Assembly: GCA_020630675.1 (NCBI GenBank)
Contig: JAHDIR010000014.1
Span: forward strand, 1-62,041
DNA from: Bdellovibrionales bacterium
GTDB lineage: Bacteria > Bdellovibrionota > Bdellovibrionia > Bdellovibrionales > UBA1609
DNA: 62,041 nucleotides
Reading direction: 5' to 3'
Shown here one piece after another: positions 1 through 62,041 of this stretch. The notes below the pieces were generated by a model that searched no databases, was not told the origin of the DNA, and saw only the letters and a list, made by a program, of their open reading frames with translations. Positions within the stretch are counted from its first letter, which is position 1; each line of letters begins with the position of its first letter. The position numbers were made by a program, and so were the translations under genes.

Positions 1-55
1 GAACCGTATGCCCGGTGGTGTGAGAGGAAGGGGCTAACGCCCCGACCTACTCGAT
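1..55 (+). mobile_element. 3' end of a probable group II intron (domain V/VI remnant)
   Basis: The window opens with GAACCGTATG, which resembles the start of group II intron domain V. A domain-VI-like stem follows: GAGAGG (22-27) pairs with CCT (46-48) and CTC (50-52), leaving A49 as an unpaired bulge, and an inner GGGGC/GCCCC hairpin lies at 30-43. A bulged A seven bases from the 3' end is the known geometry of a group II branch point, which would put the 3' splice site after base 55 (CTCGAT). The rest of the intron, and any reverse transcriptase, would lie outside the window. It overlaps the last codons of folA on the other strand. The structure is seen; the family call is from memory of intron 3' ends. 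Confidence 0.55.
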
Positions 56-549
56 ACCTTTTTATAAGTTAAAAAACTAAAAGGAACTGGTTCAGTGCGA
101 TCTTCTTGGTGGGACAGCTCAAACTGGGCAGGGTCTAGTTGAGGGTAAAGAGTGTCCCCTTTAATATCTTGGTGAATTCTGGTTAAATAAACAGTGTCGA
201 CCAAAGGCAGGCTTTGTTTGTAAATTTCACCACCACCAATAATAAAAATCTCAGGGTCGTAATCATCGACTTTAGTTTTTGCAAAATTCATAGCCTCTTC
301 AATGGTTGAAAAAACAATGGCCCCTTCAGCAATATAGTCTTTTTGGCGAGTCACGACTAAATTGAGTCGTTTAGGAAGTGGGTGGCCTACAGATTCAAAG
401 GTCTTTCGGCCCATAATAATTATTTTTCCAGCCGTTGTTGATCGGAAGAATTTCATGTCTTCCGGGATGTCCCAAGGCAAACCACCATCGGCGCCAATAA
501 CATGATTGCTAGAAGCTGCGACGATATGAGAAAAGCTAATGTTACTCAT
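34..549 (-). CDS. folA: Dihydrofolate reductase, 3' end altered by the intron
   Basis: Reduces dihydrofolate to tetrahydrofolate with NADPH in the cytoplasm, regenerating the cofactor oxidised by ThyA. The 171-residue protein shows the substrate-site segment [12 protein letters not shown] (Asp27), the MGRKTFES nucleotide-binding segment and the IIGGGEIY motif. Its ATG overlaps the thyA stop codon (ATGA), so the two are translationally coupled. The last six residues (SSRSGR) and the stop codon are read from the intron-like sequence at 1-55, so the native C-terminus has been replaced. All catalytic motifs lie well before this, so the enzyme is probably still active. Confidence 0.93.
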
Positions 550-1340
550 ACGGCCACCTCGCCTTTGATTGAAGGATGAGCATCATAATTAAGGAGTTGG
601 AAGTCTTCGTATTTAAAAGAAAAAATATCTTTAACAGCTGGGTTGATCGACATTTTGGGGGCTGGTTTGATGTCTCTAGATAGTTGCAGTTTTACTTGGT
701 CCATATGATTACTATATATATGTGCATCTCCTAAAGTGTGAATGAATTCATGGGGGACCAAATCACACACTTGAGCAATCATCATGGTTAATAAAGCGTA
801 ACTGGCAATATTAAAAGGAACTCCTAAGAAAACATCAGCACTTCTTTGGTAGAGTTGGCAAGATAGCTTACCGTTACTCACATAAAATTGAAAAAAAGCA
901 TGACAAGGCGGTAGGGCCATACCAGACACTTCCCCTGGGTTATAAGCAACAACAAGATGGCGACGAGAGTCAGGGTTGGTTTTAATTTGTTGAACTACAT
1001 TTGATATTTGGTCAATAGAACTACCGTCTGGGCTTAACCAAGACCGCCATTGAGCTCCGTAAACTCGGCCCAGATCGCCATTTTCATCAGCCCAAGCATC
1101 CCAAATTTTCACCTTATTTTCTTTTAAATATTTAATATTCGTATCACCTGATAAAAACCAAAGAAGTTCATGAATGATGGACTTAAGGTGAACTTTTTTG
1201 GTGGTTAAAAGAGGAAAGCTGTTTTCAATGTTAAATCTCATTTGGTAACCAAAAACACTTTTGGTTCCTGTTCCGGTTCGATCTTGTTTTTCTGTACCGT
1301 GGTCGAGTATGTGTTGCATGAGGTTTAAGTAGGTTTTCAT
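546..1340 (-). CDS. thyA: Thymidylate synthase
   Basis: Converts dUMP to dTMP with methylene-tetrahydrofolate, producing the dihydrofolate used by the downstream folA. At 264 residues it has the same length as the E. coli enzyme. The catalytic Cys146 sits in [13 protein letters not shown], and the N-terminal QDRTGTGT and C-terminal DAHIYSNH motifs are intact. It is first gene of a thyA-folA pair with a 4-base overlap, transcribed away from the HD-domain gene. The region 1341-1595 must carry its promoter, but I see no convincing match on this strand. Confidence 0.97.
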
Positions 1341-1519
1341 CGATGAGCCTCCCAGAGTTTAATTTGTGGCTAGTCTACCGAAAAATGCTTTTATTTTCTA
1401 GCCGAGTTTAAAGAAATGCACAGAGGCAAATAAGCCCTTGAAATCAGGCCAAAGCCCCCAAATAAGAACGAATTAGTTTGTAAAAAAATTCATAATTCTA
1501 GATAGATATAAATTAATGC

Positions 1520-1548
1520 TTGGCACTATAGATAGAGTTATATATAAG
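1520..1548 (+). promoter_or_regulatory. Possible sigma-70-type promoter for the HD-purD-tsaC run
   Basis: TTGGCA (1520-1525) and TATAAG (1543-1548) are separated by 17 bases, about 50 bases upstream of the HD-domain gene. A strong Shine-Dalgarno-like AAGGAGG (1546-1552) follows but has no start codon at a useful distance. The 255-base gap 1341-1595 is otherwise AT-rich with no other obvious element. Confidence 0.4.
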
Positions 1549-1595
1549 GAGGAATATTTAGAGATAAGCTAAAAATAGTATTGGTAGGGTAAAAT

Positions 1596-2912
1596 ATGGA
1601 AATACGCGACCCCATTCATGGTGCAATAGAACTCAGCGATATAGAAAATCGTGTTGTGGATAGTGCGGCTTACCAACGCCTTAGAGCTATAAAACAATTG
1701 GGTTTTTCTGAGTTTAGCTTTCCTGGAGCTACTCATAATCGCTATCTGCATTCTTTGGGGGTTTCTCACCTCGCCGGTGTTTTATTTGATAGTTTATTTA
1801 AAAAATATAAGTTTAAAACTCCCTCAACAAGAGATCGTTTACGTCAGGCAGTGAAGTTAGGTGCATTGTTGCATGATATCGGACACGGACCACTTAGCCA
1901 CACCACTGAAGAAGTCATGCCTAAGGTGAGTGAACTTAATATTGAGGTTTATAAAAATAGAAGACAAGACTTAGGTTTAACTGAAAAAGATTACAACTTA
2001 GATCGTCAGGCCAATCATGAAGATTACTCCATTAAGTTTATCACAGACTCAAGTTTAACTGAGGTTTTAAAAAGTTCTGCTCAAGATATGGATCCTCTTC
2101 ACGTGGCTTGCTTGATTGATAAAACTTTAGTTTGTCCTGATGACTTTTTTATAGACCAAGGCGTGAACTTTAGAACTCTTTTAAGTCAAATTGTGAGCTC
2201 TGAAATGGATGTTGATCGCATGGACTATTTAGAAAGAGATGCCTATTATTGTGGAACCAGCTATGGAAAAGTGGATTTACATTGGCTTATTGCAAATATA
2301 ACAATGCATATTTCTGAAGGGGAGGCTTTTTTAGCTCTTAGCCGTAAAGCCTTATATACTTTTGACGACTTTCTTTTATCTCGTCACCATATGCACTTGA
2401 TGGTTTATTTTCATCATAAAAGTATTATTTATGAAGAACTATTATATAGATATTTAACTTCAAGTGATTGTCAGTTTTCTCTTCCGAGTAATATTGAAGA
2501 GTACATTATTTATAATGATTATAAGTTGTTTCAAGATTTAGCCTCTTCCAACAACGAATGGGCTAAGAGAATTGCGGAAAGAAAACCTTATAAAGTGTTA
2601 TTTGAGTTACACTCAAACCAAGTGAATGATCGTATTGAGGCTATGAAATTAGAAATTGAAAAACAAGGTATTCCAACTATTTTAGCAAGTGCAGGTGTGC
2701 GCTTAAGTAAATATCATACGGCCTCTGAGTCTGAAAAAGCTTTTCCTATTTTTGTTGTCGATAAGTACGACCCTAGGGCTAAGCCTTATACAATTGAGGC
2801 GTGTACAGAAATATTTCAAAAGTACGAAGATGTTCGTCATATTGAGCGACTGTATGTCGTACCAGATAAATTAGAGCAAGCAGAACAAATTATAATTGAT
2901 AAAAAACTTTAG
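1596..2912 (+). CDS. HD-domain phosphohydrolase (SAMHD1/YwfO-like)
   Basis: Cytoplasmic metal-dependent phosphohydrolase of the HD superfamily, probably acting on deoxynucleoside triphosphates or related nucleotides. The 438-residue protein opens with RDPIHG and carries the metal ligands in THNRYLHSLG (about residue 47), LLHDIGHGPLSH (His93-Asp94) and MDVDRMDYLERDAYYCG (about residue 210). This arrangement is typical of the SAMHD1/dGTPase-like branch. ATG 1596 has TAGGG six bases upstream. It lies 6 bases before purD, so it probably shares its transcript. The substrate cannot be read from sequence. Confidence 0.85.
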   Translation: MEIRDPIHGAIELSDIENRVVDSAAYQRLRAIKQLGFSEFSFPGATHNRYLHSLGVSHLAGVLFDSLFKKYKFKTPSTRDRLRQAVKLGALLHDIGHGPLSHTTEEVMPKVSELNIEVYKNRRQDLGLTEKDYNLDRQANHEDYSIKFITDSSLTEVLKSSAQDMDPLHVACLIDKTLVCPDDFFIDQGVNFRTLLSQIVSSEMDVDRMDYLERDAYYCGTSYGKVDLHWLIANITMHISEGEAFLALSRKALYTFDDFLLSRHHMHLMVYFHHKSIIYEELLYRYLTSSDCQFSLPSNIEEYIIYNDYKLFQDLASSNNEWAKRIAERKPYKVLFELHSNQVNDRIEAMKLEIEKQGIPTILASAGVRLSKYHTASESEKAFPIFVVDKYDPRAKPYTIEACTEIFQKYEDVRHIERLYVVPDKLEQAEQIIIDKKL

Positions 2913-2918
2913 GAGTGA

Positions 2919-4190
2919 ATGGTGAGAGTATTAGTTCTTGGAAAAGGCGGGCGTGAGCATGCAATAGTAAAGGCTCTTAGTTTTTCTCAAAGAGTCACTG
3001 AAGTTCATTGTGCTCCCGGTAGTGAGGGTATGAAAAAAGACTCTTTTATTCATAATATTGATTTAAATAATTTAGATGAACTTAAAACTTTTGTGCAAAG
3101 TAAAAGTATTGATTTAGTTGTTATTGGCCCTGAAGAATGGCTTGTTAAAGGTTTAACAGATCATTTAAAAAGTTGGGGAGTTAAAGTGTTTGGCCCTTCT
3201 CAAAATGGTGCTCATCTTGAAGAAAGCAAAGTTTTTGCTAAAGAGTTTATGGCCAAGGCTGGGGTGCCAACGGCACGGTTTGAGGTGGTAAAATCAGTAC
3301 AAGAAACCTTAAGTGCTGCTGAGAAGTTCTCGCCCCCGTACGTTTTTAAAGTTGATGGTTTAGCTGCTGGTAAGGGAGTTTCCATTTGTAAAAATTTAGA
3401 TGAACTAAAAGTGGCGGCTAAAAATAGTTTTGAGACGAAAATATTTGGAGCTTCTGGAGATTCGGCGCTTTTAGAGGAGTTTCAGCCGGGTTGGGAGCTA
3501 AGTTTTTTAATTCTTACTAACGGAAAAGAATATCAGGCTCTACCTCTAGCTCAAGATCATAAAGCTCTTTTAGAAGGGGGGCTTGGCCCTAATACAGGCG
3601 GAATGGGAGTGGTAACTCCAATTAAAATTAACGAGGAGTTACTATCAAATATTCATAATCAAATACTTAAACCCTCGGTGGCTCAACTTGAAAAAGAAAG
3701 TATTGATTATTGTGGTGTTTTATTTGTTGGCCTAATGGTCACTGAAGAAGGGCCAAAAGTCATTGAGTACAATGTGCGCTTTGGTGATCCTGAAACTCAG
3801 ACAATTCTTCCTTTGTTAGATGGCGACTGGGGAGATGTTTTTTATGATATCTCTCAAGGAGTTGTTAAGCCTTTAGCATGGAAGCCCCAGTTTGTATCTT
3901 GTGTTGTGATTGCTGCTGAAAATTACCCAGGAACTCCTGTGAAAGGTCAATTGATCAGTGAGGAGCTAAATATTGGAAGTGCTTTTAGTTATTTATTGCA
4001 TGCGGGCACTAAAAAGGATGAAAAAAACCGTTGGGTGACAAATGGAGGTAGGGTTTTAAATGCTATCGGTGTAGGTGCCTCTCATGAAGAGTCTTTGGAA
4101 AATGCCTATCAATTAGTTGATCGTGTGAAGTGGCAAGGAGCTCAAGTCCGAAGAGATATTGGTAATGGAATAAAAAAACTAACAAACTAG
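2919..4190 (+). CDS. purD: Phosphoribosylamine-glycine ligase (GARS)
   Basis: Second step of de novo purine synthesis: joins glycine to phosphoribosylamine using ATP. The 423-residue length is standard. The N-terminal VLGKGGREHAI loop, the ATP-grasp segment VDGLAAGKGV and the metal-binding VRFGDPETQ motif are all present. The ATG at 2919 is preceded by AGGAG that overlaps the stop codon of the HD-domain gene. TsaC follows after 9 bases, so HD-purD-tsaC reads as one operon linking nucleotide metabolism with tRNA modification. Confidence 0.96.
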   Translation: MVRVLVLGKGGREHAIVKALSFSQRVTEVHCAPGSEGMKKDSFIHNIDLNNLDELKTFVQSKSIDLVVIGPEEWLVKGLTDHLKSWGVKVFGPSQNGAHLEESKVFAKEFMAKAGVPTARFEVVKSVQETLSAAEKFSPPYVFKVDGLAAGKGVSICKNLDELKVAAKNSFETKIFGASGDSALLEEFQPGWELSFLILTNGKEYQALPLAQDHKALLEGGLGPNTGGMGVVTPIKINEELLSNIHNQILKPSVAQLEKESIDYCGVLFVGLMVTEEGPKVIEYNVRFGDPETQTILPLLDGDWGDVFYDISQGVVKPLAWKPQFVSCVVIAAENYPGTPVKGQLISEELNIGSAFSYLLHAGTKKDEKNRWVTNGGRVLNAIGVGASHEESLENAYQLVDRVKWQGAQVRRDIGNGIKKLTN

Positions 4191-4199
4191 AGAGTCATT

Positions 4200-4817
4200 A
4201 TGAGTTTAGTAAGTGCTGAGTCTTGTGCAGCTGAAATAGAAAAAGGAAAAGTGATTGCTTACCCAACAGAAACAGTTTGGGGGTTAGGTGCTTCTATTTA
4301 TAATAATGAAGCTATTAAAAAAGTATTTGAAATTAAAGGTCGATCTTTTCAACAGCCATTGAGTGTTTTAGTGAGAGACGTTGAGGCAGCTAAAGCGCTA
4401 GTGATGTTAAATCAAAAAGAAAAGTTGCTATTAAAGTGTTTTTGGCCTGGGCCGGTAAGTTTTATATTTCCAGCTCTCGATAAAGATTTAGCATCTAGTT
4501 TGGGAAGTACCGATGGAACAATTTGCTTACGGTGCTCTGATCATGACTGGATTAAGCAATTTGTGCTTTTATGTGATAGCCCTATTGTTTCTACAAGTGC
4601 AAATAAATCAGGGGCTCCGGCAGCCACCCGTCAAGACGAGCTCAGCTGGCTACCTGAGGATGTTACTATTGTTGATTGGAAAGTGAGCAATAAAGGAGAC
4701 TTACCAAGCACCATTTTAAAAACTAAGGGTGATACAATCTCTGTCATTCGAGAAGGGGCATGGTCTGTAAAAGCCCTTGAACCTCTTTTTGATAAACTCA
4801 ACTACCAAATTATTTAG
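4200..4817 (+). CDS. tsaC: Threonylcarbamoyl-AMP synthase (TsaC/Sua5/YrdC family)
   Basis: Makes threonylcarbamoyl-AMP from threonine, bicarbonate and ATP, the first step of the t6A37 modification in ANN-decoding tRNAs. The 205-residue protein is the short, single-domain form without the Sua5 C-terminal domain. Family motifs seen are AYPTETVWGLGA, the KGRSFQQPL segment and STSANKSG. It ends convergently with the sigma-54 regulator gene, their stop codons overlapping at 4814-4817. Confidence 0.93.
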   Translation: MSLVSAESCAAEIEKGKVIAYPTETVWGLGASIYNNEAIKKVFEIKGRSFQQPLSVLVRDVEAAKALVMLNQKEKLLLKCFWPGPVSFIFPALDKDLASSLGSTDGTICLRCSDHDWIKQFVLLCDSPIVSTSANKSGAPAATRQDELSWLPEDVTIVDWKVSNKGDLPSTILKTKGDTISVIREGAWSVKALEPLFDKLNYQII

Positions 4818-6202
4818 ATTTCTTTTTGCTTTAAACCTTTCTTTTTTATTTTCTCTACGAGTGTGGTGCGATTAATTTTTAAAAGTATCGCCGCTTGATT
4901 TCTGTTCCAGCCCGTTTTTTCTAAGGCTTTCAAGATCAATTGATTTTCATAAGCGTTGACGGCAGAGTTATAATCTAAGCCTGTGTCAGGAATTTCAATT
5001 TTATCAGAGTTAAAAGAAAAGTTAGATTGTGATTTATACTTAGGGGGCAGGTCATAAGTATCAATAATTCCACTGCCTTTTATAATACTTAAGCGTTCGA
5101 CAAGGTTTTCGAGTTCACGAACATTTCCAGGCCATGTATAATGAGTTAAAATATTTAAAGCTTCTGGAGAAATGCCTTTGATTTCTGTTGAGTTTTTACG
5201 GTTAAAATTTTCCATGAAATACTGAAACAGAATAGGCATATCAGTTTTTCTTTCGCGTAGGCTAGGCAATGTCACAGGAATAACATTAAGGCGGTAAAAT
5301 AAATCTTCGCGAAACTTTCCCTTTTTGACAGCATTTTCTAAGTCGAGGTTAGTAGCAGCAATTATACGAACATTGGCCGTTTTTGTTTTTGTTGAACCAA
5401 TAGGTTCAAACTTTCTATCCTGTAAAACTCTCAAAAGCTTAACTTGTAAATGAGGGCTCATGTCTCCAATCTCGTCAAAAAAAATGGTTCCGCCTTCGGC
5501 GAGTTCAAAGCGTCCAGCACGATTATTGACGGCGTTGGTAAAGGCTCCTTTCACATGACCAAAGAGCTCACTTTCTAGAAGCTCACTAGGAATAGCTCCG
5601 CAGTTAATTGGGACAAAGGGAGCTTGTGAACGGTGAGAGTTGAAGTGAAGAGCCCTAGCAATGAGCTCTTTTCCTGTCCCGCTCTCTCCAGTAATAAGTA
5701 CGGTGGAGTCAGTGGTAGCGACTTTATCAACTAGTTTTAAGACTTGGGAAATTTTTTCCCCCTGACCGATAATGTTGTCAAATTTGTATTTATTTTGTAG
5801 GGAGGCTTTGAGCTGACAGTTTTCAATTTCTAATTTTTTTTGAGAAATAAGATTGTCACTAATGCTTAGAACCTCTTCTAAATTAAAAGGCTTGGTAATG
5901 AAGTGAGAAGCTCCTTTATGAGTGGCTTCAACAGCTTTTTCCACAGTTCCGTGGCCTGTTAAAATAATCGATTTAATATTTGGATGGTACTTTTGTAAAT
6001 GGCTCATAAGTTCAATGCCGTCACCATCAGGAAGCTTTAAGTCGATAAGGGCTAAGTCGAGGTTGAGATCAATTTTACTGAGTTCTATAGCTTCTGCTAC
6101 ATTACAAGCGGTTATTACTTGATATTTTTTATTCAATGCTCTGAAAAGGGCTGATCGGAGGGAACTTTCATCATCAACTACGAGAACTCTTTGTATCGCC
6201 AT
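4814..6202 (-). CDS. NtrC-family sigma-54 response regulator with variant GAFTNA loop
   Basis: 462-residue transcription activator. Order: receiver domain (phospho-acceptor Asp54 in LIDLKLPDGDG, Lys104), AAA+ ATPase with Walker A GESGTGKE (172-179) and Walker B GGTIFFDE (237-244), then a Fis-type helix-turn-helix ending the protein (NRNQAAILLKINRTTLVEKI). The loop that contacts sigma-54 reads GAFTNA (219-224) rather than GAFTGA; the other two activators in this window keep GAFTGA. Its likely partner kinase lies 100 bases upstream on the same strand. Start ATG has AAGG upstream. Target genes are unknown; no sigma-54 promoter was found next to it. Confidence 0.92.
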   Translation of the reverse strand: MAIQRVLVVDDESSLRSALFRALNKKYQVITACNVAEAIELSKIDLNLDLALIDLKLPDGDGIELMSHLQKYHPNIKSIILTGHGTVEKAVEATHKGASHFITKPFNLEEVLSISDNLISQKKLEIENCQLKASLQNKYKFDNIIGQGEKISQVLKLVDKVATTDSTVLITGESGTGKELIARALHFNSHRSQAPFVPINCGAIPSELLESELFGHVKGAFTNAVNNRAGRFELAEGGTIFFDEIGDMSPHLQVKLLRVLQDRKFEPIGSTKTKTANVRIIAATNLDLENAVKKGKFREDLFYRLNVIPVTLPSLRERKTDMPILFQYFMENFNRKNSTEIKGISPEALNILTHYTWPGNVRELENLVERLSIIKGSGIIDTYDLPPKYKSQSNFSFNSDKIEIPDTGLDYNSAVNAYENQLILKALEKTGWNRNQAAILLKINRTTLVEKIKKKGLKQKEI

Positions 6203-6233
6203 ACACCTTCCTTGGTCTTGTGAGTGGGTCCTG

Positions 6234-6263
6234 AAAGCCTTTAGTAGAGCTACTTTTGGCTTT
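6234..6263. other. Symmetrical hairpin between kinase and regulator genes
   Basis: AAAGCC-TTT-AGTAG-AG-CTACT-TTT-GGCTTT forms a two-part stem in the 100-base gap between the histidine kinase and the sigma-54 regulator, followed on the plus strand by more T. On the genes' own (minus) strand the U-run comes before the stem, so it is not a standard terminator for them. It could be an RNA processing or stability element, or a block to plus-strand readthrough. Confidence 0.4.
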
Positions 6264-6302
6264 TTTACCTAAATTCATTTTAGGAAGTGGACGATGATAC
6301 TG

Positions 6303-7724
6303 TCAAATTTCTCCGTCAAAAACTTGTCTCTTATCTAACAAATCTGGACGTTTAAAGGTTATTCTTGCCTCAACCCCCATGTTAGGCTGGGAAAATAATT
6401 CCATAATAGCTTCGTGATCTTTGATGATTTTATAAGCGACGGTGACTCCCAAGCTTTTACCACTTTGAAAAGGGGTATAAAGGTTGGCTGAAGTTCTATT
6501 GTCTATAATTTTTAAAGTACAGCCTTGTTGATGAGGGCTAATTAAAATATTTATTACTGGCTGAAAAGAGCTAGAGCTTTTCATGCATTCTTGTAAGCTT
6601 ATACTAGATTCTTGGATTAAATGTCCTATAGCCTGAGTTAAAAGGTTACGATTTCCAAGAGTGATAAATTCGTTAGAGTTGCTAGGTTGAAATTTAACTT
6701 CAATGCCCTTGGTTTTGGTTTGAAGTTCATTGATTTTAATAGACTGTAGAATGATATCACTGATATTGATTTCCTCTTGTTCATCAAAATTATGCTGCCT
6801 TGAAAATCCAAGTAAGTTTTCAACAATTTCTTTACATCGCAAAGTGGCTTTTTCCATTTCGTCAATATCGCTATATAAGTCAGAGTCTTTGTTCATTTCC
6901 ATTTTTATGAGTTGTATAAAAGAAAGCATTCCGGCAAGGGGGTTGTTAAGTTCGTGGGCGATACTGCTTCCAATAGTTCCCAGTTCTGCCATTTTTGCTG
7001 ACTCTATAATTTGTTTTTCCATTTTTTTTTGTTCAGTAATATCTTTAAACATAATTAGATATTGTTTGTTTGAAAAATGAGTTGGTTGCTGGGGTTGGGT
7101 TATGAGCTGACAATGTATCTCATAATCATGTTGCTCACGACTGACCTGGCGATGAGCGACAGAAGTAAAATAACTTTGTCCTTTTTCCATTTTAAAGCTA
7201 ATTTCACTAGAGCCTAAAAAAGCCTGGAATGCATTTGTGCCAGTAATTTGAGAAGAGGGAAACATAATTTGTTCGGAATAAGATCTGTTTGTTCTTAAGA
7301 TATTAAATTTTTCATCGGTGAGACAAAGCGGTGTAGAGATTGCATCGAAAGTAGAATCCCATTGTTGTTTTAAAAATTCAGTGTATTCAATTTTTATGAG
7401 TCGATCGAGGTTTATGGAAATGGCGTTACTTACTTTTGTTAAAAAAACAATTTCTGATTTTTTAAATTTTGTTTTTTTAATAAAAGAAACATTAGCTTTA
7501 GGGTAATTCTCGATGTTGAGTGGCTGGGAGTTGCTAAAGTAATCATTTGAAGGAATATGTTGGCCGGCTCCGGGTTGATTTTCATTAAATACAATTTTAA
7601 CCCAACTGATATTCATTTGATGCTTTAAGTTTTGATTGATGAGACTTTCTAGTAGGCCGATGCTACTGGCTTGTTGTAAGTCGGAGAGCACTGAGTATAA
7701 GTTGAGTTTTGTAAGCCTATTCAT
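6303..7724 (-). CDS. NtrB-like PAS histidine kinase with degenerate ATPase domain
   Basis: 473-residue soluble sensor protein, probable partner of the downstream NtrC-like regulator. Residues 125-232 look like a PAS domain ending in the usual FKDITEQKKMEKQ linker. The HisKA helix is canonical, with His257 in SSIAHELNNPLAG. The ATP-binding domain is not. The N-box Asn residues are missing (LTQAIGHLIQESSIS, about 362-376). The DxGxG box reads DNRTSAN, and the usual GxGLGL box reads SGKSLGVTVAY. It may bind ATP poorly and act as a phosphatase, a phosphotransfer scaffold or a partner of another kinase. No clear ribosome binding site precedes the ATG. Confidence 0.85.
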   Translation of the reverse strand: MNRLTKLNLYSVLSDLQQASSIGLLESLINQNLKHQMNISWVKIVFNENQPGAGQHIPSNDYFSNSQPLNIENYPKANVSFIKKTKFKKSEIVFLTKVSNAISINLDRLIKIEYTEFLKQQWDSTFDAISTPLCLTDEKFNILRTNRSYSEQIMFPSSQITGTNAFQAFLGSSEISFKMEKGQSYFTSVAHRQVSREQHDYEIHCQLITQPQQPTHFSNKQYLIMFKDITEQKKMEKQIIESAKMAELGTIGSSIAHELNNPLAGMLSFIQLIKMEMNKDSDLYSDIDEMEKATLRCKEIVENLLGFSRQHNFDEQEEINISDIILQSIKINELQTKTKGIEVKFQPSNSNEFITLGNRNLLTQAIGHLIQESSISLQECMKSSSSFQPVINILISPHQQGCTLKIIDNRTSANLYTPFQSGKSLGVTVAYKIIKDHEAIMELFSQPNMGVEARITFKRPDLLDKRQVFDGEI

Positions 7725-7778
7725 GAATGTATATGTTATGCTTAATTATTGTTAGGAGCAAATTGAATTATTGAGGTT

Positions 7779-8441
7779 CTAAATATCTTTATGGCAAAGT
7801 ATTTGCTCAAAAGCAGTTTTAAAGTGCTTCCAAGATTCTTCAGGAGGTATGCGCTCTTTTTCTTCAATACATATGACGGGAATATTAAGTTCGTGCCAGC
7901 CAAAATCACCTAAACTACCGGGGGTAGGGTAACCTATGTCTAGTTTAATTGGGTATTGAGAGGTTTGGCTAAAAATTTGTGCTTCTTTTAAGTTTTTAGG
8001 GCCGGTTAAAATAATTTCTGGCTTCCATGAGTGAAAATGAAAAATAACTTTTGGTTGAATTAGATGAATTAAATTAATGAGGCTTTTGACTTCTGGCTCA
8101 GAGCCAGCAGTTTTGCCGGGAAAGTATCTTTGTTGTGAAAATTGATCACTCCATTGTTTGCTGGGAAAATTGCGATTGAGGTCTACAAATTGTGCATTAG
8201 TTCTTTGGTTTAAATTAAAGCCATCTGGGTTTATACAGGTAATAAGGGCCCAATCTTTTTGAGTTTTTATTTTTTTTAAATGACCAAGGAGGTGCTGGGC
8301 TAAAGCAACGCCCTCAGGCTCATCGCCATGAACGCCACCAATAAATAAATAAGGGCGTTCAAGCTCAGTGAGTTCATTTGATGAATATAAGGGGATGTAA
8401 TTGTTGTTTACTGATGTGGCCCATTGAGAGTTAATAATCAT
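7779..8441 (-). CDS. M14-family zinc carboxypeptidase, MpaA-like
   Basis: 220-residue metallopeptidase. Zinc ligands are visible as GGVHGDEPEG (His38, Glu41) and HFHSW (about residues 135-139), with substrate-binding NPDGFNLNQRTN and DLNRNFP segments and a probable catalytic Glu in CIEEKERIP near residue 194. The length and small catalytic core match MpaA, which cleaves the gamma-D-Glu-meso-diaminopimelate bond of murein peptides during recycling; that substrate is inferred. No signal peptide, so cytoplasmic. ATG 8441 has AAGGAG about 12 bases upstream. It is upstream of the kinase gene on the same strand, 54 bases away. Confidence 0.8.
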   Translation of the reverse strand: MIINSQWATSVNNNYIPLYSSNELTELERPYLFIGGVHGDEPEGVALAQHLLGHLKKIKTQKDWALITCINPDGFNLNQRTNAQFVDLNRNFPSKQWSDQFSQQRYFPGKTAGSEPEVKSLINLIHLIQPKVIFHFHSWKPEIILTGPKNLKEAQIFSQTSQYPIKLDIGYPTPGSLGDFGWHELNIPVICIEEKERIPPEESWKHFKTAFEQILCHKDI

Positions 8442-8721
8442 AATATATTTTAAACTCCTTATGTCTCCAAGACTTTCATCTTGCTTTTATTTTAACTCAT
8501 ACTTTTGGCAATTTGAAATATAAAATAGATATTAAGAAATATTTTTTAATTAAATAGAATTTTTATTAAGCGGCATGAGTCATTAAAAAATATTTATATT
8601 TTATAAAAAAAAGAATAACATGATTATAAGAGTCGCTAAAAAACATCTAAAGACGATTTATATAAAAAATACTGAGGGGATTGATTGACCCTTGAATAAA
8701 TATTAGGGAATCATAAAGCTT

Positions 8722-10086
8722 ATGAAAGATATAGAGTTTTCTGTTATTATTTTAGCCGCTGGTAAAGGCACTCGAATGAAGTCTCCTTTGCCAAAAGTTC
8801 TTCATCCTGTTGCCGGTATGCCCATGATTTTTCGAGCTATTGAAACTGTGAAAGAGGCTGGTGCAGTTGAAGTTCGCGTTATAGTTGGCTTTAAAGAACA
8901 ATTAGTCCGACAAGTTGTAGAGCCCACTGGTGCCATTTGTTTTAAGCAAGAAGTTCAAAACGGAACGGCAAAGGCTGTCCAATCAGCTAACCCTGATAGC
9001 ATGAAAGGAACTGTTTTAATTCTTAACGGTGACCACCCGTTACTAACAGCTGATGATGTTAAAGGTTTGATTCAAAAGCATGTGCAAGCTTCAAATGATT
9101 TAAGTGTTGTTAGTTGCGAGCTTGATGATGGCAAATCTTTTGGACGTATTGTTCGTCATCATGGTCAGCTAAGAGCTATTGTTGAAGCCAAAGATGCCTC
9201 TAAAGAAACTCTTAAAATTAATGAAGTCAATACAGGAGTTTATATTACCGATGCCGAATTACTTTCAGAGTATCTTCCCCTGATTTCATGTCATAATGTT
9301 CAAGGTGAATATTACTTTACTGATATTGTATCTTTATGTCAGGAAAAAGGACAAAAAGTAGATGCTCTTATAGGCAGCTCAAGGGTTGCTTTCGGTGTAA
9401 ATGATCAAAAGGAATTAGCTATGGCCACAAAAGAAATTTTTAAAAAGAAAGCCAATGAACTTCTTGAGAGCGGAGTTATTGTTATTGATCCCGACAATAC
9501 GTATGTTGAAGATGATGTTGAGGTTGGCGAGGGAAGTATTTTATACCCTGGAGTTTATTTAAAAGAAAAAACAAAAATTGGAAAATTTTGTATTATTGAG
9601 CCCAATGCCTTTATTCAAAGTTCTGAAGTTGATGATGGTGTTGAAATTAAAGCGGGAACTTATTTAACAAAGTGTAAAATTGGAAAAAAATCTGTCGTTG
9701 GACCATATGCTCATGTTCGTCCTGATACAGTTATTGGCGAAGAGACTAAAATAGGTAATTTTGTAGAGCTAAAGAAAGTGAAGTTTGGTGATCGCTCCAA
9801 AGCAGGTCATTTAACTTATTTAGGTGATGCTATTATTGGAGAAGATACAAATATTGGTTGTGGTACAATCACTTGTAATTATGCCGCTGACAGAAAAAAG
9901 TATGTTACTAAAATAGGAAATAACGTATTTGTTGGAAGTGACACTCAGTTTGTTGCTCCCATAGAAGTTGGAGACAATGCTATTATCGGTTCTGGTTCAA
10001 CAATAACCAAAGATGTTCCAGAAAAAGCTTTGGCTGTAGCCAGGGGAAAGCAGTTTATTAAAGAAAATTATAATCCTAAAAAGTAG
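8722..10086 (+). CDS. glmU: Bifunctional UDP-N-acetylglucosamine pyrophosphorylase / glucosamine-1-phosphate acetyltransferase
   Basis: Carries out the last two steps of UDP-GlcNAc synthesis for peptidoglycan and lipopolysaccharide. The 454-residue length is standard. The N-terminal nucleotidyltransferase shows IILAAGKGTRMKSPLPKVLHP and LNGDHPLL; the C-terminal half is a left-handed beta-helix of hexapeptide repeats, with the acetyltransferase segments GPYAHVRPDT and GCGTITCNYAA. GlmS follows after 21 bases, so the pair supplies the pathway from fructose-6-phosphate. The 280-base AT-rich gap 8442-8721 shows no confident promoter and no strong ribosome binding site before this ATG. Confidence 0.96.
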   Translation: MKDIEFSVIILAAGKGTRMKSPLPKVLHPVAGMPMIFRAIETVKEAGAVEVRVIVGFKEQLVRQVVEPTGAICFKQEVQNGTAKAVQSANPDSMKGTVLILNGDHPLLTADDVKGLIQKHVQASNDLSVVSCELDDGKSFGRIVRHHGQLRAIVEAKDASKETLKINEVNTGVYITDAELLSEYLPLISCHNVQGEYYFTDIVSLCQEKGQKVDALIGSSRVAFGVNDQKELAMATKEIFKKKANELLESGVIVIDPDNTYVEDDVEVGEGSILYPGVYLKEKTKIGKFCIIEPNAFIQSSEVDDGVEIKAGTYLTKCKIGKKSVVGPYAHVRPDTVIGEETKIGNFVELKKVKFGDRSKAGHLTYLGDAIIGEDTNIGCGTITCNYAADRKKYVTKIGNNVFVGSDTQFVAPIEVGDNAIIGSGSTITKDVPEKALAVARGKQFIKENYNPKK

Positions 10087-10107
10087 TTTATTTAGAAAGG
10101 AAATTTT

Positions 10108-11940
10108 ATGTGTGGAATCGTGGGTTGCCTGGGGCGGGAAGATGCTCAGTCTGTGATTGTTAATGGCTTAAAAGCTCTTGAGTACAGAGGTTACGATAGC
10201 GCTGGGGTGGCGATTCACTCTGGGCAAAAAATTAATCGTGTCAGGGCCGAAGGTAAGCTTATAAATTTACAAGAAAAACTAACTGAGCAATCACTACCAG
10301 GACAGTTAGGGATTGGTCATACTCGTTGGGCCACTCATGGGGCTCCCTCAGAAAAAAATGCTCATCCTCACACAGTGGGTGGTGTTAGTTTAGTTCATAA
10401 TGGAATCATAGAAAACTACGCAGAGTTAAGAGAAAATTTAATTGCTCAAGGTGCTCAGCTTAACTCAGACACCGACTCCGAGCTGATTGCTCATCTGATT
10501 CATCATGAAATTTCTAAAAATAAATTAGATTTTATTGAGGCTCTTAAAGTTGTAACCCCTAGGTTACGAGGGGCCTATGCTCTTTTGGTTATGTCTGAAG
10601 ACCGTCCAGGCGAAATGTTAGCCACAACTAACGGCCCTCCATTAGTGGTCGGTTTTAGCGAAGACTCTTTTATACTAGCCAGTGATCTTTTAGCGATAGT
10701 TCCTTATACTAAAAATATAGCCTATGTGACAGAATATGAAACCGTTCATTTTCAAGAAAATAAATATCAATTTTATGATAAAAACTTTACGTCTTTTATC
10801 AAAGAGCCACAGCAAATCAATTGGACTGACGATTTGGTAGAAAAAGCCGGCTACTCTCACTTCATGTTAAAAGAAATTTTTGAGCAGCCAAGAAGTATGG
10901 CAAAGTCTTTGGAGCCTCATATTAATGTTGAAAATCAGTCCATTGAAATTAAAAGCCTTGAGCCTCACTCCGAGTTTTTACAAAATTTAGAACAGGTTTA
11001 TATTGTTGCCTGTGGAACAAGTTATTATTCTGGTTTAGTGGGGGAGTATTTATTTGAAAAAATATCTAAGGTTTCTTGTAAGGTCGATATTGCCAGTGAG
11101 TTTCGTTATCGTGAACCTAAGTTAAACCCAAACTCACTGGTAATATTAATTTCTCAAAGTGGAGAAACAGCTGATACATTAGCGGCTTTACGTTTGGCTA
11201 AAAAAAGTGGTGTTAAAACCATGTCTATTTGTAACGTTGAGCACTCCAGTTTAGACCGTGAAGCAGATATGCAGCTATATATGAATGCAGGTGTAGAAAT
11301 TGGGGTTGCAAGCACCAAAGCTTTTATATGCTCATTGTCTTTACTGAACCTTGTGTCTGGGTTTTTAGCCAAGAAAAAGGGTGTATTAAATATTGTCGAT
11401 GAAAACCACTTGGTTGCTTCTTTAATGGCAACCCCAAGTCATATGGAGTCTGTTTTAACTTGTGATAAGTTTTTTGCTGAGGCCGCAGAGCATTTAAAAA
11501 AATATAAAGGCTTTTTATATATGGGAAGGGGAGTGAACTTTCCCATAGCTCTTGAGGGCGCTTTGAAGCTTAAGGAGCTTGCATATATGCATGCTGAAGG
11601 TTATCCGGCAGGAGAAATGAAGCATGGGCCTTTAGCTTTAATTGATGAAGAGATGGCTGTGGTTATGATTGCTCCCAAGGACGATTTGTATGAAAAAACA
11701 ATCAGTAACCTTGAAACCGCTAAGGCTAGAGGGGGGCAAATCATATCAGTGGGTGCTGTGAATGATAATAAGCTTAAAGAGTTAAGTTTAAACTTCTTAC
11801 CTCTTCCAGAGGTCGATTGGAACATTAACCCATTTTTGTCTGTTATTCCTGTTCAATTACTTTCTTTTCATGTGGCTAACGCTTTAGGACATGATGTTGA
11901 TCAGCCAAGAAATTTAGCCAAATCAGTGACTGTTGAGTAG
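10108..11940 (+). CDS. glmS: Glutamine-fructose-6-phosphate aminotransferase
   Basis: Makes glucosamine-6-phosphate from fructose-6-phosphate and glutamine, the first committed step toward UDP-GlcNAc. The 610-residue protein begins MCGIVG, so Cys2 is the glutaminase nucleophile after Met removal. The glutaminase motifs GIGHTRWATHG and HNGIIENYAELR follow, then two SIS sugar-isomerase domains (CGTSYYSG, SQSGETADTL, EIGVASTKAF), and the C-terminal QPRNLAKSVTVE typical of the family. AAAGGAAA precedes the ATG. The gap to glmU is too short for a glmS-type ribozyme. Confidence 0.97.
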   Translation: MCGIVGCLGREDAQSVIVNGLKALEYRGYDSAGVAIHSGQKINRVRAEGKLINLQEKLTEQSLPGQLGIGHTRWATHGAPSEKNAHPHTVGGVSLVHNGIIENYAELRENLIAQGAQLNSDTDSELIAHLIHHEISKNKLDFIEALKVVTPRLRGAYALLVMSEDRPGEMLATTNGPPLVVGFSEDSFILASDLLAIVPYTKNIAYVTEYETVHFQENKYQFYDKNFTSFIKEPQQINWTDDLVEKAGYSHFMLKEIFEQPRSMAKSLEPHINVENQSIEIKSLEPHSEFLQNLEQVYIVACGTSYYSGLVGEYLFEKISKVSCKVDIASEFRYREPKLNPNSLVILISQSGETADTLAALRLAKKSGVKTMSICNVEHSSLDREADMQLYMNAGVEIGVASTKAFICSLSLLNLVSGFLAKKKGVLNIVDENHLVASLMATPSHMESVLTCDKFFAEAAEHLKKYKGFLYMGRGVNFPIALEGALKLKELAYMHAEGYPAGEMKHGPLALIDEEMAVVMIAPKDDLYEKTISNLETAKARGGQIISVGAVNDNKLKELSLNFLPLPEVDWNINPFLSVIPVQLLSFHVANALGHDVDQPRNLAKSVTVE

Positions 11941-12273
11941 TTATTTGTAACTTGAGTAAAAAGGCTTCTTTTTTTGTTTAAAAAAGGGGGGGGCTTTTAT
12001 TAAAACCTTCCATATAATTAAAATTGTATCGTTTTTTCAGAACTCTATAATTATAAAATATACGACCTTAATATATATTTAAAAGGGTAATCAATGTCTG
12101 TTTCCCCGTTAAGGTCTTTCAGATTAAGACTATGACCAAGGTCTAACTCATCTCAAAAAAACAAAAAAATAGATAAAAGTTGTTTACATGAGCGCTTTTG
12201 TTTATAAACTAGGGCGACTTGAAGAGTAAATAAAATTAGTTTGCAAAAGTATATACCTTGGGAGGAGTCAGGC
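11941..12273. other. 333-base non-coding gap with a G8 tract
   Basis: Downstream of glmS there is a loose T/A hairpin (about 11967-11987: CTTTTTT paired with AAAAAAG) running into eight consecutive G (11986-11993). It might slow transcription but is not a clean terminator. The remainder is AT-rich. A 13-codon reading frame (ATG 12094, preceded by AGGG) is too short to call. TTTACA near 12183 with TATAAA/TAAACT downstream could be the promoter of the following regulator, but the spacing is 14-16 bases. Confidence 0.4.
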
Positions 12274-12951
12274 ATGAACACTATTTTAGCCTTTGACGAT
12301 GAGCACGAACAACTAAGAACTTTAGGGGATCTGTTAAAACCAGATTACCATTTTCATGGTTTTGAAGAAGCTGAAGATGTAATTGATAAAATTAAAAGCT
12401 ATCAGCCAAATATAATTTTGTTGGATAAACATTTAGGTCAAAAAAACTCGATGAGTATTATTAAAACAATTAGATCATCTAATTATTCAAATATTCCTAT
12501 TGTTGTAATTACTGGAGATGACAATGATGAGTCTTTGAAAGAAGCATTGGGCTGTGGGGCTGATGATTTTATTTCTAAACCTTTTTCTTTTACAGAGCTA
12601 AAAGCACGTATAAGTGCAGCTCTTCGCCGAAGTGGTGCTTTACGAACTGAAAATGACTTACATTTTAAAGGCCTAGTACTTTCGGATAAAAAGAAATTAG
12701 CTCTTTTGAACGGGGAACAAGTTCATTTTACAGGAATAGAGAGGCAGATTCTTTTAACCTTGACCGAAAAAATTGATTCTATTGTAAGTCGCGCAACTCT
12801 TTTACAGGCCTGCAAAATTACAGGAGAGAATAAAGAGATTTCTTTAAATGTTCATGTGTGTACGCTTCGTAAAAAAATTCAAAAGTATGGTTTTGTTATC
12901 AAGACCATTCGAAATGAAGGGTACGTTATGAACGCCATTGATCCTCTTTAA
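12274..12951 (+). CDS. OmpR/PhoB-type response regulator
   Basis: 225-residue DNA-binding response regulator. The receiver domain covers roughly 1-117 with phospho-acceptor Asp51 (ILLDKHLG) and conserved Lys in SKPFSF. The C-terminal winged helix spans about 130-225 and ends with the wing RNEGYVM. I start it at ATG 12274 because GGAGGAG lies six bases upstream; the longer reading from TTG 12241 adds 11 residues that do not belong to a receiver fold. No kinase is adjacent; the nearest is at 13521. It ends convergently with the XRE gene, stops overlapping. Confidence 0.9.
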   Translation: MNTILAFDDEHEQLRTLGDLLKPDYHFHGFEEAEDVIDKIKSYQPNIILLDKHLGQKNSMSIIKTIRSSNYSNIPIVVITGDDNDESLKEALGCGADDFISKPFSFTELKARISAALRRSGALRTENDLHFKGLVLSDKKKLALLNGEQVHFTGIERQILLTLTEKIDSIVSRATLLQACKITGENKEISLNVHVCTLRKKIQKYGFVIKTIRNEGYVMNAIDPL

Positions 12952-13205
12952 GCACTGAGTTTTCTGTACTGCTCTATCGAATCTAGAAATTTTTGTTTCT
13001 TAATTTCAAGTATATTCTCAACAAACCATTGTTCATCAAAATTTAATTTTTTAATAATCGAAAAAATATGCTTTATCGGAAACGGGCACAAGTTTCTTTC
13101 CATGTTTGAAACGAGTTGCATATGTACGCCAAGATGTTGAGCCAGCTCTTTTTGAGTGATACCAAGTTCTATTCTCTTTTTTCGAATAAGTATTCCTAGA
13201 TTCAT
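12948..13205 (-). CDS. XRE-family helix-turn-helix regulator
   Basis: 85-residue DNA-binding protein. The helix-turn-helix is visible in residues 6-60 (RKKRIELGITQKELAQHLGV then QLVSNMERN), typical of the Cro/C1 family. The C-terminal 25 residues form a short charged helix and no sensor domain is present. AAAGGAG precedes its ATG by about nine bases. Its stop codon overlaps that of the upstream-facing response regulator. The gap in front of it contains repeated CTTAAT/ATTAAG half-sites that could be its own operators. Confidence 0.85.
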   Translation of the reverse strand: MNLGILIRKKRIELGITQKELAQHLGVHMQLVSNMERNLCPFPIKHIFSIIKKLNFDEQWFVENILEIKKQKFLDSIEQYRKLSA

Positions 13206-13233
13206 GTGTATCTCCTTTGTGTTTAAGAAAAAT

Positions 13234-13309
13234 CTTAATTAACATAAACATAATATTTATTTACATTAAGAAATGCACGAAAAAAAATTTCAGCTTAATT
13301 AAAATTAAG
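13234..13309. promoter_or_regulatory. Clustered CTTAAT/ATTAAG half-sites, possible XRE operators
   Basis: Four inverted half-sites lie in the 315-base non-coding gap 13206-13520. CTTAAT starts at 13234, ATTAAG ends at 13270, CTTAAT starts at 13294 and ATTAAG ends at 13309. The last two make a compact dyad with a 4-base centre. They sit just upstream of the XRE gene, where an autoregulator would bind. The region is very AT-rich, so chance is a real alternative. The rest of the gap also holds an imperfect stem at about 13407-13435 (GGTC..GTTG / CAAC..GACC). Confidence 0.35.
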
Positions 13310-13520
13310 ACAAAAATTTAATATTTTAATTACCTATTCAGTTTTCTTTATAAAAATTAAAAGCTTAGAGCTGATGTCGATTTTTAAATAATTTTAGTAA
13401 ATAGGTCTAGTTGGCTCTTGTCAACGTCGACCTTTGTATTGAAAATAAATAAAGTTTATTTCTCATATTTTTTATTGTGAGGGGCGATTGGATTGCCTAT
13501 TTATAAAGTGGAGGGTTTTC

Positions 13521-14798
13521 ATGAAGAAAGCCAAGATACCAAAAAATGAATGCCAACGTTTAGAGAATTTGTTGTCCTATAATATTCTAGACACACCTCC
13601 TGAGTCAGACTTTGATGAGTTAACTCGATTCATCGCTGAAATATGTGATGTTCCTTATGCTATTATTAGTTTACTAGATGATAAAAGACAGTGGTTTAAG
13701 TCCAGAGTGGGAATTTCTGTGGCTGAAACGTCCAAAGAAATTTCTTTTTGCTCGCATGCCATATTACAAGATGACTTTTTTCAAGTTACGAATGCCTTAG
13801 ATGATGAAAGGTTTTTTGATAACCCGCTAGTTACTGATGGCCCTAAGATTATGTTTTATGCAGCTTTCCCGTTAATTTCAGACGAGGGGTTTCGATTAGG
13901 AACCTTTTGTGTTTTAGATCGTCAACCTAGAAAGTTAAATTCTTTTCAAATTAATAGCCTAAAAGTTGTTAGTCATCAGGTGATGTCTCAAATTGAATTG
14001 AGAAAAACAAACCAAAGTTTGAAGAAAATGTATAAAGCTGTCAAAGATACAAATGATCATGTTATGAGCCGGGAAAGAATGGCGACTTTGGGTGAAATGG
14101 CCGCAGGTCTTGCCCATGAAATAAACAATCCACTAGGGGTGATTTCTCTTTTATCTGCCGAAATAAGACAACTCGTTGCCAAAAATGAAGTGGATAAAAA
14201 TCAAATAAACACAGCTTGTGAAAAAGTAGAAGACCTTGTTTTACGCATTGGCAAAATCATTAAAAGTTTTAAAACAGTGGCTCGCAAACCAGATTTAGAT
14301 CCTCTTTCAAAAGACAACCTAATGAATATTTTAGAAGACACCTTGTCTATTAGTAGTGATAAAATTAAAAACCAAGGTGTTAAAATTCACTTAGAAGGCG
14401 ATTTTGATAAAAGTGTTATGTGTCGAAGTGGTGAGTTGGTTCAGGTTTTTTTAAATTTATTATTTAATGCTCTAGATGCCAATGAAGGCTTAAAAGATTC
14501 GTGGGTAAAGTTTTCAGTGTCTGATCAACCGGAGTTTATTGTTCTATCAGTGACTGATTCAGGCTTAGGAATTGATATTAAAGAAGTCAGTGAAATTATG
14601 AACCCATTTTATACAACTAAACCAATTGGCAAAGGACTTGGCTTGGGATTGGGAATTTCAAAAAAAATAGTTGAGCAGCATAAAGGTCGATTACAACTAG
14701 ATTTAAAATCTAAAAACACAAAATTTGATGTTTTTTTACCAAAGATAAACATAAGCCAAGGAGAAAAAAATGTCGAAACAAGCCGTCCTCATTGTTGA
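13521..14798 (+). CDS. GAF-domain histidine kinase
   Basis: 425-residue cytoplasmic sensor kinase. Residues 20-155 form a GAF domain (FDELTRFIAEICDVPYAIIS to RLGTFCVLD). HisKA follows with His199 in AAGLAHEINNPLG. A complete HATPase domain ends the protein: N-box VFLNLLFNALDA, then DSGLGID, then GKGLGLGLGIS. I start at ATG 13521, which has GAGGG five bases upstream, rather than the earlier TTG at 13488. The gene overlaps a stand-alone receiver gene by 29 bases, so the two almost certainly form a phosphorelay pair. The ligand sensed by the GAF domain is unknown. Confidence 0.9.
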   Translation: MKKAKIPKNECQRLENLLSYNILDTPPESDFDELTRFIAEICDVPYAIISLLDDKRQWFKSRVGISVAETSKEISFCSHAILQDDFFQVTNALDDERFFDNPLVTDGPKIMFYAAFPLISDEGFRLGTFCVLDRQPRKLNSFQINSLKVVSHQVMSQIELRKTNQSLKKMYKAVKDTNDHVMSRERMATLGEMAAGLAHEINNPLGVISLLSAEIRQLVAKNEVDKNQINTACEKVEDLVLRIGKIIKSFKTVARKPDLDPLSKDNLMNILEDTLSISSDKIKNQGVKIHLEGDFDKSVMCRSGELVQVFLNLLFNALDANEGLKDSWVKFSVSDQPEFIVLSVTDSGLGIDIKEVSEIMNPFYTTKPIGKGLGLGLGISKKIVEQHKGRLQLDLKSKNTKFDVFLPKINISQGEKNVETSRPHC

Positions 14799-15141
14799 TG
14801 ATGAAGAAGAGTTATGCCGTCTGGTCGGTATACAGCTCACTGGTTTAGACGTCACTGTTGAAACAGTTTATAAGCCCAGTGAAGCGCTAAACTTAATTGA
14901 AAAAAAAGAGTTTCAACTAGTTATCACTGATGGTCGTTTGCCTGAAATGCATGGATTTGAATTGGTGAAAAAAATTAAAGAGTCTACAAATACACCGCCA
15001 AAAGTATTTATGATGACCGGTTACAATGACTATACCGATCAGGAAGCTAAAAAAGCAGGTGTAGACAAAGTTTATCTAAAGCCAGGAGATTTAAAAAACT
15101 TGGTTGATGACACCAAGTTATTTTTTGAAACAATTGTTTAA
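14770..15141 (+). CDS. Stand-alone CheY-like receiver
   Basis: 123-residue single-domain response regulator without an output domain. The acidic pocket (VDDEEEL), phospho-acceptor Asp54 (VITDGRLPEMHG), a Thr in MMTGY and Lys in YLKPGD are all in place. Its ATG lies inside the end of the kinase gene with AAGGAG upstream, giving a 29-base overlap and probable translational coupling. It may pass the phosphate to another protein or act by direct protein contact; no chemotaxis genes are nearby. Confidence 0.9.
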   Translation: MSKQAVLIVDDEEELCRLVGIQLTGLDVTVETVYKPSEALNLIEKKEFQLVITDGRLPEMHGFELVKKIKESTNTPPKVFMMTGYNDYTDQEAKKAGVDKVYLKPGDLKNLVDDTKLFFETIV

Positions 15142-15153
15142 TTACAGGTAAAC

Positions 15154-16464
15154 TTATAAGAAGTTTTGAAATGCATTTTGAGCTTTTTCTATTTGAATTT
15201 CTCTTCTTTGTTCTCTTCCTTTGCGCCCTCTAAATTCAGTTCCCTCAACAGGGGGAAATAAGCTGAAATTAATATTAGTGGGTTGAAAATGCTTTTTTTC
15301 TTCAGTGATTGCATTATGAAGTGAGCCAAAAGCGGTATGTCTGTTCGGTCGTATAATTTCTTGGCCCTTAGAGTATTGATGTACAAAGTGCGCAACAAGT
15401 AAACCTATGCAAGTTGAGTCGAAATAACCTTCAACACCAGTGATTTGGCCGGCAAAGAAGAGCTCGGGGTCTTTTTTGCTGGATAAAAAAGGAGTTAATT
15501 TTTGTGGGGAATGGATATACAGGTTTCTGTGAATACTTCCTAACTTTAGAAATTCAGCCTCTTCGAGCCCGGGAATCATTCTAAAAATTCTTTTTTGCTC
15601 ACCATAAGCCATTTTGGTTTGAAACCCGACCATGTTATAGGCTGTGGCTTCTTTATTTTCTTGCCTGAGCTGAACAATAGCGTACTCATCTTTACCCGTT
15701 TTTGGATTCGGTAAACCCTTGGGAGACATAGGCCCAAAGCGAAGTGTTCGGTCACCGCGTGCAATGATAGCTTCAACGGGCATACAGCCTTCAAAGTATT
15801 TTGCTTCTTGTTCAAAGCTTTTAGGTTCGATGGTTCGAGCCCCTTTAATTTCTTCTATAAGTGCTAGATACTGATCTTTGTTAAAAGGGCAGTTGATATA
15901 ATCATTTGTGCCTTTTCCCCATCGGTCTCCTTTCCAAGTGATTTCATGATTAATACTTTCTGTGTCAATGATGGGGGCAATGGCGTCGTAGAAGTATAAA
16001 AATTCATCGTCAAAGTGCTCTTTAAGGCTATTGGAGAGGTCATCGTGGGTGAGCGGGCCTGTGGCTATAATGGCTGGTCGAGGCACATCATCAAGGCTTC
16101 TTACCACTTGTGAAATTACGGTAATATTGGGGTGGTTGTGAATAGTTTCAGTGATATATTTAGCAAAGACCTGACGATCAACACCTAAAGCCATGCCAGC
16201 AGGTACCGCAGCTAGCTCGGCAGCTTTTAGAATAAGAGAGCCTAACTTTTTAGCTTCCCATTTGAGCTGTCCAGGGGCCGAATAATCTGTTTGGCTTCCA
16301 AAGGAGTTAGAGCAAACAAGCTCGGCAAATAGTGAGCTTTTGTGTGCAGGAGTGGAAACTTGAGGTCGCATTTCATAAAGATTAACTTTATGGCCTCTTT
16401 CAGCTAATTGATAAGCACACTCACTTCCTGCTAAACCGGCTCCTACCACGCATATAGACTTCAT
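15154..16464 (-). CDS. trmFO: Folate-dependent tRNA (uracil-54-C5) methyltransferase
   Basis: Forms ribothymidine at position 54 of tRNA, using methylene-tetrahydrofolate and FADH2 instead of S-adenosylmethionine. The 436-residue protein begins with the FAD-binding VVGAGLAGSECAYQLAERG and the family signature YEMRP, followed by ELVCSNSFGS, which holds a conserved Cys. C-terminal GQITGVEGYFDSTCIG is also typical of TrmFO (formerly called Gid). It shares the folate pool with thyA and folA, though it lies 14 kb away. ATG has GGAAA upstream. Confidence 0.95.
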   Translation of the reverse strand: MKSICVVGAGLAGSECAYQLAERGHKVNLYEMRPQVSTPAHKSSLFAELVCSNSFGSQTDYSAPGQLKWEAKKLGSLILKAAELAAVPAGMALGVDRQVFAKYITETIHNHPNITVISQVVRSLDDVPRPAIIATGPLTHDDLSNSLKEHFDDEFLYFYDAIAPIIDTESINHEITWKGDRWGKGTNDYINCPFNKDQYLALIEEIKGARTIEPKSFEQEAKYFEGCMPVEAIIARGDRTLRFGPMSPKGLPNPKTGKDEYAIVQLRQENKEATAYNMVGFQTKMAYGEQKRIFRMIPGLEEAEFLKLGSIHRNLYIHSPQKLTPFLSSKKDPELFFAGQITGVEGYFDSTCIGLLVAHFVHQYSKGQEIIRPNRHTAFGSLHNAITEEKKHFQPTNINFSLFPPVEGTEFRGRKGREQRREIQIEKAQNAFQNFL

Positions 16465-16528
16465 CTTTTGTTTCCTTTAACGTAAAACGAACAGAGTATT
16501 AATTTGTGCGTTATATCAAAGTAGGCTT

Positions 16529-16909
16529 ATGTCAGACAAAAAGAAATTTCGCAAGAAAAAGGCTAAGTTAGAGACGACTTCGGAAGTTTTACAAAGTTTT
16601 TTTAAAAAATCTCCATTATCTCAGCAGTTTACACGATGGCAGGTCTGGAATCATTGGCCTGAAATTGTAGGCCCGCAAATTAGTTCTTACTCATCACCCA
16701 TTAATTATGTTCAGGGAGCCCTTACATTATGGGTAGAGCACCCAGTTCATATGCAAAATTTGCAATTTATTGAGCAAGATTTAAAAAAGAAAATCAATGA
16801 TCATGTTGGTCGTCGGTGGGTTCATAAAATAATTTACGACTTAAATCGAAAAAACAAGCCTGATGCTTTGAGCGATAAGGGCTTACAGCATATTATTGAA
16901 GAAGAGTGA
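16529..16909 (+). CDS. DUF721 / DciA-like protein
   Basis: 126-residue basic cytoplasmic protein. Residues 15-115 match the DUF721 pattern: helix with WxxWxxIVGPQI (WQVWNHWPEIVGPQIS), then a strand segment GALTLWVEHPVHMQNL, then a helix and VHKIIYDL. Some DUF721 proteins (DciA) load the replicative helicase; that role is inferred only from the family. The N-terminus is strongly Lys-rich (DKKKFRKKKAK). It is divergent from trmFO across 64 bases. Confidence 0.75.
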   Translation: MSDKKKFRKKKAKLETTSEVLQSFFKKSPLSQQFTRWQVWNHWPEIVGPQISSYSSPINYVQGALTLWVEHPVHMQNLQFIEQDLKKKINDHVGRRWVHKIIYDLNRKNKPDALSDKGLQHIIEEE

Positions 16910-17000
16910 TTTTTTATACACTCTTTTTAAGAAAGGCTGTGTTTTAATTGAGCTTAGCTTTGTATAAGGCTAGGTGTGATTTATTTTAGGAGAAGCTGTC

Positions 17001-17420
17001 GTGGATAAGTTATTAATAACAATATCTCTATTTATTTTAGTATCTGGTTGTGCTGGTAAAAAAATTGAATTTAATAAAACTTACTTGAAAAAAAATGCTC
17101 AAGCCAACTTTCGTAGTTCAAGGAGTAATTGTTATTCTGCAGCCAAAGAAGTTATTACTGATATGGGGGGAGAAATAAAAAAAGAAAAAGCAGAAAATTT
17201 TAAATTTTATACTAATCAGTTCTCTATAGATGGTGATGACTCTAAAATGCAAAAAATATACATCAGCGTTAAAGGGAATACCACTGAATGTTCTGTGCAA
17301 TTTATCAAGTACAAATTTTGGGAGAATAAAAAAGCTGTTAAAAGTTTACCAGAAAAATTTATGAAGAAAAAAGTATTTAGCCCTTTCTTTGATCAAGTTT
17401 TTGCAAAAACGTCTAGTTAA
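17001..17420 (+). CDS. Small predicted lipoprotein, unknown function
   Basis: 139 residues beginning with a signal peptide and lipobox (MDKLLITISLFILVSGC), so predicted to be lipidated at Cys17 and anchored in the envelope by the Lgt/LspA route encoded at 46.9-48.1 kb. The mature part is basic with two more cysteines that could form a disulfide. The start is GTG 17001 with AGGAG upstream. It ends one base from the convergent 994-residue gene. I do not recognise the family. Confidence 0.75.
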   Translation: MDKLLITISLFILVSGCAGKKIEFNKTYLKKNAQANFRSSRSNCYSAAKEVITDMGGEIKKEKAENFKFYTNQFSIDGDDSKMQKIYISVKGNTTECSVQFIKYKFWENKKAVKSLPEKFMKKKVFSPFFDQVFAKTSS

Positions 17421-17421
17421 C

Positions 17422-20406
17422 TTAGAGGTATTTAAACCAAAGAGAAATTTTACCTAACTGGACATAGTTGTTGTTTATCGATTGAACCTGTGGTTGTCCC
17501 TCTTGGACAGGTTGAAATTCTTTTTGGGGCAAAGAAACAATTGGTAAAATTTTGTTATTTTTCAGATCAAAATAGGTTTTTGTTCTATAAATTTGAGAAA
17601 ATCGATCATTTTTTAAATTTAGAGAAACTATAAGAGATTTTGAGGATGTGTTAATTTTAGAATTTTTATAAAATGTAGCCAAGGGCTTTAGGTCAAAATC
17701 TAAAATATCAATGTGTTGAAGTTTAGAGTTTCGTTTTAAAAAATAAACCCCATTGCTACTGATCAGTGGCTTTTTGTCTCTAATGATTAAATCAAGTTGA
17801 TTACCATTAAAATTGTAATAAGAAGTTATGCCTTGTGGATGATGGATCAAAATGAGGTTTTGATTGTTCATAAAGTTATTTATTTGACAGTTTGAACAGT
17901 TAAAAACTAAACGAGGCGAAAAAGGAGGATTGATTAAGTATAAATATGATTGAGGGGCTTTGGCACTATTACTTTCAGTCGATAAATAAAGGTCAGTACC
18001 TTTGAGCCATTGGCTATTAAGGTTTTGTGGAGAGGTAATGTTAGTAACATCTGTTTTTCCGTTTGTTGTGTTTATGAGAATGGAATTTGATTTTTGAGTT
18101 AAAAGATTTAATTGATTTATTTTTAGATAAGAGCCTGTGTAATTTGATAATTTATATTGAAAATTCTTTTCACTATTTACAAATAACTTATGAGTAAAAA
18201 ATTTTTGAAAATTTAAATCATAGCTTAACAAATAAGGCTGTTGCTTTTGGAAGTAAACCAATACAACGTTACTGCTTTCATTAATTAATGGATTAAAAAA
18301 ATGAGGCGTCACAAGAGATGAAAATGAATGTGCAAAAACTATATCAAAGTGAAAAGGCGACATTTTTAAGTCAGTAAAAAAATAAGAGCTCAAGATCATT
18401 AAATGATCATTGTGTTCAAAAAAATTTAAATTCACTTTTTTATTCTGTATCTTTAATAAAAAAAGTGATTCACCGTTTGAAATTTCATATTTAAAAATTT
18501 TATTTTCTTTTTGATAAATTAAATAATCCTGGTTTTGACTTATAAAATGAATTTTACCTAAAGTTGGCCTGGTATAAGTATATTGTTTATTGATATCTGT
18601 GATCGTAAACCCATTTAAGTCTTTAATAACCAAATAATTTTTACTTTCTCCAATATAATCAGGTTGAAAAGTAATTTTACTTTGTAGGTTGGTCCAAATT
18701 CCCTTTCTTTCATTGTCTGTCGAGTTGGGGTCAAAACTAGCGAAAAAAGCTTGCGAAGCGAGTTCATAAAAATTGAATCTTTTAATTTTAAAAATAGCTA
18801 AGTATTTGTTAAAAAACTCATAACAGTTTAACTGAAACCAGTCACAGTAATTTAGCATATCATGAAAGTAAGATTGTATTGTTTGGTTTATTTGTAAGCC
18901 AGATTGGTCCATCCATATTTTATTTATAGAAGCGCAGCTCGTTGATGACCGACATAAGTTGTTGTTAATGATGAGGTCACGATCATCAAGAGATTTTTTC
19001 ATTTTAATTTTTAAATTATATAAAAATGCAGCTGGTTCTAAACCCCACCTTATTTTAGCATCAACCCATGGCTGAGAATTATAATATTTTTTACTCCAAA
19101 TAATATTAAGTTGCTTTAAGGTATACTTTTTTTTGTGCACAGTAATTCTTTTTTTATTGTAGAGCTTAATTTTAGATTTAAATATCTTTTTATCAATTTG
19201 TCCTAATTCTATACTAAGATTTTCTGCCTTAACGAGATCTGTCTTTATCCGTTGGTCTCTAGAAGGGGTGCTCCAGAATTCATAAAGGGAAGTTCCTGGT
19301 TTACAAGAGTTATTTTTGCAAATGAGAGCTCCTTTTTTAATAATTTCAACCCTTTGTTTGAATTGTTCTATAATTGAATAAATAAATCCCTCATAAACCC
19401 TTAAAGCATCAAACTCTGAACTTAAGGTTGTTAAAACTGTATAGGCAAAAGACTTCTTTGCTGCAGGTAAAATTTTGTATTGTTCATTTGAGTAACCGGG
19501 CATATCATTTTTTGAAGTCAAATAAGCCGTCCTAGTGTTTACTTGAGGCCATCGTACTTTTAGCAGGCCCCCTTGGCTGGCTTTTAAAACTTGTTCCGGG
19601 ATAAAGATAGACTCAATAAGTGGTCGCACTTTCTGGGGAACTGTTGATGATAAAGAGTGTAGAGGAATATTATCTTTGAGTGTTCTGTGAATTAAAACCG
19701 CATGACCACTGGATGAATTTAGACTCATCCAATATGCCCCTTCATTAAGGTATTTTGAATTTAGTGCAATAGGGTAGGAATCATTCAATAAAGAACGGGT
19801 ATAAGTATTATTTAATAAAAAGTTAAGACTTTTAAGAAATAAAAGATCTTGGCGCCATTCTTGATGTCTAGGTAAATGTGCCCACGATGATTTAATGCTT
19901 AAGTTAGAAAATAAAGTGCCAGAGGCTGCTAAACTATGAGCTGCGGGCAGCTTATGAATTCTAGAGAAAATCCAGCGCAGGGCAATAATGACATCAGCAC
20001 AGTCTGTCGCAATATTATTATTTACAAAAAAGTTTTTATTTACTTTTTCAGAAATCCACTGAGAATACTTAGCCTCCCAGTTAAGGTTCCACTCTCTTTC
20101 ATGTTGCCATATATTTTTGTCAGGCAGTTCAGACGTAGTGTTAGATATAAAAGGTCTTTTTTGGAAAGATAAGCTTGTCGAAAATGGAGGCTTGTTTATG
20201 AAAACTTTTCTTGAAACCTTGCTTTGTATTTTATTTTTTTGAAAATTATATTTTTCAACAATCCACAGACCATTTTCAGGATAAAGAATTAATTTGTTGT
20301 ATTCGGTTTTACTAACTGGCTCAATTTTGTATTCAATACCATTGGCATGAGCCATAGAAGAAATAAATAGAAAAACATACAAAAAACTAAGAATTTTTAT
20401 GAACAT
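17422..20406 (-). CDS. Large exported protein with possible Cys-His hydrolase domain
   Basis: 994 residues with a clear signal peptide (cleavage after SSMAHA, about residue 22). Residues 130-250 contain ATDCADVIIALRWIF (Cys136) and, about 100 residues later, SSGHAVLIHR (His235). This Cys...His order and the GHAV strand recall papain-like/transglutaminase or NlpC-type folds. Residues 600-990 contain repeated short beta-type segments (YLVIKDLNGFTI, YLIYQKENKIFKYEI), suggesting a propeller or similar repeat domain. Composition is rich in Asn, Lys, Ser and Phe. No homologue is recognised; the hydrolase idea is an inference. AAGGAAA lies 15 bases before the ATG. Confidence 0.7.
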   Translation of the reverse strand: MFIKILSFLYVFLFISSMAHANGIEYKIEPVSKTEYNKLILYPENGLWIVEKYNFQKNKIQSKVSRKVFINKPPFSTSLSFQKRPFISNTTSELPDKNIWQHEREWNLNWEAKYSQWISEKVNKNFFVNNNIATDCADVIIALRWIFSRIHKLPAAHSLAASGTLFSNLSIKSSWAHLPRHQEWRQDLLFLKSLNFLLNNTYTRSLLNDSYPIALNSKYLNEGAYWMSLNSSSGHAVLIHRTLKDNIPLHSLSSTVPQKVRPLIESIFIPEQVLKASQGGLLKVRWPQVNTRTAYLTSKNDMPGYSNEQYKILPAAKKSFAYTVLTTLSSEFDALRVYEGFIYSIIEQFKQRVEIIKKGALICKNNSCKPGTSLYEFWSTPSRDQRIKTDLVKAENLSIELGQIDKKIFKSKIKLYNKKRITVHKKKYTLKQLNIIWSKKYYNSQPWVDAKIRWGLEPAAFLYNLKIKMKKSLDDRDLIINNNLCRSSTSCASINKIWMDQSGLQINQTIQSYFHDMLNYCDWFQLNCYEFFNKYLAIFKIKRFNFYELASQAFFASFDPNSTDNERKGIWTNLQSKITFQPDYIGESKNYLVIKDLNGFTITDINKQYTYTRPTLGKIHFISQNQDYLIYQKENKIFKYEISNGESLFLLKIQNKKVNLNFFEHNDHLMILSSYFFTDLKMSPFHFDIVFAHSFSSLVTPHFFNPLINESSNVVLVYFQKQQPYLLSYDLNFQKFFTHKLFVNSEKNFQYKLSNYTGSYLKINQLNLLTQKSNSILINTTNGKTDVTNITSPQNLNSQWLKGTDLYLSTESNSAKAPQSYLYLINPPFSPRLVFNCSNCQINNFMNNQNLILIHHPQGITSYYNFNGNQLDLIIRDKKPLISSNGVYFLKRNSKLQHIDILDFDLKPLATFYKNSKINTSSKSLIVSLNLKNDRFSQIYRTKTYFDLKNNKILPIVSLPQKEFQPVQEGQPQVQSINNNYVQLGKISLWFKYL

Positions 20407-20542
20407 AATAAAATATAAGTTTCCTTATAAAAATATAAAAAAATGGACTTTTATTATCTGGGTTAAAGTCTATATAAGTCAAAATCTAGATTAAAAAATA
20501 AATGTTGAAATTTTTATTTTCTAGTTGGTAGGGCAAAATTTC

Positions 20543-20720
20543 CTAATTAGATTTCAGTCGTGCCAATTCTATGGCATTAAAATAATATTTATGACCTCGA
20601 CAAATATCTAAAATCCCATCTTCAGTCCATTCAATTAAGTCTGTTAATAAGGCTTTAGTAGGTTTTGATATAGATGAAAGTATTAACAAAAAACTGGCAT
20701 TAAAAGTGCTTGTAACATAT
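20543..20720 (-). pseudogene. Possible C-terminal gene remnant
   Basis: In the 315-base gap between the two divergent large genes, the minus strand has an open frame without a usable start. It ends in a coding-looking stretch (SKPTKALLTDLIEWTEDGIL, then ICRGHKYYFNAIELARLKSN and a stop at 20543). It resembles the helix-turn-helix tail of a regulator or Fic-type protein. It would be a decayed end of a gene now overrun by the sigma-54 promoter and the TPR gene. Chance coding potential is possible. The rest of the gap is AT-rich with no other feature. Confidence 0.25.
20695..20710 (+). promoter_or_regulatory. Sigma-54 promoter of the flagellar operon
   Basis: TGGCATTAAAAGTGCT matches the sigma-54 consensus TGGCAC-N5-TTGCW, with the invariant GG (20696-20697) and GC (20708-20709) exactly 10 bases apart. 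Transcription would start at about 20721, one base before the GTG of the first gene. The mRNA would therefore be essentially leaderless, unless a downstream start such as TTG 20746 is used. The operon's second gene is a sigma-54 activator, which fits. Confidence 0.6.
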
Positions 20721-20721
20721 T

Positions 20722-23439
20722 GTGCAAAAATTTTTTTTAAATAACTTGGTACTAATATTCTCTTTTTTACTTATTTTTTTAAGTTCACCTTTTGTAAAAG
20801 CAAAAATTATTGGTGAGATCTCAAAATTAGGAGAGGCTGAGCACTTAGCATTACTTGGGCTAAATACCTGGGACTATAAAATTGATAAAATTAATAGTAA
20901 AAAAATTAGGCTTAGAATTTCATCTGAAATTTTACCAGAATTCACAAAAACGGCAAACAAATGGAAAGGGTCTTATTTAAAAAATATTAAAGTTATAAGC
21001 AAAAAACCACTAGATGGTGAGTCTGTGATTACCTTAACTTTAAACAAGAATGTCTCTTACTTTGATTATTTAACAGATCAACCCTCCAGTTTAGTCATTG
21101 ATTTTTACGAAAATAAAACGACAACAAAGAAAAAAAATAAGTCAGTAACAGGCTTACAAGCCAATAAAAAAAGTTCAAAAGGCAAAAAATCAAATCAATT
21201 ACAAAGAAAACCAGCAAGTGGAGAATTTATAAAATTTGATTCGCATGTTAGTGATATAAATAAAATTATCGAAGGGGAATTTAGTAACCAGTCTTTAGTT
21301 AAAAAAGGTGTTTTTGACTCCTCTGACCCAAGTTACAGTCGCTTTACAATTAAAAAGAAAGAAATTGATTTAAATAAAATTGAAAAAAATCTGAAAAAAA
21401 ATGTATTTGTAAATTTTCCGACTTTACTAGAAAGTTCGAGCCAATTAGAAGGGCTTTTAGCTGATATTCCTTTGCATGTTATTCGTTCAAAAAATAAAAC
21501 AGAAACCAAAGAAGCTCAGCTTTTACACCGTTTGTATAAGGCAAAAAGCTGGGGCGCATTTAATAAAATGTACGAGTATTTTTCTAAAACCTATCCAGAT
21601 TCAAAATATAAAAATTTACTTCGTTCATTAGCTACAAGTACATACTTTAATGTTTGGAAACTAACAAATAATAAAAGTTTTTTAGAAAAAGCAGAAAATG
21701 AATTTTTAAGATTTCAAAAGAAAATGCCTGATAGTCGTGTAACAGAGTTTTGGAAGAAAGTTCTTTTTTATACTAATTTGGAGTTGGCTAACGGAATTGA
21801 AGCTGCAAGGCTGGGTGAAGATATTGTTGAAGAGTACCCCTTAGCTAGTGATTTAGAAAATATCAAGCTAAGTTTAGCTGACTCCTACTTAACTGCCGGG
21901 CAATTTAAAAGAGCGAGAGAAATTTATGATGAGCTTCGTAAAGGAGCGGCTAGCCAAGAAATAAGGAAGTTGGCCTCATTTACTCGACCTATAACCTATA
22001 TTAAGCAAAAAAAGATGAATAAAGCCGTCGAACAATATTTAGACTTTAAAAAGGAATTTCCGACTTTTGATGAGCCAGGCTACTATTTTAATATGGCAGA
22101 GGCCTATTTTTGGAAAGGTAACTATTATAGAAGTGCTTCTTTGTATAAACAGTTTATCAAAAAATACCCAAAACACTTAATGAACAACTATGCCATTACA
22201 AGAATAGGCGAAATAATGAGCTTAATGGGCTTGCCTGAAAAACGATTTAGTCCCATTTACTTTGAGAGCGTTTATCGTTTTGGTGGTTTAAAAGGTGCTG
22301 ATATTGCACAAATTCGGCTTCATAGTCTAAGTATTCCAAAAAGTAAAAAAATAGAGGCCGATCATTACATCGATGAAATAAAAAAAATTGCCTCTAAATA
22401 TGAGGGCAATGATATGCGATATTTTCGCGATATTATTATTGCTGACTCCTTAACCAATGATAAAGAGTATTTAACATCTAACGAGTATTTAGATCGAGCC
22501 TACAAAGAGAACCCATATAACAGCTTTGCAGTGAAAATTAAGCCTCGAATACTAGAAAATATTAAAAAGCAAACTAGATCTTACTTAGACAAAAAAGATT
22601 ATTTATCTGCAATCAGTTTATTAGAAAACAATAGAAAATCTTGGTTGTCTAATGTTAAAGATTTAGACTTTAAACGTGAATTAGCTCGTAGTTTTGAGTT
22701 AGCAGGCCTAGATGATTATGCTTTAGCCTATTTTGTAGATTATGCCTCGGGCATGAAAAAAGAAGGTAAAGAATTAGATAATCAAGTCATTCTATCTTTA
22801 GCCACTTTATATCAAAAAAGAAAAGATTATGAGCAAATGGATACGTATTTAAAAATGTTAAGTACCTCTAATACATTGTCGGAGAGAGATAAATTTAAAA
22901 CTGTAAAACTTAAGTTCGAAGTTTACGATGAAACGGCAGCTTATGATCGTGCCGAAAAATTACTAAAAACCTATATAAGTTCTATTAATAAAAATGAATT
23001 GGTAAAACTAGAAAGCTCATTTTTATTGTCAGACTTTTATGCTGAAAGGGCTCAATTCAAAGATGCTTTAAAAACTCTTCTTCCACTTGAAGAGGCTGTT
23101 AAAGACAGCGATAAAAATTATTTTAGACTATCAAAAAAGTTAATTAAAGTGTTTGTAAAAAATGGTAAAGATCGTCTGGCCATGGAAAAAGCAGATAACA
23201 TTCTCAAGAGTAAAGAATTTAAACAAGACAAAAATTTTGTTTTTTATGTTGGAAATTTATTTTCAAATAATAATGAATGGAAAAAAGCCAAAGAAATTTG
23301 GTCTATGATTGATCAAAAAAATGGAATCTACGCTAAAATGATTAATGAAAAATTAAATCATAAAAAGTGGAAAAAAGATTACGGAAAGTTTGTAGACAGA
23401 ATTCCTGCCATGGAAGGCAGTGAAAAAGGGGAGTACTAA
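20722..23439 (+). CDS. Exported TPR-repeat protein heading the flagellar operon
   Basis: 905 residues. A signal peptide spans about 1-27 (NLVLIFSFLLIFLSSPFVKA). Residues 28-135 resemble an AMIN-type beta domain (strands ending SSLVIDFYENK), of the kind used to localise proteins to peptidoglycan. A Lys/Ser-rich linker follows, then many helical TPR-like repeats from about 270 to 890 (for example AEAYFWKGNYYRSASLYKQF). It is likely periplasmic and may scaffold or localise flagellar parts; that is inferred from its place. GTG start at 20722 with no ribosome binding site. It ends one base before the next gene. Confidence 0.75.
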   Translation: MQKFFLNNLVLIFSFLLIFLSSPFVKAKIIGEISKLGEAEHLALLGLNTWDYKIDKINSKKIRLRISSEILPEFTKTANKWKGSYLKNIKVISKKPLDGESVITLTLNKNVSYFDYLTDQPSSLVIDFYENKTTTKKKNKSVTGLQANKKSSKGKKSNQLQRKPASGEFIKFDSHVSDINKIIEGEFSNQSLVKKGVFDSSDPSYSRFTIKKKEIDLNKIEKNLKKNVFVNFPTLLESSSQLEGLLADIPLHVIRSKNKTETKEAQLLHRLYKAKSWGAFNKMYEYFSKTYPDSKYKNLLRSLATSTYFNVWKLTNNKSFLEKAENEFLRFQKKMPDSRVTEFWKKVLFYTNLELANGIEAARLGEDIVEEYPLASDLENIKLSLADSYLTAGQFKRAREIYDELRKGAASQEIRKLASFTRPITYIKQKKMNKAVEQYLDFKKEFPTFDEPGYYFNMAEAYFWKGNYYRSASLYKQFIKKYPKHLMNNYAITRIGEIMSLMGLPEKRFSPIYFESVYRFGGLKGADIAQIRLHSLSIPKSKKIEADHYIDEIKKIASKYEGNDMRYFRDIIIADSLTNDKEYLTSNEYLDRAYKENPYNSFAVKIKPRILENIKKQTRSYLDKKDYLSAISLLENNRKSWLSNVKDLDFKRELARSFELAGLDDYALAYFVDYASGMKKEGKELDNQVILSLATLYQKRKDYEQMDTYLKMLSTSNTLSERDKFKTVKLKFEVYDETAAYDRAEKLLKTYISSINKNELVKLESSFLLSDFYAERAQFKDALKTLLPLEEAVKDSDKNYFRLSKKLIKVFVKNGKDRLAMEKADNILKSKEFKQDKNFVFYVGNLFSNNNEWKKAKEIWSMIDQKNGIYAKMINEKLNHKKWKKDYGKFVDRIPAMEGSEKGEY

Positions 23440-23440
23440 C

Positions 23441-24385
23441 ATGAATGTAATATACACTCAAAACTACCGAATGAAAAAGTTGATTGCTCTCATTGATAAA
23501 GTAGCCACGAGTAGAGCGACCATCTTACTTCAAGGTGAAAGTGGTACAGGGAAAGAACTTTTTTCTCGTTACATACATGGAAAAAGCGCTCGAAGAAATA
23601 ATAAGTTTTATGCTATCAATACAGCAGCTGTTCCTGAAAACTTATTGGAAAGTGAGCTCTTTGGTTATGAGAAAGGGGCTTTTACTGGAGCTAGCCAAAA
23701 GAAAATTGGAAAATTTGAAATGGCAAACGGCAGTACTTTGTTATTAGACGAAATTAGTGAGATGCCATTGGTATTACAAGCTAAAATTTTAAGGGTGTTA
23801 CAAGAGTCTGAAATAGAAAGAGTGGGAGGTACCGAAAGCATTCCTGTTAATGTCAGACTACTGGCGGCAACCAATCGTAATTTAGGAGATCTAGTTAAAG
23901 AAGGTAAATTTAGAGAAGATCTGTATTATCGACTCAATGTTATTCCGGTCACAATACCACCTCTTCGCTCCCGATTGGATGATATCAATGTTTTAGCCCC
24001 TATCTTTCTAGAGGCTATTTGTTCTCAAAATGGAATTGATTCTAAATCTATAGATGACAGTGCTATTCAAAAACTCAAAAAATGGACTTGGCCAGGGAAC
24101 GTAAGAGAATTAAGAAACATTTTAGAGCGTTCTTGCCTTTTATCCTCTCATCAAAATCTTTGTGATAATGATATAGTTATAGAAAATTTTAAAGAAAGCG
24201 ACCCTTCCGATTTAACTCCAGGCATGACGGTATCTTCTGCTGAAAGAATTCTAATCCTAAAAACCTTAGATTATACCAATCAAAATAGAACTCATGCTGC
24301 TGATTTATTAGGAATTAGCGTAAGAACTTTAAGAAACAAGATTAATGAGTACAAAGTTGATAATGAATCTAGAGTAGGAGCTTAA
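23441..24385 (+). CDS. Receiver-less sigma-54 activator of flagellar genes
   Basis: 314-residue AAA+ activator. Walker A GESGTGKE (32-39), an intact GAFTGA loop, Walker B TLLLDE and the arginine-finger region (NVRLLAATNR, FREDLYYRLNV) are present. The C-terminus is a Fis-type helix-turn-helix (NRTHAADLLGISVRTLRNKI). There is no receiver or sensor domain, so it should be controlled by protein contact, like PspF- or FlrC-type regulators. I start at ATG 23441, with AAGGGGAG seven bases upstream, rather than GTG 23420. Its position between the TPR gene and flgB suggests a positive loop on the sigma-54 promoter at 20695. Confidence 0.9.
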   Translation: MNVIYTQNYRMKKLIALIDKVATSRATILLQGESGTGKELFSRYIHGKSARRNNKFYAINTAAVPENLLESELFGYEKGAFTGASQKKIGKFEMANGSTLLLDEISEMPLVLQAKILRVLQESEIERVGGTESIPVNVRLLAATNRNLGDLVKEGKFREDLYYRLNVIPVTIPPLRSRLDDINVLAPIFLEAICSQNGIDSKSIDDSAIQKLKKWTWPGNVRELRNILERSCLLSSHQNLCDNDIVIENFKESDPSDLTPGMTVSSAERILILKTLDYTNQNRTHAADLLGISVRTLRNKINEYKVDNESRVGA

Positions 24386-24386
24386 T

Positions 24387-24800
24387 ATGAGTCAATTATT
24401 TGATAAAGCAACAAAAGCGTTAGGGGCCTCTATTAATTTTAGGCAACTAAAGCACTCGTTAGTTTCTTCTAATTTAGCCAATGCTGAAACCCCAGGTTAT
24501 AAAGCAAAACGATTGCGTTTTGAGGAATCCTTATCTAGAGCCATTGACTTAAGTGGTAAGACGGCGATGTTAACCAGTGACCCTGATCACATTGCTAACG
24601 GTCCAGGTCGAATATCTAATGTTAGAGCTGATATTTTTGAAGACCCTGATATTAACCTTACCAATGATGGCAACACTGTCGATTTAGAAAAAGAAATGTC
24701 TATTTTAAAAGAAAACTCAATTATTTATAAAGCTGCTGTTCAACTTATAAATAAAAAATTAGGTGCTTTAAAGTATACCGTAACAGAGGGGGGTAGATAA
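24387..24800 (+). CDS. flgB: Flagellar proximal rod protein FlgB
   Basis: 137-residue rod subunit exported by the flagellar type III system, sitting just outside the MS ring. The N-terminal rod motif SSNLANAETPGYKAKRLRFE is characteristic, and the C-terminal helix carries the usual amphipathic pattern (EMSILKENSIIYKAAVQLIN). TAGGAGC precedes the ATG, which follows the activator stop by one base. The stop codon overlaps the flgC start by one base. Confidence 0.95.
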   Translation: MSQLFDKATKALGASINFRQLKHSLVSSNLANAETPGYKAKRLRFEESLSRAIDLSGKTAMLTSDPDHIANGPGRISNVRADIFEDPDINLTNDGNTVDLEKEMSILKENSIIYKAAVQLINKKLGALKYTVTEGGR

Positions 24801-25237
24801 TGGATTTTTCTAAATCATTAAGAGTTTCAAGCAGTGGTTTATCTGCCCAAAGGCAAAGATTAAATGCTATTTCAAGTAATATTGCCAACATTAACACGGT
24901 TAGAACTGCCGAAGGCGGACCTTACCGTCGAAAAGATGTTGTTTTCGAAGCTCGTCCTGAGTCGAGAAATTTTGGTGAAATTCTTACTGAGGTCAGTGAT
25001 ACAAATGTTCAAAGAGTGGGAGTTGTTGAAATGGTAGATACTCAAAAACAACCTCTACCAAAGTATGAGCCTGACCACCCAGAAGCCGATGCCGATGGTT
25101 ACGTCATGTATCCAAATATAAATTTGATGGAAGAATATACAAATATGATTCAAGCGACACGCTCTTACGAGGCTAACGTCTCGGCAATAAAAGCAACAAC
25201 AGATATGGCCTTAAGTGCCCTTCAGATCGGTCGTTAG
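24800..25237 (+). CDS. flgC: Flagellar proximal rod protein FlgC
   Basis: 145-residue rod protein. It has the flagellar rod/hook N-terminal motif (SSGLSAQRQRLNAISSNIAN) followed by the FlgC-type GPYRRKDVVFE, and the C-terminal YPNINLMEEYTNMIQATRSYEANV. It shares base 24800 with flgB (TAATG), so translation is coupled. The length is normal for the family. It assembles above FlgB in the axial rod. Confidence 0.95.
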   Translation: MDFSKSLRVSSSGLSAQRQRLNAISSNIANINTVRTAEGGPYRRKDVVFEARPESRNFGEILTEVSDTNVQRVGVVEMVDTQKQPLPKYEPDHPEADADGYVMYPNINLMEEYTNMIQATRSYEANVSAIKATTDMALSALQIGR

Positions 25238-25287
25238 TACTATTTTAAATAAATATATTATATAATTTAAATGTAAAGGAAATAACC

Positions 25288-25626
25288 ATGGACGGTTTAT
25301 CATTATCAAATTTAAATAATGTTTTAGAGACTGGAAAAACAACTAGTCAAATAAAACAAAGTCAGTTTAAGAATAAAGTTCTTAAAGAATCTCAAGCTAA
25401 TGAAAACACTAGCTTCTCGGCCACACTTAAAAAAGCCATTCACTCTGTAGATAACCTTCAGAAAGAAGCCGACGTTATGGTTCAAAAATTATCAACTGGT
25501 GAAACCAAAAATATTCCTGAAGTATTAGTATCTGTTGAAAAAGCAGATATTGCCTTAAGATTAATGATGCAAGTAAGAAATAAAGTGATTGATGCTTATC
25601 AAGAAATAATGAAAATGCAGGTTTAA
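25288..25626 (+). CDS. fliE: Flagellar MS-ring/rod junction protein FliE
   Basis: 112-residue helical protein that joins the MS ring to the proximal rod. The family's C-terminal block is clear: LVSVEKADIALRLMMQVRNK followed by VIDAYQEIMKMQV. The N-terminal 40 residues are a low-complexity Ser/Thr/Lys region typical of an export signal. AAAGGAAA precedes the ATG; it follows flgC after 50 AT-rich bases without a terminator. Confidence 0.93.
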   Translation: MDGLSLSNLNNVLETGKTTSQIKQSQFKNKVLKESQANENTSFSATLKKAIHSVDNLQKEADVMVQKLSTGETKNIPEVLVSVEKADIALRLMMQVRNKVIDAYQEIMKMQV

Positions 25627-25656
25627 TTTTTAAAAACGTACAGAGGTTGAAAAATA

Positions 25657-27324
25657 ATGTTTGATTCCGTAAGACAATTAATGGCGAATTTTCTCATTCA
25701 GTTTAGAGCTTTCTATACAGGCCTAACTCCAATGAAAAAAGCTTCAATTGCTGTTTCTGGGTTTATATTATTTTCTACCTTAGTTGTTGTAACCTTAATT
25801 CTACCAAATCAAAAGTATGAAGTTTTATTTTCAAAAGTTTCAGCAGATCAGCTGTCAGTTATCATAAATAAGCTCAATGAGAATAAAGTTCCTTATAGAA
25901 TTAAAGATAATGGGTCTAAGGTTTTAGTTCCGGGTGAGTTAGTTCGAGCCACACAAATGTCAGTGATGACAAAATTGAGTGAGACAAATGCAGGAACTGA
26001 CGGTTTAGAGATTTTTGCTAAGCAAGATTTCGGTGTCACGTCTTACGCCCAAAGAGTCAATTATCAAAGAGCCTTACAAGGTGAGCTCATGCGTGCAATT
26101 AATTCTGTGCGTTCTGTAAAAAAATCTAAAGTGATTTTAGCTTTACCACCGAAAAAAACTTTTTTAGAAGAAAGTGGCAAAGCCTCAGCTTCAGTGGTTG
26201 TAGAGCTATACCCAGGAAAAAAACTAAGCCCTGACCAGGTTAAAGGTATATCCTTCATGGTATCTAACTCAGTGGAAGGTTTATCTAGTGAAAACATTAC
26301 CATCATAGATTCTAAAGGTAATATAATTTCTAAAAATTTTGGTGAAACAGCTGCCATGTCGAATGAAATTATGGAGCTGAAGAGTAAAGTAGAATCTAGA
26401 TTAGAATCAAAAATTCAATCTATTTTAGAAAGAGTTGTTGGTGGCGGAAATATTGTAGCTAAAGTTGATGCCGTAGTTGATAATAGAAATACACAAACAG
26501 TTCAAGAGCTGGTAGATGCAGATGGTATTGCCTTAAAAAGCCAAACAACAGAAGAAGAAAACTTAAATGGTGGAAAAAATGTTCCCAACGGAATTCCTGG
26601 TGTAAGATCAAATATTCCTGATGAGGCAAGGGGCCCTGCTAGTAGTACAAATCCAGTATTTAGCCAGTCGGTCACTAAAAATTTGAAAACTGACAATTAT
26701 GCGGTTCCGAAAACAACTAAACAAATTCAAGAATCTGCAGGTAAACTTCAAAAAGTTTCTGTATCAGTCCTTGTTGACCATAAAAAAGTAACAAAAGAAG
26801 TCGACGGCAAAATGGTAACAACTATGGAGCCAAGAAGCCCTGAAGAAATAGCTAAATATGAAAGCATTATTAAAAATGCGGTCGGGTTTAATGAAAGTCG
26901 TGGAGATTCAATCACTGTAGAGAGTATTCAATTTCAAAAAGCAGATTTTTCTGAGGCTGATCAACTATTTTCTGCCATCGAAAAGCGTCAGTTTGTTAAA
27001 TCGTTATTTAAGTGGAGTGTCTTAGGGTTAAGTTTACTCCTTTTCTTCTTCTTGGCTTTAAGACCTTTTATGAGGTGGTTAACAGAGTCTTTCAACGAAA
27101 CTGTGGAGGAAATGTTGCCTAAAACAATTGAAGAGCTCGAAGAATTACAGGCGATGGAAGATTCACTACCTGGTATGGGAGGCGCTTTACCTATTCTTGA
27201 GAAGAGTTTAGATCCTGATAAAGCAGAAACTGAGCTTCTGAAAGAAAAAATTATTGATCTATTTAGTAAAGATGAAGAAAAAGCGGTAAGTGCTGTTAAT
27301 GAATGGCTGAGAAGAAGGGATTAG
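25657..27324 (+). CDS. fliF: Flagellar MS-ring protein FliF
   Basis: 555-residue inner-membrane ring protein. Two membrane segments flank the periplasmic part (about residues 26-47 and 445-466). The YscJ/FliF domains are recognisable from YEVLFSKVSADQLSVIINKL and the conserved SYAQRVNYQRALQGELMRAI. The cytoplasmic tail (EKIIDLFSKDEEKAVSAVNEWLRRRD) is the FliG-binding end. FliG starts two bases after the stop. Length is typical for the family. Confidence 0.96.
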   Translation: MFDSVRQLMANFLIQFRAFYTGLTPMKKASIAVSGFILFSTLVVVTLILPNQKYEVLFSKVSADQLSVIINKLNENKVPYRIKDNGSKVLVPGELVRATQMSVMTKLSETNAGTDGLEIFAKQDFGVTSYAQRVNYQRALQGELMRAINSVRSVKKSKVILALPPKKTFLEESGKASASVVVELYPGKKLSPDQVKGISFMVSNSVEGLSSENITIIDSKGNIISKNFGETAAMSNEIMELKSKVESRLESKIQSILERVVGGGNIVAKVDAVVDNRNTQTVQELVDADGIALKSQTTEEENLNGGKNVPNGIPGVRSNIPDEARGPASSTNPVFSQSVTKNLKTDNYAVPKTTKQIQESAGKLQKVSVSVLVDHKKVTKEVDGKMVTTMEPRSPEEIAKYESIIKNAVGFNESRGDSITVESIQFQKADFSEADQLFSAIEKRQFVKSLFKWSVLGLSLLLFFFLALRPFMRWLTESFNETVEEMLPKTIEELEELQAMEDSLPGMGGALPILEKSLDPDKAETELLKEKIIDLFSKDEEKAVSAVNEWLRRRD

Positions 27325-27325
27325 A

Positions 27326-28366
27326 ATGGGAGCGCAAAATACATTAAATAAAGACTTTTCATTTGAAAATCTTAATGGTCGAGAAAAAATTGCGATTTTA
27401 CTCAACTTTTTAGGCCCAGAAGTAGCTAAGCAAGTATTTTCTAATTTAGATGATAATAATATGAAGAAAATTATATCTTATATGAACAAGTATCAAATTG
27501 TACCTGTCGATTTAACTAAGAAAATTTTAGAAGACTTTTACGAAATGATTAGTGAAATAGATAATTATATTTTCTCCAAAAAGACTATTTCAAAAGATAT
27601 TATTGCAGAGGCTATCGGTGAAGAACGAGTTCGTGCTGTGCTTGGCGGGATCAATGAAAAATCTCAAGCCAACCGTAGCCTAGAGAGTTTAGAAATGGTG
27701 GATGCCAAATCTCTATCGACATTTTTAGTCAACGAGCATCCACAAACTATAGCTGTTATTCTGGCACATTTAGAGCCAGAAAAAAAGGGAGAAGTACTTA
27801 GTAACCTCCCTGAGGTGATGCAACTTGAAATTGTTATGCGTTTATCTCAATTAGATCATGTTTCCCCAGAGCTTATTCGCGAAGTCGACGTTGTTCTAAG
27901 AAGAGAGTTGGCGAGTTTAGGAACAACTGATCAGGCCAATTTAGGTGGAATTCAAACGGTGGCTGATATGCTAAACGTTCTAGATAAAAATACTGAGCAA
28001 AATATTCTTACGCAGCTGGAAGGTAGAGACCCTGATCTTGCTGATGAAATTAGAAACCTTATGTTTGTTTTTGAAGATATCGTTAAGATTGAAGATAAAG
28101 GTATGCAAGTTTTATTGAAAGAAATACCTAATGATAAATTATTGTTAGCTCTTAAAACAGCCAATGATGAAATTAAAGACAAAATATTTAGAAATATTTC
28201 TAAGCGTGCAGCTGATATGCTCTTAGAAGACTTAGAAATGATGGGACCATCAAGAGTTTCTGATGTTGAGGCTGCTCAAAGTGAAATTATTGCAACAGCA
28301 AAGAGATTAGAGCAATCAGGGCAAATTTTGATTGATCGTGGCGGAGCCGAAGACGCTCTCGTATAG
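27326..28366 (+). CDS. fliG: Flagellar motor switch protein FliG
   Basis: 346-residue C-ring protein that couples the stator to rotation. All three domains can be followed: the N-terminal FliF-binding domain (REKIAILLNFLGPEVAKQVF), the middle domain with EHPQTIAVILAHLEPEK, and the C-terminal torque domain with charged helix (FVFEDIVKIEDKGMQVLLKE). Length is standard. It partners with MotA encoded at 45.2 kb. The start codon lies one base after the fliF stop. Confidence 0.96.
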   Translation: MGAQNTLNKDFSFENLNGREKIAILLNFLGPEVAKQVFSNLDDNNMKKIISYMNKYQIVPVDLTKKILEDFYEMISEIDNYIFSKKTISKDIIAEAIGEERVRAVLGGINEKSQANRSLESLEMVDAKSLSTFLVNEHPQTIAVILAHLEPEKKGEVLSNLPEVMQLEIVMRLSQLDHVSPELIREVDVVLRRELASLGTTDQANLGGIQTVADMLNVLDKNTEQNILTQLEGRDPDLADEIRNLMFVFEDIVKIEDKGMQVLLKEIPNDKLLLALKTANDEIKDKIFRNISKRAADMLLEDLEMMGPSRVSDVEAAQSEIIATAKRLEQSGQILIDRGGAEDALV

Positions 28367-28377
28367 GAGTGAAGTAA

Positions 28378-29142
28378 GTGTTTAAAAAATTTTCAGTTAA
28401 AAGCGAAGTTGATGAAGAAGTTACTAACTACGAATTGGCAAAGTTTGATTTAAAAATAACTCCCGAAGCTAAAAGTTTTGAAAAGTCTCAACTGTCAGAT
28501 GGAGCCAATTTTATTATTGATAAAAGCTCAGCCAATCGTTCGGGTCTTTCTTATTTAAAAGATAAACGCATAGAAAATGAAATCAAAGAAAAAGTAGAAA
28601 AACTATTATTAGTAGAAAGAGATAAAATTTTTGAAGAATTCAAAGAAAAAGGTTTTGAACAGGGTTTGTTAGAAGGAAGAAGTCAGGGTAAAAAAGAAAA
28701 AATAGAAGAGTTTCAGGAGGTCATTGAAAGCTCATTAGTGGCTTTAAATAATTCAACGAAAGAAATTAAGAACTTTTATAAATCTCTTGTTGATAACGCA
28801 GAGACAGATATTCTTAGCTTAATTAAAATGGCGACATCTAAAATTTGTCTTAAAGAAATATCAATGAATGATGAAGTTATACGAAAACTTATTCATAGCA
28901 GCTTAGAACAAAATGCTAAAGAAGAAACCCTAAAAATTGAATTAGCAAAAATTGATTTTGAAAATTTGCATATTTTTTTAAAAGAATTACAAGAAAAATC
29001 TTTACCTCAAGAAGTTACATTTATTGAAAGTGAGGATATCCAACCGGGCGGATTGGTTGTTCATTCTGGTAAGGGTACAACAAATAAGTCTATTGAAACT
29101 CGTTTTAATAATATATGGAGTGCTTTAAGCCCTGATGAATAG
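28378..29142 (+). CDS. fliH: Flagellar export ATPase regulator FliH
   Basis: 254-residue cytoplasmic protein that binds FliI and links it to the export gate. The middle region contains the GxxxG-type helix (FEQGLLEGRSQGKKEKIEEF), and the C-terminal half has the FliH/V-ATPase-E-like domain ending in PGGLVVHSGKGTTNKSIETR. The start is GTG 28378, with GGAG about eight bases upstream. The last eight bases overlap fliI, which fits co-assembly of the two. Confidence 0.9.
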   Translation: MFKKFSVKSEVDEEVTNYELAKFDLKITPEAKSFEKSQLSDGANFIIDKSSANRSGLSYLKDKRIENEIKEKVEKLLLVERDKIFEEFKEKGFEQGLLEGRSQGKKEKIEEFQEVIESSLVALNNSTKEIKNFYKSLVDNAETDILSLIKMATSKICLKEISMNDEVIRKLIHSSLEQNAKEETLKIELAKIDFENLHIFLKELQEKSLPQEVTFIESEDIQPGGLVVHSGKGTTNKSIETRFNNIWSALSPDE

Positions 29143-30463
29143 CTTGAAAGATAAATACGCGAATAGAATTTCTAATGCTCAACCCTTTGATTATGAAGGA
29201 TGGGTTGAAAGTGTACGTGGTCTTGTCGTTTCAGCTCGTTTACCCGTTTCTGAAATGGGCTCTATCTGTGAAATAAGTTCTTTAACCAGTGATGAAAAAA
29301 TATATGGTGAAGTTGTAGGTTTTGAAGGGGATATAGTTTACCTCATGGCTTTTACTTCTTTAAGAGGAGTTAGTAATGGTTCAAAAGTAAAACTGGTTAG
29401 TTTTGAGCCTACAGTGAAATTATCAAATGAGCTTTTAGGTCGAATTATTGATGGCCAGGGCGAGCCTTTAGATGGAAAAGGGCCTATTCACTCCAATAGC
29501 CAATCAAGTCTTTATTGTTTACCGCCAAATCCAATGGACAGAGATGTTATAAATGAGGTTATGAGTTTAGGAGTTCATGCCATTGATGGGTTTACAACAG
29601 TAGGTAAAGGACAAAGAGTGGCATTTTTAGCAGGCTCTGGAGTTGGAAAATCTGTTCTTATGGGAATGATGGCAAAAAAAGCGAGTTCAGACATTAATGT
29701 CATAGCTTTAATTGGTGAGCGTGGACGTGAGGCCAGAGAATTTGTTGAACAGGTTTTGGATGAAGAAAGTTTAAAGCGATCTGTTATTATAGTCGTGACC
29801 TCTGATCAAAGCCCTGTTTTAAGAATGAGAGGAGCTTTTCTTGCCACAACAATAGCAGAATATTTTAGTAAGCAATCTAAAGATGTTTTACTTATGATGG
29901 ATTCACTGACTCGTTTTGCCATGGCTCAACGAGAAATTGGCCTTAGCGTTGGTGAGCCACCAACATCCAAGGGTTATACTCCCAGTGTTTTTTCTTTGTT
30001 ACCAAAGTTACTAGAACGAGCTGGAAACTTTCAGGGCCGCGGAAGCATAACCGGTTTGTATACAGTTTTAGTTGAAGGGGATGATATGAATGACCCTATT
30101 GCTGATACTGTTCGTTCTATTGTGGATGGTCATGTTGTTTTATCTAGAAAGCTTGCTGAAAAAGGACACTTTCCAGCAATAGATGTTTTACAGAGTGCCA
30201 GTCGTTTAATGAAGCAAATTGTTGACCAAGAGCATTGGCAAGGAGCTTTGCAGTTAAAAAGAAGCTTAGCTACTCATCAAGAAGCTCAAGATTTAATTAA
30301 TATTGGAGCCTACCAAAAAGGAAGTAATCCAGAAATTGACAGGTCTATTCGGCTAAAGCCTCACTTAGAAGCTATGCTTATCCAAGACCATGTGAGTGAT
30401 AGCAGCTATGACGATGTACGTATACACCTTTCCAAAATACTAGGAACGGAAAATGAAGTTTAA
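29135..30463 (+). CDS. fliI: Flagellum-specific export ATPase FliI
   Basis: 442-residue F1-beta-like ATPase that energises substrate unloading at the export gate. Walker A is FLAGSGVGKSVLMG; Walker B is LLMMDSLTRFAMAQREIGL, and the catalytic Glu lies in LIGERGREAREF. Length and motifs are normal. The ATG lies inside the end of fliH, and the gene overlaps fliJ by 11 bases, so fliH-fliI-fliJ form a tightly coupled block whose products work as one complex. Confidence 0.96.
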   Translation: MNSLKDKYANRISNAQPFDYEGWVESVRGLVVSARLPVSEMGSICEISSLTSDEKIYGEVVGFEGDIVYLMAFTSLRGVSNGSKVKLVSFEPTVKLSNELLGRIIDGQGEPLDGKGPIHSNSQSSLYCLPPNPMDRDVINEVMSLGVHAIDGFTTVGKGQRVAFLAGSGVGKSVLMGMMAKKASSDINVIALIGERGREAREFVEQVLDEESLKRSVIIVVTSDQSPVLRMRGAFLATTIAEYFSKQSKDVLLMMDSLTRFAMAQREIGLSVGEPPTSKGYTPSVFSLLPKLLERAGNFQGRGSITGLYTVLVEGDDMNDPIADTVRSIVDGHVVLSRKLAEKGHFPAIDVLQSASRLMKQIVDQEHWQGALQLKRSLATHQEAQDLINIGAYQKGSNPEIDRSIRLKPHLEAMLIQDHVSDSSYDDVRIHLSKILGTENEV

Positions 30464-30890
30464 TTTTCGTTTACAAAAATTATTAGATCATCGATTAAGA
30501 ATTCGCGATCAAAAACTTTCTTTTTTAGCTGAGCAAAATAAAAAATTAAATGATCTAAAAGAAAAAAAAAATCATTTAATTCAGCAGGTCAAAGTTAACC
30601 GAAAATTGTATAGTTCTGAAGTTGATAATGAAAAATTTTTAAATTTACAGTCGATAAATCAATTTGTAGATCTTCTTGTTGCTCAAATAGAAAAACAAGA
30701 CCAGCTCATTAATAAACAACAACAAGTAGTTGAGTCTTACCGAATAGACTTAGTGAAAGCAAATACTGATTTTAAAGCTATAGAAAAATTAAAAGAAATT
30801 CAAAAAGAAGAATTTAATGTTAAAAAAAATAAAATAGAATCTAATGAAATTGATGAAATGAATATTATTCGCCACAAAAGGAGCGTTTAG
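30453..30890 (+). CDS. fliJ: Flagellar export protein FliJ
   Basis: 145-residue protein predicted to be almost entirely coiled coil, starting with the family's FRLQKLLDHRLRIRDQKL. FliJ fits like a gamma-stalk into the FliI hexamer and cycles chaperones. The highly charged Lys/Glu/Gln composition and length match. It begins 11 bases before the end of fliI and ends one base before the MotE-like gene. Confidence 0.88.
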   Translation: MKFNFRLQKLLDHRLRIRDQKLSFLAEQNKKLNDLKEKKNHLIQQVKVNRKLYSSEVDNEKFLNLQSINQFVDLLVAQIEKQDQLINKQQQVVESYRIDLVKANTDFKAIEKLKEIQKEEFNVKKNKIESNEIDEMNIIRHKRSV

Positions 30891-30891
30891 T

Positions 30892-31629
30892 TTGAATTCC
30901 TATGATCAACATTTTAAAAAAATGAAAAAAAAGTCTATTCAAAAAGAACAAGTATTAAGGAAAGCTCTCAAGCCAAAGGCGAGTCGGAAAAAAGCTCCAT
31001 TTCCTATTTCGGTTGTTATTTATTCTTTAGTTATTTGTGTTCTGATGACTTTGGGTTTAGCTAATTTAGACTATTTAGAGACCTTACCGGATAAAATTTC
31101 TATTTCTTTATTTTCATCTTCACAAGCTCAAGAGCCTTCAAAAGAGGAAAAATCAACAGAGACAAAGGGTGAGTCCGAGGAACAAAATTCCCCAGAACTA
31201 AGGTCGGAAATGGCGAATAGAAAAAGTGCCTCAGTTGTAAAAGATATCAACTATTTCAAGATGTTAGAATCTAAAGAAAGTATGCTAGATCAAAAAGAAA
31301 AGAGGCTCAAAAAGTTGGAAGAGAATTTGCAATTACAACAAGAGGAACTGATTGTTAAATTACGATCATTAGAACAAATGAGAGCTGAAATAAGTTTTGC
31401 TCTTAAAGACAAAGTAGAAACGGATGATAAAACAGTGGATAAATTAGTGCAGATATACTCAAACATGAAGCCAAAGCAAGCAGCTACGGTGATTGAAACA
31501 ATGAAAGAAGAGTTGTCTGTAAAAATTTTAAAGAAAATGAAGAAAAAAAATGCTGCCGCAATTTTAAATGTAGTTAAAGCACAAAGAGCTAAATATTTAA
31601 CAGAAAAAATTGCAGGATATGAAAATTAA
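30892..31629 (+). CDS. MotE/FlbB-like flagellar chaperone
   Basis: 245 residues: basic N-terminus, one membrane segment (about residues 40-60, FPISVVIYSLVICVLMTLGL), an acidic linker, a coiled coil (about 120-170) and a C-terminal MgtE_N-like helical domain (LVQIYSNMKPKQAATVIETM and KKMKKKNAAAILNVV). This layout is that of MotE, which chaperones MotC in rhizobia, and of FlbB in spirochaetes, which supports stator or collar assembly. Its place right after fliJ is common. TTG start at 30892, with AAAGGAG upstream. Confidence 0.8.
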   Translation: MNSYDQHFKKMKKKSIQKEQVLRKALKPKASRKKAPFPISVVIYSLVICVLMTLGLANLDYLETLPDKISISLFSSSQAQEPSKEEKSTETKGESEEQNSPELRSEMANRKSASVVKDINYFKMLESKESMLDQKEKRLKKLEENLQLQQEELIVKLRSLEQMRAEISFALKDKVETDDKTVDKLVQIYSNMKPKQAATVIETMKEELSVKILKKMKKKNAAAILNVVKAQRAKYLTEKIAGYEN

Positions 31630-31684
31630 ATAAGTGAGTTAAGTTAAAACTAGATTATTAATGACCCGTTAGGGCTGGAGATTT

Positions 31685-33085
31685 TTGAAAAATATTAACA
31701 TTGGTGCAAACTCATTCTCTGATAAGATGATATCTAATCACCTGAATAAGTTTATAAAGTCCGATGTTTTATCGAAATCAAATAACTTTTCGGACGCTCT
31801 GAAAAAAACTAAAGAAGAAAATGAAGAAAAAAATAATTCACAAGAAAGTTCAGACTTACATATTAAAAAATTAGTTGAAAAAATGAAGGGGAGTATTACC
31901 ACTGATAGTAATACTGACATCGAGGAGTTGGGAAGTCATTCCGTTGAGCAGTCTTTGTTTGGAGCTGTAGAACCATTATCTTTCAATCAAAGCCTTAACG
32001 ATAATTTTGAAGTAACAAATGAAAACCAAGATTTTAAACAAAAAATTGAGTCTTTAGCAAATTTAAAACAAAACCATGAAAACTCTGGGTTATCTAAGCT
32101 ATCAGAAGCTTTGAAAAACAAATCGAATGAGAGTTCATCAAAAATTAAATTAGATGAAAGTTTTAAAATTGAAAATCAAGATCAGAAAGTAAATTTAAAG
32201 TCGGGACAGGAATTATTTGATTTAAAGGCTAAAGACTCAAGAGAAGCACCTGGGCTTTCAGTTGGTGACATTCAATCTAAGAATAACTTGAAGTTGCAAA
32301 AAGCTCTTCGCTCAAAAAATATTGATAATAAATCAAAATTAGGAGCTTTGAAAGCCACTCAAATATACGAAAAGCAACAACCAGCAGAGTCCAATAAGTT
32401 AGAGAGTAAGAATTTAAGCTTAGAAGGGGCTAGTAGTAATACGAGTAAATTAAGAGCAGTAAAGCCTGTGACATCAACAAAAGTGGGCTCTGATACACTC
32501 AATAATAATTTAATGTTTCAATCTCCCACAGAGGTAGAACAGCCTGGGATGGAAAATGTAGGTAAAAAAGAATTTTCTAACCTTCTAGATATGCAAACAA
32601 AGTTTAAGGCCGAAGGCGTTGATGATATTATACAAAATGCTCAGCTATTAGCTAATAAAGGCGGTGGTGAGTTAAAATTACTTTTAAACCCTAAAGGGCT
32701 AGGTTCAGTTCAACTCAAAGTTTTAATGGAAGATAATCAACTAAAAGTTCAAATGTCCACCGAAACAAAAGAAGCCCAGGAAGTCATTGAATCTTCTTTA
32801 GGGGACTTAAAGAAAGCTTTAGCCGAAAACAACTTAGATATTGAGTCTATTTCGGTAGACTCTTTTAACGAATTAAATGATTTACTAGAAAAAGAAGAAG
32901 AGTATTCTCAAAATGAATTTGCAAAAGATTTTTTAAGTGAGTTTAAGCAACAAAATAATTCTTGGAGGCAAGGACTACTTGGTTTTCCTGCCGTGAGAGA
33001 TCGTGCTTCACAAATTTTAGAGCAACCAGAGGTAACAAATAGTACAAAAGTTAAGTCGAACAGGAAGTTAGACTTAGTCGCATAA
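31685..33085 (+). CDS. fliK: Flagellar hook-length control protein FliK
   Basis: 466-residue exported ruler protein. The first 290 residues are low-complexity (Ser, Lys, Asn, Glu), as expected for the extended ruler. The conserved Flg_hook C-terminal domain spans about 315-400 (GGGELKLLLNPKGLGSVQLK and QMSTETKEAQEVIESSL). The start is TTG 31685, with GGAG four bases upstream. Location between the MotE-like gene and flgD supports the call. Confidence 0.88.
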   Translation: MKNINIGANSFSDKMISNHLNKFIKSDVLSKSNNFSDALKKTKEENEEKNNSQESSDLHIKKLVEKMKGSITTDSNTDIEELGSHSVEQSLFGAVEPLSFNQSLNDNFEVTNENQDFKQKIESLANLKQNHENSGLSKLSEALKNKSNESSSKIKLDESFKIENQDQKVNLKSGQELFDLKAKDSREAPGLSVGDIQSKNNLKLQKALRSKNIDNKSKLGALKATQIYEKQQPAESNKLESKNLSLEGASSNTSKLRAVKPVTSTKVGSDTLNNNLMFQSPTEVEQPGMENVGKKEFSNLLDMQTKFKAEGVDDIIQNAQLLANKGGGELKLLLNPKGLGSVQLKVLMEDNQLKVQMSTETKEAQEVIESSLGDLKKALAENNLDIESISVDSFNELNDLLEKEEEYSQNEFAKDFLSEFKQQNNSWRQGLLGFPAVRDRASQILEQPEVTNSTKVKSNRKLDLVA

Positions 33086-33096
33086 AAGGGTAGAAG

Positions 33097-34125
33097 ATGA
33101 TAGGATCAGGACGATCAAGCGCTGTGAATGCAGCCCCACAAATTAGCATGTTTAAGTCGGAGTCATCTGCGAATAAAAACGATGCGGCCTTAATGAAAAA
33201 ACATTTTGGTAACAAAAACTTAGGTGAAATTCTTAATAAAGTGGCTGATCCAAATGCTGCTCAAAAAAGTCCTCAAAGAAATGTTAATAATAAAATGGGT
33301 AAAGATGCCTTTCTTAAACTACTTTTAACGCAATTAAAAAATCAAGACCCTATGTCTCCGATGGAAAGTCATGATATGTCGGCTCAGCTAGCCCAGTTCT
33401 CATCTTTAGAAAAATTAGAAGGTATTGATAAAGGTATAAACAAGCTTAGCCAATCGACAGATAAAAATTCAAGTTATGACTCATTAAATTTAATTGGTAA
33501 AATGGTAAGCGGAGATGCCACTAAAATTGTCAGAGATCAAGTGGGACAAAGTCATGATATTAATTTTGAAATTTCATCTCCGATGAAGCAGGGGAAATTA
33601 GAAGTGCTCAACCAAGTGGGTGAAGTCGTTCACAGTGAAGATATCGGTGCATTAGATAAAGGTAAACACAAACTAACTTGGAATGGTGTTGGCGCCACTG
33701 GTGTTGATGCAGCAACAGGTGACTATAATGTGGCAATAGCAGCCATTGATGGCGAAGGAAAGAGCCTGCCAGTCAAAACAGAATTTACGGGTCAGGTGAC
33801 CGGTGTGAATTTCACATCTAAAGGTCCTATTATTTTAGTGGGGAAAAAAGCTATTCCTTTAAACGAAATTAAAAAAATTGAAATTCCACAAATGAATAAT
33901 CGGAAGGGGCGCGTACAAACTGCACCTAGGCAGCCAGCAAATGTTCAGCCAATGGGAGGAGCACAAGGGCAAACACGCCCAGTCACAGTGGTTCCCCAAG
34001 CGAGCGAAAGATTAAATCCTTCTCGACAAATGAGTACTCAAATGAGTTTAAGTAAAGGGCCATTAAGTAAAGCCACAATGAGCCCAGAAGTAATTAATAA
34101 AATTAATGAAAGTTTAAAAAAGTAA
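33097..34125 (+). CDS. flgD: Hook-capping protein FlgD
   Basis: 342-residue scaffold that caps the growing hook. The defining N-terminal motif GKDAFLKLLLTQLKNQDPMS is at about 68-87, followed by the SAQLAQFSSLEKL helix and two beta domains (GKLEVLNQVGEVV, LTWNGVGATGVDAATGDYNV). After about residue 260 comes an extra tail of about 80 residues rich in Gln, Pro, Arg and Ser, longer than in E. coli FlgD (231 residues). FlgE follows within 25 bases. Confidence 0.92.
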   Translation: MIGSGRSSAVNAAPQISMFKSESSANKNDAALMKKHFGNKNLGEILNKVADPNAAQKSPQRNVNNKMGKDAFLKLLLTQLKNQDPMSPMESHDMSAQLAQFSSLEKLEGIDKGINKLSQSTDKNSSYDSLNLIGKMVSGDATKIVRDQVGQSHDINFEISSPMKQGKLEVLNQVGEVVHSEDIGALDKGKHKLTWNGVGATGVDAATGDYNVAIAAIDGEGKSLPVKTEFTGQVTGVNFTSKGPIILVGKKAIPLNEIKKIEIPQMNNRKGRVQTAPRQPANVQPMGGAQGQTRPVTVVPQASERLNPSRQMSTQMSLSKGPLSKATMSPEVINKINESLKK

Positions 34126-34149
34126 ATTGATAGCAAGGGGGTTATGATT

Positions 34150-35430
34150 ATGATGACATCTCTCCATACAGGAGTGAGTGGTTTATCGGCTCAAGGTGAG
34201 GCGATGAATGTAATTGGTGATAATATTGCCAACTCAAAAACCACTGGTTTTAAAGCCAGTCGTGCCGAGTTTGAAGATATGATGGCCAGGCATTTAACGG
34301 GTATTCTTGGCGGAAATGAAGTCGGACGTGGAGTTAGAGTTTCTGCGGTCAATCCGATTATCACCCAGGGCTCTATTGACAATACTGAAAAATCAACAGA
34401 CATAGCTATCGATGGTCGTGGTTATTTTGTTTTAAAAGGTCATGATGGTACAAGCTTCAGTCGTGATGGATCTTTTCACTTTGATAAGGATGGTTTTTTA
34501 GTTAATAACGAAGGTCATAGAGTGCAAGGCTACAAAGCAGATAGCCAAGGAAAAATGACTAATGAGATGGATGATGTTCGATTTCCAAAAGCATTAATTC
34601 CAGCGGTATCAACGTCAAAAATTGATATTGATATGAACCTAGATTCTCGAGTGATGGATAGAAAAATATTTGACCCTAAAAACCCTCACGACACATCTCA
34701 TTACTCGACAGGCTTAGAGGTGTATGATTCTCAAGGGAATAAACACCTTGTGACTTTATTTTTTAATAAGACGGCAGATCGATCTTGGGAATATCGCGGA
34801 ATGGTTGATGGAGCTGAAATCACAGGAGCAGAAGATGGCCAGTTGGCAGAAGTTTTAGCTGGTCGTTTAACTTTTACATCTGAAGGAAAGCTAGATACTG
34901 AACAAGTCATGCGTTCAAATTGGAACTTTCGTGGTGGAGCTAAACAGAACCAGAAAATTGAAATTAATTTTGGTCAAGCTATTGCCAGCGAAGGTGGAGA
35001 TGGAATGAGGGGCACAAAGCAATACGGAAGCCAATCTGACATCATTACCTGGAAGCAAGATGGTCATGCAGCTGGGACTATTAGTGATATATCATTTAAT
35101 GGTGATGGTATATTAACGGCACTTTATAATAATGGTCATACAGAAGACCTTTCACAAATTGCCATGGCAAAATTTGAAAACCCAGAGGCTTTATTTAAAA
35201 TTGGTCATAACAGAATGAAGCAATCCAGAGAGTCTGGGGAGGTTGCTATCGGGAAGGCTATGTCTAATGGTCGTGGTCGTTTATTTTCTAAGTCATTAGA
35301 AAGATCCACGGTAGACCTTGCCAATGAGTTTGTGAATTTAATTCAAACGCAAAGAGCATTCCAAGCAAACGCTAAGACAATTACAACAACGGATGAGATG
35401 TTAGCCGAGGTGATAAACCTTAAGAGATAA
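34150..35430 (+). CDS. flgE: Flagellar hook protein FlgE
   Basis: 426-residue hook subunit. The N-terminus reads SLHTGVSGLSAQGEAMNVIG, then DNIANSKTTGFKASRAEFED, and the C-terminus has the flagellar coiled-coil motif (STVDLANEFVNLIQTQRAFQ, then ANAKTITTTDEMLAEV). I start at ATG 34150: AAGGGGG (34135-34141) is eight bases before it but only two bases before the upstream ATG 34144; ATG 34153 is also possible. It is the last gene of the operon, followed by a terminator. Confidence 0.93.
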   Translation: MMTSLHTGVSGLSAQGEAMNVIGDNIANSKTTGFKASRAEFEDMMARHLTGILGGNEVGRGVRVSAVNPIITQGSIDNTEKSTDIAIDGRGYFVLKGHDGTSFSRDGSFHFDKDGFLVNNEGHRVQGYKADSQGKMTNEMDDVRFPKALIPAVSTSKIDIDMNLDSRVMDRKIFDPKNPHDTSHYSTGLEVYDSQGNKHLVTLFFNKTADRSWEYRGMVDGAEITGAEDGQLAEVLAGRLTFTSEGKLDTEQVMRSNWNFRGGAKQNQKIEINFGQAIASEGGDGMRGTKQYGSQSDIITWKQDGHAAGTISDISFNGDGILTALYNNGHTEDLSQIAMAKFENPEALFKIGHNRMKQSRESGEVAIGKAMSNGRGRLFSKSLERSTVDLANEFVNLIQTQRAFQANAKTITTTDEMLAEVINLKR

Positions 35431-35463
35431 TAAATTAAACAAAAAAAATGAAAATAGATAAGA

Positions 35464-35494
35464 GCCAAGCTACTAAAAAGCTTGGTTTTTTTTT
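35464..35494 (+). terminator. Rho-independent terminator of the flagellar operon
   Basis: CCAAGCT (35465-35471) pairs with AGCTTGG (35479-35485) across a 7-base A-rich loop, followed directly by nine T. It lies 34 bases after the flgE stop. Beyond it, 35495-35711 is AT-rich and must contain the promoter of the next gene; TTCACT-N17-TAGCAT near 35599-35627 is a weak candidate. Confidence 0.85.
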
Positions 35495-35711
35495 GCTAAT
35501 GTTAAAAAATTCGTAGAAGTTTTTTACAAAATAATCTATGAATAAAACGCTAAAAAAAATCTTCGTATCAAGGCAAAACAATTCTTCATAATTATTTCAC
35601 TCCAGCTCAGTATTTTGCTAGCATGACTTAAGTCGGTGTTTAATTAATTTTTTGAGCTAACCAAGGATGTATGCCCTTTCTCAAAAGTATTTTTGGAAGA
35701 GGTGAATCCAA

Positions 35712-36845
35712 ATGAAAAACTTATTTCTCTTAGTTCCGTGTTTGTTCCTAGTGTCGTGCAATAGTGCTAATTTCGATAGTAGCCCTGAAGCAGATGGTTT
35801 AGTCTTTAATATAATAGACTATGATGTGAATAAGTTTTCCTTAGATAGGCTTGTTTGTGATCCTTTTCAAGAAGGTCAAGCTTCTGCTACAAATGGACTA
35901 AAGGCCAGTCTATACAGTGTTTCTCCTGATAACCCCCAAGATATTGTCGAAGGTTTTTTAAAAAATGGAACTAAATCGACTCAAGATATTTATTTTTCTT
36001 CTTTGAATGTTCCCACAAGAGAGTTCTCTTTGGGGTTTCCTACTCAAACAGGAGGGGAAATTAAAAATGATGACGGTGAAATTATTAATGAGTGGTTTGC
36101 TTTAAGTATGGAAACAGAGCTTACTCTTGGCTTAGGCGATGAGGAGGGCTTATACGAATTAGCCATTTTATCTGATGATGGTTCAGTGATAAGTGCAAAA
36201 GATGCTTTTGGTAACTATCAAGTGGTTGTAGACAACAACGGCTATCATGAAACTCAACTAGGTTGTGGACAAACGTTTAATATGACTCGTGGTCAAACTT
36301 TACCAATTAAAATTGATTACTTTCAAGGCGTCAGGTATCACATCAGTGTTGTACCTATGTGGAGAAAAGTAACAGCCTCTACAGCTGCAGAACCACTTTG
36401 TGGACAAAAAGGAAATGACCTTTTCTTTGATTCTGAAAATGGATCGGCCCCGCAACCTGCTTATCAGGCATTATTAAGTCGTGGTTGGAAGCCGATGTCT
36501 GCAGATAACTGGAAAATTCCTGGAGTCGATCAAGGTGAGTTTAACCCTTGTGCTGGTGGTGAAGATCTAGAAATGAATAATTACGAGGTAGTAGAAAATA
36601 GCGAAGGTGTGATCACCATCACTTGGTCAACAGATCGTCCAGCAACCTCACAAGTACAGTTTAAAAATTTACGTACAGATAGAATGGAAACCACTCTTAG
36701 TGATAATATTTTAAGGTTAGAGCATTCAGTTCAAATTACTATTAGAAACAGAGCAGATGCTTTTCAATTCATAGGGATTTCAATTAGTAAAGACTTGGGT
36801 AAAGGTATTTCAGAGCCTTATACACTGAATATTCAAGCTCCTTAG
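35712..36845 (+). CDS. Predicted lipoprotein with C-terminal Ig/Fn3-like domain
   Basis: 377 residues with a signal peptide and lipobox (LFLLVPCLFLVSC, lipidation at about Cys16). The middle resembles a beta-sandwich ligand-binding region with DEEGLYELAILSDDGSVISA, somewhat like a PA14-type domain. The C-terminal 90 residues (GVITITWSTDRPATSQVQF) look like the Fn3-type domain found beside purple acid phosphatases. It has its own terminator. The function is unknown; surface binding or envelope structure is the most that can be suggested. Confidence 0.75.
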   Translation: MKNLFLLVPCLFLVSCNSANFDSSPEADGLVFNIIDYDVNKFSLDRLVCDPFQEGQASATNGLKASLYSVSPDNPQDIVEGFLKNGTKSTQDIYFSSLNVPTREFSLGFPTQTGGEIKNDDGEIINEWFALSMETELTLGLGDEEGLYELAILSDDGSVISAKDAFGNYQVVVDNNGYHETQLGCGQTFNMTRGQTLPIKIDYFQGVRYHISVVPMWRKVTASTAAEPLCGQKGNDLFFDSENGSAPQPAYQALLSRGWKPMSADNWKIPGVDQGEFNPCAGGEDLEMNNYEVVENSEGVITITWSTDRPATSQVQFKNLRTDRMETTLSDNILRLEHSVQITIRNRADAFQFIGISISKDLGKGISEPYTLNIQAP

Positions 36846-36869
36846 TTTATAGCTAAATTACATTTTCTT

Positions 36870-36905
36870 ACGGGTCACCTTGCGGTCAGGTGACCCGTTT
36901 TTTTT
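36870..36905 (+). terminator. Rho-independent terminator
   Basis: ACGGGTCACCT (36870-36880) pairs perfectly with AGGTGACCCGT (36888-36898) across a 7-base loop and runs into eight T. It ends transcription of the preceding lipoprotein gene. Confidence 0.92.
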
Positions 36906-37010
36906 AGCCTTAAGTATTATTTTGGGTGCTAAAGTATGTAAAGAAATTCTAACCTCGACTTTAAGAGTTTATAGCTTTGTCATTGATGTATTTAGTTTTA
37001 AACTAATTCT

Positions 37011-38075
37011 ATGAAAAAAATATTATCGATTTTAATTTTATTCGCTTTTTTTCCAACCTTAGCTTCTTGGAAAAGTAACATTAAAAAAACATACAGCAAA
37101 AGTGAGTTAAAAAAACGTCTCACAGATGAGCAATTTCGTATTACTCAAAATGATGGAACTGAAAGAGCTCATAAAAATGCCTATTGGAATAATAATGAGG
37201 CAGGTCTTTACGTTGATGTTGTTAAAGGTGAGCCTTTATTTAGCTCTAAAGATAAGTTTAAGTCAGGAACGGGTTGGCCGAGTTTTACAAAGCCATTGGT
37301 GGCAGATCATATTGTTTATAAAAAAGATCGAAGTGGATTCCGAACACGAACAGAAGTAAGAAGTAAATTTTCAGACTCTCACTTAGGACATGTGTTTGAC
37401 GATGGCCCAAAGCCAACGGGTAAAAGGTACTGTATTAATTCAGCTGCTTTACGCTTTATACCTGTCAAAGATCTAAAAGCACAGGGGTATGGTGAGTTTG
37501 TAAACGAATTTAAAAGTGATGCAACCTCAAAAATAGCCATTAGTAAACAAGTGGCTTATTTTGCCGGTGGTTGTTTTTGGTGTATGGAGGCTCCTTTTGA
37601 AAAAGTCAGTGGTGTTGAGCAAGCTATTTCAGGATACTCTGGGGGTATAAAAAAAAATCCCACCTATAAAGAGGTTTCTTCTGGAAAAACTTCTCATATT
37701 GAATCTGTAAAAATTGTCTATGACCCAACAAAAGTAACTTACCCAGAACTACTAAAAATTTATTGGCGACAAATTAAGCCTGTACAGGCGGGGGGTCAGT
37801 TTCATGACCATGGGCCGCAATATCGATCGGCCATCTTTTACAGCAATGAACAGGAAAAAAAACAGGCATTGAAATCCCTTGCCGATTTAAAAGCTCTTAA
37901 TCTTTTTGATGGCAAGAAAATTCACACAGAAATTATGGCCTTTAGAAGCTTTTACCCGGCCGAAGAGTACCATCAAGACTACTATAAAAAGAACCCTATT
38001 CGCTATAAAGTGTATCGACTGGGCTCGGGACGAGATGCCTATTTAAAGAAAATATGGGGAAAGAAAAAGAAGTAA
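37011..38075 (+). CDS. Exported methionine sulfoxide reductase, MsrB-MsrA fusion
   Basis: 354 residues: signal peptide (about 1-19), MsrB domain (about 25-155) with SGTGWPSF and catalytic Cys141 in [11 protein letters not shown], then MsrA domain (about 178-340) with GGCFWC (catalytic Cys188). MsrB reduces the R and MsrA the S epimer of methionine sulfoxide, so one periplasmic protein repairs both forms. The MsrB part lacks the CxxC pairs that bind zinc in many family members. The order B then A is the reverse of the common A-B fusion. No thioredoxin-like partner is adjacent. Confidence 0.92.
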
Positions 38076-38091
38076 CGGTGTTTTGGGTATA

Positions 38092-38123
38092 AAAAAAGCC
38101 AGTATTAAAATACTGGCTTTTTT
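38092..38123. terminator. Bidirectional terminator between msrBA and hup
   Basis: AAAAAAGCCAGTATT (38092-38106) and AATACTGGCTTTTTT (38109-38123) form a 15-base perfect stem with A-rich and T-rich feet. It can end transcripts arriving from both convergent genes. Confidence 0.9.
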
Positions 38124-38144
38124 AAAATCAAAATAAAAAGGAAA

Positions 38145-38423
38145 TTACTTACCTTTTAAAAGAGATTTGAACTCAGATCCTGGACGGAACTTAGGGTACC
38201 AAGCAGCAGGAATTTTGATGGCTTTACCAGTTTGTGGGTTACGGCCAGTTCTCGCTTTTCTTTTAGTTTTAGTGAATGTACCAAAACCAACTAATTTTAC
38301 TTCGTCACCTTTTTTTACAGACTTACGGATGATATCTACAGTTGCATCTAGCATTCTTTCAGTTTGAGCTTTTGTAGTTTCAGTGTGGTTAGCAATTTTC
38401 TCAATTAATTGAGCTTTATTCAT
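38145..38423 (-). CDS. hup: HU-family DNA-binding protein
   Basis: 92-residue nucleoid protein of the HU/IHF family. The N-terminal dimerisation helices (MNKAQLIEKIANHTETTKAQ) and the DNA-binding arm (GFGTFTKTKRKARTGRNPQT) with IKIPAAWYPKFRPG are complete. It bends and compacts DNA as a dimer. GGGAG lies upstream of the ATG. An insertion-free arm with PAAWYPKF, rather than the usual AAxxxPxF, is a minor variant. Confidence 0.95.
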   Translation of the reverse strand: MNKAQLIEKIANHTETTKAQTERMLDATVDIIRKSVKKGDEVKLVGFGTFTKTKRKARTGRNPQTGKAIKIPAAWYPKFRPGSEFKSLLKGK

Positions 38424-38476
38424 AGTGTGTTCTCCCGTTGTAAAAACATGAGTTGATTAATTGTTTACTTATTTAA

Positions 38477-38505
38477 ATTGAACTCTTTGTTTGTATATGG
38501 GTCAA
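38477..38505 (-). promoter_or_regulatory. Sigma-70-type promoter of hup
   Basis: On the minus strand TTGACC (38505-38500) and TTCAAT (38482-38477) are separated by 17 bases, about 55 bases upstream of the HU start codon. Confidence 0.5.
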
Positions 38506-38554
38506 CCGTAATTTATAAAAAAAAGCACTTTTTTTAATAAATGATGATTTTTTT

Positions 38555-38617
38555 TGGCCACAGGCTTTTAAAATAGAAGATCCTGCCTATAAAAACCGCG
38601 ACTGTGGCCATTTTTTT
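38555..38617 (+). repeat. Inverted repeat with T-run upstream of yacG
   Basis: TGGCCACAG (38555-38563) is repeated inverted as CTGTGGCCA (38602-38610), 38 bases apart, and is followed by seven T. It lies between the divergent hup and yacG genes. It could be a long-loop hairpin in the yacG leader or a two-site operator; nothing decides between these. Confidence 0.4.
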
Positions 38618-38663
38618 CAAATTATTAGATGAATTTTTAAGCAAATAAAAGTAACTATAGTTT

Positions 38664-38870
38664 ATGAAAGTTAAATGTCCTAGGTGCAAAACAGAAACAG
38701 TTTACTCTTCAAAAAATGAGTTTCGTCCCTTTTGTTCGGAACGTTGTCGCTTAATAGATCTTGGCGCTTGGGCCGAGGGCAGTTATGTCGTTGTCGATAA
38801 CGAGGGCGCTTCAGTAGACGAACGGGTAGATAGAACTGCACCCGTACAAAAAAAAACAGAAGAGATTTAA
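38664..38870 (+). CDS. yacG: YacG-type zinc protein (DNA gyrase inhibitor family)
   Basis: 68-residue zinc-binding protein. Cysteines 5, 8, 24 and 28 (VKCPRCK and RPFCSERCRLIDLGAWAEGSY) match the YacG signature. In E. coli YacG binds GyrB and inhibits DNA gyrase; the same role is inferred here. The acidic C-terminal tail is usual. Its stop codon lies within the terminator stem. Confidence 0.92.
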   Translation: MKVKCPRCKTETVYSSKNEFRPFCSERCRLIDLGAWAEGSYVVVDNEGASVDERVDRTAPVQKKTEEI

Positions 38871-38885
38871 ATCTCTTCTGTTTTT
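38852..38885 (+). terminator. Terminator of yacG, overlapping its stop codon
   Basis: A perfect 28-base palindrome (AACAGAAGAGATTT and its complement, 38855-38882) is preceded by A and followed by T (to 38885). The stop codon at 38868-38870 is at the hairpin centre. The A/T-flanked symmetry means it can also serve the convergent lipoprotein gene. Confidence 0.85.
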
Positions 38886-38916
38886 AACAAATATAAAATT
38901 TTAAACCGACTTATTT

Positions 38917-39573
38917 TTAACGGTACTGGTTGTACTGATTAAATTGGTTATACTCTCTCATTGAAGCCGTTCCAACAATTTCACCATCGACAGTTAAGCT
39001 TAGACTAAAGTTGGGTTGATTAGGGTCACCTTCTCCATAAAGAGACATGCCATTTCGACCTTGATGATGACTTTCTAAGTTGATGAAAAAATCATTGTTT
39101 TGATTTCTTGGCTCAATGACCGAGTGAAAAGTATACAAATGGGCAGGGCTTCCATTGTAGTCATTTCTAGCATAAATGGAGACAGTCACTTGATTGTTAT
39201 TCTGATAATAAAGTTCAATTCGAGCTGGCTCTGTTTTCCAACGAGTACAGCGGTTGGCCGCCGAGCTAGCAATAGAACCAATTACTGATTCCACAGACCC
39301 GTCATAATAAATGCTAGGAATATTACAGCCTCTAGGGGATGCCTTTATAATCATCTCATACAAATCAATATCTAAGACTTCCATTTCTCCAAGAACAACT
39401 TTTTGACCATTGTAAACACCAGTTGTTCTACCGCAAATTGGGTCATTGGGGTTGATTCGACAATGCTCACCCGTAGGTTTAACAGGGGTCGTTGCCGATT
39501 TTTTATCATCACCACAATTGGTTAATAGGGGTAACGCTAATAAAAGTAAAAAAATTAGTTTAATGGGTTTCAT
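38917..39573 (-). CDS. Predicted lipoprotein, unknown function
   Basis: 218 residues with signal peptide and lipobox (LLLLALPLLTNC, lipidation at Cys20). Three further cysteines in the mature part (CRINPNDPICG and RGCN) and RCTRW suggest disulfides. The C-terminus is Asn/Gln/Tyr-rich (EYNQFNQYNQYR), unusual for a folded domain. GAGGAGG precedes the ATG. I do not recognise the family. Confidence 0.75.
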   Translation of the reverse strand: MKPIKLIFLLLLALPLLTNCGDDKKSATTPVKPTGEHCRINPNDPICGRTTGVYNGQKVVLGEMEVLDIDLYEMIIKASPRGCNIPSIYYDGSVESVIGSIASSAANRCTRWKTEPARIELYYQNNNQVTVSIYARNDYNGSPAHLYTFHSVIEPRNQNNDFFINLESHHQGRNGMSLYGEGDPNQPNFSLSLTVDGEIVGTASMREYNQFNQYNQYR

Positions 39574-39747
39574 AACTCCATCCTCCTCACTACCTTCAGT
39601 TAGTTCAGGAATTGTGCCATCTCAACTGTCAATAAATTGTTGTACAGGTAAAATTTATAGAGCATTGACGTAAATTGTCGCTTTAGAATGACAAAAACCA
39701 GACCCGTGAAGGATTGGCAGATCAAATGTTTAAGACTAAAATAAGGT

Positions 39748-40569
39748 ATGTCAGATGTAGAAAAAGACCAGTTGAGTCTGAAAGAACGTATTTATATCAT
39801 TATATTTGAGGCCGACACTAAGAAGGGAAAGGCTTTTGATGTTTTTCTACTTTGGGCCATTCTTTTAAGTATAGTCATTGTTTTACTAGAAAGTGTACAA
39901 AGCCTAAGAGAGCTTTTTGGCTTTCACTTTAGAGTTTTGGAGTGGGTGTTAACGGTTCTTTTCCTTATAGAGTATGTATTTAGAATTTATTGCGCTAGAG
40001 ATCGCCTTAAGTACTTATTTAGTTTCTTTGGTTTAGTCGATATTTTATCTATATTGCCGACGTTTCTAAGCGTCTTTGTTGTGGGGTCTCACTCCCTTTT
40101 GGTTATTCGTGGCTTGCGCTTATTAAGAATATTCAGGGTGTTTAAATTGGGCCGCCACACCAAGGCCGCAGGTATTCTTTTAACAGCTTTACAGGCCAGT
40201 CGAGCCAAAATCACTGTGTTTTTAGGGGCTGTCTTAGCTTTAGTGCTAGTGATGGGCTCTTTGATGTATTTAATAGAAGGGGCCGAGTCAGGGTTTTCAA
40301 GTATTCCTCGAGCTATGTATTGGGCGGTCGTAACCATGACGACTGTAGGGTATGGTGATATTGTTCCACAAACTCCTTTAGGGCAAGGTTTGGCCGCTTT
40401 AATCATGATTTGTGGTTATGGCATCATTGCTGTGCCAACAGGTATTGTTTCGGCAGAGCTTGCCAATGTGGAGTCTCAAAATGAGAATCTTCGTCATTGC
40501 AAATCTTGTTCATCACCCATAGCAAATAACAATGCTCAGTACTGTCATCAATGCGGTCATAAGTTATAA
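39748..40569 (+). CDS. Voltage-gated-type K+ channel with C-terminal zinc ribbon
   Basis: 273-residue inner-membrane channel. Six membrane segments can be traced; S4 carries regularly spaced arginines (VIRGLRLLRIFRVFKLGRHT) and the selectivity filter is TTVGYGD (198-204). This is the Kv/KvAP-type plan. After S6, instead of a coiled coil or ligand domain, the protein ends in a zinc-ribbon-like CxxC-x11-CxxC (Cys251, 254, 266, 269). The ribbon is short and cytoplasmic and may tetramerise or gate the channel; that is inference. Confidence 0.9.
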   Translation: MSDVEKDQLSLKERIYIIIFEADTKKGKAFDVFLLWAILLSIVIVLLESVQSLRELFGFHFRVLEWVLTVLFLIEYVFRIYCARDRLKYLFSFFGLVDILSILPTFLSVFVVGSHSLLVIRGLRLLRIFRVFKLGRHTKAAGILLTALQASRAKITVFLGAVLALVLVMGSLMYLIEGAESGFSSIPRAMYWAVVTMTTVGYGDIVPQTPLGQGLAALIMICGYGIIAVPTGIVSAELANVESQNENLRHCKSCSSPIANNNAQYCHQCGHKL

Positions 40570-40570
40570 C

Positions 40571-42481
40571 TTATTTATGTGAGCTGGCCGGTAGGCGTTG
40601 AGAATTTTGATGGGGAAGGTTTCTTGGCTGAGTTCTGAGGGCTCTATTTTGTTGAGCAATCCAGTTTTTCATTTTATGCCAATGAGCATATTTAGACTTA
40701 TCGTATTTAATCAAACTTTTACTTTGTTTAGATAAAGAGTCATAAGGGTCTTTGGCCGGAACTCTTTGTAAACGATTTTTTTTCATATACTGAATAATAT
40801 AATAAGTCTCGCGAGCATTTTTACTTATATCGTTCTTTAAAGACTTAACTTTAATGCCAGATCGACTCAGTCTTTGTAGTTTACTTTCTTTTTGTAAAAC
40901 GAGCTGTGTTTTGTATTGTTGATTTAACTGGTTTAAAGTTTGAAAGCCCAAGCTTTTTTGACGATTAAACTCACAACCTTTAATGGCTTGGTTGCGGCTA
41001 CAAGCATTGATGTAAGATTGATGATGAACTTCAAATATACTTTTACTTTGTGGAACCATTAGTTGACCATTAGGAAAGCGAGTGAACCCTTTCAGTGGAC
41101 CTTTTTTAATGGGTTTTCCTTTGGGTAAAAAGTTTTCTAAATTAAATTTTGGACTGGATGCCAATGATCGCCCAGAACCACCGGCCCCAGCTCTACGGCC
41201 GGCATAGCCAGAGCCACCTCCACCTGAGCCTTTAAACCTAGAAATAAAACCTTTTCCAGATCCACTGCCTCGAATAATTTTTCCGTCTTTAGTTTTTTGA
41301 TAACCTCTGGATGCGGCATTGGCAGTTCCGCCACTTCCACCAGCGGCTCCTCCTCCGGCCCCACCAGGTAAGGCACTAGCACCACCCGTTGGTGCCCCGC
41401 CCTCGGCTCCGCTATCATTGGGTAGTTGACTTGGGTCTAAACCGTTAAAGGTTTGTTTAGAGTTAATTTCAAATGGGTTGTCTGGAGGGTTATCAAGTAA
41501 GTCTTCATCGGTGCCATCACCAGTGGATGCGATATCAAGTTGCCCATCAGGCTCTTCATCGTTAGCCTGGTCGTTGGCATCAAAGCACAAAGGATTGTTT
41601 TCTTTGGCTCCTGGTTGGTTACATAAGTGTATAATACAAGCTGGGTTATTGTTTGCCTGCTCTTCATCTTCGCACGGGTCTTCTGTTGTGTCATTTAAGG
41701 CTTGGTTTTCACAGCTTTGTGCGTCTATGCGGGCTTTATTAACAGCCATTTGTAAGCCTTGCTCCATAGTGACATTAGCGCTTAAGAACTGACAATCTCT
41801 TCGTGCTTTTTTGATTTTGTCACAATGTTCTTGTAGAGCAGTGTTACTACTACTGATATTTTGGCAGTAGTCTATATTACAACTGCTTGTGCAATCAAAA
41901 ATTTGTTTGGTGCAAATACCGATGGCAGCTGCACTCATAACATTAGTGAGCTGTAATATTTTTTTATTAGCCTGACAACTGGCCTGAATGCTTGAAATAT
42001 TAGCTGCATGTTGAACATAAGTCAGAGCAGTTTGCAGAGTGCTCATATAGTCGGCCACCCCAGGCCCTTCGCACTCACCGGAAGATAAATCTGTACAGCA
42101 AGAATTTGCATTAGCTTGACTGTCAGTGCAGGCTTTTTGAGTGCCACCTAAGTCTTCTGGCGGGCGTGAAGATTGGCTTTCATCGGAGCTAGAATCTCCT
42201 GTTTCAAGATCTCCTTTTGTGGTACTGCCAGCGATTGATTGATTTCGTATGTAGCATAGGCTTTCATCAGCATCCCAATAGCCACCAGCTTGTTGTGCAC
42301 AAGTTCTTGAATTTAGATCTTGAACAGGTCTTATTCCCAAGCATTGATAATCATTATATGTACCGCCTCTTCTTTCACAATCTCTCATTAATTTAACAAT
42401 ACTAGTGTTTCCATACACACTAGGGCTTATTAAAGAAAATAAAAAAAACAGGTTTATGATAAGGCTAAAAAATAATCTCAT
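40571..42481 (-). CDS. Large exported Cys-rich and Gly-rich protein
   Basis: 636 residues from ATG 42481 (an alternative ATG is at 42496; neither has a clear ribosome binding site). It has a signal peptide (RLFFSLIINLFFLFSLISPSVYG), then a Cys-rich region to about residue 310 with many CxxC-like and paired cysteines. An acidic Asp/Asn-rich stretch follows, then a Gly/Ala/Ser-rich low-complexity segment (about 370-450), and a basic helical tail. The layout suggests an exported, disulfide-rich surface or matrix protein. No known family is recognised. Confidence 0.7.
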   Translation of the reverse strand: MRLFFSLIINLFFLFSLISPSVYGNTSIVKLMRDCERRGGTYNDYQCLGIRPVQDLNSRTCAQQAGGYWDADESLCYIRNQSIAGSTTKGDLETGDSSSDESQSSRPPEDLGGTQKACTDSQANANSCCTDLSSGECEGPGVADYMSTLQTALTYVQHAANISSIQASCQANKKILQLTNVMSAAAIGICTKQIFDCTSSCNIDYCQNISSSNTALQEHCDKIKKARRDCQFLSANVTMEQGLQMAVNKARIDAQSCENQALNDTTEDPCEDEEQANNNPACIIHLCNQPGAKENNPLCFDANDQANDEEPDGQLDIASTGDGTDEDLLDNPPDNPFEINSKQTFNGLDPSQLPNDSGAEGGAPTGGASALPGGAGGGAAGGSGGTANAASRGYQKTKDGKIIRGSGSGKGFISRFKGSGGGGSGYAGRRAGAGGSGRSLASSPKFNLENFLPKGKPIKKGPLKGFTRFPNGQLMVPQSKSIFEVHHQSYINACSRNQAIKGCEFNRQKSLGFQTLNQLNQQYKTQLVLQKESKLQRLSRSGIKVKSLKNDISKNARETYYIIQYMKKNRLQRVPAKDPYDSLSKQSKSLIKYDKSKYAHWHKMKNWIAQQNRALRTQPRNLPHQNSQRLPASSHK

Positions 42482-42680
42482 ATCTAGATTATACATCGGA
42501 AAAACTGTATCAATACTAAAAAGAATATTGTGTTCTAAATTGAGACAGAGCTAAAGCTCGACGAAAGGCCTTTTGTTATTGCCTTACGGGAGATAGGCAT
42601 GTTTAACAGCTTAAATTTAAGTGAGTGAGCCACAATAAAAAAAGTGGCTTTGGTTTAAGTAGAAGTTAAGACTTTTGTAT

Positions 42681-43706
42681 TTAAATAAAAATACCTAGTT
42701 GTTTGGCGAGTTCAATCCAGCGGTGATCTTGAGCAATAAGTTTGGCTGGTTTCATAAGTTCAGTGATAGGGGTGCGCGTGACAATGCCATTTTTATAAAC
42801 AGCAGCTTTGCCCCAGTCATTTTCTTGTATCATTCGGCTCACTTCTACGCCCATAGCTAAAGTTAAAAAACGATCGGTAGTGGTGGGAGCTTTACTTCGT
42901 TGTAAATGCCCTAAAACAACATGACGACTTTCCCAACGAGTTTCTGTCATAGCCCAACTTGATAAACGCTCAGCAATACCACCGTATCTTTCTTTTTGTG
43001 GAGAATTCTCTACTGTAAAAGCAACTTCTGGGGCTCCACCTTTAGCAAAAGCTCCCTCAGAGACAACACAAAGAAGCCCGCGCTGTTGTTTCTTTTTTTC
43101 TTTTATAAACTTTAACAATTCGGTTTTATCAAAGGGTCGCTCAGGCACTAAAATAATATCTGAGTAAGAGGCCAGTCCACCACCCAAAGCAATCCAACCA
43201 GCTGTTCTTCCCATAACTTCAACAAAAATAATTCGCTTATGAGCATCAGCCGTAGACCTCAAAGCATCGACGGCTTCAGCGACAACAGAGCAAGCCGTGT
43301 CGTAACCAAAAGTAATATCTGTACCATTTAAATCATTATCAATAGTTTTAGGAACACCAATCAAAGGAATTTCATTTTTAAACGGGGTCAGCCCAGAAAA
43401 AGTACCATCGCCCCCAGCAACGACAAGACCATCAAGTTTTAATTGACTATAACCTTTTAGAAACTCTTTTTCTCGGCCACGAGTTCCACAATTATTTGAA
43501 GTGCCAATAAAAGTTCCGGCATTGTTATGAAGCCCATAAAGATCTTTGAGAGTTAAGGTTCTTGCATTTTGGTTAAAGATTCCTTCAAAGCCATCGATAA
43601 TTCCAACCACTTCGTGTTGATTTGTGATTAAACTTTTTCCGACAGCTTCAATAATTCCATTTAACCCAGGGGCATCTCCACCACCTGTTAAAATTCCAAT
43701 TCTCAT
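42681..43706 (-). CDS. pfkA: 6-phosphofructokinase
   Basis: Phosphorylates fructose-6-phosphate in glycolysis. 341 residues starting at MRIGILTGGGDAPGLN; ATG 43706 is preferred over the ATG at 43739 because the protein then starts directly at the first strand of the fold. The donor site reads GGDGT (Gly101), which favours ATP over pyrophosphate, while PKTIDND has Lys120 where E. coli PfkA has Gly. This Gly/Lys combination is known in ATP-using enzymes of the mixed-substrate group. Asp123 is the catalytic base. The donor is an inference. Confidence 0.93.
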   Translation of the reverse strand: MRIGILTGGGDAPGLNGIIEAVGKSLITNQHEVVGIIDGFEGIFNQNARTLTLKDLYGLHNNAGTFIGTSNNCGTRGREKEFLKGYSQLKLDGLVVAGGDGTFSGLTPFKNEIPLIGVPKTIDNDLNGTDITFGYDTACSVVAEAVDALRSTADAHKRIIFVEVMGRTAGWIALGGGLASYSDIILVPERPFDKTELLKFIKEKKKQQRGLLCVVSEGAFAKGGAPEVAFTVENSPQKERYGGIAERLSSWAMTETRWESRHVVLGHLQRSKAPTTTDRFLTLAMGVEVSRMIQENDWGKAAVYKNGIVTRTPITELMKPAKLIAQDHRWIELAKQLGIFI

Positions 43707-43739
43707 AGTTATCTCATTTTTAAATGGGTTTAAAAACAC

Positions 43740-43765
43740 AGTAGCTACTCATATGAGTAGCTACT
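43740..43765 (-). terminator. Perfect 26-base palindrome, probable terminator of the vWA gene
   Basis: AGTAGCTACTCAT (43740-43752) is followed immediately by its exact complement ATGAGTAGCTACT. On the minus strand it lies 36 bases after the vWA lipoprotein stop and is followed by GTGTTTTT. It is also 34 bases upstream of the pfkA start, so an operator role for pfkA is possible. Confidence 0.55.
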
Positions 43766-43800
43766 TTAAAAGTATAGCAAAGAATAGATCGAATTGTTAC

Positions 43801-44820
43801 TTATTCCTGACAATCGTATTCGATAGTCACATTGACATTGGCTGGAATTCCAGGTGTTAAATACAATCGACCATCTTTTAGTTCTTGAGAGAAACTCATA
43901 CCGTTATCGGCGGTAAGAGTAATGTCTGAAATTGGGTCACATTTTATGACCACTGAATCGAGTGTGTCTTGAATTTTTTCACCAATAGCACTTAACAAAT
44001 TAGCGTAGTTTGGAGCACAAATACTTCCAACAATACCGTCCGTTAAATTAGAAAGACGGGCATGAGTATTAGCAATAATATTATTAGTTTCACTGTAGCA
44101 AGCAAATTCAGAAACACTTGGGTGAGCAATGATAGAATGAACAAAGAAAGGTACATTTCCTAATTGGGCCGCTGCCGTTGCAATTAAGTTTTCTGGTTGA
44201 TTAATGGCTTGCAGTTCAGAGCCTTGGTCACAGTTATCGCCACAGCTATTTTCATCTTCGTCAGTTAAAAATACAACACTCAAAGGAGTGTTACTACGAA
44301 AACAATCGCTATTGCTTGCACTTGATAAAATATATGATGTCGCGGCAATAGGCTGTTCTTCGGTGGTTTGTGAGGTGTTGTTGTTAACTGTATCAATGGT
44401 ATTATAAAATACGTTATCCAGATTGGCTGTTTGTGAGTTGAGTACTTTTTGCCCATTTGACCAATTAAGTACTCGTCCAGTTCTGAAATCATCGGTAGCA
44501 CTTAATGTATAACATAAATTATAATCAACCAAATTATTATTTAAGTCAGCAATAAAGCCATTCATTTTGTCGGCTAACTTTAAGTTTTCTTCTTTCATTG
44601 AAAGAGAGTTATCGAACACAAAAAGTATATCCGTTTTATTTTGTTCTGCTGGGTTGAAAGCATTTTCACTGATGCGATAGGTGCTACACCTTTCATCTAA
44701 ACATGTTTTTTTATCTACCACTTTTCCGGTAAGATCTTCTTGAGAGAATTCTGCTGAAGAGCAACCAACTAAAGCAACAGCCAAACTTAATAATGATAGT
44801 ATTTCTTTTAATTTAACCAC
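43801..44820 (-). CDS. Predicted lipoprotein with von Willebrand A domain
   Basis: 339 residues. GTG start with AAGGAG seven bases upstream, then signal peptide and lipobox (LSLAVALVGC). The vWA domain begins about residue 60 with the metal-binding MIDAS motif FDNSLSM (DxSxS) and later FLTDEDENSCGDNCD. Such domains mediate metal-dependent protein binding outside the cell. The ends are Cys-containing and probably disulfide-bonded. It may be an adhesin or an assembly factor; the sequence does not say which. Confidence 0.85.
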   Translation of the reverse strand: MVKLKEILSLLSLAVALVGCSSAEFSQEDLTGKVVDKKTCLDERCSTYRISENAFNPAEQNKTDILFVFDNSLSMKEENLKLADKMNGFIADLNNNLVDYNLCYTLSATDDFRTGRVLNWSNGQKVLNSQTANLDNVFYNTIDTVNNNTSQTTEEQPIAATSYILSSASNSDCFRSNTPLSVVFLTDEDENSCGDNCDQGSELQAINQPENLIATAAAQLGNVPFFVHSIIAHPSVSEFACYSETNNIIANTHARLSNLTDGIVGSICAPNYANLLSAIGEKIQDTLDSVVIKCDPISDITLTADNGMSFSQELKDGRLYLTPGIPANVNVTIEYDCQE

Positions 44821-44966
44821 GACACGACTCCTTTTTGTTTTTTATAAGTTACAAGATGAATGCCGGTTAAAATCTATTAGGTTAGGTTTGAGTGCTTTTA
44901 AATTAACAAATTTCAGTCAACTGTTTAAAAAAATTAGACTTTTCTCGAAATGAAACAAACAAAAGG

Positions 44967-45041
44967 AAAAGGTACGGACACACTTATGGGCCCAAAGGTA
45001 CGGACACACTTACAAGGCTAAAGTGTGTCCGTACCTTTGGG
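44967..45041. repeat. REP-like element: direct copy plus 21-bp perfect hairpin
   Basis: AAAGGTACGGACACACTT occurs twice in direct orientation (from 44968 and 44994) and once inverted (45021-45038). The second and third copies, extended by CCC/GGG, form a 21-base perfect stem (44991-45011 with 45021-45041) around a 9-base loop. It sits in the 418-base non-coding gap 44821-45238. The AAGTGTGTCCGTACCTTT core resembles sequences I recall near IS200/RAYT-type transposases, but no transposase is in the window. Confidence 0.8.
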
Positions 45042-45169
45042 GTTACCATTTTGGGGCACTGAAGCTGGGCGCTGGGCTAGAAAATTTTTTAAAGATACCT
45101 GTAGTTGTCGAAGTTTTACACAAAACTTGAGCTTCTAATTGGTAAACAAAAAAAAAGTTGTTCTTTCGC

Positions 45170-45196
45170 TGAAATTTTTACTTGATTTGACGATAA
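45170..45196 (+). promoter_or_regulatory. Possible sigma-28 (FliA) promoter of motAB
   Basis: GACGATAA (45189-45196) differs at one position from the FliA -10 consensus GCCGATAA; a TGAAA (45170-45174) stands where the -35 TAAA is expected, 14-15 bases away. It lies 42 bases upstream of motA. In enteric bacteria motAB is FliA-dependent, which supports the reading. Confidence 0.45.
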
Positions 45197-45238
45197 GTCA
45201 TTGAAGTAAAACGTTTAAGTAAAAGGAACCTATTAAAT

Positions 45239-46024
45239 ATGGATTTAGCAACGGTACTTGGCCTTATCGGCGGTTTAGTTATTGTCATGTTGGCAATCGT
45301 TTTTGGGGGCTCACCACTTCTTTTTGTAAATATTCCCTCAATTTTGATTGTTTTGATTGGCTCGATGTTTATTGTGTCGATGAAATTTAGTTTACCTCAA
45401 TTGAAAAATGCCTTTAAAGTTGCTTTTAATGCTTTTCTTTGGAAAGCAACCCCACCTCAAGAGTTAATTGCTCTTGCTTTGAAGCTGGCAAAAATTGCTA
45501 GAAAAGATGGTTTATTAAAATTAGAAGAAGAAAATATTGAAAACGAATACTTCGCCAGAGCTATCCAATTAGTGGTAGATGGTACTGATGTAGAGATTGC
45601 AGAAACAATGCTTAACCATGAGCGATCCATAACAGTCATGAGGCATGAAGAAGGTAAAAATATTTTTATGGCTATCAATGATGTAGCTCCAGCCATGGGA
45701 ATGATTGGTACTCTGATTGGTTTAGTGCAAATGTTATCAAATATGTCTGATGTGGCGACGATTGGTCCGGCCATGGCCGTGGCACTTTTAACAACTTTAT
45801 ATGGAGCTATCTTAGCCAATATGGTGGCAAAACCTATTGCGGACAAGCTAAGTATGAGATCTGACGAAGAAGATATGTGTCAATCAATCATCGTAGATGC
45901 TGTGGTTGGAATAGCAAAAGGAAACTCGTCTTATGTTCTTGAGCAGACTTTAATGTCATACCTGCCATCAAAAACAAGAGGAAACTTAAGTGTCGCTGAA
46001 CTTGATACTGATGCTGCCGCGTAA
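45239..46024 (+). CDS. motA: Flagellar stator protein MotA
   Basis: 261-residue inner-membrane stator subunit with four membrane segments (about 5-25, 30-50, 150-170 and 180-200). The family motif ending the third segment, APAMGMIGTLIGLVQML, and the proline-bearing IGPAMAVALLTTLYG are clear; the cytoplasmic loop carries the charged residues that touch FliG (about residues 85-115). AAAGGAACC precedes the ATG. motB follows after 14 bases. With MotB it forms the ion-driven torque unit. Confidence 0.95.
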   Translation: MDLATVLGLIGGLVIVMLAIVFGGSPLLFVNIPSILIVLIGSMFIVSMKFSLPQLKNAFKVAFNAFLWKATPPQELIALALKLAKIARKDGLLKLEEENIENEYFARAIQLVVDGTDVEIAETMLNHERSITVMRHEEGKNIFMAINDVAPAMGMIGTLIGLVQMLSNMSDVATIGPAMAVALLTTLYGAILANMVAKPIADKLSMRSDEEDMCQSIIVDAVVGIAKGNSSYVLEQTLMSYLPSKTRGNLSVAELDTDAAA

Positions 46025-46038
46025 ATAAGGAATTTAAA

Positions 46039-46812
46039 ATGTCTAAAATGGTTAAAAAGAAAGGCGGAGGAGATGAAGGGGCCCCAGGTTGGATTGTTAC
46101 CTTTGCCGATTTAATGTCTTTATTGCTTACATTTTTTGTTTTGATTTTATCTTTTGCAGAAATTGATGCCTCTAAGTTTAAAAGAGTTATGGGATCTATT
46201 AAAATGGCTTTTGGTGTACAAGAGCATAAAATTTACGAATTTATGGAGTCTTCAAGAACTCCTTTTGAAAAGAAATCAAGAGGGAAAGATAGCGATAAAG
46301 TGATTCAATCTAATATGAATAATCATGTTTTATCTGTTAATGCCAACGAGCTTTGTGGTTTAGAAGAAAAAGCCAACCAAATTCAACAAGAAAAGAATGA
46401 TGTTGCACACTTTGAACTTCATAAAAAATTAAATGCAGAGACTCGTTTAACAAAATATTTTAAAATTTTATTAGATAAAGACAACGGGCGTATTAAAGTA
46501 GCGATTAAACCTGAAAAATTTTTCTATCCAGGTACGACTCGCTTACGAAAAGAAAGAGTTGATGACTTAAATTTATTATTTAAAAAAATGGCGGATAAAG
46601 AACTAAAGGTGCATATTACAAACCATGCAAGCAACTTAAGTTCAAAGTCTAATTTTAAATCTTGGAAATTAGCGTCAGAGCGTTCTTTGACTTTAGCTTA
46701 TCTTTCGAAAAAATTTCCACAAACTAAAAATCACCAAATTGATGTTAAGAGTTTAACGGAAGGACTTGGTGATGATCCTGAAAAAATTGAGTTTGATATT
46801 CAAATTAAATAA
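46039..46812 (+). CDS. motB: Flagellar stator protein MotB with divergent OmpA-like domain
   Basis: 257 residues. The N-terminus is classical: basic tail, PGWIVTFADLMSLLLTFFVL with ion-carrying Asp24 and one membrane segment. The C-terminal peptidoglycan-binding domain is unusual. Where MotB and OmpA have a GHTD-type motif it reads TNHASN, so the usual Asp is lost, and the C-terminal GxGE motif reads GLGDDPE. The Arg of the SxxR helix (LASERSL) remains. It may bind the wall in a changed way. Directly downstream of motA. Confidence 0.93.
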   Translation: MSKMVKKKGGGDEGAPGWIVTFADLMSLLLTFFVLILSFAEIDASKFKRVMGSIKMAFGVQEHKIYEFMESSRTPFEKKSRGKDSDKVIQSNMNNHVLSVNANELCGLEEKANQIQQEKNDVAHFELHKKLNAETRLTKYFKILLDKDNGRIKVAIKPEKFFYPGTTRLRKERVDDLNLLFKKMADKELKVHITNHASNLSSKSNFKSWKLASERSLTLAYLSKKFPQTKNHQIDVKSLTEGLGDDPEKIEFDIQIK

Positions 46813-46863
46813 ATCTGGTGAAAATTAAATTAATTTTATAAAAAAGAGCTACGACAAGGCTTT

Positions 46864-47613
46864 TTATGCAGAAGAGCTTTTCTTAAAAAGTATTATTGAA
46901 AAGCTAAACAAGGCTAAGCTGATCCAACTAGAAATACTGACAGAAAATAATAAATCCCCACGAGGGTCATCTCTGAACTGCTCCATTAAAAGTCGACCAA
47001 TAGAGTGTAAAAATATCCATACAGAAAAAAGTTGACCTGTTTTTAACTTTTGCATTTTTTCGAGGTTAAGCAGTAAAAGTAAAGTAAGGACTTCCCAAGC
47101 AACGGCATAGAGTTGAGTGGGGTGACGAGCTATACCTAGAGGAGACAGCCCTGGAAACTGAACAGCCCAGGGGAGCTCACAAATTTGCCCGTAACAACAG
47201 CCATTAAAAAAACAACCAAGTCGTCCAATTGCGTAGCCAAGAGCTCCCATTGGGGCAAAAAAATCAGCCCAAGCCATAAAAGATAGTTTTTTTAGGCGAA
47301 CAAATAAATAACCACCAAAGAGGGTGCCTAAAAAACCTCCGTAGAAAACAAAACCGCCTTTCCAAAATTTGAAAACCTCAAAAGGTTTATCGAGGTAGTA
47401 TTGAGGCTCTTCATAAATAATATGTAAAAGTCGAGCCCCGATAAAGCCGCTCACCATAATTACAAAGGAAAGGTCTAAGGCTTTTGTGGGACTAACACCT
47501 ATTTTCTTAGCACGTGGCCCTAACCAGAAAAGACAAACACAATAAGATAAGCTAATAAGAAGCAAGTAAACGGGAACTTGAAGGTGCTCACTTATATGTA
47601 AAAAAGGGTGCAA
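46864..47613 (-). CDS. lgt: Prolipoprotein diacylglyceryl transferase
   Basis: 249-residue inner-membrane enzyme that adds diacylglycerol to the lipobox Cys of prolipoproteins. Family motifs: GGFVFYGGFLGT, AIGRLGCFFNGCCYG and ARHPTQLYA, plus seven hydrophobic segments. The start is TTG 47613, justified by AGGAG five bases upstream. It is the third gene after ileS-lspA, eight bases beyond lspA. At least four lipoproteins in the window are its likely substrates. Confidence 0.95.
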   Translation of the reverse strand: MHPFLHISEHLQVPVYLLLISLSYCVCLFWLGPRAKKIGVSPTKALDLSFVIMVSGFIGARLLHIIYEEPQYYLDKPFEVFKFWKGGFVFYGGFLGTLFGGYLFVRLKKLSFMAWADFFAPMGALGYAIGRLGCFFNGCCYGQICELPWAVQFPGLSPLGIARHPTQLYAVAWEVLTLLLLLNLEKMQKLKTGQLFSVWIFLHSIGRLLMEQFRDDPRGDLLFSVSISSWISLALFSFSIILFKKSSSA

Positions 47614-47621
47614 GAAAACTC

Positions 47622-48143
47622 CTAACTTTTTCTATTGGCTTTTTGGGCTTTTCTTTCGTTGACGGTTTCAAAGTAAGTTAAAATCAAGAGTAGACCAACA
47701 CCACCAACAATAGCCATATCAGCTACGTTGAAAGCTGCAAAAGTATAAGCTCTTTGCCAATGAAAATCTAAGAAGTCGACAACAAAACCTAAATTAAGTC
47801 GATCAATATAATTACCTAGAGCTCCGCCAAAAATAGAAGATAAAGCTAAAATTTGTAGGCGATCATTGTTTTTAGCTCCATGAAGCATAAATAACAAGGT
47901 GATCATAGCAATAACGGGAACTATAAGAAAAAAAGTATGACGGAACCCAGCTTCGTTTAAAAAACCAAAAGCAGCGCCTTCATTCCTTACATAAGTAATA
48001 TTAAAAAAACCTTGAATGACAGGGTGGCTTTCTCCTAGCTCGTAAGTGGTATGAATGAAGTTTTTAGTGGCTTGGTCAACACTGATAATAAAACTCGCTA
48101 CTGCTAAGAGAAATAAATATTTTTTATTAATTAATTTTACCAT
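47622..48143 (-). CDS. lspA: Lipoprotein signal peptidase (signal peptidase II)
   Basis: 173-residue inner-membrane aspartyl protease that removes the signal peptide of diacylated prolipoproteins. Motifs seen: SVDQATKNFI near the start, VRNEGAAFGFL, GNYIDRLNLGFVVDFLDFHW and AAFNVADMAIVGG, the last two holding the catalytic Asp pair. I start at ATG 48143, four bases after the ileS stop; GGAGG (48160-48156) lies 12 bases upstream. A longer form from 48179 would lie inside ileS. Confidence 0.94.
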   Translation of the reverse strand: MVKLINKKYLFLLAVASFIISVDQATKNFIHTTYELGESHPVIQGFFNITYVRNEGAAFGFLNEAGFRHTFFLIVPVIAMITLLFMLHGAKNNDRLQILALSSIFGGALGNYIDRLNLGFVVDFLDFHWQRAYTFAAFNVADMAIVGGVGLLLILTYFETVNERKAQKANRKS

Positions 48144-48147
48144 TTGA

Positions 48148-50931
48148 CTACAAAGCCTCCGCACATTTAGGGCATACATCTACGTATGTTTCTACTTTTA
48201 CAAAACCGTCACTATAATGCCAACAGCGAGTGCATTTTTCGCCCTGCGATTTAATAGCACTCACTTGTACGCCTTCGGCACTTACTTTTTGTAAACTGAC
48301 TTTAGATACGATAAAGAGTTCTTTTAAATGGTCAAGGCTAGGGTGTGAGCGGTAAGTCTCTAAAGTACTCATTAATTTTTCAGGCCCCGAAATGGTAATT
48401 TCAGCGTCTAAGCTAGAGCCGATTTCTTTATTTTTTCTCATTGGCTCTAAGACTTTTGAAACCTCAGAACGAACTTCAAGAAGGGTCTCAAAAAGAGTGT
48501 GTATTTCTTTATTGTCCCAACTATTATTTCTTTTAGGAAACTCTTCCATAAATATACTTTCCTTTTGAAGGCTCTCTGGAAAGTATGTGTACAATTCTTC
48601 AGAAAGAAAACTTAAAATAGGAGCCATCATTTTAGTAAGGCTAGTAAAAATCTCAAAGAAAACAGTTTGAGAAGCTCGGCGGTGAGGCCCTTCTTTTTTC
48701 CATGTGTACAGTCGGTCTTTTAGCACATCAAGGTAGGTGGCTGACAGTGTAACGGTGAAAAAGTTATTTAAGGCATGATAGGCCTTATAGAAATCATACT
48801 CTTCATAGGCATGGGTCACTTTATCTGTGAGCGTGTTTAGCTCAGATAAAGCCCACTGATCTAATTGAGTCATTTCCGCCCAGCTCACCTTATCTTTTTC
48901 ATGATCAAAATCTTGTAAATTGCCAATGAGAAATCTCATGGTGTTTCGAATTCTTCGGTAGGTTTCACTTACGCGAGCAAACATTTCTTCACTGATGTTT
49001 ACATCTTGTCCGTAATCTTCATAAGCGACCCAAAGGCGTAAAATTTCAGCCCCGTATTTTTTTATGATATCTTTGGGATCAATAACATTCCCTTTACTTT
49101 TACTCATTTTGTTACCTTTGCTGTCATTTACAAAGCCATGAGTAATAAGAGATTTAAAAGGGGCTTGTCCGTAGGCGGCCATAGATGAGTTTAAGCTGGT
49201 TTGAAACCAGCCACGGTGTTGATCACTTCCTTCAAGATAAACATCGGCAGGAAAAGTTAAATCATCTCTTCGTTTTTGAACAGCCGTATGGCAAACACCA
49301 CTATCAAACCATACATCTAAAATGTCAGTTCCCTTAGTGAAAGAGTTTTTTCCACAACTTTTGCAAGAATAGTCTTTGGTGAGCTCATGAGTGTCGGTAT
49401 CGTGATAAGCTTCAAGCCCCTTGCCAGTACTTTCCATTAAATCTGCGACATGATTCATGAGTGCTGGCTCGGCTAAGGCCTCATCACAGTTGTTACAGTA
49501 AAAAACAGGTATAGGAACTCCCCAAATTCTTTGACGACTAACACACCAGTCAGGGCTATTGCTAATCATGGCCTGTAAACGCTTTTGCCCCCAACTAGGA
49601 AAAAACTCAATATCTTGATCGACCGCTTTTAGAGCTTTTTCTTTTAAAGGGTATTCAGGGTTATCCATTTGAATAAACCATTGAGGTGTGGCCCTAAAAA
49701 TCAAAGGAGTGCCAGTTCTTGGGTTGTGCGGGTAACTGTGCTCAAATTGATTTTGAAATAAGAGGTGGCCAGATTTTTGTAAACGTTCGGCAATGAGAGG
49801 GTTGGCTTCCCAAATAGTTTTACCTTGGTATTCAGGTAAATCACTGGTGAATTTACCAGCCTTATCAACAGGGCTAAAAACAGGAAGTTTGTACTTCATG
49901 CCAACATAGTAATCGTCCATACCATGTCCGGGAGCTGTATGAACACAACCCGTACCAGCCTCTAGAGTGACATGATCGCCTAAAATAACTAAAGATTCAC
50001 GATCTATAAAAGGGTGTGAGGCAGAAGTGTTTTCAAGTTCACTGCCTTTAAAAGTTTTAATGAGGTTGAGTTCAATACCACAGGCTGTTTCGACAGACTC
50101 TTTTAAGCCTTCGGCCAGAATAACATACTCATCATTTAGTTCATAAACTCCGTAGTTAAATTCTGGGTGAAGACAAATGGCGAAGTTGGCTGGTAAAGTC
50201 CATGGAGTTGTTGTCCAGATAACAAAAGATGTTTTTTTATTTAAATCTTTTAAAATATCAAAGTTTTTTGTGACATTAAATTTTACATAAACACTTGTGC
50301 TCGTGTGATTTTGGTATTCAATTTCTGCGGCAGCTAATGCCGTTTGAAGTTTCGGGCACCAGTAAACGGGCTTTTCACCGCGGTAAAGAACTCCATTTTC
50401 TAATATTTTAGCTAAGACACGAACTTCATCAGCTTCGTAATTAGGGTTGATTGTTAGGTAGGGGTTATCCCATTCAGCTAAAATACCCATGCGAATGAAT
50501 TGTTCTTTTTGAGTTTCCACCCACTTTAAAGCTTCTTTGCGACAAATTTCTCTCACTTTTTGATCACTTAACTCTTTACGTTTAGCGCCGAGCTTTTTTG
50601 TCACGTTGAGCTCAATAGGTAGGCCATGGCAGTCCCAGCCGGGAACAAAGGCTGCTTTTTTTGAAGACATATTTTTATATTTAATAACAATATCTTTTAA
50701 AATTTTATTTAAAGCATGACCAATATGTAAGTTGCCGTTGGCATAAGGAGGGCCATCAGTCATGACAAAAACGTCTTTGTCGTTGTTGTTGGTCACCATC
50801 ATTTTATAGGTGTCAGAAGACTTCCAGCGACTAATGTACTTTGGTTCGTTTTGGGAAAGATTGGCTTTCATGGGAAAGCTGGTTTTAGGTAAGTGAAGGG
50901 TGGATTTAAAATCAGCAGAAGCTTCAGACAT
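48148..50931 (-). CDS. ileS: Isoleucyl-tRNA synthetase
   Basis: 927-residue class I synthetase that charges tRNA-Ile. The HIGH motif appears as ANGNLHIGHALN, the KMSKS motif as NKMSKSKGNVIDP, the editing domain has TTPWTLPANFAI and the C-terminal zinc knuckle has CTRCW and CPKC. Length is close to the E. coli enzyme (938). AAAGGA precedes the ATG. The ileS-lspA-lgt order is the common bacterial ileS-lspA pairing extended by lgt. No T-box was recognised in the 100-base leader. Confidence 0.97.
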   Translation of the reverse strand: MSEASADFKSTLHLPKTSFPMKANLSQNEPKYISRWKSSDTYKMMVTNNNDKDVFVMTDGPPYANGNLHIGHALNKILKDIVIKYKNMSSKKAAFVPGWDCHGLPIELNVTKKLGAKRKELSDQKVREICRKEALKWVETQKEQFIRMGILAEWDNPYLTINPNYEADEVRVLAKILENGVLYRGEKPVYWCPKLQTALAAAEIEYQNHTSTSVYVKFNVTKNFDILKDLNKKTSFVIWTTTPWTLPANFAICLHPEFNYGVYELNDEYVILAEGLKESVETACGIELNLIKTFKGSELENTSASHPFIDRESLVILGDHVTLEAGTGCVHTAPGHGMDDYYVGMKYKLPVFSPVDKAGKFTSDLPEYQGKTIWEANPLIAERLQKSGHLLFQNQFEHSYPHNPRTGTPLIFRATPQWFIQMDNPEYPLKEKALKAVDQDIEFFPSWGQKRLQAMISNSPDWCVSRQRIWGVPIPVFYCNNCDEALAEPALMNHVADLMESTGKGLEAYHDTDTHELTKDYSCKSCGKNSFTKGTDILDVWFDSGVCHTAVQKRRDDLTFPADVYLEGSDQHRGWFQTSLNSSMAAYGQAPFKSLITHGFVNDSKGNKMSKSKGNVIDPKDIIKKYGAEILRLWVAYEDYGQDVNISEEMFARVSETYRRIRNTMRFLIGNLQDFDHEKDKVSWAEMTQLDQWALSELNTLTDKVTHAYEEYDFYKAYHALNNFFTVTLSATYLDVLKDRLYTWKKEGPHRRASQTVFFEIFTSLTKMMAPILSFLSEELYTYFPESLQKESIFMEEFPKRNNSWDNKEIHTLFETLLEVRSEVSKVLEPMRKNKEIGSSLDAEITISGPEKLMSTLETYRSHPSLDHLKELFIVSKVSLQKVSAEGVQVSAIKSQGEKCTRCWHYSDGFVKVETYVDVCPKCAEAL

Positions 50932-51031
50932 AATAGGTCCTTTCTTTGATATCAGACAAGACTTGGATAAGTAGGTTTAATCTAAAATTTACAAGGCCTT
51001 ACACTAACATTTTTTGATATCAAAAGGCTAA

Positions 51032-51694
51032 TTATTTTTCGATTTTAAAGATAGACTTGAGTTGCTCAAATCCCATAGATAAAAGAGCGCTTCGAGCCTC
51101 TTCTTCCGTACTTAGGTTGAGCAATTCCTGAGTTTTTTTAAGGATATCTGTATTTTTACGCTCTACATTTTCGTTCACTGGTACAGGTTGGCTCGGAGCT
51201 TTTGGTGCAGGTAGCGCGGGCTCTTTTTGAGAGAGTGTTTTTTCGTTGTAGGGGTTTTGGTAAATAGTGCCTGATGGACTCACTTGAGGAGAACTTACCG
51301 GTGGAGTCACTGGAGTAGGAGGAGTAACAACGGGAGCAACCGCAAGAGGAGGGGCTAAGTTTGGAAAAGAGTCTTGTTTCATCGGTGCTTGAGAATTAGT
51401 TGTTGAATTTGGTTCGTAAAAATTATTTACAAATTGAGATTGAGAAGGTTTGTCTTCATCAAATTTTTTTATGCCTTCTGCTAGGTTACGTAAATCTTGT
51501 TTAAATTCTACCGCCTCATTTGACTTCATATTTTTAATTTTATTATGTCTCTTGGCTTGTAAATAGAAGCTCACCAATGTATTCACATCACGAGCCAGCT
51601 CCTTAGTGGAAGGGCTTTGGCTGCGCAACCAGTCGTAAGCCTCTGCAAGGACCTCACGAGTGTAAGCTTGGGGGGGTAAAGTTCTGTTTGCCAT
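51032..51694 (-). CDS. Unrecognised cytoplasmic protein with Pro-rich linker
   Basis: 220 residues with no signal peptide or membrane segment. Residues 1-90 look helical and basic (REVLAEAYDWLRSQSPSTKE), residues 95-165 are a proline/valine-rich flexible linker, and residues 170-220 are again helical (NTDILKKTQELLNLSTEEEA). The plan of two small helical ends joined by a Pro-rich tether suggests an adaptor protein. It lies 100 bases upstream of ileS in the same direction and may share its transcript. Family not recognised. Confidence 0.7.
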   Translation of the reverse strand: MANRTLPPQAYTREVLAEAYDWLRSQSPSTKELARDVNTLVSFYLQAKRHNKIKNMKSNEAVEFKQDLRNLAEGIKKFDEDKPSQSQFVNNFYEPNSTTNSQAPMKQDSFPNLAPPLAVAPVVTPPTPVTPPVSSPQVSPSGTIYQNPYNEKTLSQKEPALPAPKAPSQPVPVNENVERKNTDILKKTQELLNLSTEEEARSALLSMGFEQLKSIFKIEK

Positions 51695-51870
51695 GGATCA
51701 GAAAACCTATAACTAAGCGGAAACTCCATCAAGAAAAATAAGAATTAGGGCCAGACTTTCTGTTTAGCAGCAAGGTAAAGGCTTTCCTTGACGCACAAGT
51801 TTGGTATTGACGTCTTTTTAGGCATATAAAAAGCTTCTATTTTTGGGAATTCTCTATCCAGTCAAAGCAC

Positions 51871-51892
51871 AAAAAAGGGGGCTAGAGCCCCC
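51871..51892 (-). terminator. Rho-independent terminator of the CHASE2/sigma-54 operon
   Basis: On the minus strand GGGGGCT-CT-AGCCCCC is followed by six T. It lies about 40 bases after the stop codon of the sigma-54 response regulator and separates that operon from the next gene. The rest of 51695-51931 shows nothing else. Confidence 0.85.
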
Positions 51893-51931
51893 AAATTTGT
51901 AAATGAAATGCTATAATTCAGTTTATAGCCG

Positions 51932-53416
51932 TTAAAGAGCTGCGTAGTCCTTGGCGATAATCCCATATTTTTCAATTTTTCGTAGAAGAGTTTTCTTGGG
52001 AATATTAGCATGAAGCGCAGTTTGGTTTATTCGGCCATTGAATTTTTTTAAAGCACTGATAATAAACTCTTTTTCAAAAGTTTCTTTTTGGCTGTTAAAA
52101 TCGAGCTTTTCAGTGGAAAAAGAAAACGTAGTTTTACGACCTAAAGAAGGGCTGTCTTCTGTTTGAACCACAGGAACTTCTTCATTTGGTCCATACGATA
52201 CATTTTGTTTTTCAAGGTCTAAAGGGTCAGCTAGTTCGATACCACATCTCATCAAAAAACTTTCAGGAAGAGAGCGTATTTGAATGGTATGAGAGTCTTC
52301 TAAAATAAAGGCATGTTCAATGATGTTTTCGAGTTCACGTATATTTCCCGGCCAATCATATTTATTAAAAAGTTTTTCAACTTCACTAGAAACTCCAGTA
52401 ATTTTCATATTTTGTTTTTTATTAAAACGACGAATAAAAGTGTTGGTTAAGCTCTGGATATCTTCTTTTCGTTCACTTAAGGCCGGTAAAAATATTGGCA
52501 TGACGTTTAAGCGATAATAAAGATCTTCTCGGAAGTCTCCCGACTTAATCATATCTTCTAAGGGGCGGTTAGTGGCAGCGATCACTCTAACATTTGTTTG
52601 AATTTCGCGGTTGGACCCAACGGGAACAAAAACCTTTTCTTGTAAAACTCTAAGAAGTTTTACTTGCATGAGTTGAGGCATATCGCCGACCTCATCCAAA
52701 AATAAAGTTCCACCTTCAGCGTACTGAAATTTACCAATTTTTCTTTGGTCGGCGCCAGTAAACGCTCCTTTTTCATGACCGAATAATTCACTTTCAAAAA
52801 GATTTTCAGGAATGGCTGAACAGTTGATGGCAACAAAGTTTCCTTCTTTAAATCCTGAGTTCATATGAATCGCGCGAGCAATTAGCTCTTTTCCGGTACC
52901 AGAAGATCCTCTCACTAAAACAGGTGTGTTCACTTTAGATAAGCGATCAATAATATTAAAAACCTTTCTCATATGAGAGGTTTTACCAATGATTTTTTTA
53001 CCCTCATCCATATTCAAAATAGGAGCAGAAGCGGCGACATCGGCAATCATTTTATGAGCGGAAATTGCATTTTCAACAATATTGACAAGAGCTTCTTGTT
53101 GAATGGGTTTTGAAAGGTAGTTGTAAGCACCATTTTTAACCGCTTGAATGGCATCATCAACATTGGAGTAAGCGGTCAAGATAAGAACAATAATAGAGGG
53201 GTCATGTTGTTTGATTTTTTTTAAGGCCTCTAAACCAGACATTCTAGGCATATCAACATCAAGAATCACGATATTGTAATTTTCTTTCATGACTTTTTCT
53301 AGGGCGTTGACCCCATCAAAAGCTTCATCAATATCAAAGTAATCAATGGCTGAAAGTGTATTTTTTACGGTCAGCCTTAAGCCGGCATCGTCATCTACAA
53401 CTAAAACTTTTAACAT
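51932..53416 (-). CDS. Sigma-54-dependent response regulator
   Basis: 494-residue NtrC-family activator. Receiver with Asp53 (ILDVDMPRMSG) and Lys103; AAA+ domain with Walker A GSSGTGKE (170-177), intact GAFTGA (217-222) and Walker B TLFLDE; a linker of about 60 residues rich in Glu, Pro and Ser; then a Fis-type helix-turn-helix (INQTALHANIPKKTLLRKIE). It follows the CHASE2 kinase gene by 50 bases. Sigma-54 promoters on both sides of the upstream gap make its own operon and the small Cys-rich gene its probable targets. Confidence 0.94.
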   Translation of the reverse strand: MLKVLVVDDDAGLRLTVKNTLSAIDYFDIDEAFDGVNALEKVMKENYNIVILDVDMPRMSGLEALKKIKQHDPSIIVLILTAYSNVDDAIQAVKNGAYNYLSKPIQQEALVNIVENAISAHKMIADVAASAPILNMDEGKKIIGKTSHMRKVFNIIDRLSKVNTPVLVRGSSGTGKELIARAIHMNSGFKEGNFVAINCSAIPENLFESELFGHEKGAFTGADQRKIGKFQYAEGGTLFLDEVGDMPQLMQVKLLRVLQEKVFVPVGSNREIQTNVRVIAATNRPLEDMIKSGDFREDLYYRLNVMPIFLPALSERKEDIQSLTNTFIRRFNKKQNMKITGVSSEVEKLFNKYDWPGNIRELENIIEHAFILEDSHTIQIRSLPESFLMRCGIELADPLDLEKQNVSYGPNEEVPVVQTEDSPSLGRKTTFSFSTEKLDFNSQKETFEKEFIISALKKFNGRINQTALHANIPKKTLLRKIEKYGIIAKDYAAL

Positions 53417-53466
53417 ACTGTCCTCTCTATTTTTAAGGGCCTTATAAGGCTTATAAATTAAATGGG

Positions 53467-55323
53467 TTAAATATTCAAATCTGTTGATTCATTCAAATCT
53501 AAGGGAAGTTTCATTGTGAAGGTCGATCCGTGGCTTTCTTCACTCTCCACTTGAATTTCTCCTTTATGTAAACCTATAAAATATTTAGTTAAATAAAGAC
53601 CAAGGCCAGAGCCTTTGATGTCTTTGTTGCTAACAGATTTGCTTCTGTAAAATTTTTCAAAAACATATTCTTTTTCAGATTCACTGATTCCAATGCCCTG
53701 ATCGGCCACTTGTACAACAATTTGGTTGTTAACTTCATCACTAGTGATCAGAACTTTAGAGTCTTCTGGGCTATACTTAATGGCATTTTCAACTAAATTA
53801 GTGATGGCTTGTTTAATTAAGTGCTCGTCAATTTTGACACTAAATAAAGGTTCAAGCTCAGTAATGAGCTGAATATTCTTTTTCTGAGCAGAAAACTCAC
53901 AGCCTTTCACAGTTTTTAAAATAATGTCATTGATGTCTCTACTTTTTAAATGCAGCTTTACCCCTTGGTTTTCTACCCGGCCCAGGTCTAAAATTGAGGT
54001 GATTAATTCGGAAAGCTCTTGCGAAGAGTCTTTAATAATATTTACAGCCTTTCTTTGTTCGGTACTCAAGCCACCACCATCGTTTAAGGTAATATCAGCC
54101 ATTCCTTGTATTCGAGCCAGGGGAGTTTTTAAATCATGAGACATCATTTTCAAAAAATTGTTTTTAAGTTCTTCCACTTGGTGAAGTATTTTATTTTCTC
54201 TTTGATAGCTCCATTTTTGTCGGGACTCAACAATCAAGCGGTAAGGAATAAAAAAGTAATAACAAGCAAATATAGCTAACAAGGGTTGAACCATATTAAT
54301 TGAGTATTGAAAAAACTGAAAGGCTATAAAAGCAATAACCCCTATACCCATAGATAAACAAAATATAGCGATAAGTCCTTTTACTGGACGAACTTTTAAA
54401 ATAACAAATAAAATCATAAGGGAAAGAATACTTGTAATTAAAAAGTTAATAGACTTAGGAGCTTCAACATAGCCACGGTTTAAAATGAGTGTGTCGAGCA
54501 TATTGGCATGCATTTCATTGGTCGGCATGGCGAGTAGAGATTTAGAAAACGGAGTTCTAATATAGTGTATAGAATCAGAAAGTTCGTTTAAACCAACGAC
54601 AACAATTTGGTTTTCTTTAAAGTTTTGTGTTTCAGAAAAAAGAACATTGGCAAAGGAGTGTTCGGGGTAAGTTCCCGTGGGCTTAAAATCAATAAGTACT
54701 TGAGTGGTTCCCAAGAAATCATAAAGTCCGCGTATGGGCTTTTTGTCGTTTCTGACCTGTTGAGCAACAACGGTATGAAGGGTGGGGCGATCAAAACCAT
54801 AAACAATCATTCTTCGGGTGACATTGTCGTTGGCAAAGATATTACGTTCTCGAGTTCTTGGGCCCGGCATGGCATTCCAGCGATTATAGGGGTAGGCCAA
54901 CTGAAGGTTTTCCTCTAAGCCCTTTTGTGGAACAATTTTGGAGGCATAAATGATATTCATTTTTTCGCCCAAGTCAGCCAAGGTTTCTTTGTCACGATTA
55001 GAACCTTTAAGTGTGGACGGGTCGATGGTGTAAATGACGTTTCGTGGTTTGTAAGTTCTTAGTTTTTTTAAAAATGCGATATGGTCTTTGACTTCAGGCT
55101 CTCTTTTTAATTGATCGAGACTTAGCTCATCCACCGATACGGTTTCAATAAGCCCAGAGGTTGGAGAAACCACTTTCACTTTAAAGCGTAAGTCGTAAAA
55201 GAAAGCTTCTAGGTAAGCAAAGTCAAAACGGGTGAGTATAAAACTGATAGAGATAGCAATACAGATTCTTAAAAAGACTTTAAGATTTCTGTAAATTTTA
55301 AATTTTTGGTTGAATGACTCCAA
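53467..55323 (-). CDS. CHASE2-domain membrane histidine kinase
   Basis: 618 residues. One membrane segment (about 15-32), a periplasmic CHASE2 sensor (about 33-290, starting FDFAYLEAFFYDLRFKVK and ending in NEMHANMLDTLILNRGYV), three closely spaced membrane segments (about 291-360), then HisKA with His396 in MMSHDLKTPLARIQ and a complete HATPase (NLVENAIKYSPED, DQGIGIS, KGSGLGLYLTKYF). The signal sensed by CHASE2 is unknown. It heads an operon with the sigma-54 regulator and is divergent from the small exported protein gene. Confidence 0.94.
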   Translation of the reverse strand: MESFNQKFKIYRNLKVFLRICIAISISFILTRFDFAYLEAFFYDLRFKVKVVSPTSGLIETVSVDELSLDQLKREPEVKDHIAFLKKLRTYKPRNVIYTIDPSTLKGSNRDKETLADLGEKMNIIYASKIVPQKGLEENLQLAYPYNRWNAMPGPRTRERNIFANDNVTRRMIVYGFDRPTLHTVVAQQVRNDKKPIRGLYDFLGTTQVLIDFKPTGTYPEHSFANVLFSETQNFKENQIVVVGLNELSDSIHYIRTPFSKSLLAMPTNEMHANMLDTLILNRGYVEAPKSINFLITSILSLMILFVILKVRPVKGLIAIFCLSMGIGVIAFIAFQFFQYSINMVQPLLAIFACYYFFIPYRLIVESRQKWSYQRENKILHQVEELKNNFLKMMSHDLKTPLARIQGMADITLNDGGGLSTEQRKAVNIIKDSSQELSELITSILDLGRVENQGVKLHLKSRDINDIILKTVKGCEFSAQKKNIQLITELEPLFSVKIDEHLIKQAITNLVENAIKYSPEDSKVLITSDEVNNQIVVQVADQGIGISESEKEYVFEKFYRSKSVSNKDIKGSGLGLYLTKYFIGLHKGEIQVESEESHGSTFTMKLPLDLNESTDLNI

Positions 55324-55472
55324 AAAGTCTCCCTAGGCCTTTGAACTGTTTTTCTACTCCCTCGAACAGAGGTTTCTTCTTTAGGTTGCTTATCTCATTG
55401 TAATCTAAAAAGAAATTCTTAATTTGGGCAAGGTAGCAGGGGCCTTCAAAAAGAAACTCCGTCTTTAATTAA

Positions 55473-55488
55473 AGCAAAAGCTTTGCCA
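55473..55488 (-). promoter_or_regulatory. Sigma-54 promoter of the kinase-regulator operon
   Basis: On the minus strand TGGCAAAGCTTTTGCT matches TGGCA-N6-TTGCW, with GG (55487-55486) and GC (55475-55474) exactly 10 bases apart. Transcription would start near 55462 and leave a leader of about 139 bases before the kinase ATG. Confidence 0.65.
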
Positions 55489-55511
55489 TTGGATCTTAGT
55501 TGTGTAATATC

Positions 55512-55523
55512 AGCTAATTAGCT
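55512..55523. promoter_or_regulatory. Palindrome AGCTAATTAGCT, candidate activator site
   Basis: A perfect 12-base palindrome lies between the two divergent sigma-54 promoters, about 150 bases upstream of the predicted start for the small exported protein and about 55 upstream of that for the kinase. This is where an NtrC-type enhancer could serve both. A second dyad, CTTTAATTAAAG (55463-55474), overlaps the kinase promoter. The 364-base gap 55324-55687 contains no gene. Confidence 0.35.
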
Positions 55524-55642
55524 TCATTTTTGGCTAAAAAAGGCTTTTTAAGGGGCTTATTTATTGCTCATTGAGTGAACGGATAAGGAAAAGCTTACAA
55601 ATTAGCAAAGTGTATTTGGTGTCAAAATGACCCAAAAAAAAC

Positions 55643-55658
55643 TGGCCACATAATTGCT
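55643..55658 (+). promoter_or_regulatory. Sigma-54 promoter of the small Cys-rich protein gene
   Basis: TGGCCACATAATTGCT matches the consensus with GG (55644-55645) and GC (55656-55657) exactly 10 bases apart and a perfect TTGCT. The start site is predicted near 55669, leaving a short leader that carries the strong ribosome binding site AAAGGGGGAG before ATG 55688. Confidence 0.7.
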
Positions 55659-55687
55659 ATATTCTAATTCGAAAGGGGGAGATTTCG

Positions 55688-56056
55688 ATGAAAAAAATGG
55701 TTTTGTTATTTACTGCGGTGTGCTGCTTATTCAGTATAAACGCTTTTGCGAGCGATAAGATGATGTCTTTAAACCCTGAGCTTGAGGCTTTAAAAACAGA
55801 GGCTCTGTCCCATATGTCATCAAGCATTGATAGCTCTGACATTGGAGAACAAATAGAAGGTCAACCGGTGCAAGTTTCAGCACCTGGTATAGAGCAAGTT
55901 GGAGAGAACTCAACGATCAAATCGATTTTAATAGAGGCTTTAGAAATGAAAAGCTCTTCTGATGTTGTCGATTTTATGGATGATGTTAATAATGTCTACG
56001 GTGTGTTAAAACCTGTTTTTATGGCGGCCTGCTGTGGTTGTGGAAATTGCGATTAA
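55688..56056 (+). CDS. Small exported protein with C-terminal cysteine cluster
   Basis: 122 residues. Signal peptide of 21 residues (FTAVCCLFSINAFA), then a mature part of about 101 residues. That part is acidic and Ser/Met-rich, with no cysteine until the very end, which reads MAACCGCGNCD (Cys115, 116, 118, 121). Such a terminal cluster could bind metal, form disulfides or anchor the protein. The gene has its own sigma-54 promoter, a very strong ribosome binding site and a strong terminator, so it is built for regulated high expression. It faces away from the CHASE2 kinase. No family is recognised. Confidence 0.8.
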   Translation: MKKMVLLFTAVCCLFSINAFASDKMMSLNPELEALKTEALSHMSSSIDSSDIGEQIEGQPVQVSAPGIEQVGENSTIKSILIEALEMKSSSDVVDFMDDVNNVYGVLKPVFMAACCGCGNCD

Positions 56057-56085
56057 TTAAATATTAAAATAAGTAATGTCACTTT

Positions 56086-56115
56086 GCCCCCAATAAACTT
56101 TATTGGGGGCTTTTT
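56086..56115 (+). terminator. Rho-independent terminator of the small exported protein gene
   Basis: GCCCCCAATAAA (86-97) is nearly contiguous with its complement TTTATTGGGGGC (99-110) and is followed by five T; offsets are from base 56000. It lies about 30 bases after the stop codon. Confidence 0.9.
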
Positions 56116-56153
56116 GATTCATGGCTATTTGTATTTAAGGGGTGGGCGAAGGT

Positions 56154-56495
56154 TTACCAATGAATGGGCAGGAACTTTCCATCTTGATCTAAAATTAAGT
56201 CTTTTGCTTTTTCAACGGCATTTATATTCAATGCACCATAAATATGAGGATATGAAGTAGATCCTCCTTCTAAATTTTCATAAATAATTTTTTTATCGAC
56301 TAGTTCAACGTTTATTTTGAGTAAAACTAAACCATTTTGTCCTTTGAAAATTCTATGGCTTACTTCTAAGTATTGCTTTTCTGTTGAGCAATGAATAAAG
56401 CCATCAGTTTTTAAGGTGCAATAATCATATAAGTTCTTTGCAAGAGCCTTCGCCCATGTTTCTTTTTTTGTTATATGAAATATGTAGGCGCTCAT
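56154..56495 (-). CDS. DUF952 family protein
   Basis: 113-residue cytoplasmic protein matching DUF952: it starts with YIFHITKKETWAKA, has the signature DGFIHCSTEKQYLEV, then GLVLLKINVELV and YPHIYGALNINAVEKAKDL. The family is small and of unknown biochemical function, sometimes likened to ADP-ribosyl-type folds. It follows the PBP gene after five bases, with AGGAG inside the end of that gene, so it is co-transcribed with cell-wall synthesis. Confidence 0.85.
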   Translation of the reverse strand: MSAYIFHITKKETWAKALAKNLYDYCTLKTDGFIHCSTEKQYLEVSHRIFKGQNGLVLLKINVELVDKKIIYENLEGGSTSYPHIYGALNINAVEKAKDLILDQDGKFLPIHW

Positions 56496-56500
56496 TAGGT

Positions 56501-58840
56501 CTATTTCTCCTTTTTGTAACTTCTTAAAAAGCTAGGAGTTATAGCTTCAAGAAAAAACTGTTTTTTGTACTTTTGCACTTCTTGGTTAGGAAGCATCAAG
56601 ACGGTATTTTGTTTTTCATGGTCTTTTAAAGAAGGAATCATTCTTGATAGAATTGAAGAACTGACTTCAATAGAAGCTAAACTCTCAGGCCAGGCAAAGT
56701 CATTAGTTGTTGGAAATAAGGTAAGGACTTTACTCATATACTCAGACCATACAGGAAGGGCTCCCGAGGATCCAGTTAAACCAGTAGATTTATTTTGATC
56801 GTTTCCGACCCAAACAATGGTCATAGTGTCTGGAGTAAAGCCTACAAACCAAGAATCTCGGGTGTTATTTGTGGTTCCTGTTTTACCAGCAATAGGGTGA
56901 GTAAACTTTCTCCAGGTTGTTAAGCTTCTGGCCGTCCCTGTTTTAGCAGTTTGTTGTAAAATATTAATAAGCTGAGCACTGGTGTGAGAAGAGATGAGTT
57001 GTCTGGTATTTTTAGGTGTTGAGTATAAAACTTCGTTCTCTAAATTAAGAACTTTAGTGATAAGTTTTAGTTTTTTTTCTGAACCTAAATTAGCTAAGTT
57101 AACATAGGCTTGCGCTAGTTCAATTTGAGTGAGCTCCAAAGAACCCAACGAAAGTGATGGCACTGCTTTTAAGGGAGAGCGAATGCCTAAACGTTTACTC
57201 ACATCGATAACAGATTCTATACCAATATTCATTCCAAGGTGAGCGGTGGGAGCATTGATGGAATTTTTTAAAGCATAGTAAAGAGGAACTTGCTCTTGAA
57301 ATGTGCGCGAATAATTTTTTGGGGTCCAAGACTGTCCTTCGTATTTGTAAGTGGTTAACTTGTCAGGAAGAAGAGTTAAAGCCGAATAAGGGTGCCCATC
57401 AGGGTCTTTTGTTTCTAGAGCGGCTAAATAAACAAAAGGCTTCATAAGAGAGCCAACCTGTCGCTCGGCCTTCAAGGCTCTATTAAATGGTGAGCTTTGA
57501 AAGCTACTCCCACCGATAAGAGCTTTGATAGCGCCATTTTGTAAATCAATATTTATAAGGCTAGATTGTAAAGAGGGACGTTTTTTATTGGTGCTTAGTT
57601 TCTTGAGGGTACTAGAGACAGCTTTTTGTGCATGAATTTGACGAAACGGGCTTAAGGTTGTGAAAACCTTTAAGCCTTTAGAGTTGTCTAGGTCGAGAAC
57701 TTTCAACTCTTGTTGAGTGGCGTCTAAAAAATAAGAAGAAAATTGAGAGCTGACAAACTTAGGCTTTTTGGGGAGGGGGGTGTTTAGGGCTTCATCAAAT
57801 TCTAGGCTTGAAATATATTTTGACTCCAACATATGGTTAAGAACTTTTTTTCTTCGAGAAAGAGCCCGTTCTTGGTTTTTAAATGGGTTATAGCGACCTG
57901 GGCTGTTTACAATAGCTGCTAATAAGGAGCATTCAGGCAGGGATAAATTTTGAATTTCTTTTTGAAAGTAATGGCGGGCAGCCGCCGAATAACCTCTGAC
58001 TTGAAAGGGGCCACTTTGTCCGAGGTAAATAACATTTAAGTAATTTGAAAGTATCTCATCCTTGCTGACTTTAGCCTCAAGTAAAATAGCCATAAAGAGT
58101 TCTTTGAATTTTCTTTTAAAAGTTCTTTCTGGTGTTAAAAAATAATTTTTAATTAACTGTTGGGTGATTGTGCTGGCACCTTCCGAAATAGAAGCTTTGG
58201 TGATGTTCTTAATCATGGCTCGGGCTATACCTTTTAAGCTGATACCTCGATGATTAAGAAAGTTTTTATCTTCAATGGCAGTAATAGATTGAAGGCATTG
58301 AAGAGGGATATCTCCCACTGAAATGTGAGATCTTAAAAAAGGTGTGTTTTTGTAGTATTGAGCCACCACAAAAGGAGGGAGTTGAAACTGAGAGACACTT
58401 TTATTATTTGTAAAAATATGCTCAATTTTATTTTCAAAACTTAAAGAAACCAGCACTTTTTCGGACCGAGTTATTTGTAAAATATAACAACGATCAATGT
58501 TTTCTTCATGATTTGAATTGGCAACTTTTATAAGTCCGTTGAGATTAAAGAGACATTCATTTCTGTCGATAACTTTATATTCTTTGATATTAAGCTGTGC
58601 ATTTGTATGAGGTTTAAATTGAGAGTATTGCAAGAGTTCTTTTAGTTTTTTGTCAGGTAACTCAGCTTTTAGAAAAAGAGTTTCTCCTGAGGCGTAGACT
58701 TCTGTGGCGGGAGGAAACCAGCCCTCAGCCAAACGTTGATCGATCTCATGATTAATAAATAACAGCCAGCCTAAAAACACAATAGCGATAATTAGGAAAA
58801 TCGGCAGGGTTGTCTTAAATATTTTACGTAGAATGTTCAA
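56501..58840 (-). CDS. Bifunctional penicillin-binding protein, PBP1b-like
   Basis: 779-residue class A PBP that polymerises and cross-links peptidoglycan. N-terminal membrane anchor (about 12-30), a UB2H-like region (about 60-150), the GT51 glycosyltransferase with catalytic Glu in TAIEDKNFLNHRG and EGASTITQQLIKNYF, then the transpeptidase with SxxK (GSLMKPFVYL), SxN (NSINAPTAHLG) and KTG (AGKTGTTNNTRDSWFVGFT). The UB2H region marks it as PBP1b-type, which in E. coli is activated by LpoB; no LpoB-like gene is evident here. TTG start at 58840 with AAAGG upstream. Confidence 0.92.
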   Translation of the reverse strand: MNILRKIFKTTLPIFLIIAIVFLGWLLFINHEIDQRLAEGWFPPATEVYASGETLFLKAELPDKKLKELLQYSQFKPHTNAQLNIKEYKVIDRNECLFNLNGLIKVANSNHEENIDRCYILQITRSEKVLVSLSFENKIEHIFTNNKSVSQFQLPPFVVAQYYKNTPFLRSHISVGDIPLQCLQSITAIEDKNFLNHRGISLKGIARAMIKNITKASISEGASTITQQLIKNYFLTPERTFKRKFKELFMAILLEAKVSKDEILSNYLNVIYLGQSGPFQVRGYSAAARHYFQKEIQNLSLPECSLLAAIVNSPGRYNPFKNQERALSRRKKVLNHMLESKYISSLEFDEALNTPLPKKPKFVSSQFSSYFLDATQQELKVLDLDNSKGLKVFTTLSPFRQIHAQKAVSSTLKKLSTNKKRPSLQSSLINIDLQNGAIKALIGGSSFQSSPFNRALKAERQVGSLMKPFVYLAALETKDPDGHPYSALTLLPDKLTTYKYEGQSWTPKNYSRTFQEQVPLYYALKNSINAPTAHLGMNIGIESVIDVSKRLGIRSPLKAVPSLSLGSLELTQIELAQAYVNLANLGSEKKLKLITKVLNLENEVLYSTPKNTRQLISSHTSAQLINILQQTAKTGTARSLTTWRKFTHPIAGKTGTTNNTRDSWFVGFTPDTMTIVWVGNDQNKSTGLTGSSGALPVWSEYMSKVLTLFPTTNDFAWPESLASIEVSSSILSRMIPSLKDHEKQNTVLMLPNQEVQKYKKQFFLEAITPSFLRSYKKEK

Positions 58841-58924
58841 AAGTCATACCTTTTGCTAGGTGGTTTGAATAGGTTTTTTAAGGTCAAGGAGTATTGGTTG
58901 ACAATTTATCCATAAAAACATCAT

Positions 58925-59212
58925 ATGTTAAGTATGAAAATGACAGATAAACAAATCCAAAGAATGGTGAAGCTTGTTTTTGACGAACTCAAAGCTCATA
59001 ACGTAATTACATTTAAAGACAAAGAGGAAAAGGTTTTCTCAAGAGCGGTCGCTCTCGTCGAAAATGACTTTAATCACGAAAAAGATCTCGATGAGGAAGT
59101 CAATAAGATGATGGATGACCTTGAGCGCCAAAACCCTGGGTCTTTTCAGCGTTATAAGATGTTTCCACTTCTAAAAAAGCGTTTAGCCAAAGAAAAAGGG
59201 ATTGTATTATGA
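58925..59212 (+). CDS. DUF507 family protein (first of two)
   Basis: 95-residue charged helical cytoplasmic protein matching DUF507: MTDKQIQRMVKLVFDELKAH near the start, then EEVNKMMDDLERQNPGSFQR and KMFPLLKKRLAKEKGIVL. The start may be ATG 58925, 58934 or 58940; no ribosome binding site decides. It overlaps the second DUF507 gene by four bases (ATGA). The function of the family is unknown; it is typical of deltaproteobacterial-grade genomes, as I recall. Confidence 0.8.
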   Translation: MLSMKMTDKQIQRMVKLVFDELKAHNVITFKDKEEKVFSRAVALVENDFNHEKDLDEEVNKMMDDLERQNPGSFQRYKMFPLLKKRLAKEKGIVL

Positions 59213-59484
59213 GTATATCAGAAGAGCGCCAAAGCCATTTAGCCCATGTCATAGTAGAGGGTTTATGGAAAGATGATTTAGTTGATTATACAGATGAAGA
59301 CTTTGCTTTACGTTTAGGTAAAAAAGCGGTAGTTAAGTACGCCCAAGAGGTTCAGCAGGTCGATGCAAAAGCTCGACAAATGGTGGAGTCTCTTAAAAGA
59401 GGAGTGCCTGAAGGTTCTCCAGAATGGGAAGTTTTGTACAGAAAATACTTTGAACAGGAGCTCGATAAGCGTGGCATTAGCTAA
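59209..59484 (+). CDS. DUF507 family protein (second of two)
   Basis: 91-residue helical protein, a divergent relative of its upstream neighbour: SHLAHVIVEGLWKDDLVDYT, then VVKYAQEVQQVDAKARQMVE and SPEWEVLYRKYFEQELDKRG. The ATG overlaps the first DUF507 stop and its own last 14 bases overlap the GroES-fusion gene, so all three are translated from one coupled message. Two paralogues side by side suggest a heterodimer. Confidence 0.78.
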   Translation: MSISEERQSHLAHVIVEGLWKDDLVDYTDEDFALRLGKKAVVKYAQEVQQVDAKARQMVESLKRGVPEGSPEWEVLYRKYFEQELDKRGIS

Positions 59485-60334
59485 GAAAAAAAAGAAAAAG
59501 GCAGTTAAAAAAAAGAAAACCTCAATACGAAAAAAGTCTAAGAAAAAAGTAGCCTCTCCATCAAAATCCAGAGGGAAGAAAGCAACTAAAAAGAAAGCCT
59601 CTGCGAAGAAAAAGAAAGTTGTGAAGAAAAAAGTCGCTAAAAAGAAAACCACGGCTAAAAAGAAAGTTGCCAAAAAGAAAACAACAAAAAAAACAGGTAA
59701 GAAAAAAACTTCTGCAAAAAAAACCTCCAAGAAAACGGCAAAACGTAAGCTGTCCTCTAAAAAGGTGACAAAAAAAACTACCAGGAAAAAGGCCTCCAAA
59801 AAGCCCACAAATAAAAAGTCTTCGGCTCGCAAAGTGAAAACAAAAAAAACGACGGCAAAAAAGAAAACTTCAAAAAAAGTTTCTAAAAAAAAGGCGTCGA
59901 CAAAAGTTTCTAAAAAAACATCGCCAAAGAAAAAAGCGGCTGTAAGAAAAACACAGGCTAAAAAATCAGTAAAAAAGAAACCGGTTAAAAAAGCTCCGCT
60001 TTTAAAAATCAAAGGTAAAAAAGGCCAGCCCACGGATTGGAATAAATTTTTGACTCCTTTAGATGATCGAGTTTTGATTGCTAGAGCAGGAGTCAGTGAT
60101 AAAACTGCAGGTGGTTTATATATTCCTCAGTCGGCCCAACAGTCAGCTCCCAATAAAGGCACGGTTTTATGTGTTGGTCGTGGAGCCCAGGGTAAAAAAG
60201 GGGCTATTAAATCAATGGATGTGCAAGTTGGCGACGAAGTGATCTTTGGTGAGCATGCGGGTGTTTCTGTAAATATGGATAGCCAAGAATTACTCATTGT
60301 CAGAGAAGCTGATATTATTGGTAAATACAGCTAA
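59471..60334 (+). CDS. GroES (Cpn10) domain with histone-H1-like lysine-rich N-terminal tail
   Basis: 287 residues. I start at GTG 59471, with AGGAG 10 bases upstream; a longer frame upstream is the shadow of the DUF507 gene. Residues 5-184 are an almost uninterrupted Lys/Ala/Ser/Thr-rich tail (repeats such as AKKKTTAKKKVAKKKTTKK), like histone H1 tails. Residues 191-285 are a GroES domain: FLTPLDDRVLIARAGVSDKT, the GroEL-binding loop AGGLYIPQSA (213-222), GTVLCVGRGA, DVQVGDEVIFGEHAG and ELLIVREADII. GroES is normally about 97 residues with no tail. The tail could bind DNA, RNA or acidic surfaces. Confidence 0.9.
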   Translation: MALAKKKKKKAVKKKKTSIRKKSKKKVASPSKSRGKKATKKKASAKKKKVVKKKVAKKKTTAKKKVAKKKTTKKTGKKKTSAKKTSKKTAKRKLSSKKVTKKTTRKKASKKPTNKKSSARKVKTKKTTAKKKTSKKVSKKKASTKVSKKTSPKKKAAVRKTQAKKSVKKKPVKKAPLLKIKGKKGQPTDWNKFLTPLDDRVLIARAGVSDKTAGGLYIPQSAQQSAPNKGTVLCVGRGAQGKKGAIKSMDVQVGDEVIFGEHAGVSVNMDSQELLIVREADIIGKYS

Positions 60335-60348
60335 TTTCGATAATTTGA

Positions 60349-60374
60349 GCGCTGCAAGAAGTCTTTTGCGGCGC
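60349..60374. repeat. GC-rich imperfect hairpin after the GroES fusion
   Basis: GCGCTGCAAGA (from 60349) pairs with TCTTTTGCGGCGC (to 60374), about 11 pairs with two wobbles. It starts 15 bases after the stop codon and is followed by ACAATATTGT, not by a T-run, so it may be an mRNA 3'-stability element rather than a terminator. Confidence 0.4.
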
Positions 60375-60518
60375 ACAATATTGTCAATTTATATCTTCTA
60401 AGCGCAATAAAATCATTTTAGCCACACTTTGCCTTCGATAGGCTCAGTTTCAGTTTGAAAAAATCTCCATAGCCGGTAAATAATTACTTCTTTTATATTT
60501 CAATCACAGGAGCAGCTT

Positions 60519-61955
60519 ATGCTTTTCAAATTTATCCTTTCGTTTTTAATGACTTTTTCGAGTGCATTTGTTTGGGCCGATCTTCAATGGTCAGGGGTTT
60601 ATCGCTTTGAAGGGTTGATGCTTGATAAAGTTGGTCTTGATTCCGGAAGTAAGTCGAAAGAGTATGCCGTTCACCATTTAGTTTTAAAACCTAAAATTAC
60701 TGTAGCTGATGGTTTTGAAATTAACGCTCGATTAGATGCCTTCAATGGTGGAACTGATCAAAGTGTGCACCCAACTAATCAAATTGGTAAAGATTGGGGG
60801 GGGAGTAAAAATAATAATGACCGTTATTACACATCTTCTGAAGGAAATGCTGGAGCAGAAATTATAGAGCTCACTCAAGCTTACCTCACTTATACTCATG
60901 ACTTTGCATCTTTAGTCGTTGGGCGTGCTCCGATTAATTTTGGATTAGGTATGACCTATGATTCTGGAGACGGCCTTTTTGATCATTGGTATAACACAAG
61001 AGACTTAGTTGGATTTAAAGTTCACATTGGTAATTTTTATTTATTTCCTATGTATGCCAAGATTAGAGAAGGATCTATAAGTAACTCCGACTCCGAGGGT
61101 AAGGAGTATATGTTTCAGGCCGAGTACAAAAACCCTGATAAAGATAGCAAATTGGGGTTCTTTTATTCTGAGCGAAGGTCTAACCAAGCTGCCAATCTAT
61201 ACCCAACGTTACTTGACCCTGGCTTAGGCACAGTTTACGGGCAAGACCGAGATCAAAAAATTCGCACCATGAACTTTTATTACCAAAAAGATAACGAACA
61301 CTTTGATTATGGCTTTGAATTTTCTTATTTAAGTGGCAATACCGGCCTATCATTAAATGGCTCAGGAGTTGATATTCAAGCTTTTGGTGTCGCTGTTGAA
61401 TTAGACTATGCTATGCCTAAAAGCTCTATCGATTTAGGTTTAAAATTTGGTTATGCTTCTGGAGACGACAAATCAACAGAAGATAAAGTCGAAGGTTTTA
61501 TTTTTAACCGTAACTATGATGTTGGTATGCTTTTAATGAATCATCCTTTGGGTCGTTTAGATGCCTTAGGTACTCAAACGTTTTTAAGAACAGGCTACAA
61601 TTCATCAACGGATAACCAAAGTCGTATAGAAGACTTTGATGTAGAGGCTATTAGTAACGTAATGTACTTAGCCCCAAGCTTGACTTACCATTTTTCTGAA
61701 AATTGGTCCCTAGATTCTAAGTTAATAACTGCTTGGCTAGTAGAAGGGCCAACTGCTGCCTTAACAGATATAGATAAGTCTTTGGGTTATGAGCTAGATA
61801 TTGCTCTCAATTTTAAACCAAGTAAAAAAATTCAAATGACTTTAGAGGGAGCGGCCTTATTACCAGGCTCAGCTTTTGATACTGATCAGTCTGGAGCAGC
61901 AGTTGACAGTAAATTTACTTATGGTTTAATGGGGAAAGCAGCAGTTAGCTTTTAA
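60519..61955 (+). CDS. Outer-membrane beta-barrel protein, porin-like
   Basis: 478 residues with a signal peptide (cleavage after FVWA, about residue 21), then alternating amphipathic strands throughout (LQWSGVYRFEGLML, AYLTYTHDFASLVVGRAPIN, FGYASGD). It ends in Phe (GKAAVSF), the usual barrel C-terminal signature recognised by the assembly machinery. Length fits a 16- to 18-stranded barrel. Substrate is unknown. AGGAGC lies 9 bases before the ATG. It has its own terminator at the window end. Confidence 0.82.
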   Translation: MLFKFILSFLMTFSSAFVWADLQWSGVYRFEGLMLDKVGLDSGSKSKEYAVHHLVLKPKITVADGFEINARLDAFNGGTDQSVHPTNQIGKDWGGSKNNNDRYYTSSEGNAGAEIIELTQAYLTYTHDFASLVVGRAPINFGLGMTYDSGDGLFDHWYNTRDLVGFKVHIGNFYLFPMYAKIREGSISNSDSEGKEYMFQAEYKNPDKDSKLGFFYSERRSNQAANLYPTLLDPGLGTVYGQDRDQKIRTMNFYYQKDNEHFDYGFEFSYLSGNTGLSLNGSGVDIQAFGVAVELDYAMPKSSIDLGLKFGYASGDDKSTEDKVEGFIFNRNYDVGMLLMNHPLGRLDALGTQTFLRTGYNSSTDNQSRIEDFDVEAISNVMYLAPSLTYHFSENWSLDSKLITAWLVEGPTAALTDIDKSLGYELDIALNFKPSKKIQMTLEGAALLPGSAFDTDQSGAAVDSKFTYGLMGKAAVSF

Positions 61956-62013
61956 AAATAAACATCTTAGATTTTTCAACTTTGAATCAACAACTTGAAA
62001 CTGCATTGCCAAA

Positions 62014-62041
62014 GCCCGGAAGTTTTCTTCCGGGTTTTTTT
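62014..62041 (+). terminator. Rho-independent terminator at the window end
   Basis: CCCGGAAG (62015-62022) pairs with CTTCCGGG (62027-62034) across TTTT and runs into seven T at the end of the window. It ends the porin-like gene about 60 bases after its stop. Confidence 0.93.

Follow-up and report, generated by a model that had tools for sequence, protein, structure and literature searches.

The question raised by this locus is what a chaperonin lid might do with a long, histone-like tail of lysines. The window, a stretch of 62,041 nucleotides from a Bdellovibrionales genome, contains a gene, groES2, whose frame (59471–60334) is uninterrupted and open from the preceding stop, and in which a lysine-rich arm is followed by a GroES (Cpn10) domain (Table 1). 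Lysine accounts for 88 of residues 1–189 (~47%) and acidic residues are almost absent, so the initial annotation, which placed the Lys-rich span at residues 5–184, was right to within a few residues. The Cpn10 profile of Pfam (PF00166) is matched over positions 2–93 of 93, which means that the GroES domain is complete, and the score of 85.8 bits stands against a curated cut-off of 21.1; the protein falls below all the NCBIfam GroES cut-offs, the best score being 87.4 against 120. The mobile loop reads KTAGGLYIPQSA and includes the intact GroEL-binding stretch, GGLYIPQ, to which the initial annotation drew attention. No Pfam family other than Cpn10 was found in the protein at E 0.001, although low-complexity sequence of this kind cannot show homology to histone H1 or AlgP. 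A search of the window genome with the tail found no similar one elsewhere, low-similarity Lys-rich proteins being able to escape such a search.

Table 1. Coordinates of groES2, its parts and its neighbours in the window.
Feature	Position	Strand	Basis and remarks
groES2, Lys-rich arm plus GroES domain, 287 aa, GTG start	59471–60334	+	ORF reading; 14-nt overlap with the end of the DUF507 C-half gene
Shine-Dalgarno AGGAG, 10 nt 5' of the groES2 GTG, within the DUF507 C-half gene	59456–59460	+	Sequence reading; same form in most relatives
N-terminal arm, residues 1–185, Lys-rich, predicted mostly disordered	59471–60025	+	Composition; pLDDT
Cpn10/GroES domain, residues 194–286	60050–60328	+	PF00166 E 2.1e-24; genome search E 4.0e-25; fold match Hsp10/GroES
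GroEL-binding part of mobile loop, GGLYIPQ, residues 214–220	60110–60130	+	Invariant residues in GroES2
DUF507 N-terminal half, upstream gene in the same run	58925–59212	+	PF04368 E 3.9e-10, profile 1–93
DUF507 C-terminal half, stop 14 nt inside groES2	59209–59484	+	PF04368 E 5.5e-17, profile 95–182; overlap kept in relatives
Porin-like outer-membrane gene, 3' of groES2	60519–61955	+	PF13372 E 4e-13; TIGR04551 E 9.6e-22, under the model cut-off
PBP1b-like penicillin-binding protein, found as a divergent neighbour across several families of the order	56501–58840	-	TIGR02071 E 1.8e-172, below its cut-off; synteny

An ordinary groES beside groEL, which the initial annotation had considered, does exist. 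The window genome holds two Cpn10 matches by profile search, namely groES2 and a 100-aa ordinary groES, and the latter adjoins the sole Cpn60 match of the genome on contig 20. One groEL per genome, together with a separate ordinary groES, is also the arrangement among relatives with GroES2. In one member of the same family (G005, 99% complete, 2.1 Mb), neither a Cpn10 nor a Cpn60 match was present, which may reflect a loss of GroE or an assembly gap.

The fusion had been presented initially as one not known from the literature. This holds for the tailed protein, which seems to be undescribed in the literature searched, and fails for the gene, which was reported from Bdellovibrio bacteriovorus HD100 as bd3349 or groES2 (PMC3464611), in a gene model from which the tail was cut. 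No further account of bd3349, or of any Lys-rich GroES, was found in the same literature. By clade and by locus, the window gene is the order-specific GroES2 of the bd3349 type, sharing with HD100 the arrangement of PBP1b, groES2 and porin. As in HD100, a second groES lies apart from the groES1-groEL pair, with one groEL; the window arm is longer (~185 against ~119 residues), and the published protein has 117 aa, whereas the present analysis argues for translation of the arm and shows the arm to occur across the order. Transcription of bd3349 is known to be off early in predation and on at 2–4 h, when the cells septate (PMC3464611).

A second, weaker Cpn10 was detected by profile search in the window genome and in 47 of 78 sampled relatives, with frames of 124–333 aa except for one that is truncated by a contig end (89 aa), and every one that is not cut in this way starts with a Lys-rich arm. 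The fusion is therefore genuine, since the 47 relatives share the same single open frame and arrangement, and the frameshift joining of two genes that had been named at the outset as a possible source of the tail is excluded. The tailed form is distributed over eight of the ten families of the order, the other two (f3 and f4) being represented by one genome each. Two Cpn10 matches are present in 82 of 104 nearly complete genomes from the order, G044 is also counted on the strength of its tailed copy only, and 21 are without groES2, which speaks against an essential role and marks the gene as dispensable. It is present throughout the genus of G059 (24 of 24 genomes), and a further tailed copy occurs in L164, a Bdellovibrionaceae record. 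Possession of groES2 goes with a larger genome (median 3.4 Mb with the gene against 2.4 Mb in its absence, p 3e-5, kinship being ignored in this comparison). The three genomes of a sister order each have a single groES and no tailed one, and no long GroES frame outside the order was found among the matches listed, where nine two-copy genomes of other classes have frames of 97–132 aa and one fragment of 45 aa. Outside the Bdellovibrio order, a tailed GroES was not seen, which is put as an observation rather than as a claim of absence.

In a tree of 95 GroES domains over 100 columns, which are too few to resolve the inner branching, GroES2 forms one clade with a support of 100/99, set off by a single branch in 100% of 200 bootstrap trees, and all ordinary GroES proteins of the order and of other classes fall on the opposite side of that branch. 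Three contig-cut or oddly composed rows (L044, L066 and L070) were counted as GroES2 in this tree. The GroES2 branches are long, a branch of ~1.1 changes per site separating GroES2 from every other GroES, and the domain is far more diverged than that of ordinary GroES.

The neighbourhood adds to this picture. The window has a divergent PBP1b gene followed by the two DUF507 halves, groES2 and the porin-like gene; in HD100 and in families f10 and f2, the PBP1b-groES2-porin locus is found without DUF507, as judged from translated neighbours without a family search. In 20 relatives that lack groES2 at this site (L132–L151), the porin gene mostly comes straight after the DUF507 pair, and a leftover Lys-rich frame was found at none of these 20 empty sites. 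Judged from these sites, the arm and the domain are gained or lost as one unit, and the idea that the tail is a separate gene or a remnant was ruled out on the same grounds. Here, as in the majority of DUF507-carrying genomes of the order, DUF507 (58925–59484) is itself divided between two overlapping genes; it is one 182-position domain in Pfam, a protein of 183 aa in Aquifex and a single frame in G021. Two small ORFs were also seen elsewhere in the window: one beside PBP1b on the minus strand (56154–56495), which begins MSAYIFHITKKETWAKA and has a DUF952-type likeness by eye, and one at 55688–56056 whose N-terminus is signal-like and whose end is rich in Cys (AACCGCGNCD).

Whether the arm is made at all had been answered in the negative, at least implicitly, when the start of bd3349 was moved to an internal methionine, leaving 117 aa, because the preceding region 'includes lots of repetitive sequence' (PMC3464611). 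The corresponding frame (L074/L103, from genome G072) is 224 aa long and its internal Met falls at codon 108 (bp 322), both as published for bd3349. If this account were right, a tail-less GroES2 of ~117 aa would be produced with the Lys-rich stretch untranslated, and HD100 (L103) does offer an in-frame ATG, codon 103 when counted from the tail start, which is followed by 117 codons, while the published RT-PCR is silent on the protein start. The main text of a 2025 proteome (PMC12546842) names only GroES1. However, close relatives such as L104–L106 lack the ATG chosen in HD100, the last 45 codons before the domain contain no start codon whatever in 11 of 45 genes, and the sole internal candidate near the domain in the window is a TTG. 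The start signals lie instead in front of the arm, where most of the DUF507-linked genes have GARGAGGAG, a spacing of ~10 nt and (G/A)TGGC, and the DUF507 stop falls 8–17 nt past the groES2 start in most relatives; in the genus Bdellovibrio, HD100 included, GAAAGGA precedes GTGGCTAAG at the tail start. Pairing with the anti-Shine-Dalgarno sequence at the tail start amounts to -6.6 kcal/mol in the window and to a mean of -7.5 over 45 genes, against a mean of -2.0 kcal/mol for the 94 start codons that lie internally near the junction, and only in L061 and L068 does an internal site pair better than the tail start. The arm is also constrained as protein: three close, mutually independent pairs give omega values of 0.09, 0.14 and 0.19, and the pooled changes comprise 53 of 228 synonymous against 28 of 732 non-synonymous (p 6e-17; transitions alone, p 5e-5). 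The 45 arms, of varied G+C, contain 2271 Lys codons, each one step from a stop, and no stop is present, whereas the +1 frame is closed in every one of them.

The same evidence bears on a neutral origin, according to which the arm would be a low-complexity expansion from A-rich repeats. The Lys share of the arms does fall with G+C (Spearman -0.67) and their length varies several-fold, as such an origin would have it, but the dominance of Lys persists in genomes of 33% up to 64% G+C, Arg is avoided and both Lys codons are used; the arm is under purifying selection, its first 19 codons are near-invariant in close pairs, and it is lost together with the domain, leaving empty sites without an arm. 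A role for poly-A DNA or slippage in place of a protein was disfavoured as well, runs of at least 8 A being absent from most high-G+C tails while Lys is kept. A neutral expansion is very improbable, and so, to the same degree, is production of the tail-less form. Given the conserved Shine-Dalgarno sequence and start, the purifying selection, the lack of stops, the KKxxx pattern described below and the 11 genes without an internal start, the internal start, which the initial annotation had recognized as a threat to its reading, is strongly disfavoured and the arm looks genuinely made, contrary to PMC3464611. The comparisons as a whole indicate that the gene, though known, has been misdescribed, and that its arm is ancient and under selection.

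The histone-H1-like composition noted at the start is borne out across the order. In 59 arms, whose starts were set by an automatic rule that may be off by some residues in a few, the length is 44–211 residues (median 111), and Lys makes up 18–54% of each arm and 39% overall, followed by Ala (19%), Ser, Thr and Val (~8% each) and Pro (5.5%), with only 1.2% acidic residues and a net charge of +16 to +99. The Lys:Arg ratio is 28:1 in the arms against 1.3:1 in the GroES2 domains. Lysines recur every 4–5 residues (z +30 at lag 5, and ~+16 and ~+18 at lags 9 and 10), a periodicity that goes beyond composition alone and defines a KKxxx pattern, and this pattern of charge is kept while the order of residues varies widely. 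An AlphaFold single-chain model has a pLDDT of <50 over most of residues 73–163, a weakly predicted helix at the arm start and a good Cpn10 domain, with a pLDDT of ~90–95 in its second half; the top Foldseek matches of the domain model in the PDB are Hsp10/GroES chains (E 1.8e-8). In the loop, T212, G214, G215, I218 and P219 are invariant in the GroES2 of 16 genomes, and the T, GG, I and P hold throughout 18 aligned sequences; unusual loops without GG occur in a few relatives, such as G047.

These features suggest a role that may be stated as follows. The GroES2 domain would form the usual seven-fold ring and dock on the sole GroEL through its conserved loop, giving an alternative lid that brings some +110 to +690 of flexible positive charge in seven arms. 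GroES tolerates extra N-terminal sequence. The arms, presumably disordered, would bind polyanions, above all nucleic acid, whether as nucleoid, mRNA or rRNA, and would thereby place or hold GroEL-GroES2 chambers at the polyanion in one phase of life, which in Bdellovibrio would be late growth and septation. Since DNA is bound by H1-like Lys tails, nucleic acid comes first among the candidate partners. Such a lid, with its seven polylysine arms, would, late in the growth cycle, bring the single GroEL to the nucleoid, to polysomes or to polyphosphate, and this proposal was given a probability of roughly 0.45. The fusion, the translation start, the selection on the arm, its age and its restriction to the order rest on sequence, and the late transcription is taken from the literature; the heptamer, the docking on GroEL, the binding of nucleic acid and the tethering are the parts that we infer. 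Docking may fail in some species, since the domain has diverged and a few loops are without GG. As far as was found in the literature searched, spatial control of a chaperonin through its lid has no prior description.

Three other roles were weighed against tethering at nucleic acid. The arms may target polyphosphate granules, either bringing a folding chamber there or organizing the granules in the manner of AlgP, and this is a serious rival, if an unlikely one, because AlgP, the well-studied bacterial analogue, sits on such granules: it has an H1-like tail of KPAA repeats that is needed to space them (PMC9239181), and the GroES2 arms share its type of composition. Since the AlgP tail binds DNA too (PMC9239181), composition cannot separate the two targets. 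Slightly less probable is a GroES2 that has left the GroEL cycle, its Cpn10 ring merely joining seven H1-like arms into a multivalent compactor of DNA. The strong divergence of the domain and the expression in HD100 at septation, near the time at which the nucleoid is re-packed, would suit such a function, but a pure scaffold needs none of the docking residues that are invariant in the alignment, and most of the GroEL-contact residues are retained in GroES2 (PMC3464611). More doubtful again is an action on the cage or its clients, in which the arms would bind acidic clients or GroEL and alter capture, cage size or the release of the lid without localizing anything. The idea of a second lid that serves special clients of the late stage comes from PMC3464611, and the GroEL of the window genome has the usual GGM C-terminus, so any change to the cage must come from the lid; on the other hand, no client is indicated by sequence, and an arm of variable length and order that keeps its charge pattern is more in keeping with polyanion binding than with an interface fitted to a partner.

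A polyanion-tethering lid of this kind, as preferred here, can be set beside several known proteins. Ordinary GroES (PF00166; E. coli GroES, 1aon) has the complete domain, loop and fold that are seen in the window protein, which differs in having 287 aa instead of ~97–104 aa, in its arm and in its separate clade. Chloroplast Cpn20 (7ekq), a tandem Cpn10 and the best PDB sequence match, likewise has extra sequence before the matching domain, but there the extra part is a second Cpn10 domain and not a disordered polycation. The gp31 protein of phage T4 is also a second lid for one GroEL with special clients, though it gives only a weak fold match to the GroES2 domain (Foldseek E 3.7e-3). It enlarges the GroEL cage and is without a polycationic arm. 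No special similarity between gp31 and GroES2 was noted in PMC3464611 either. AlgP and PhaF of Pseudomonas couple an unrelated domain to an H1-like tail that is long, disordered and rich in Lys, and are analogues in the binding of polyanions (PMC9239181); theirs is a C-terminal KPAA-repeat tail on a helical domain, as opposed to an N-terminal KKxxx arm on a chaperonin lid, and the resemblance is one of composition that implies no homology.

If the arm is made as argued here, the published gene model of groES2 is corrected, and studies designed around the 117-aa form would leave out almost half of the protein. The 21 genomes of the order without the gene are natural losses that can be used for comparison, and genetic tools are available in B. 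bacteriovorus. If the proposed role is true, a chaperonin lid can carry a localization device, and a single GroEL would therefore be usable in different places and phases of life by an exchange of lids.
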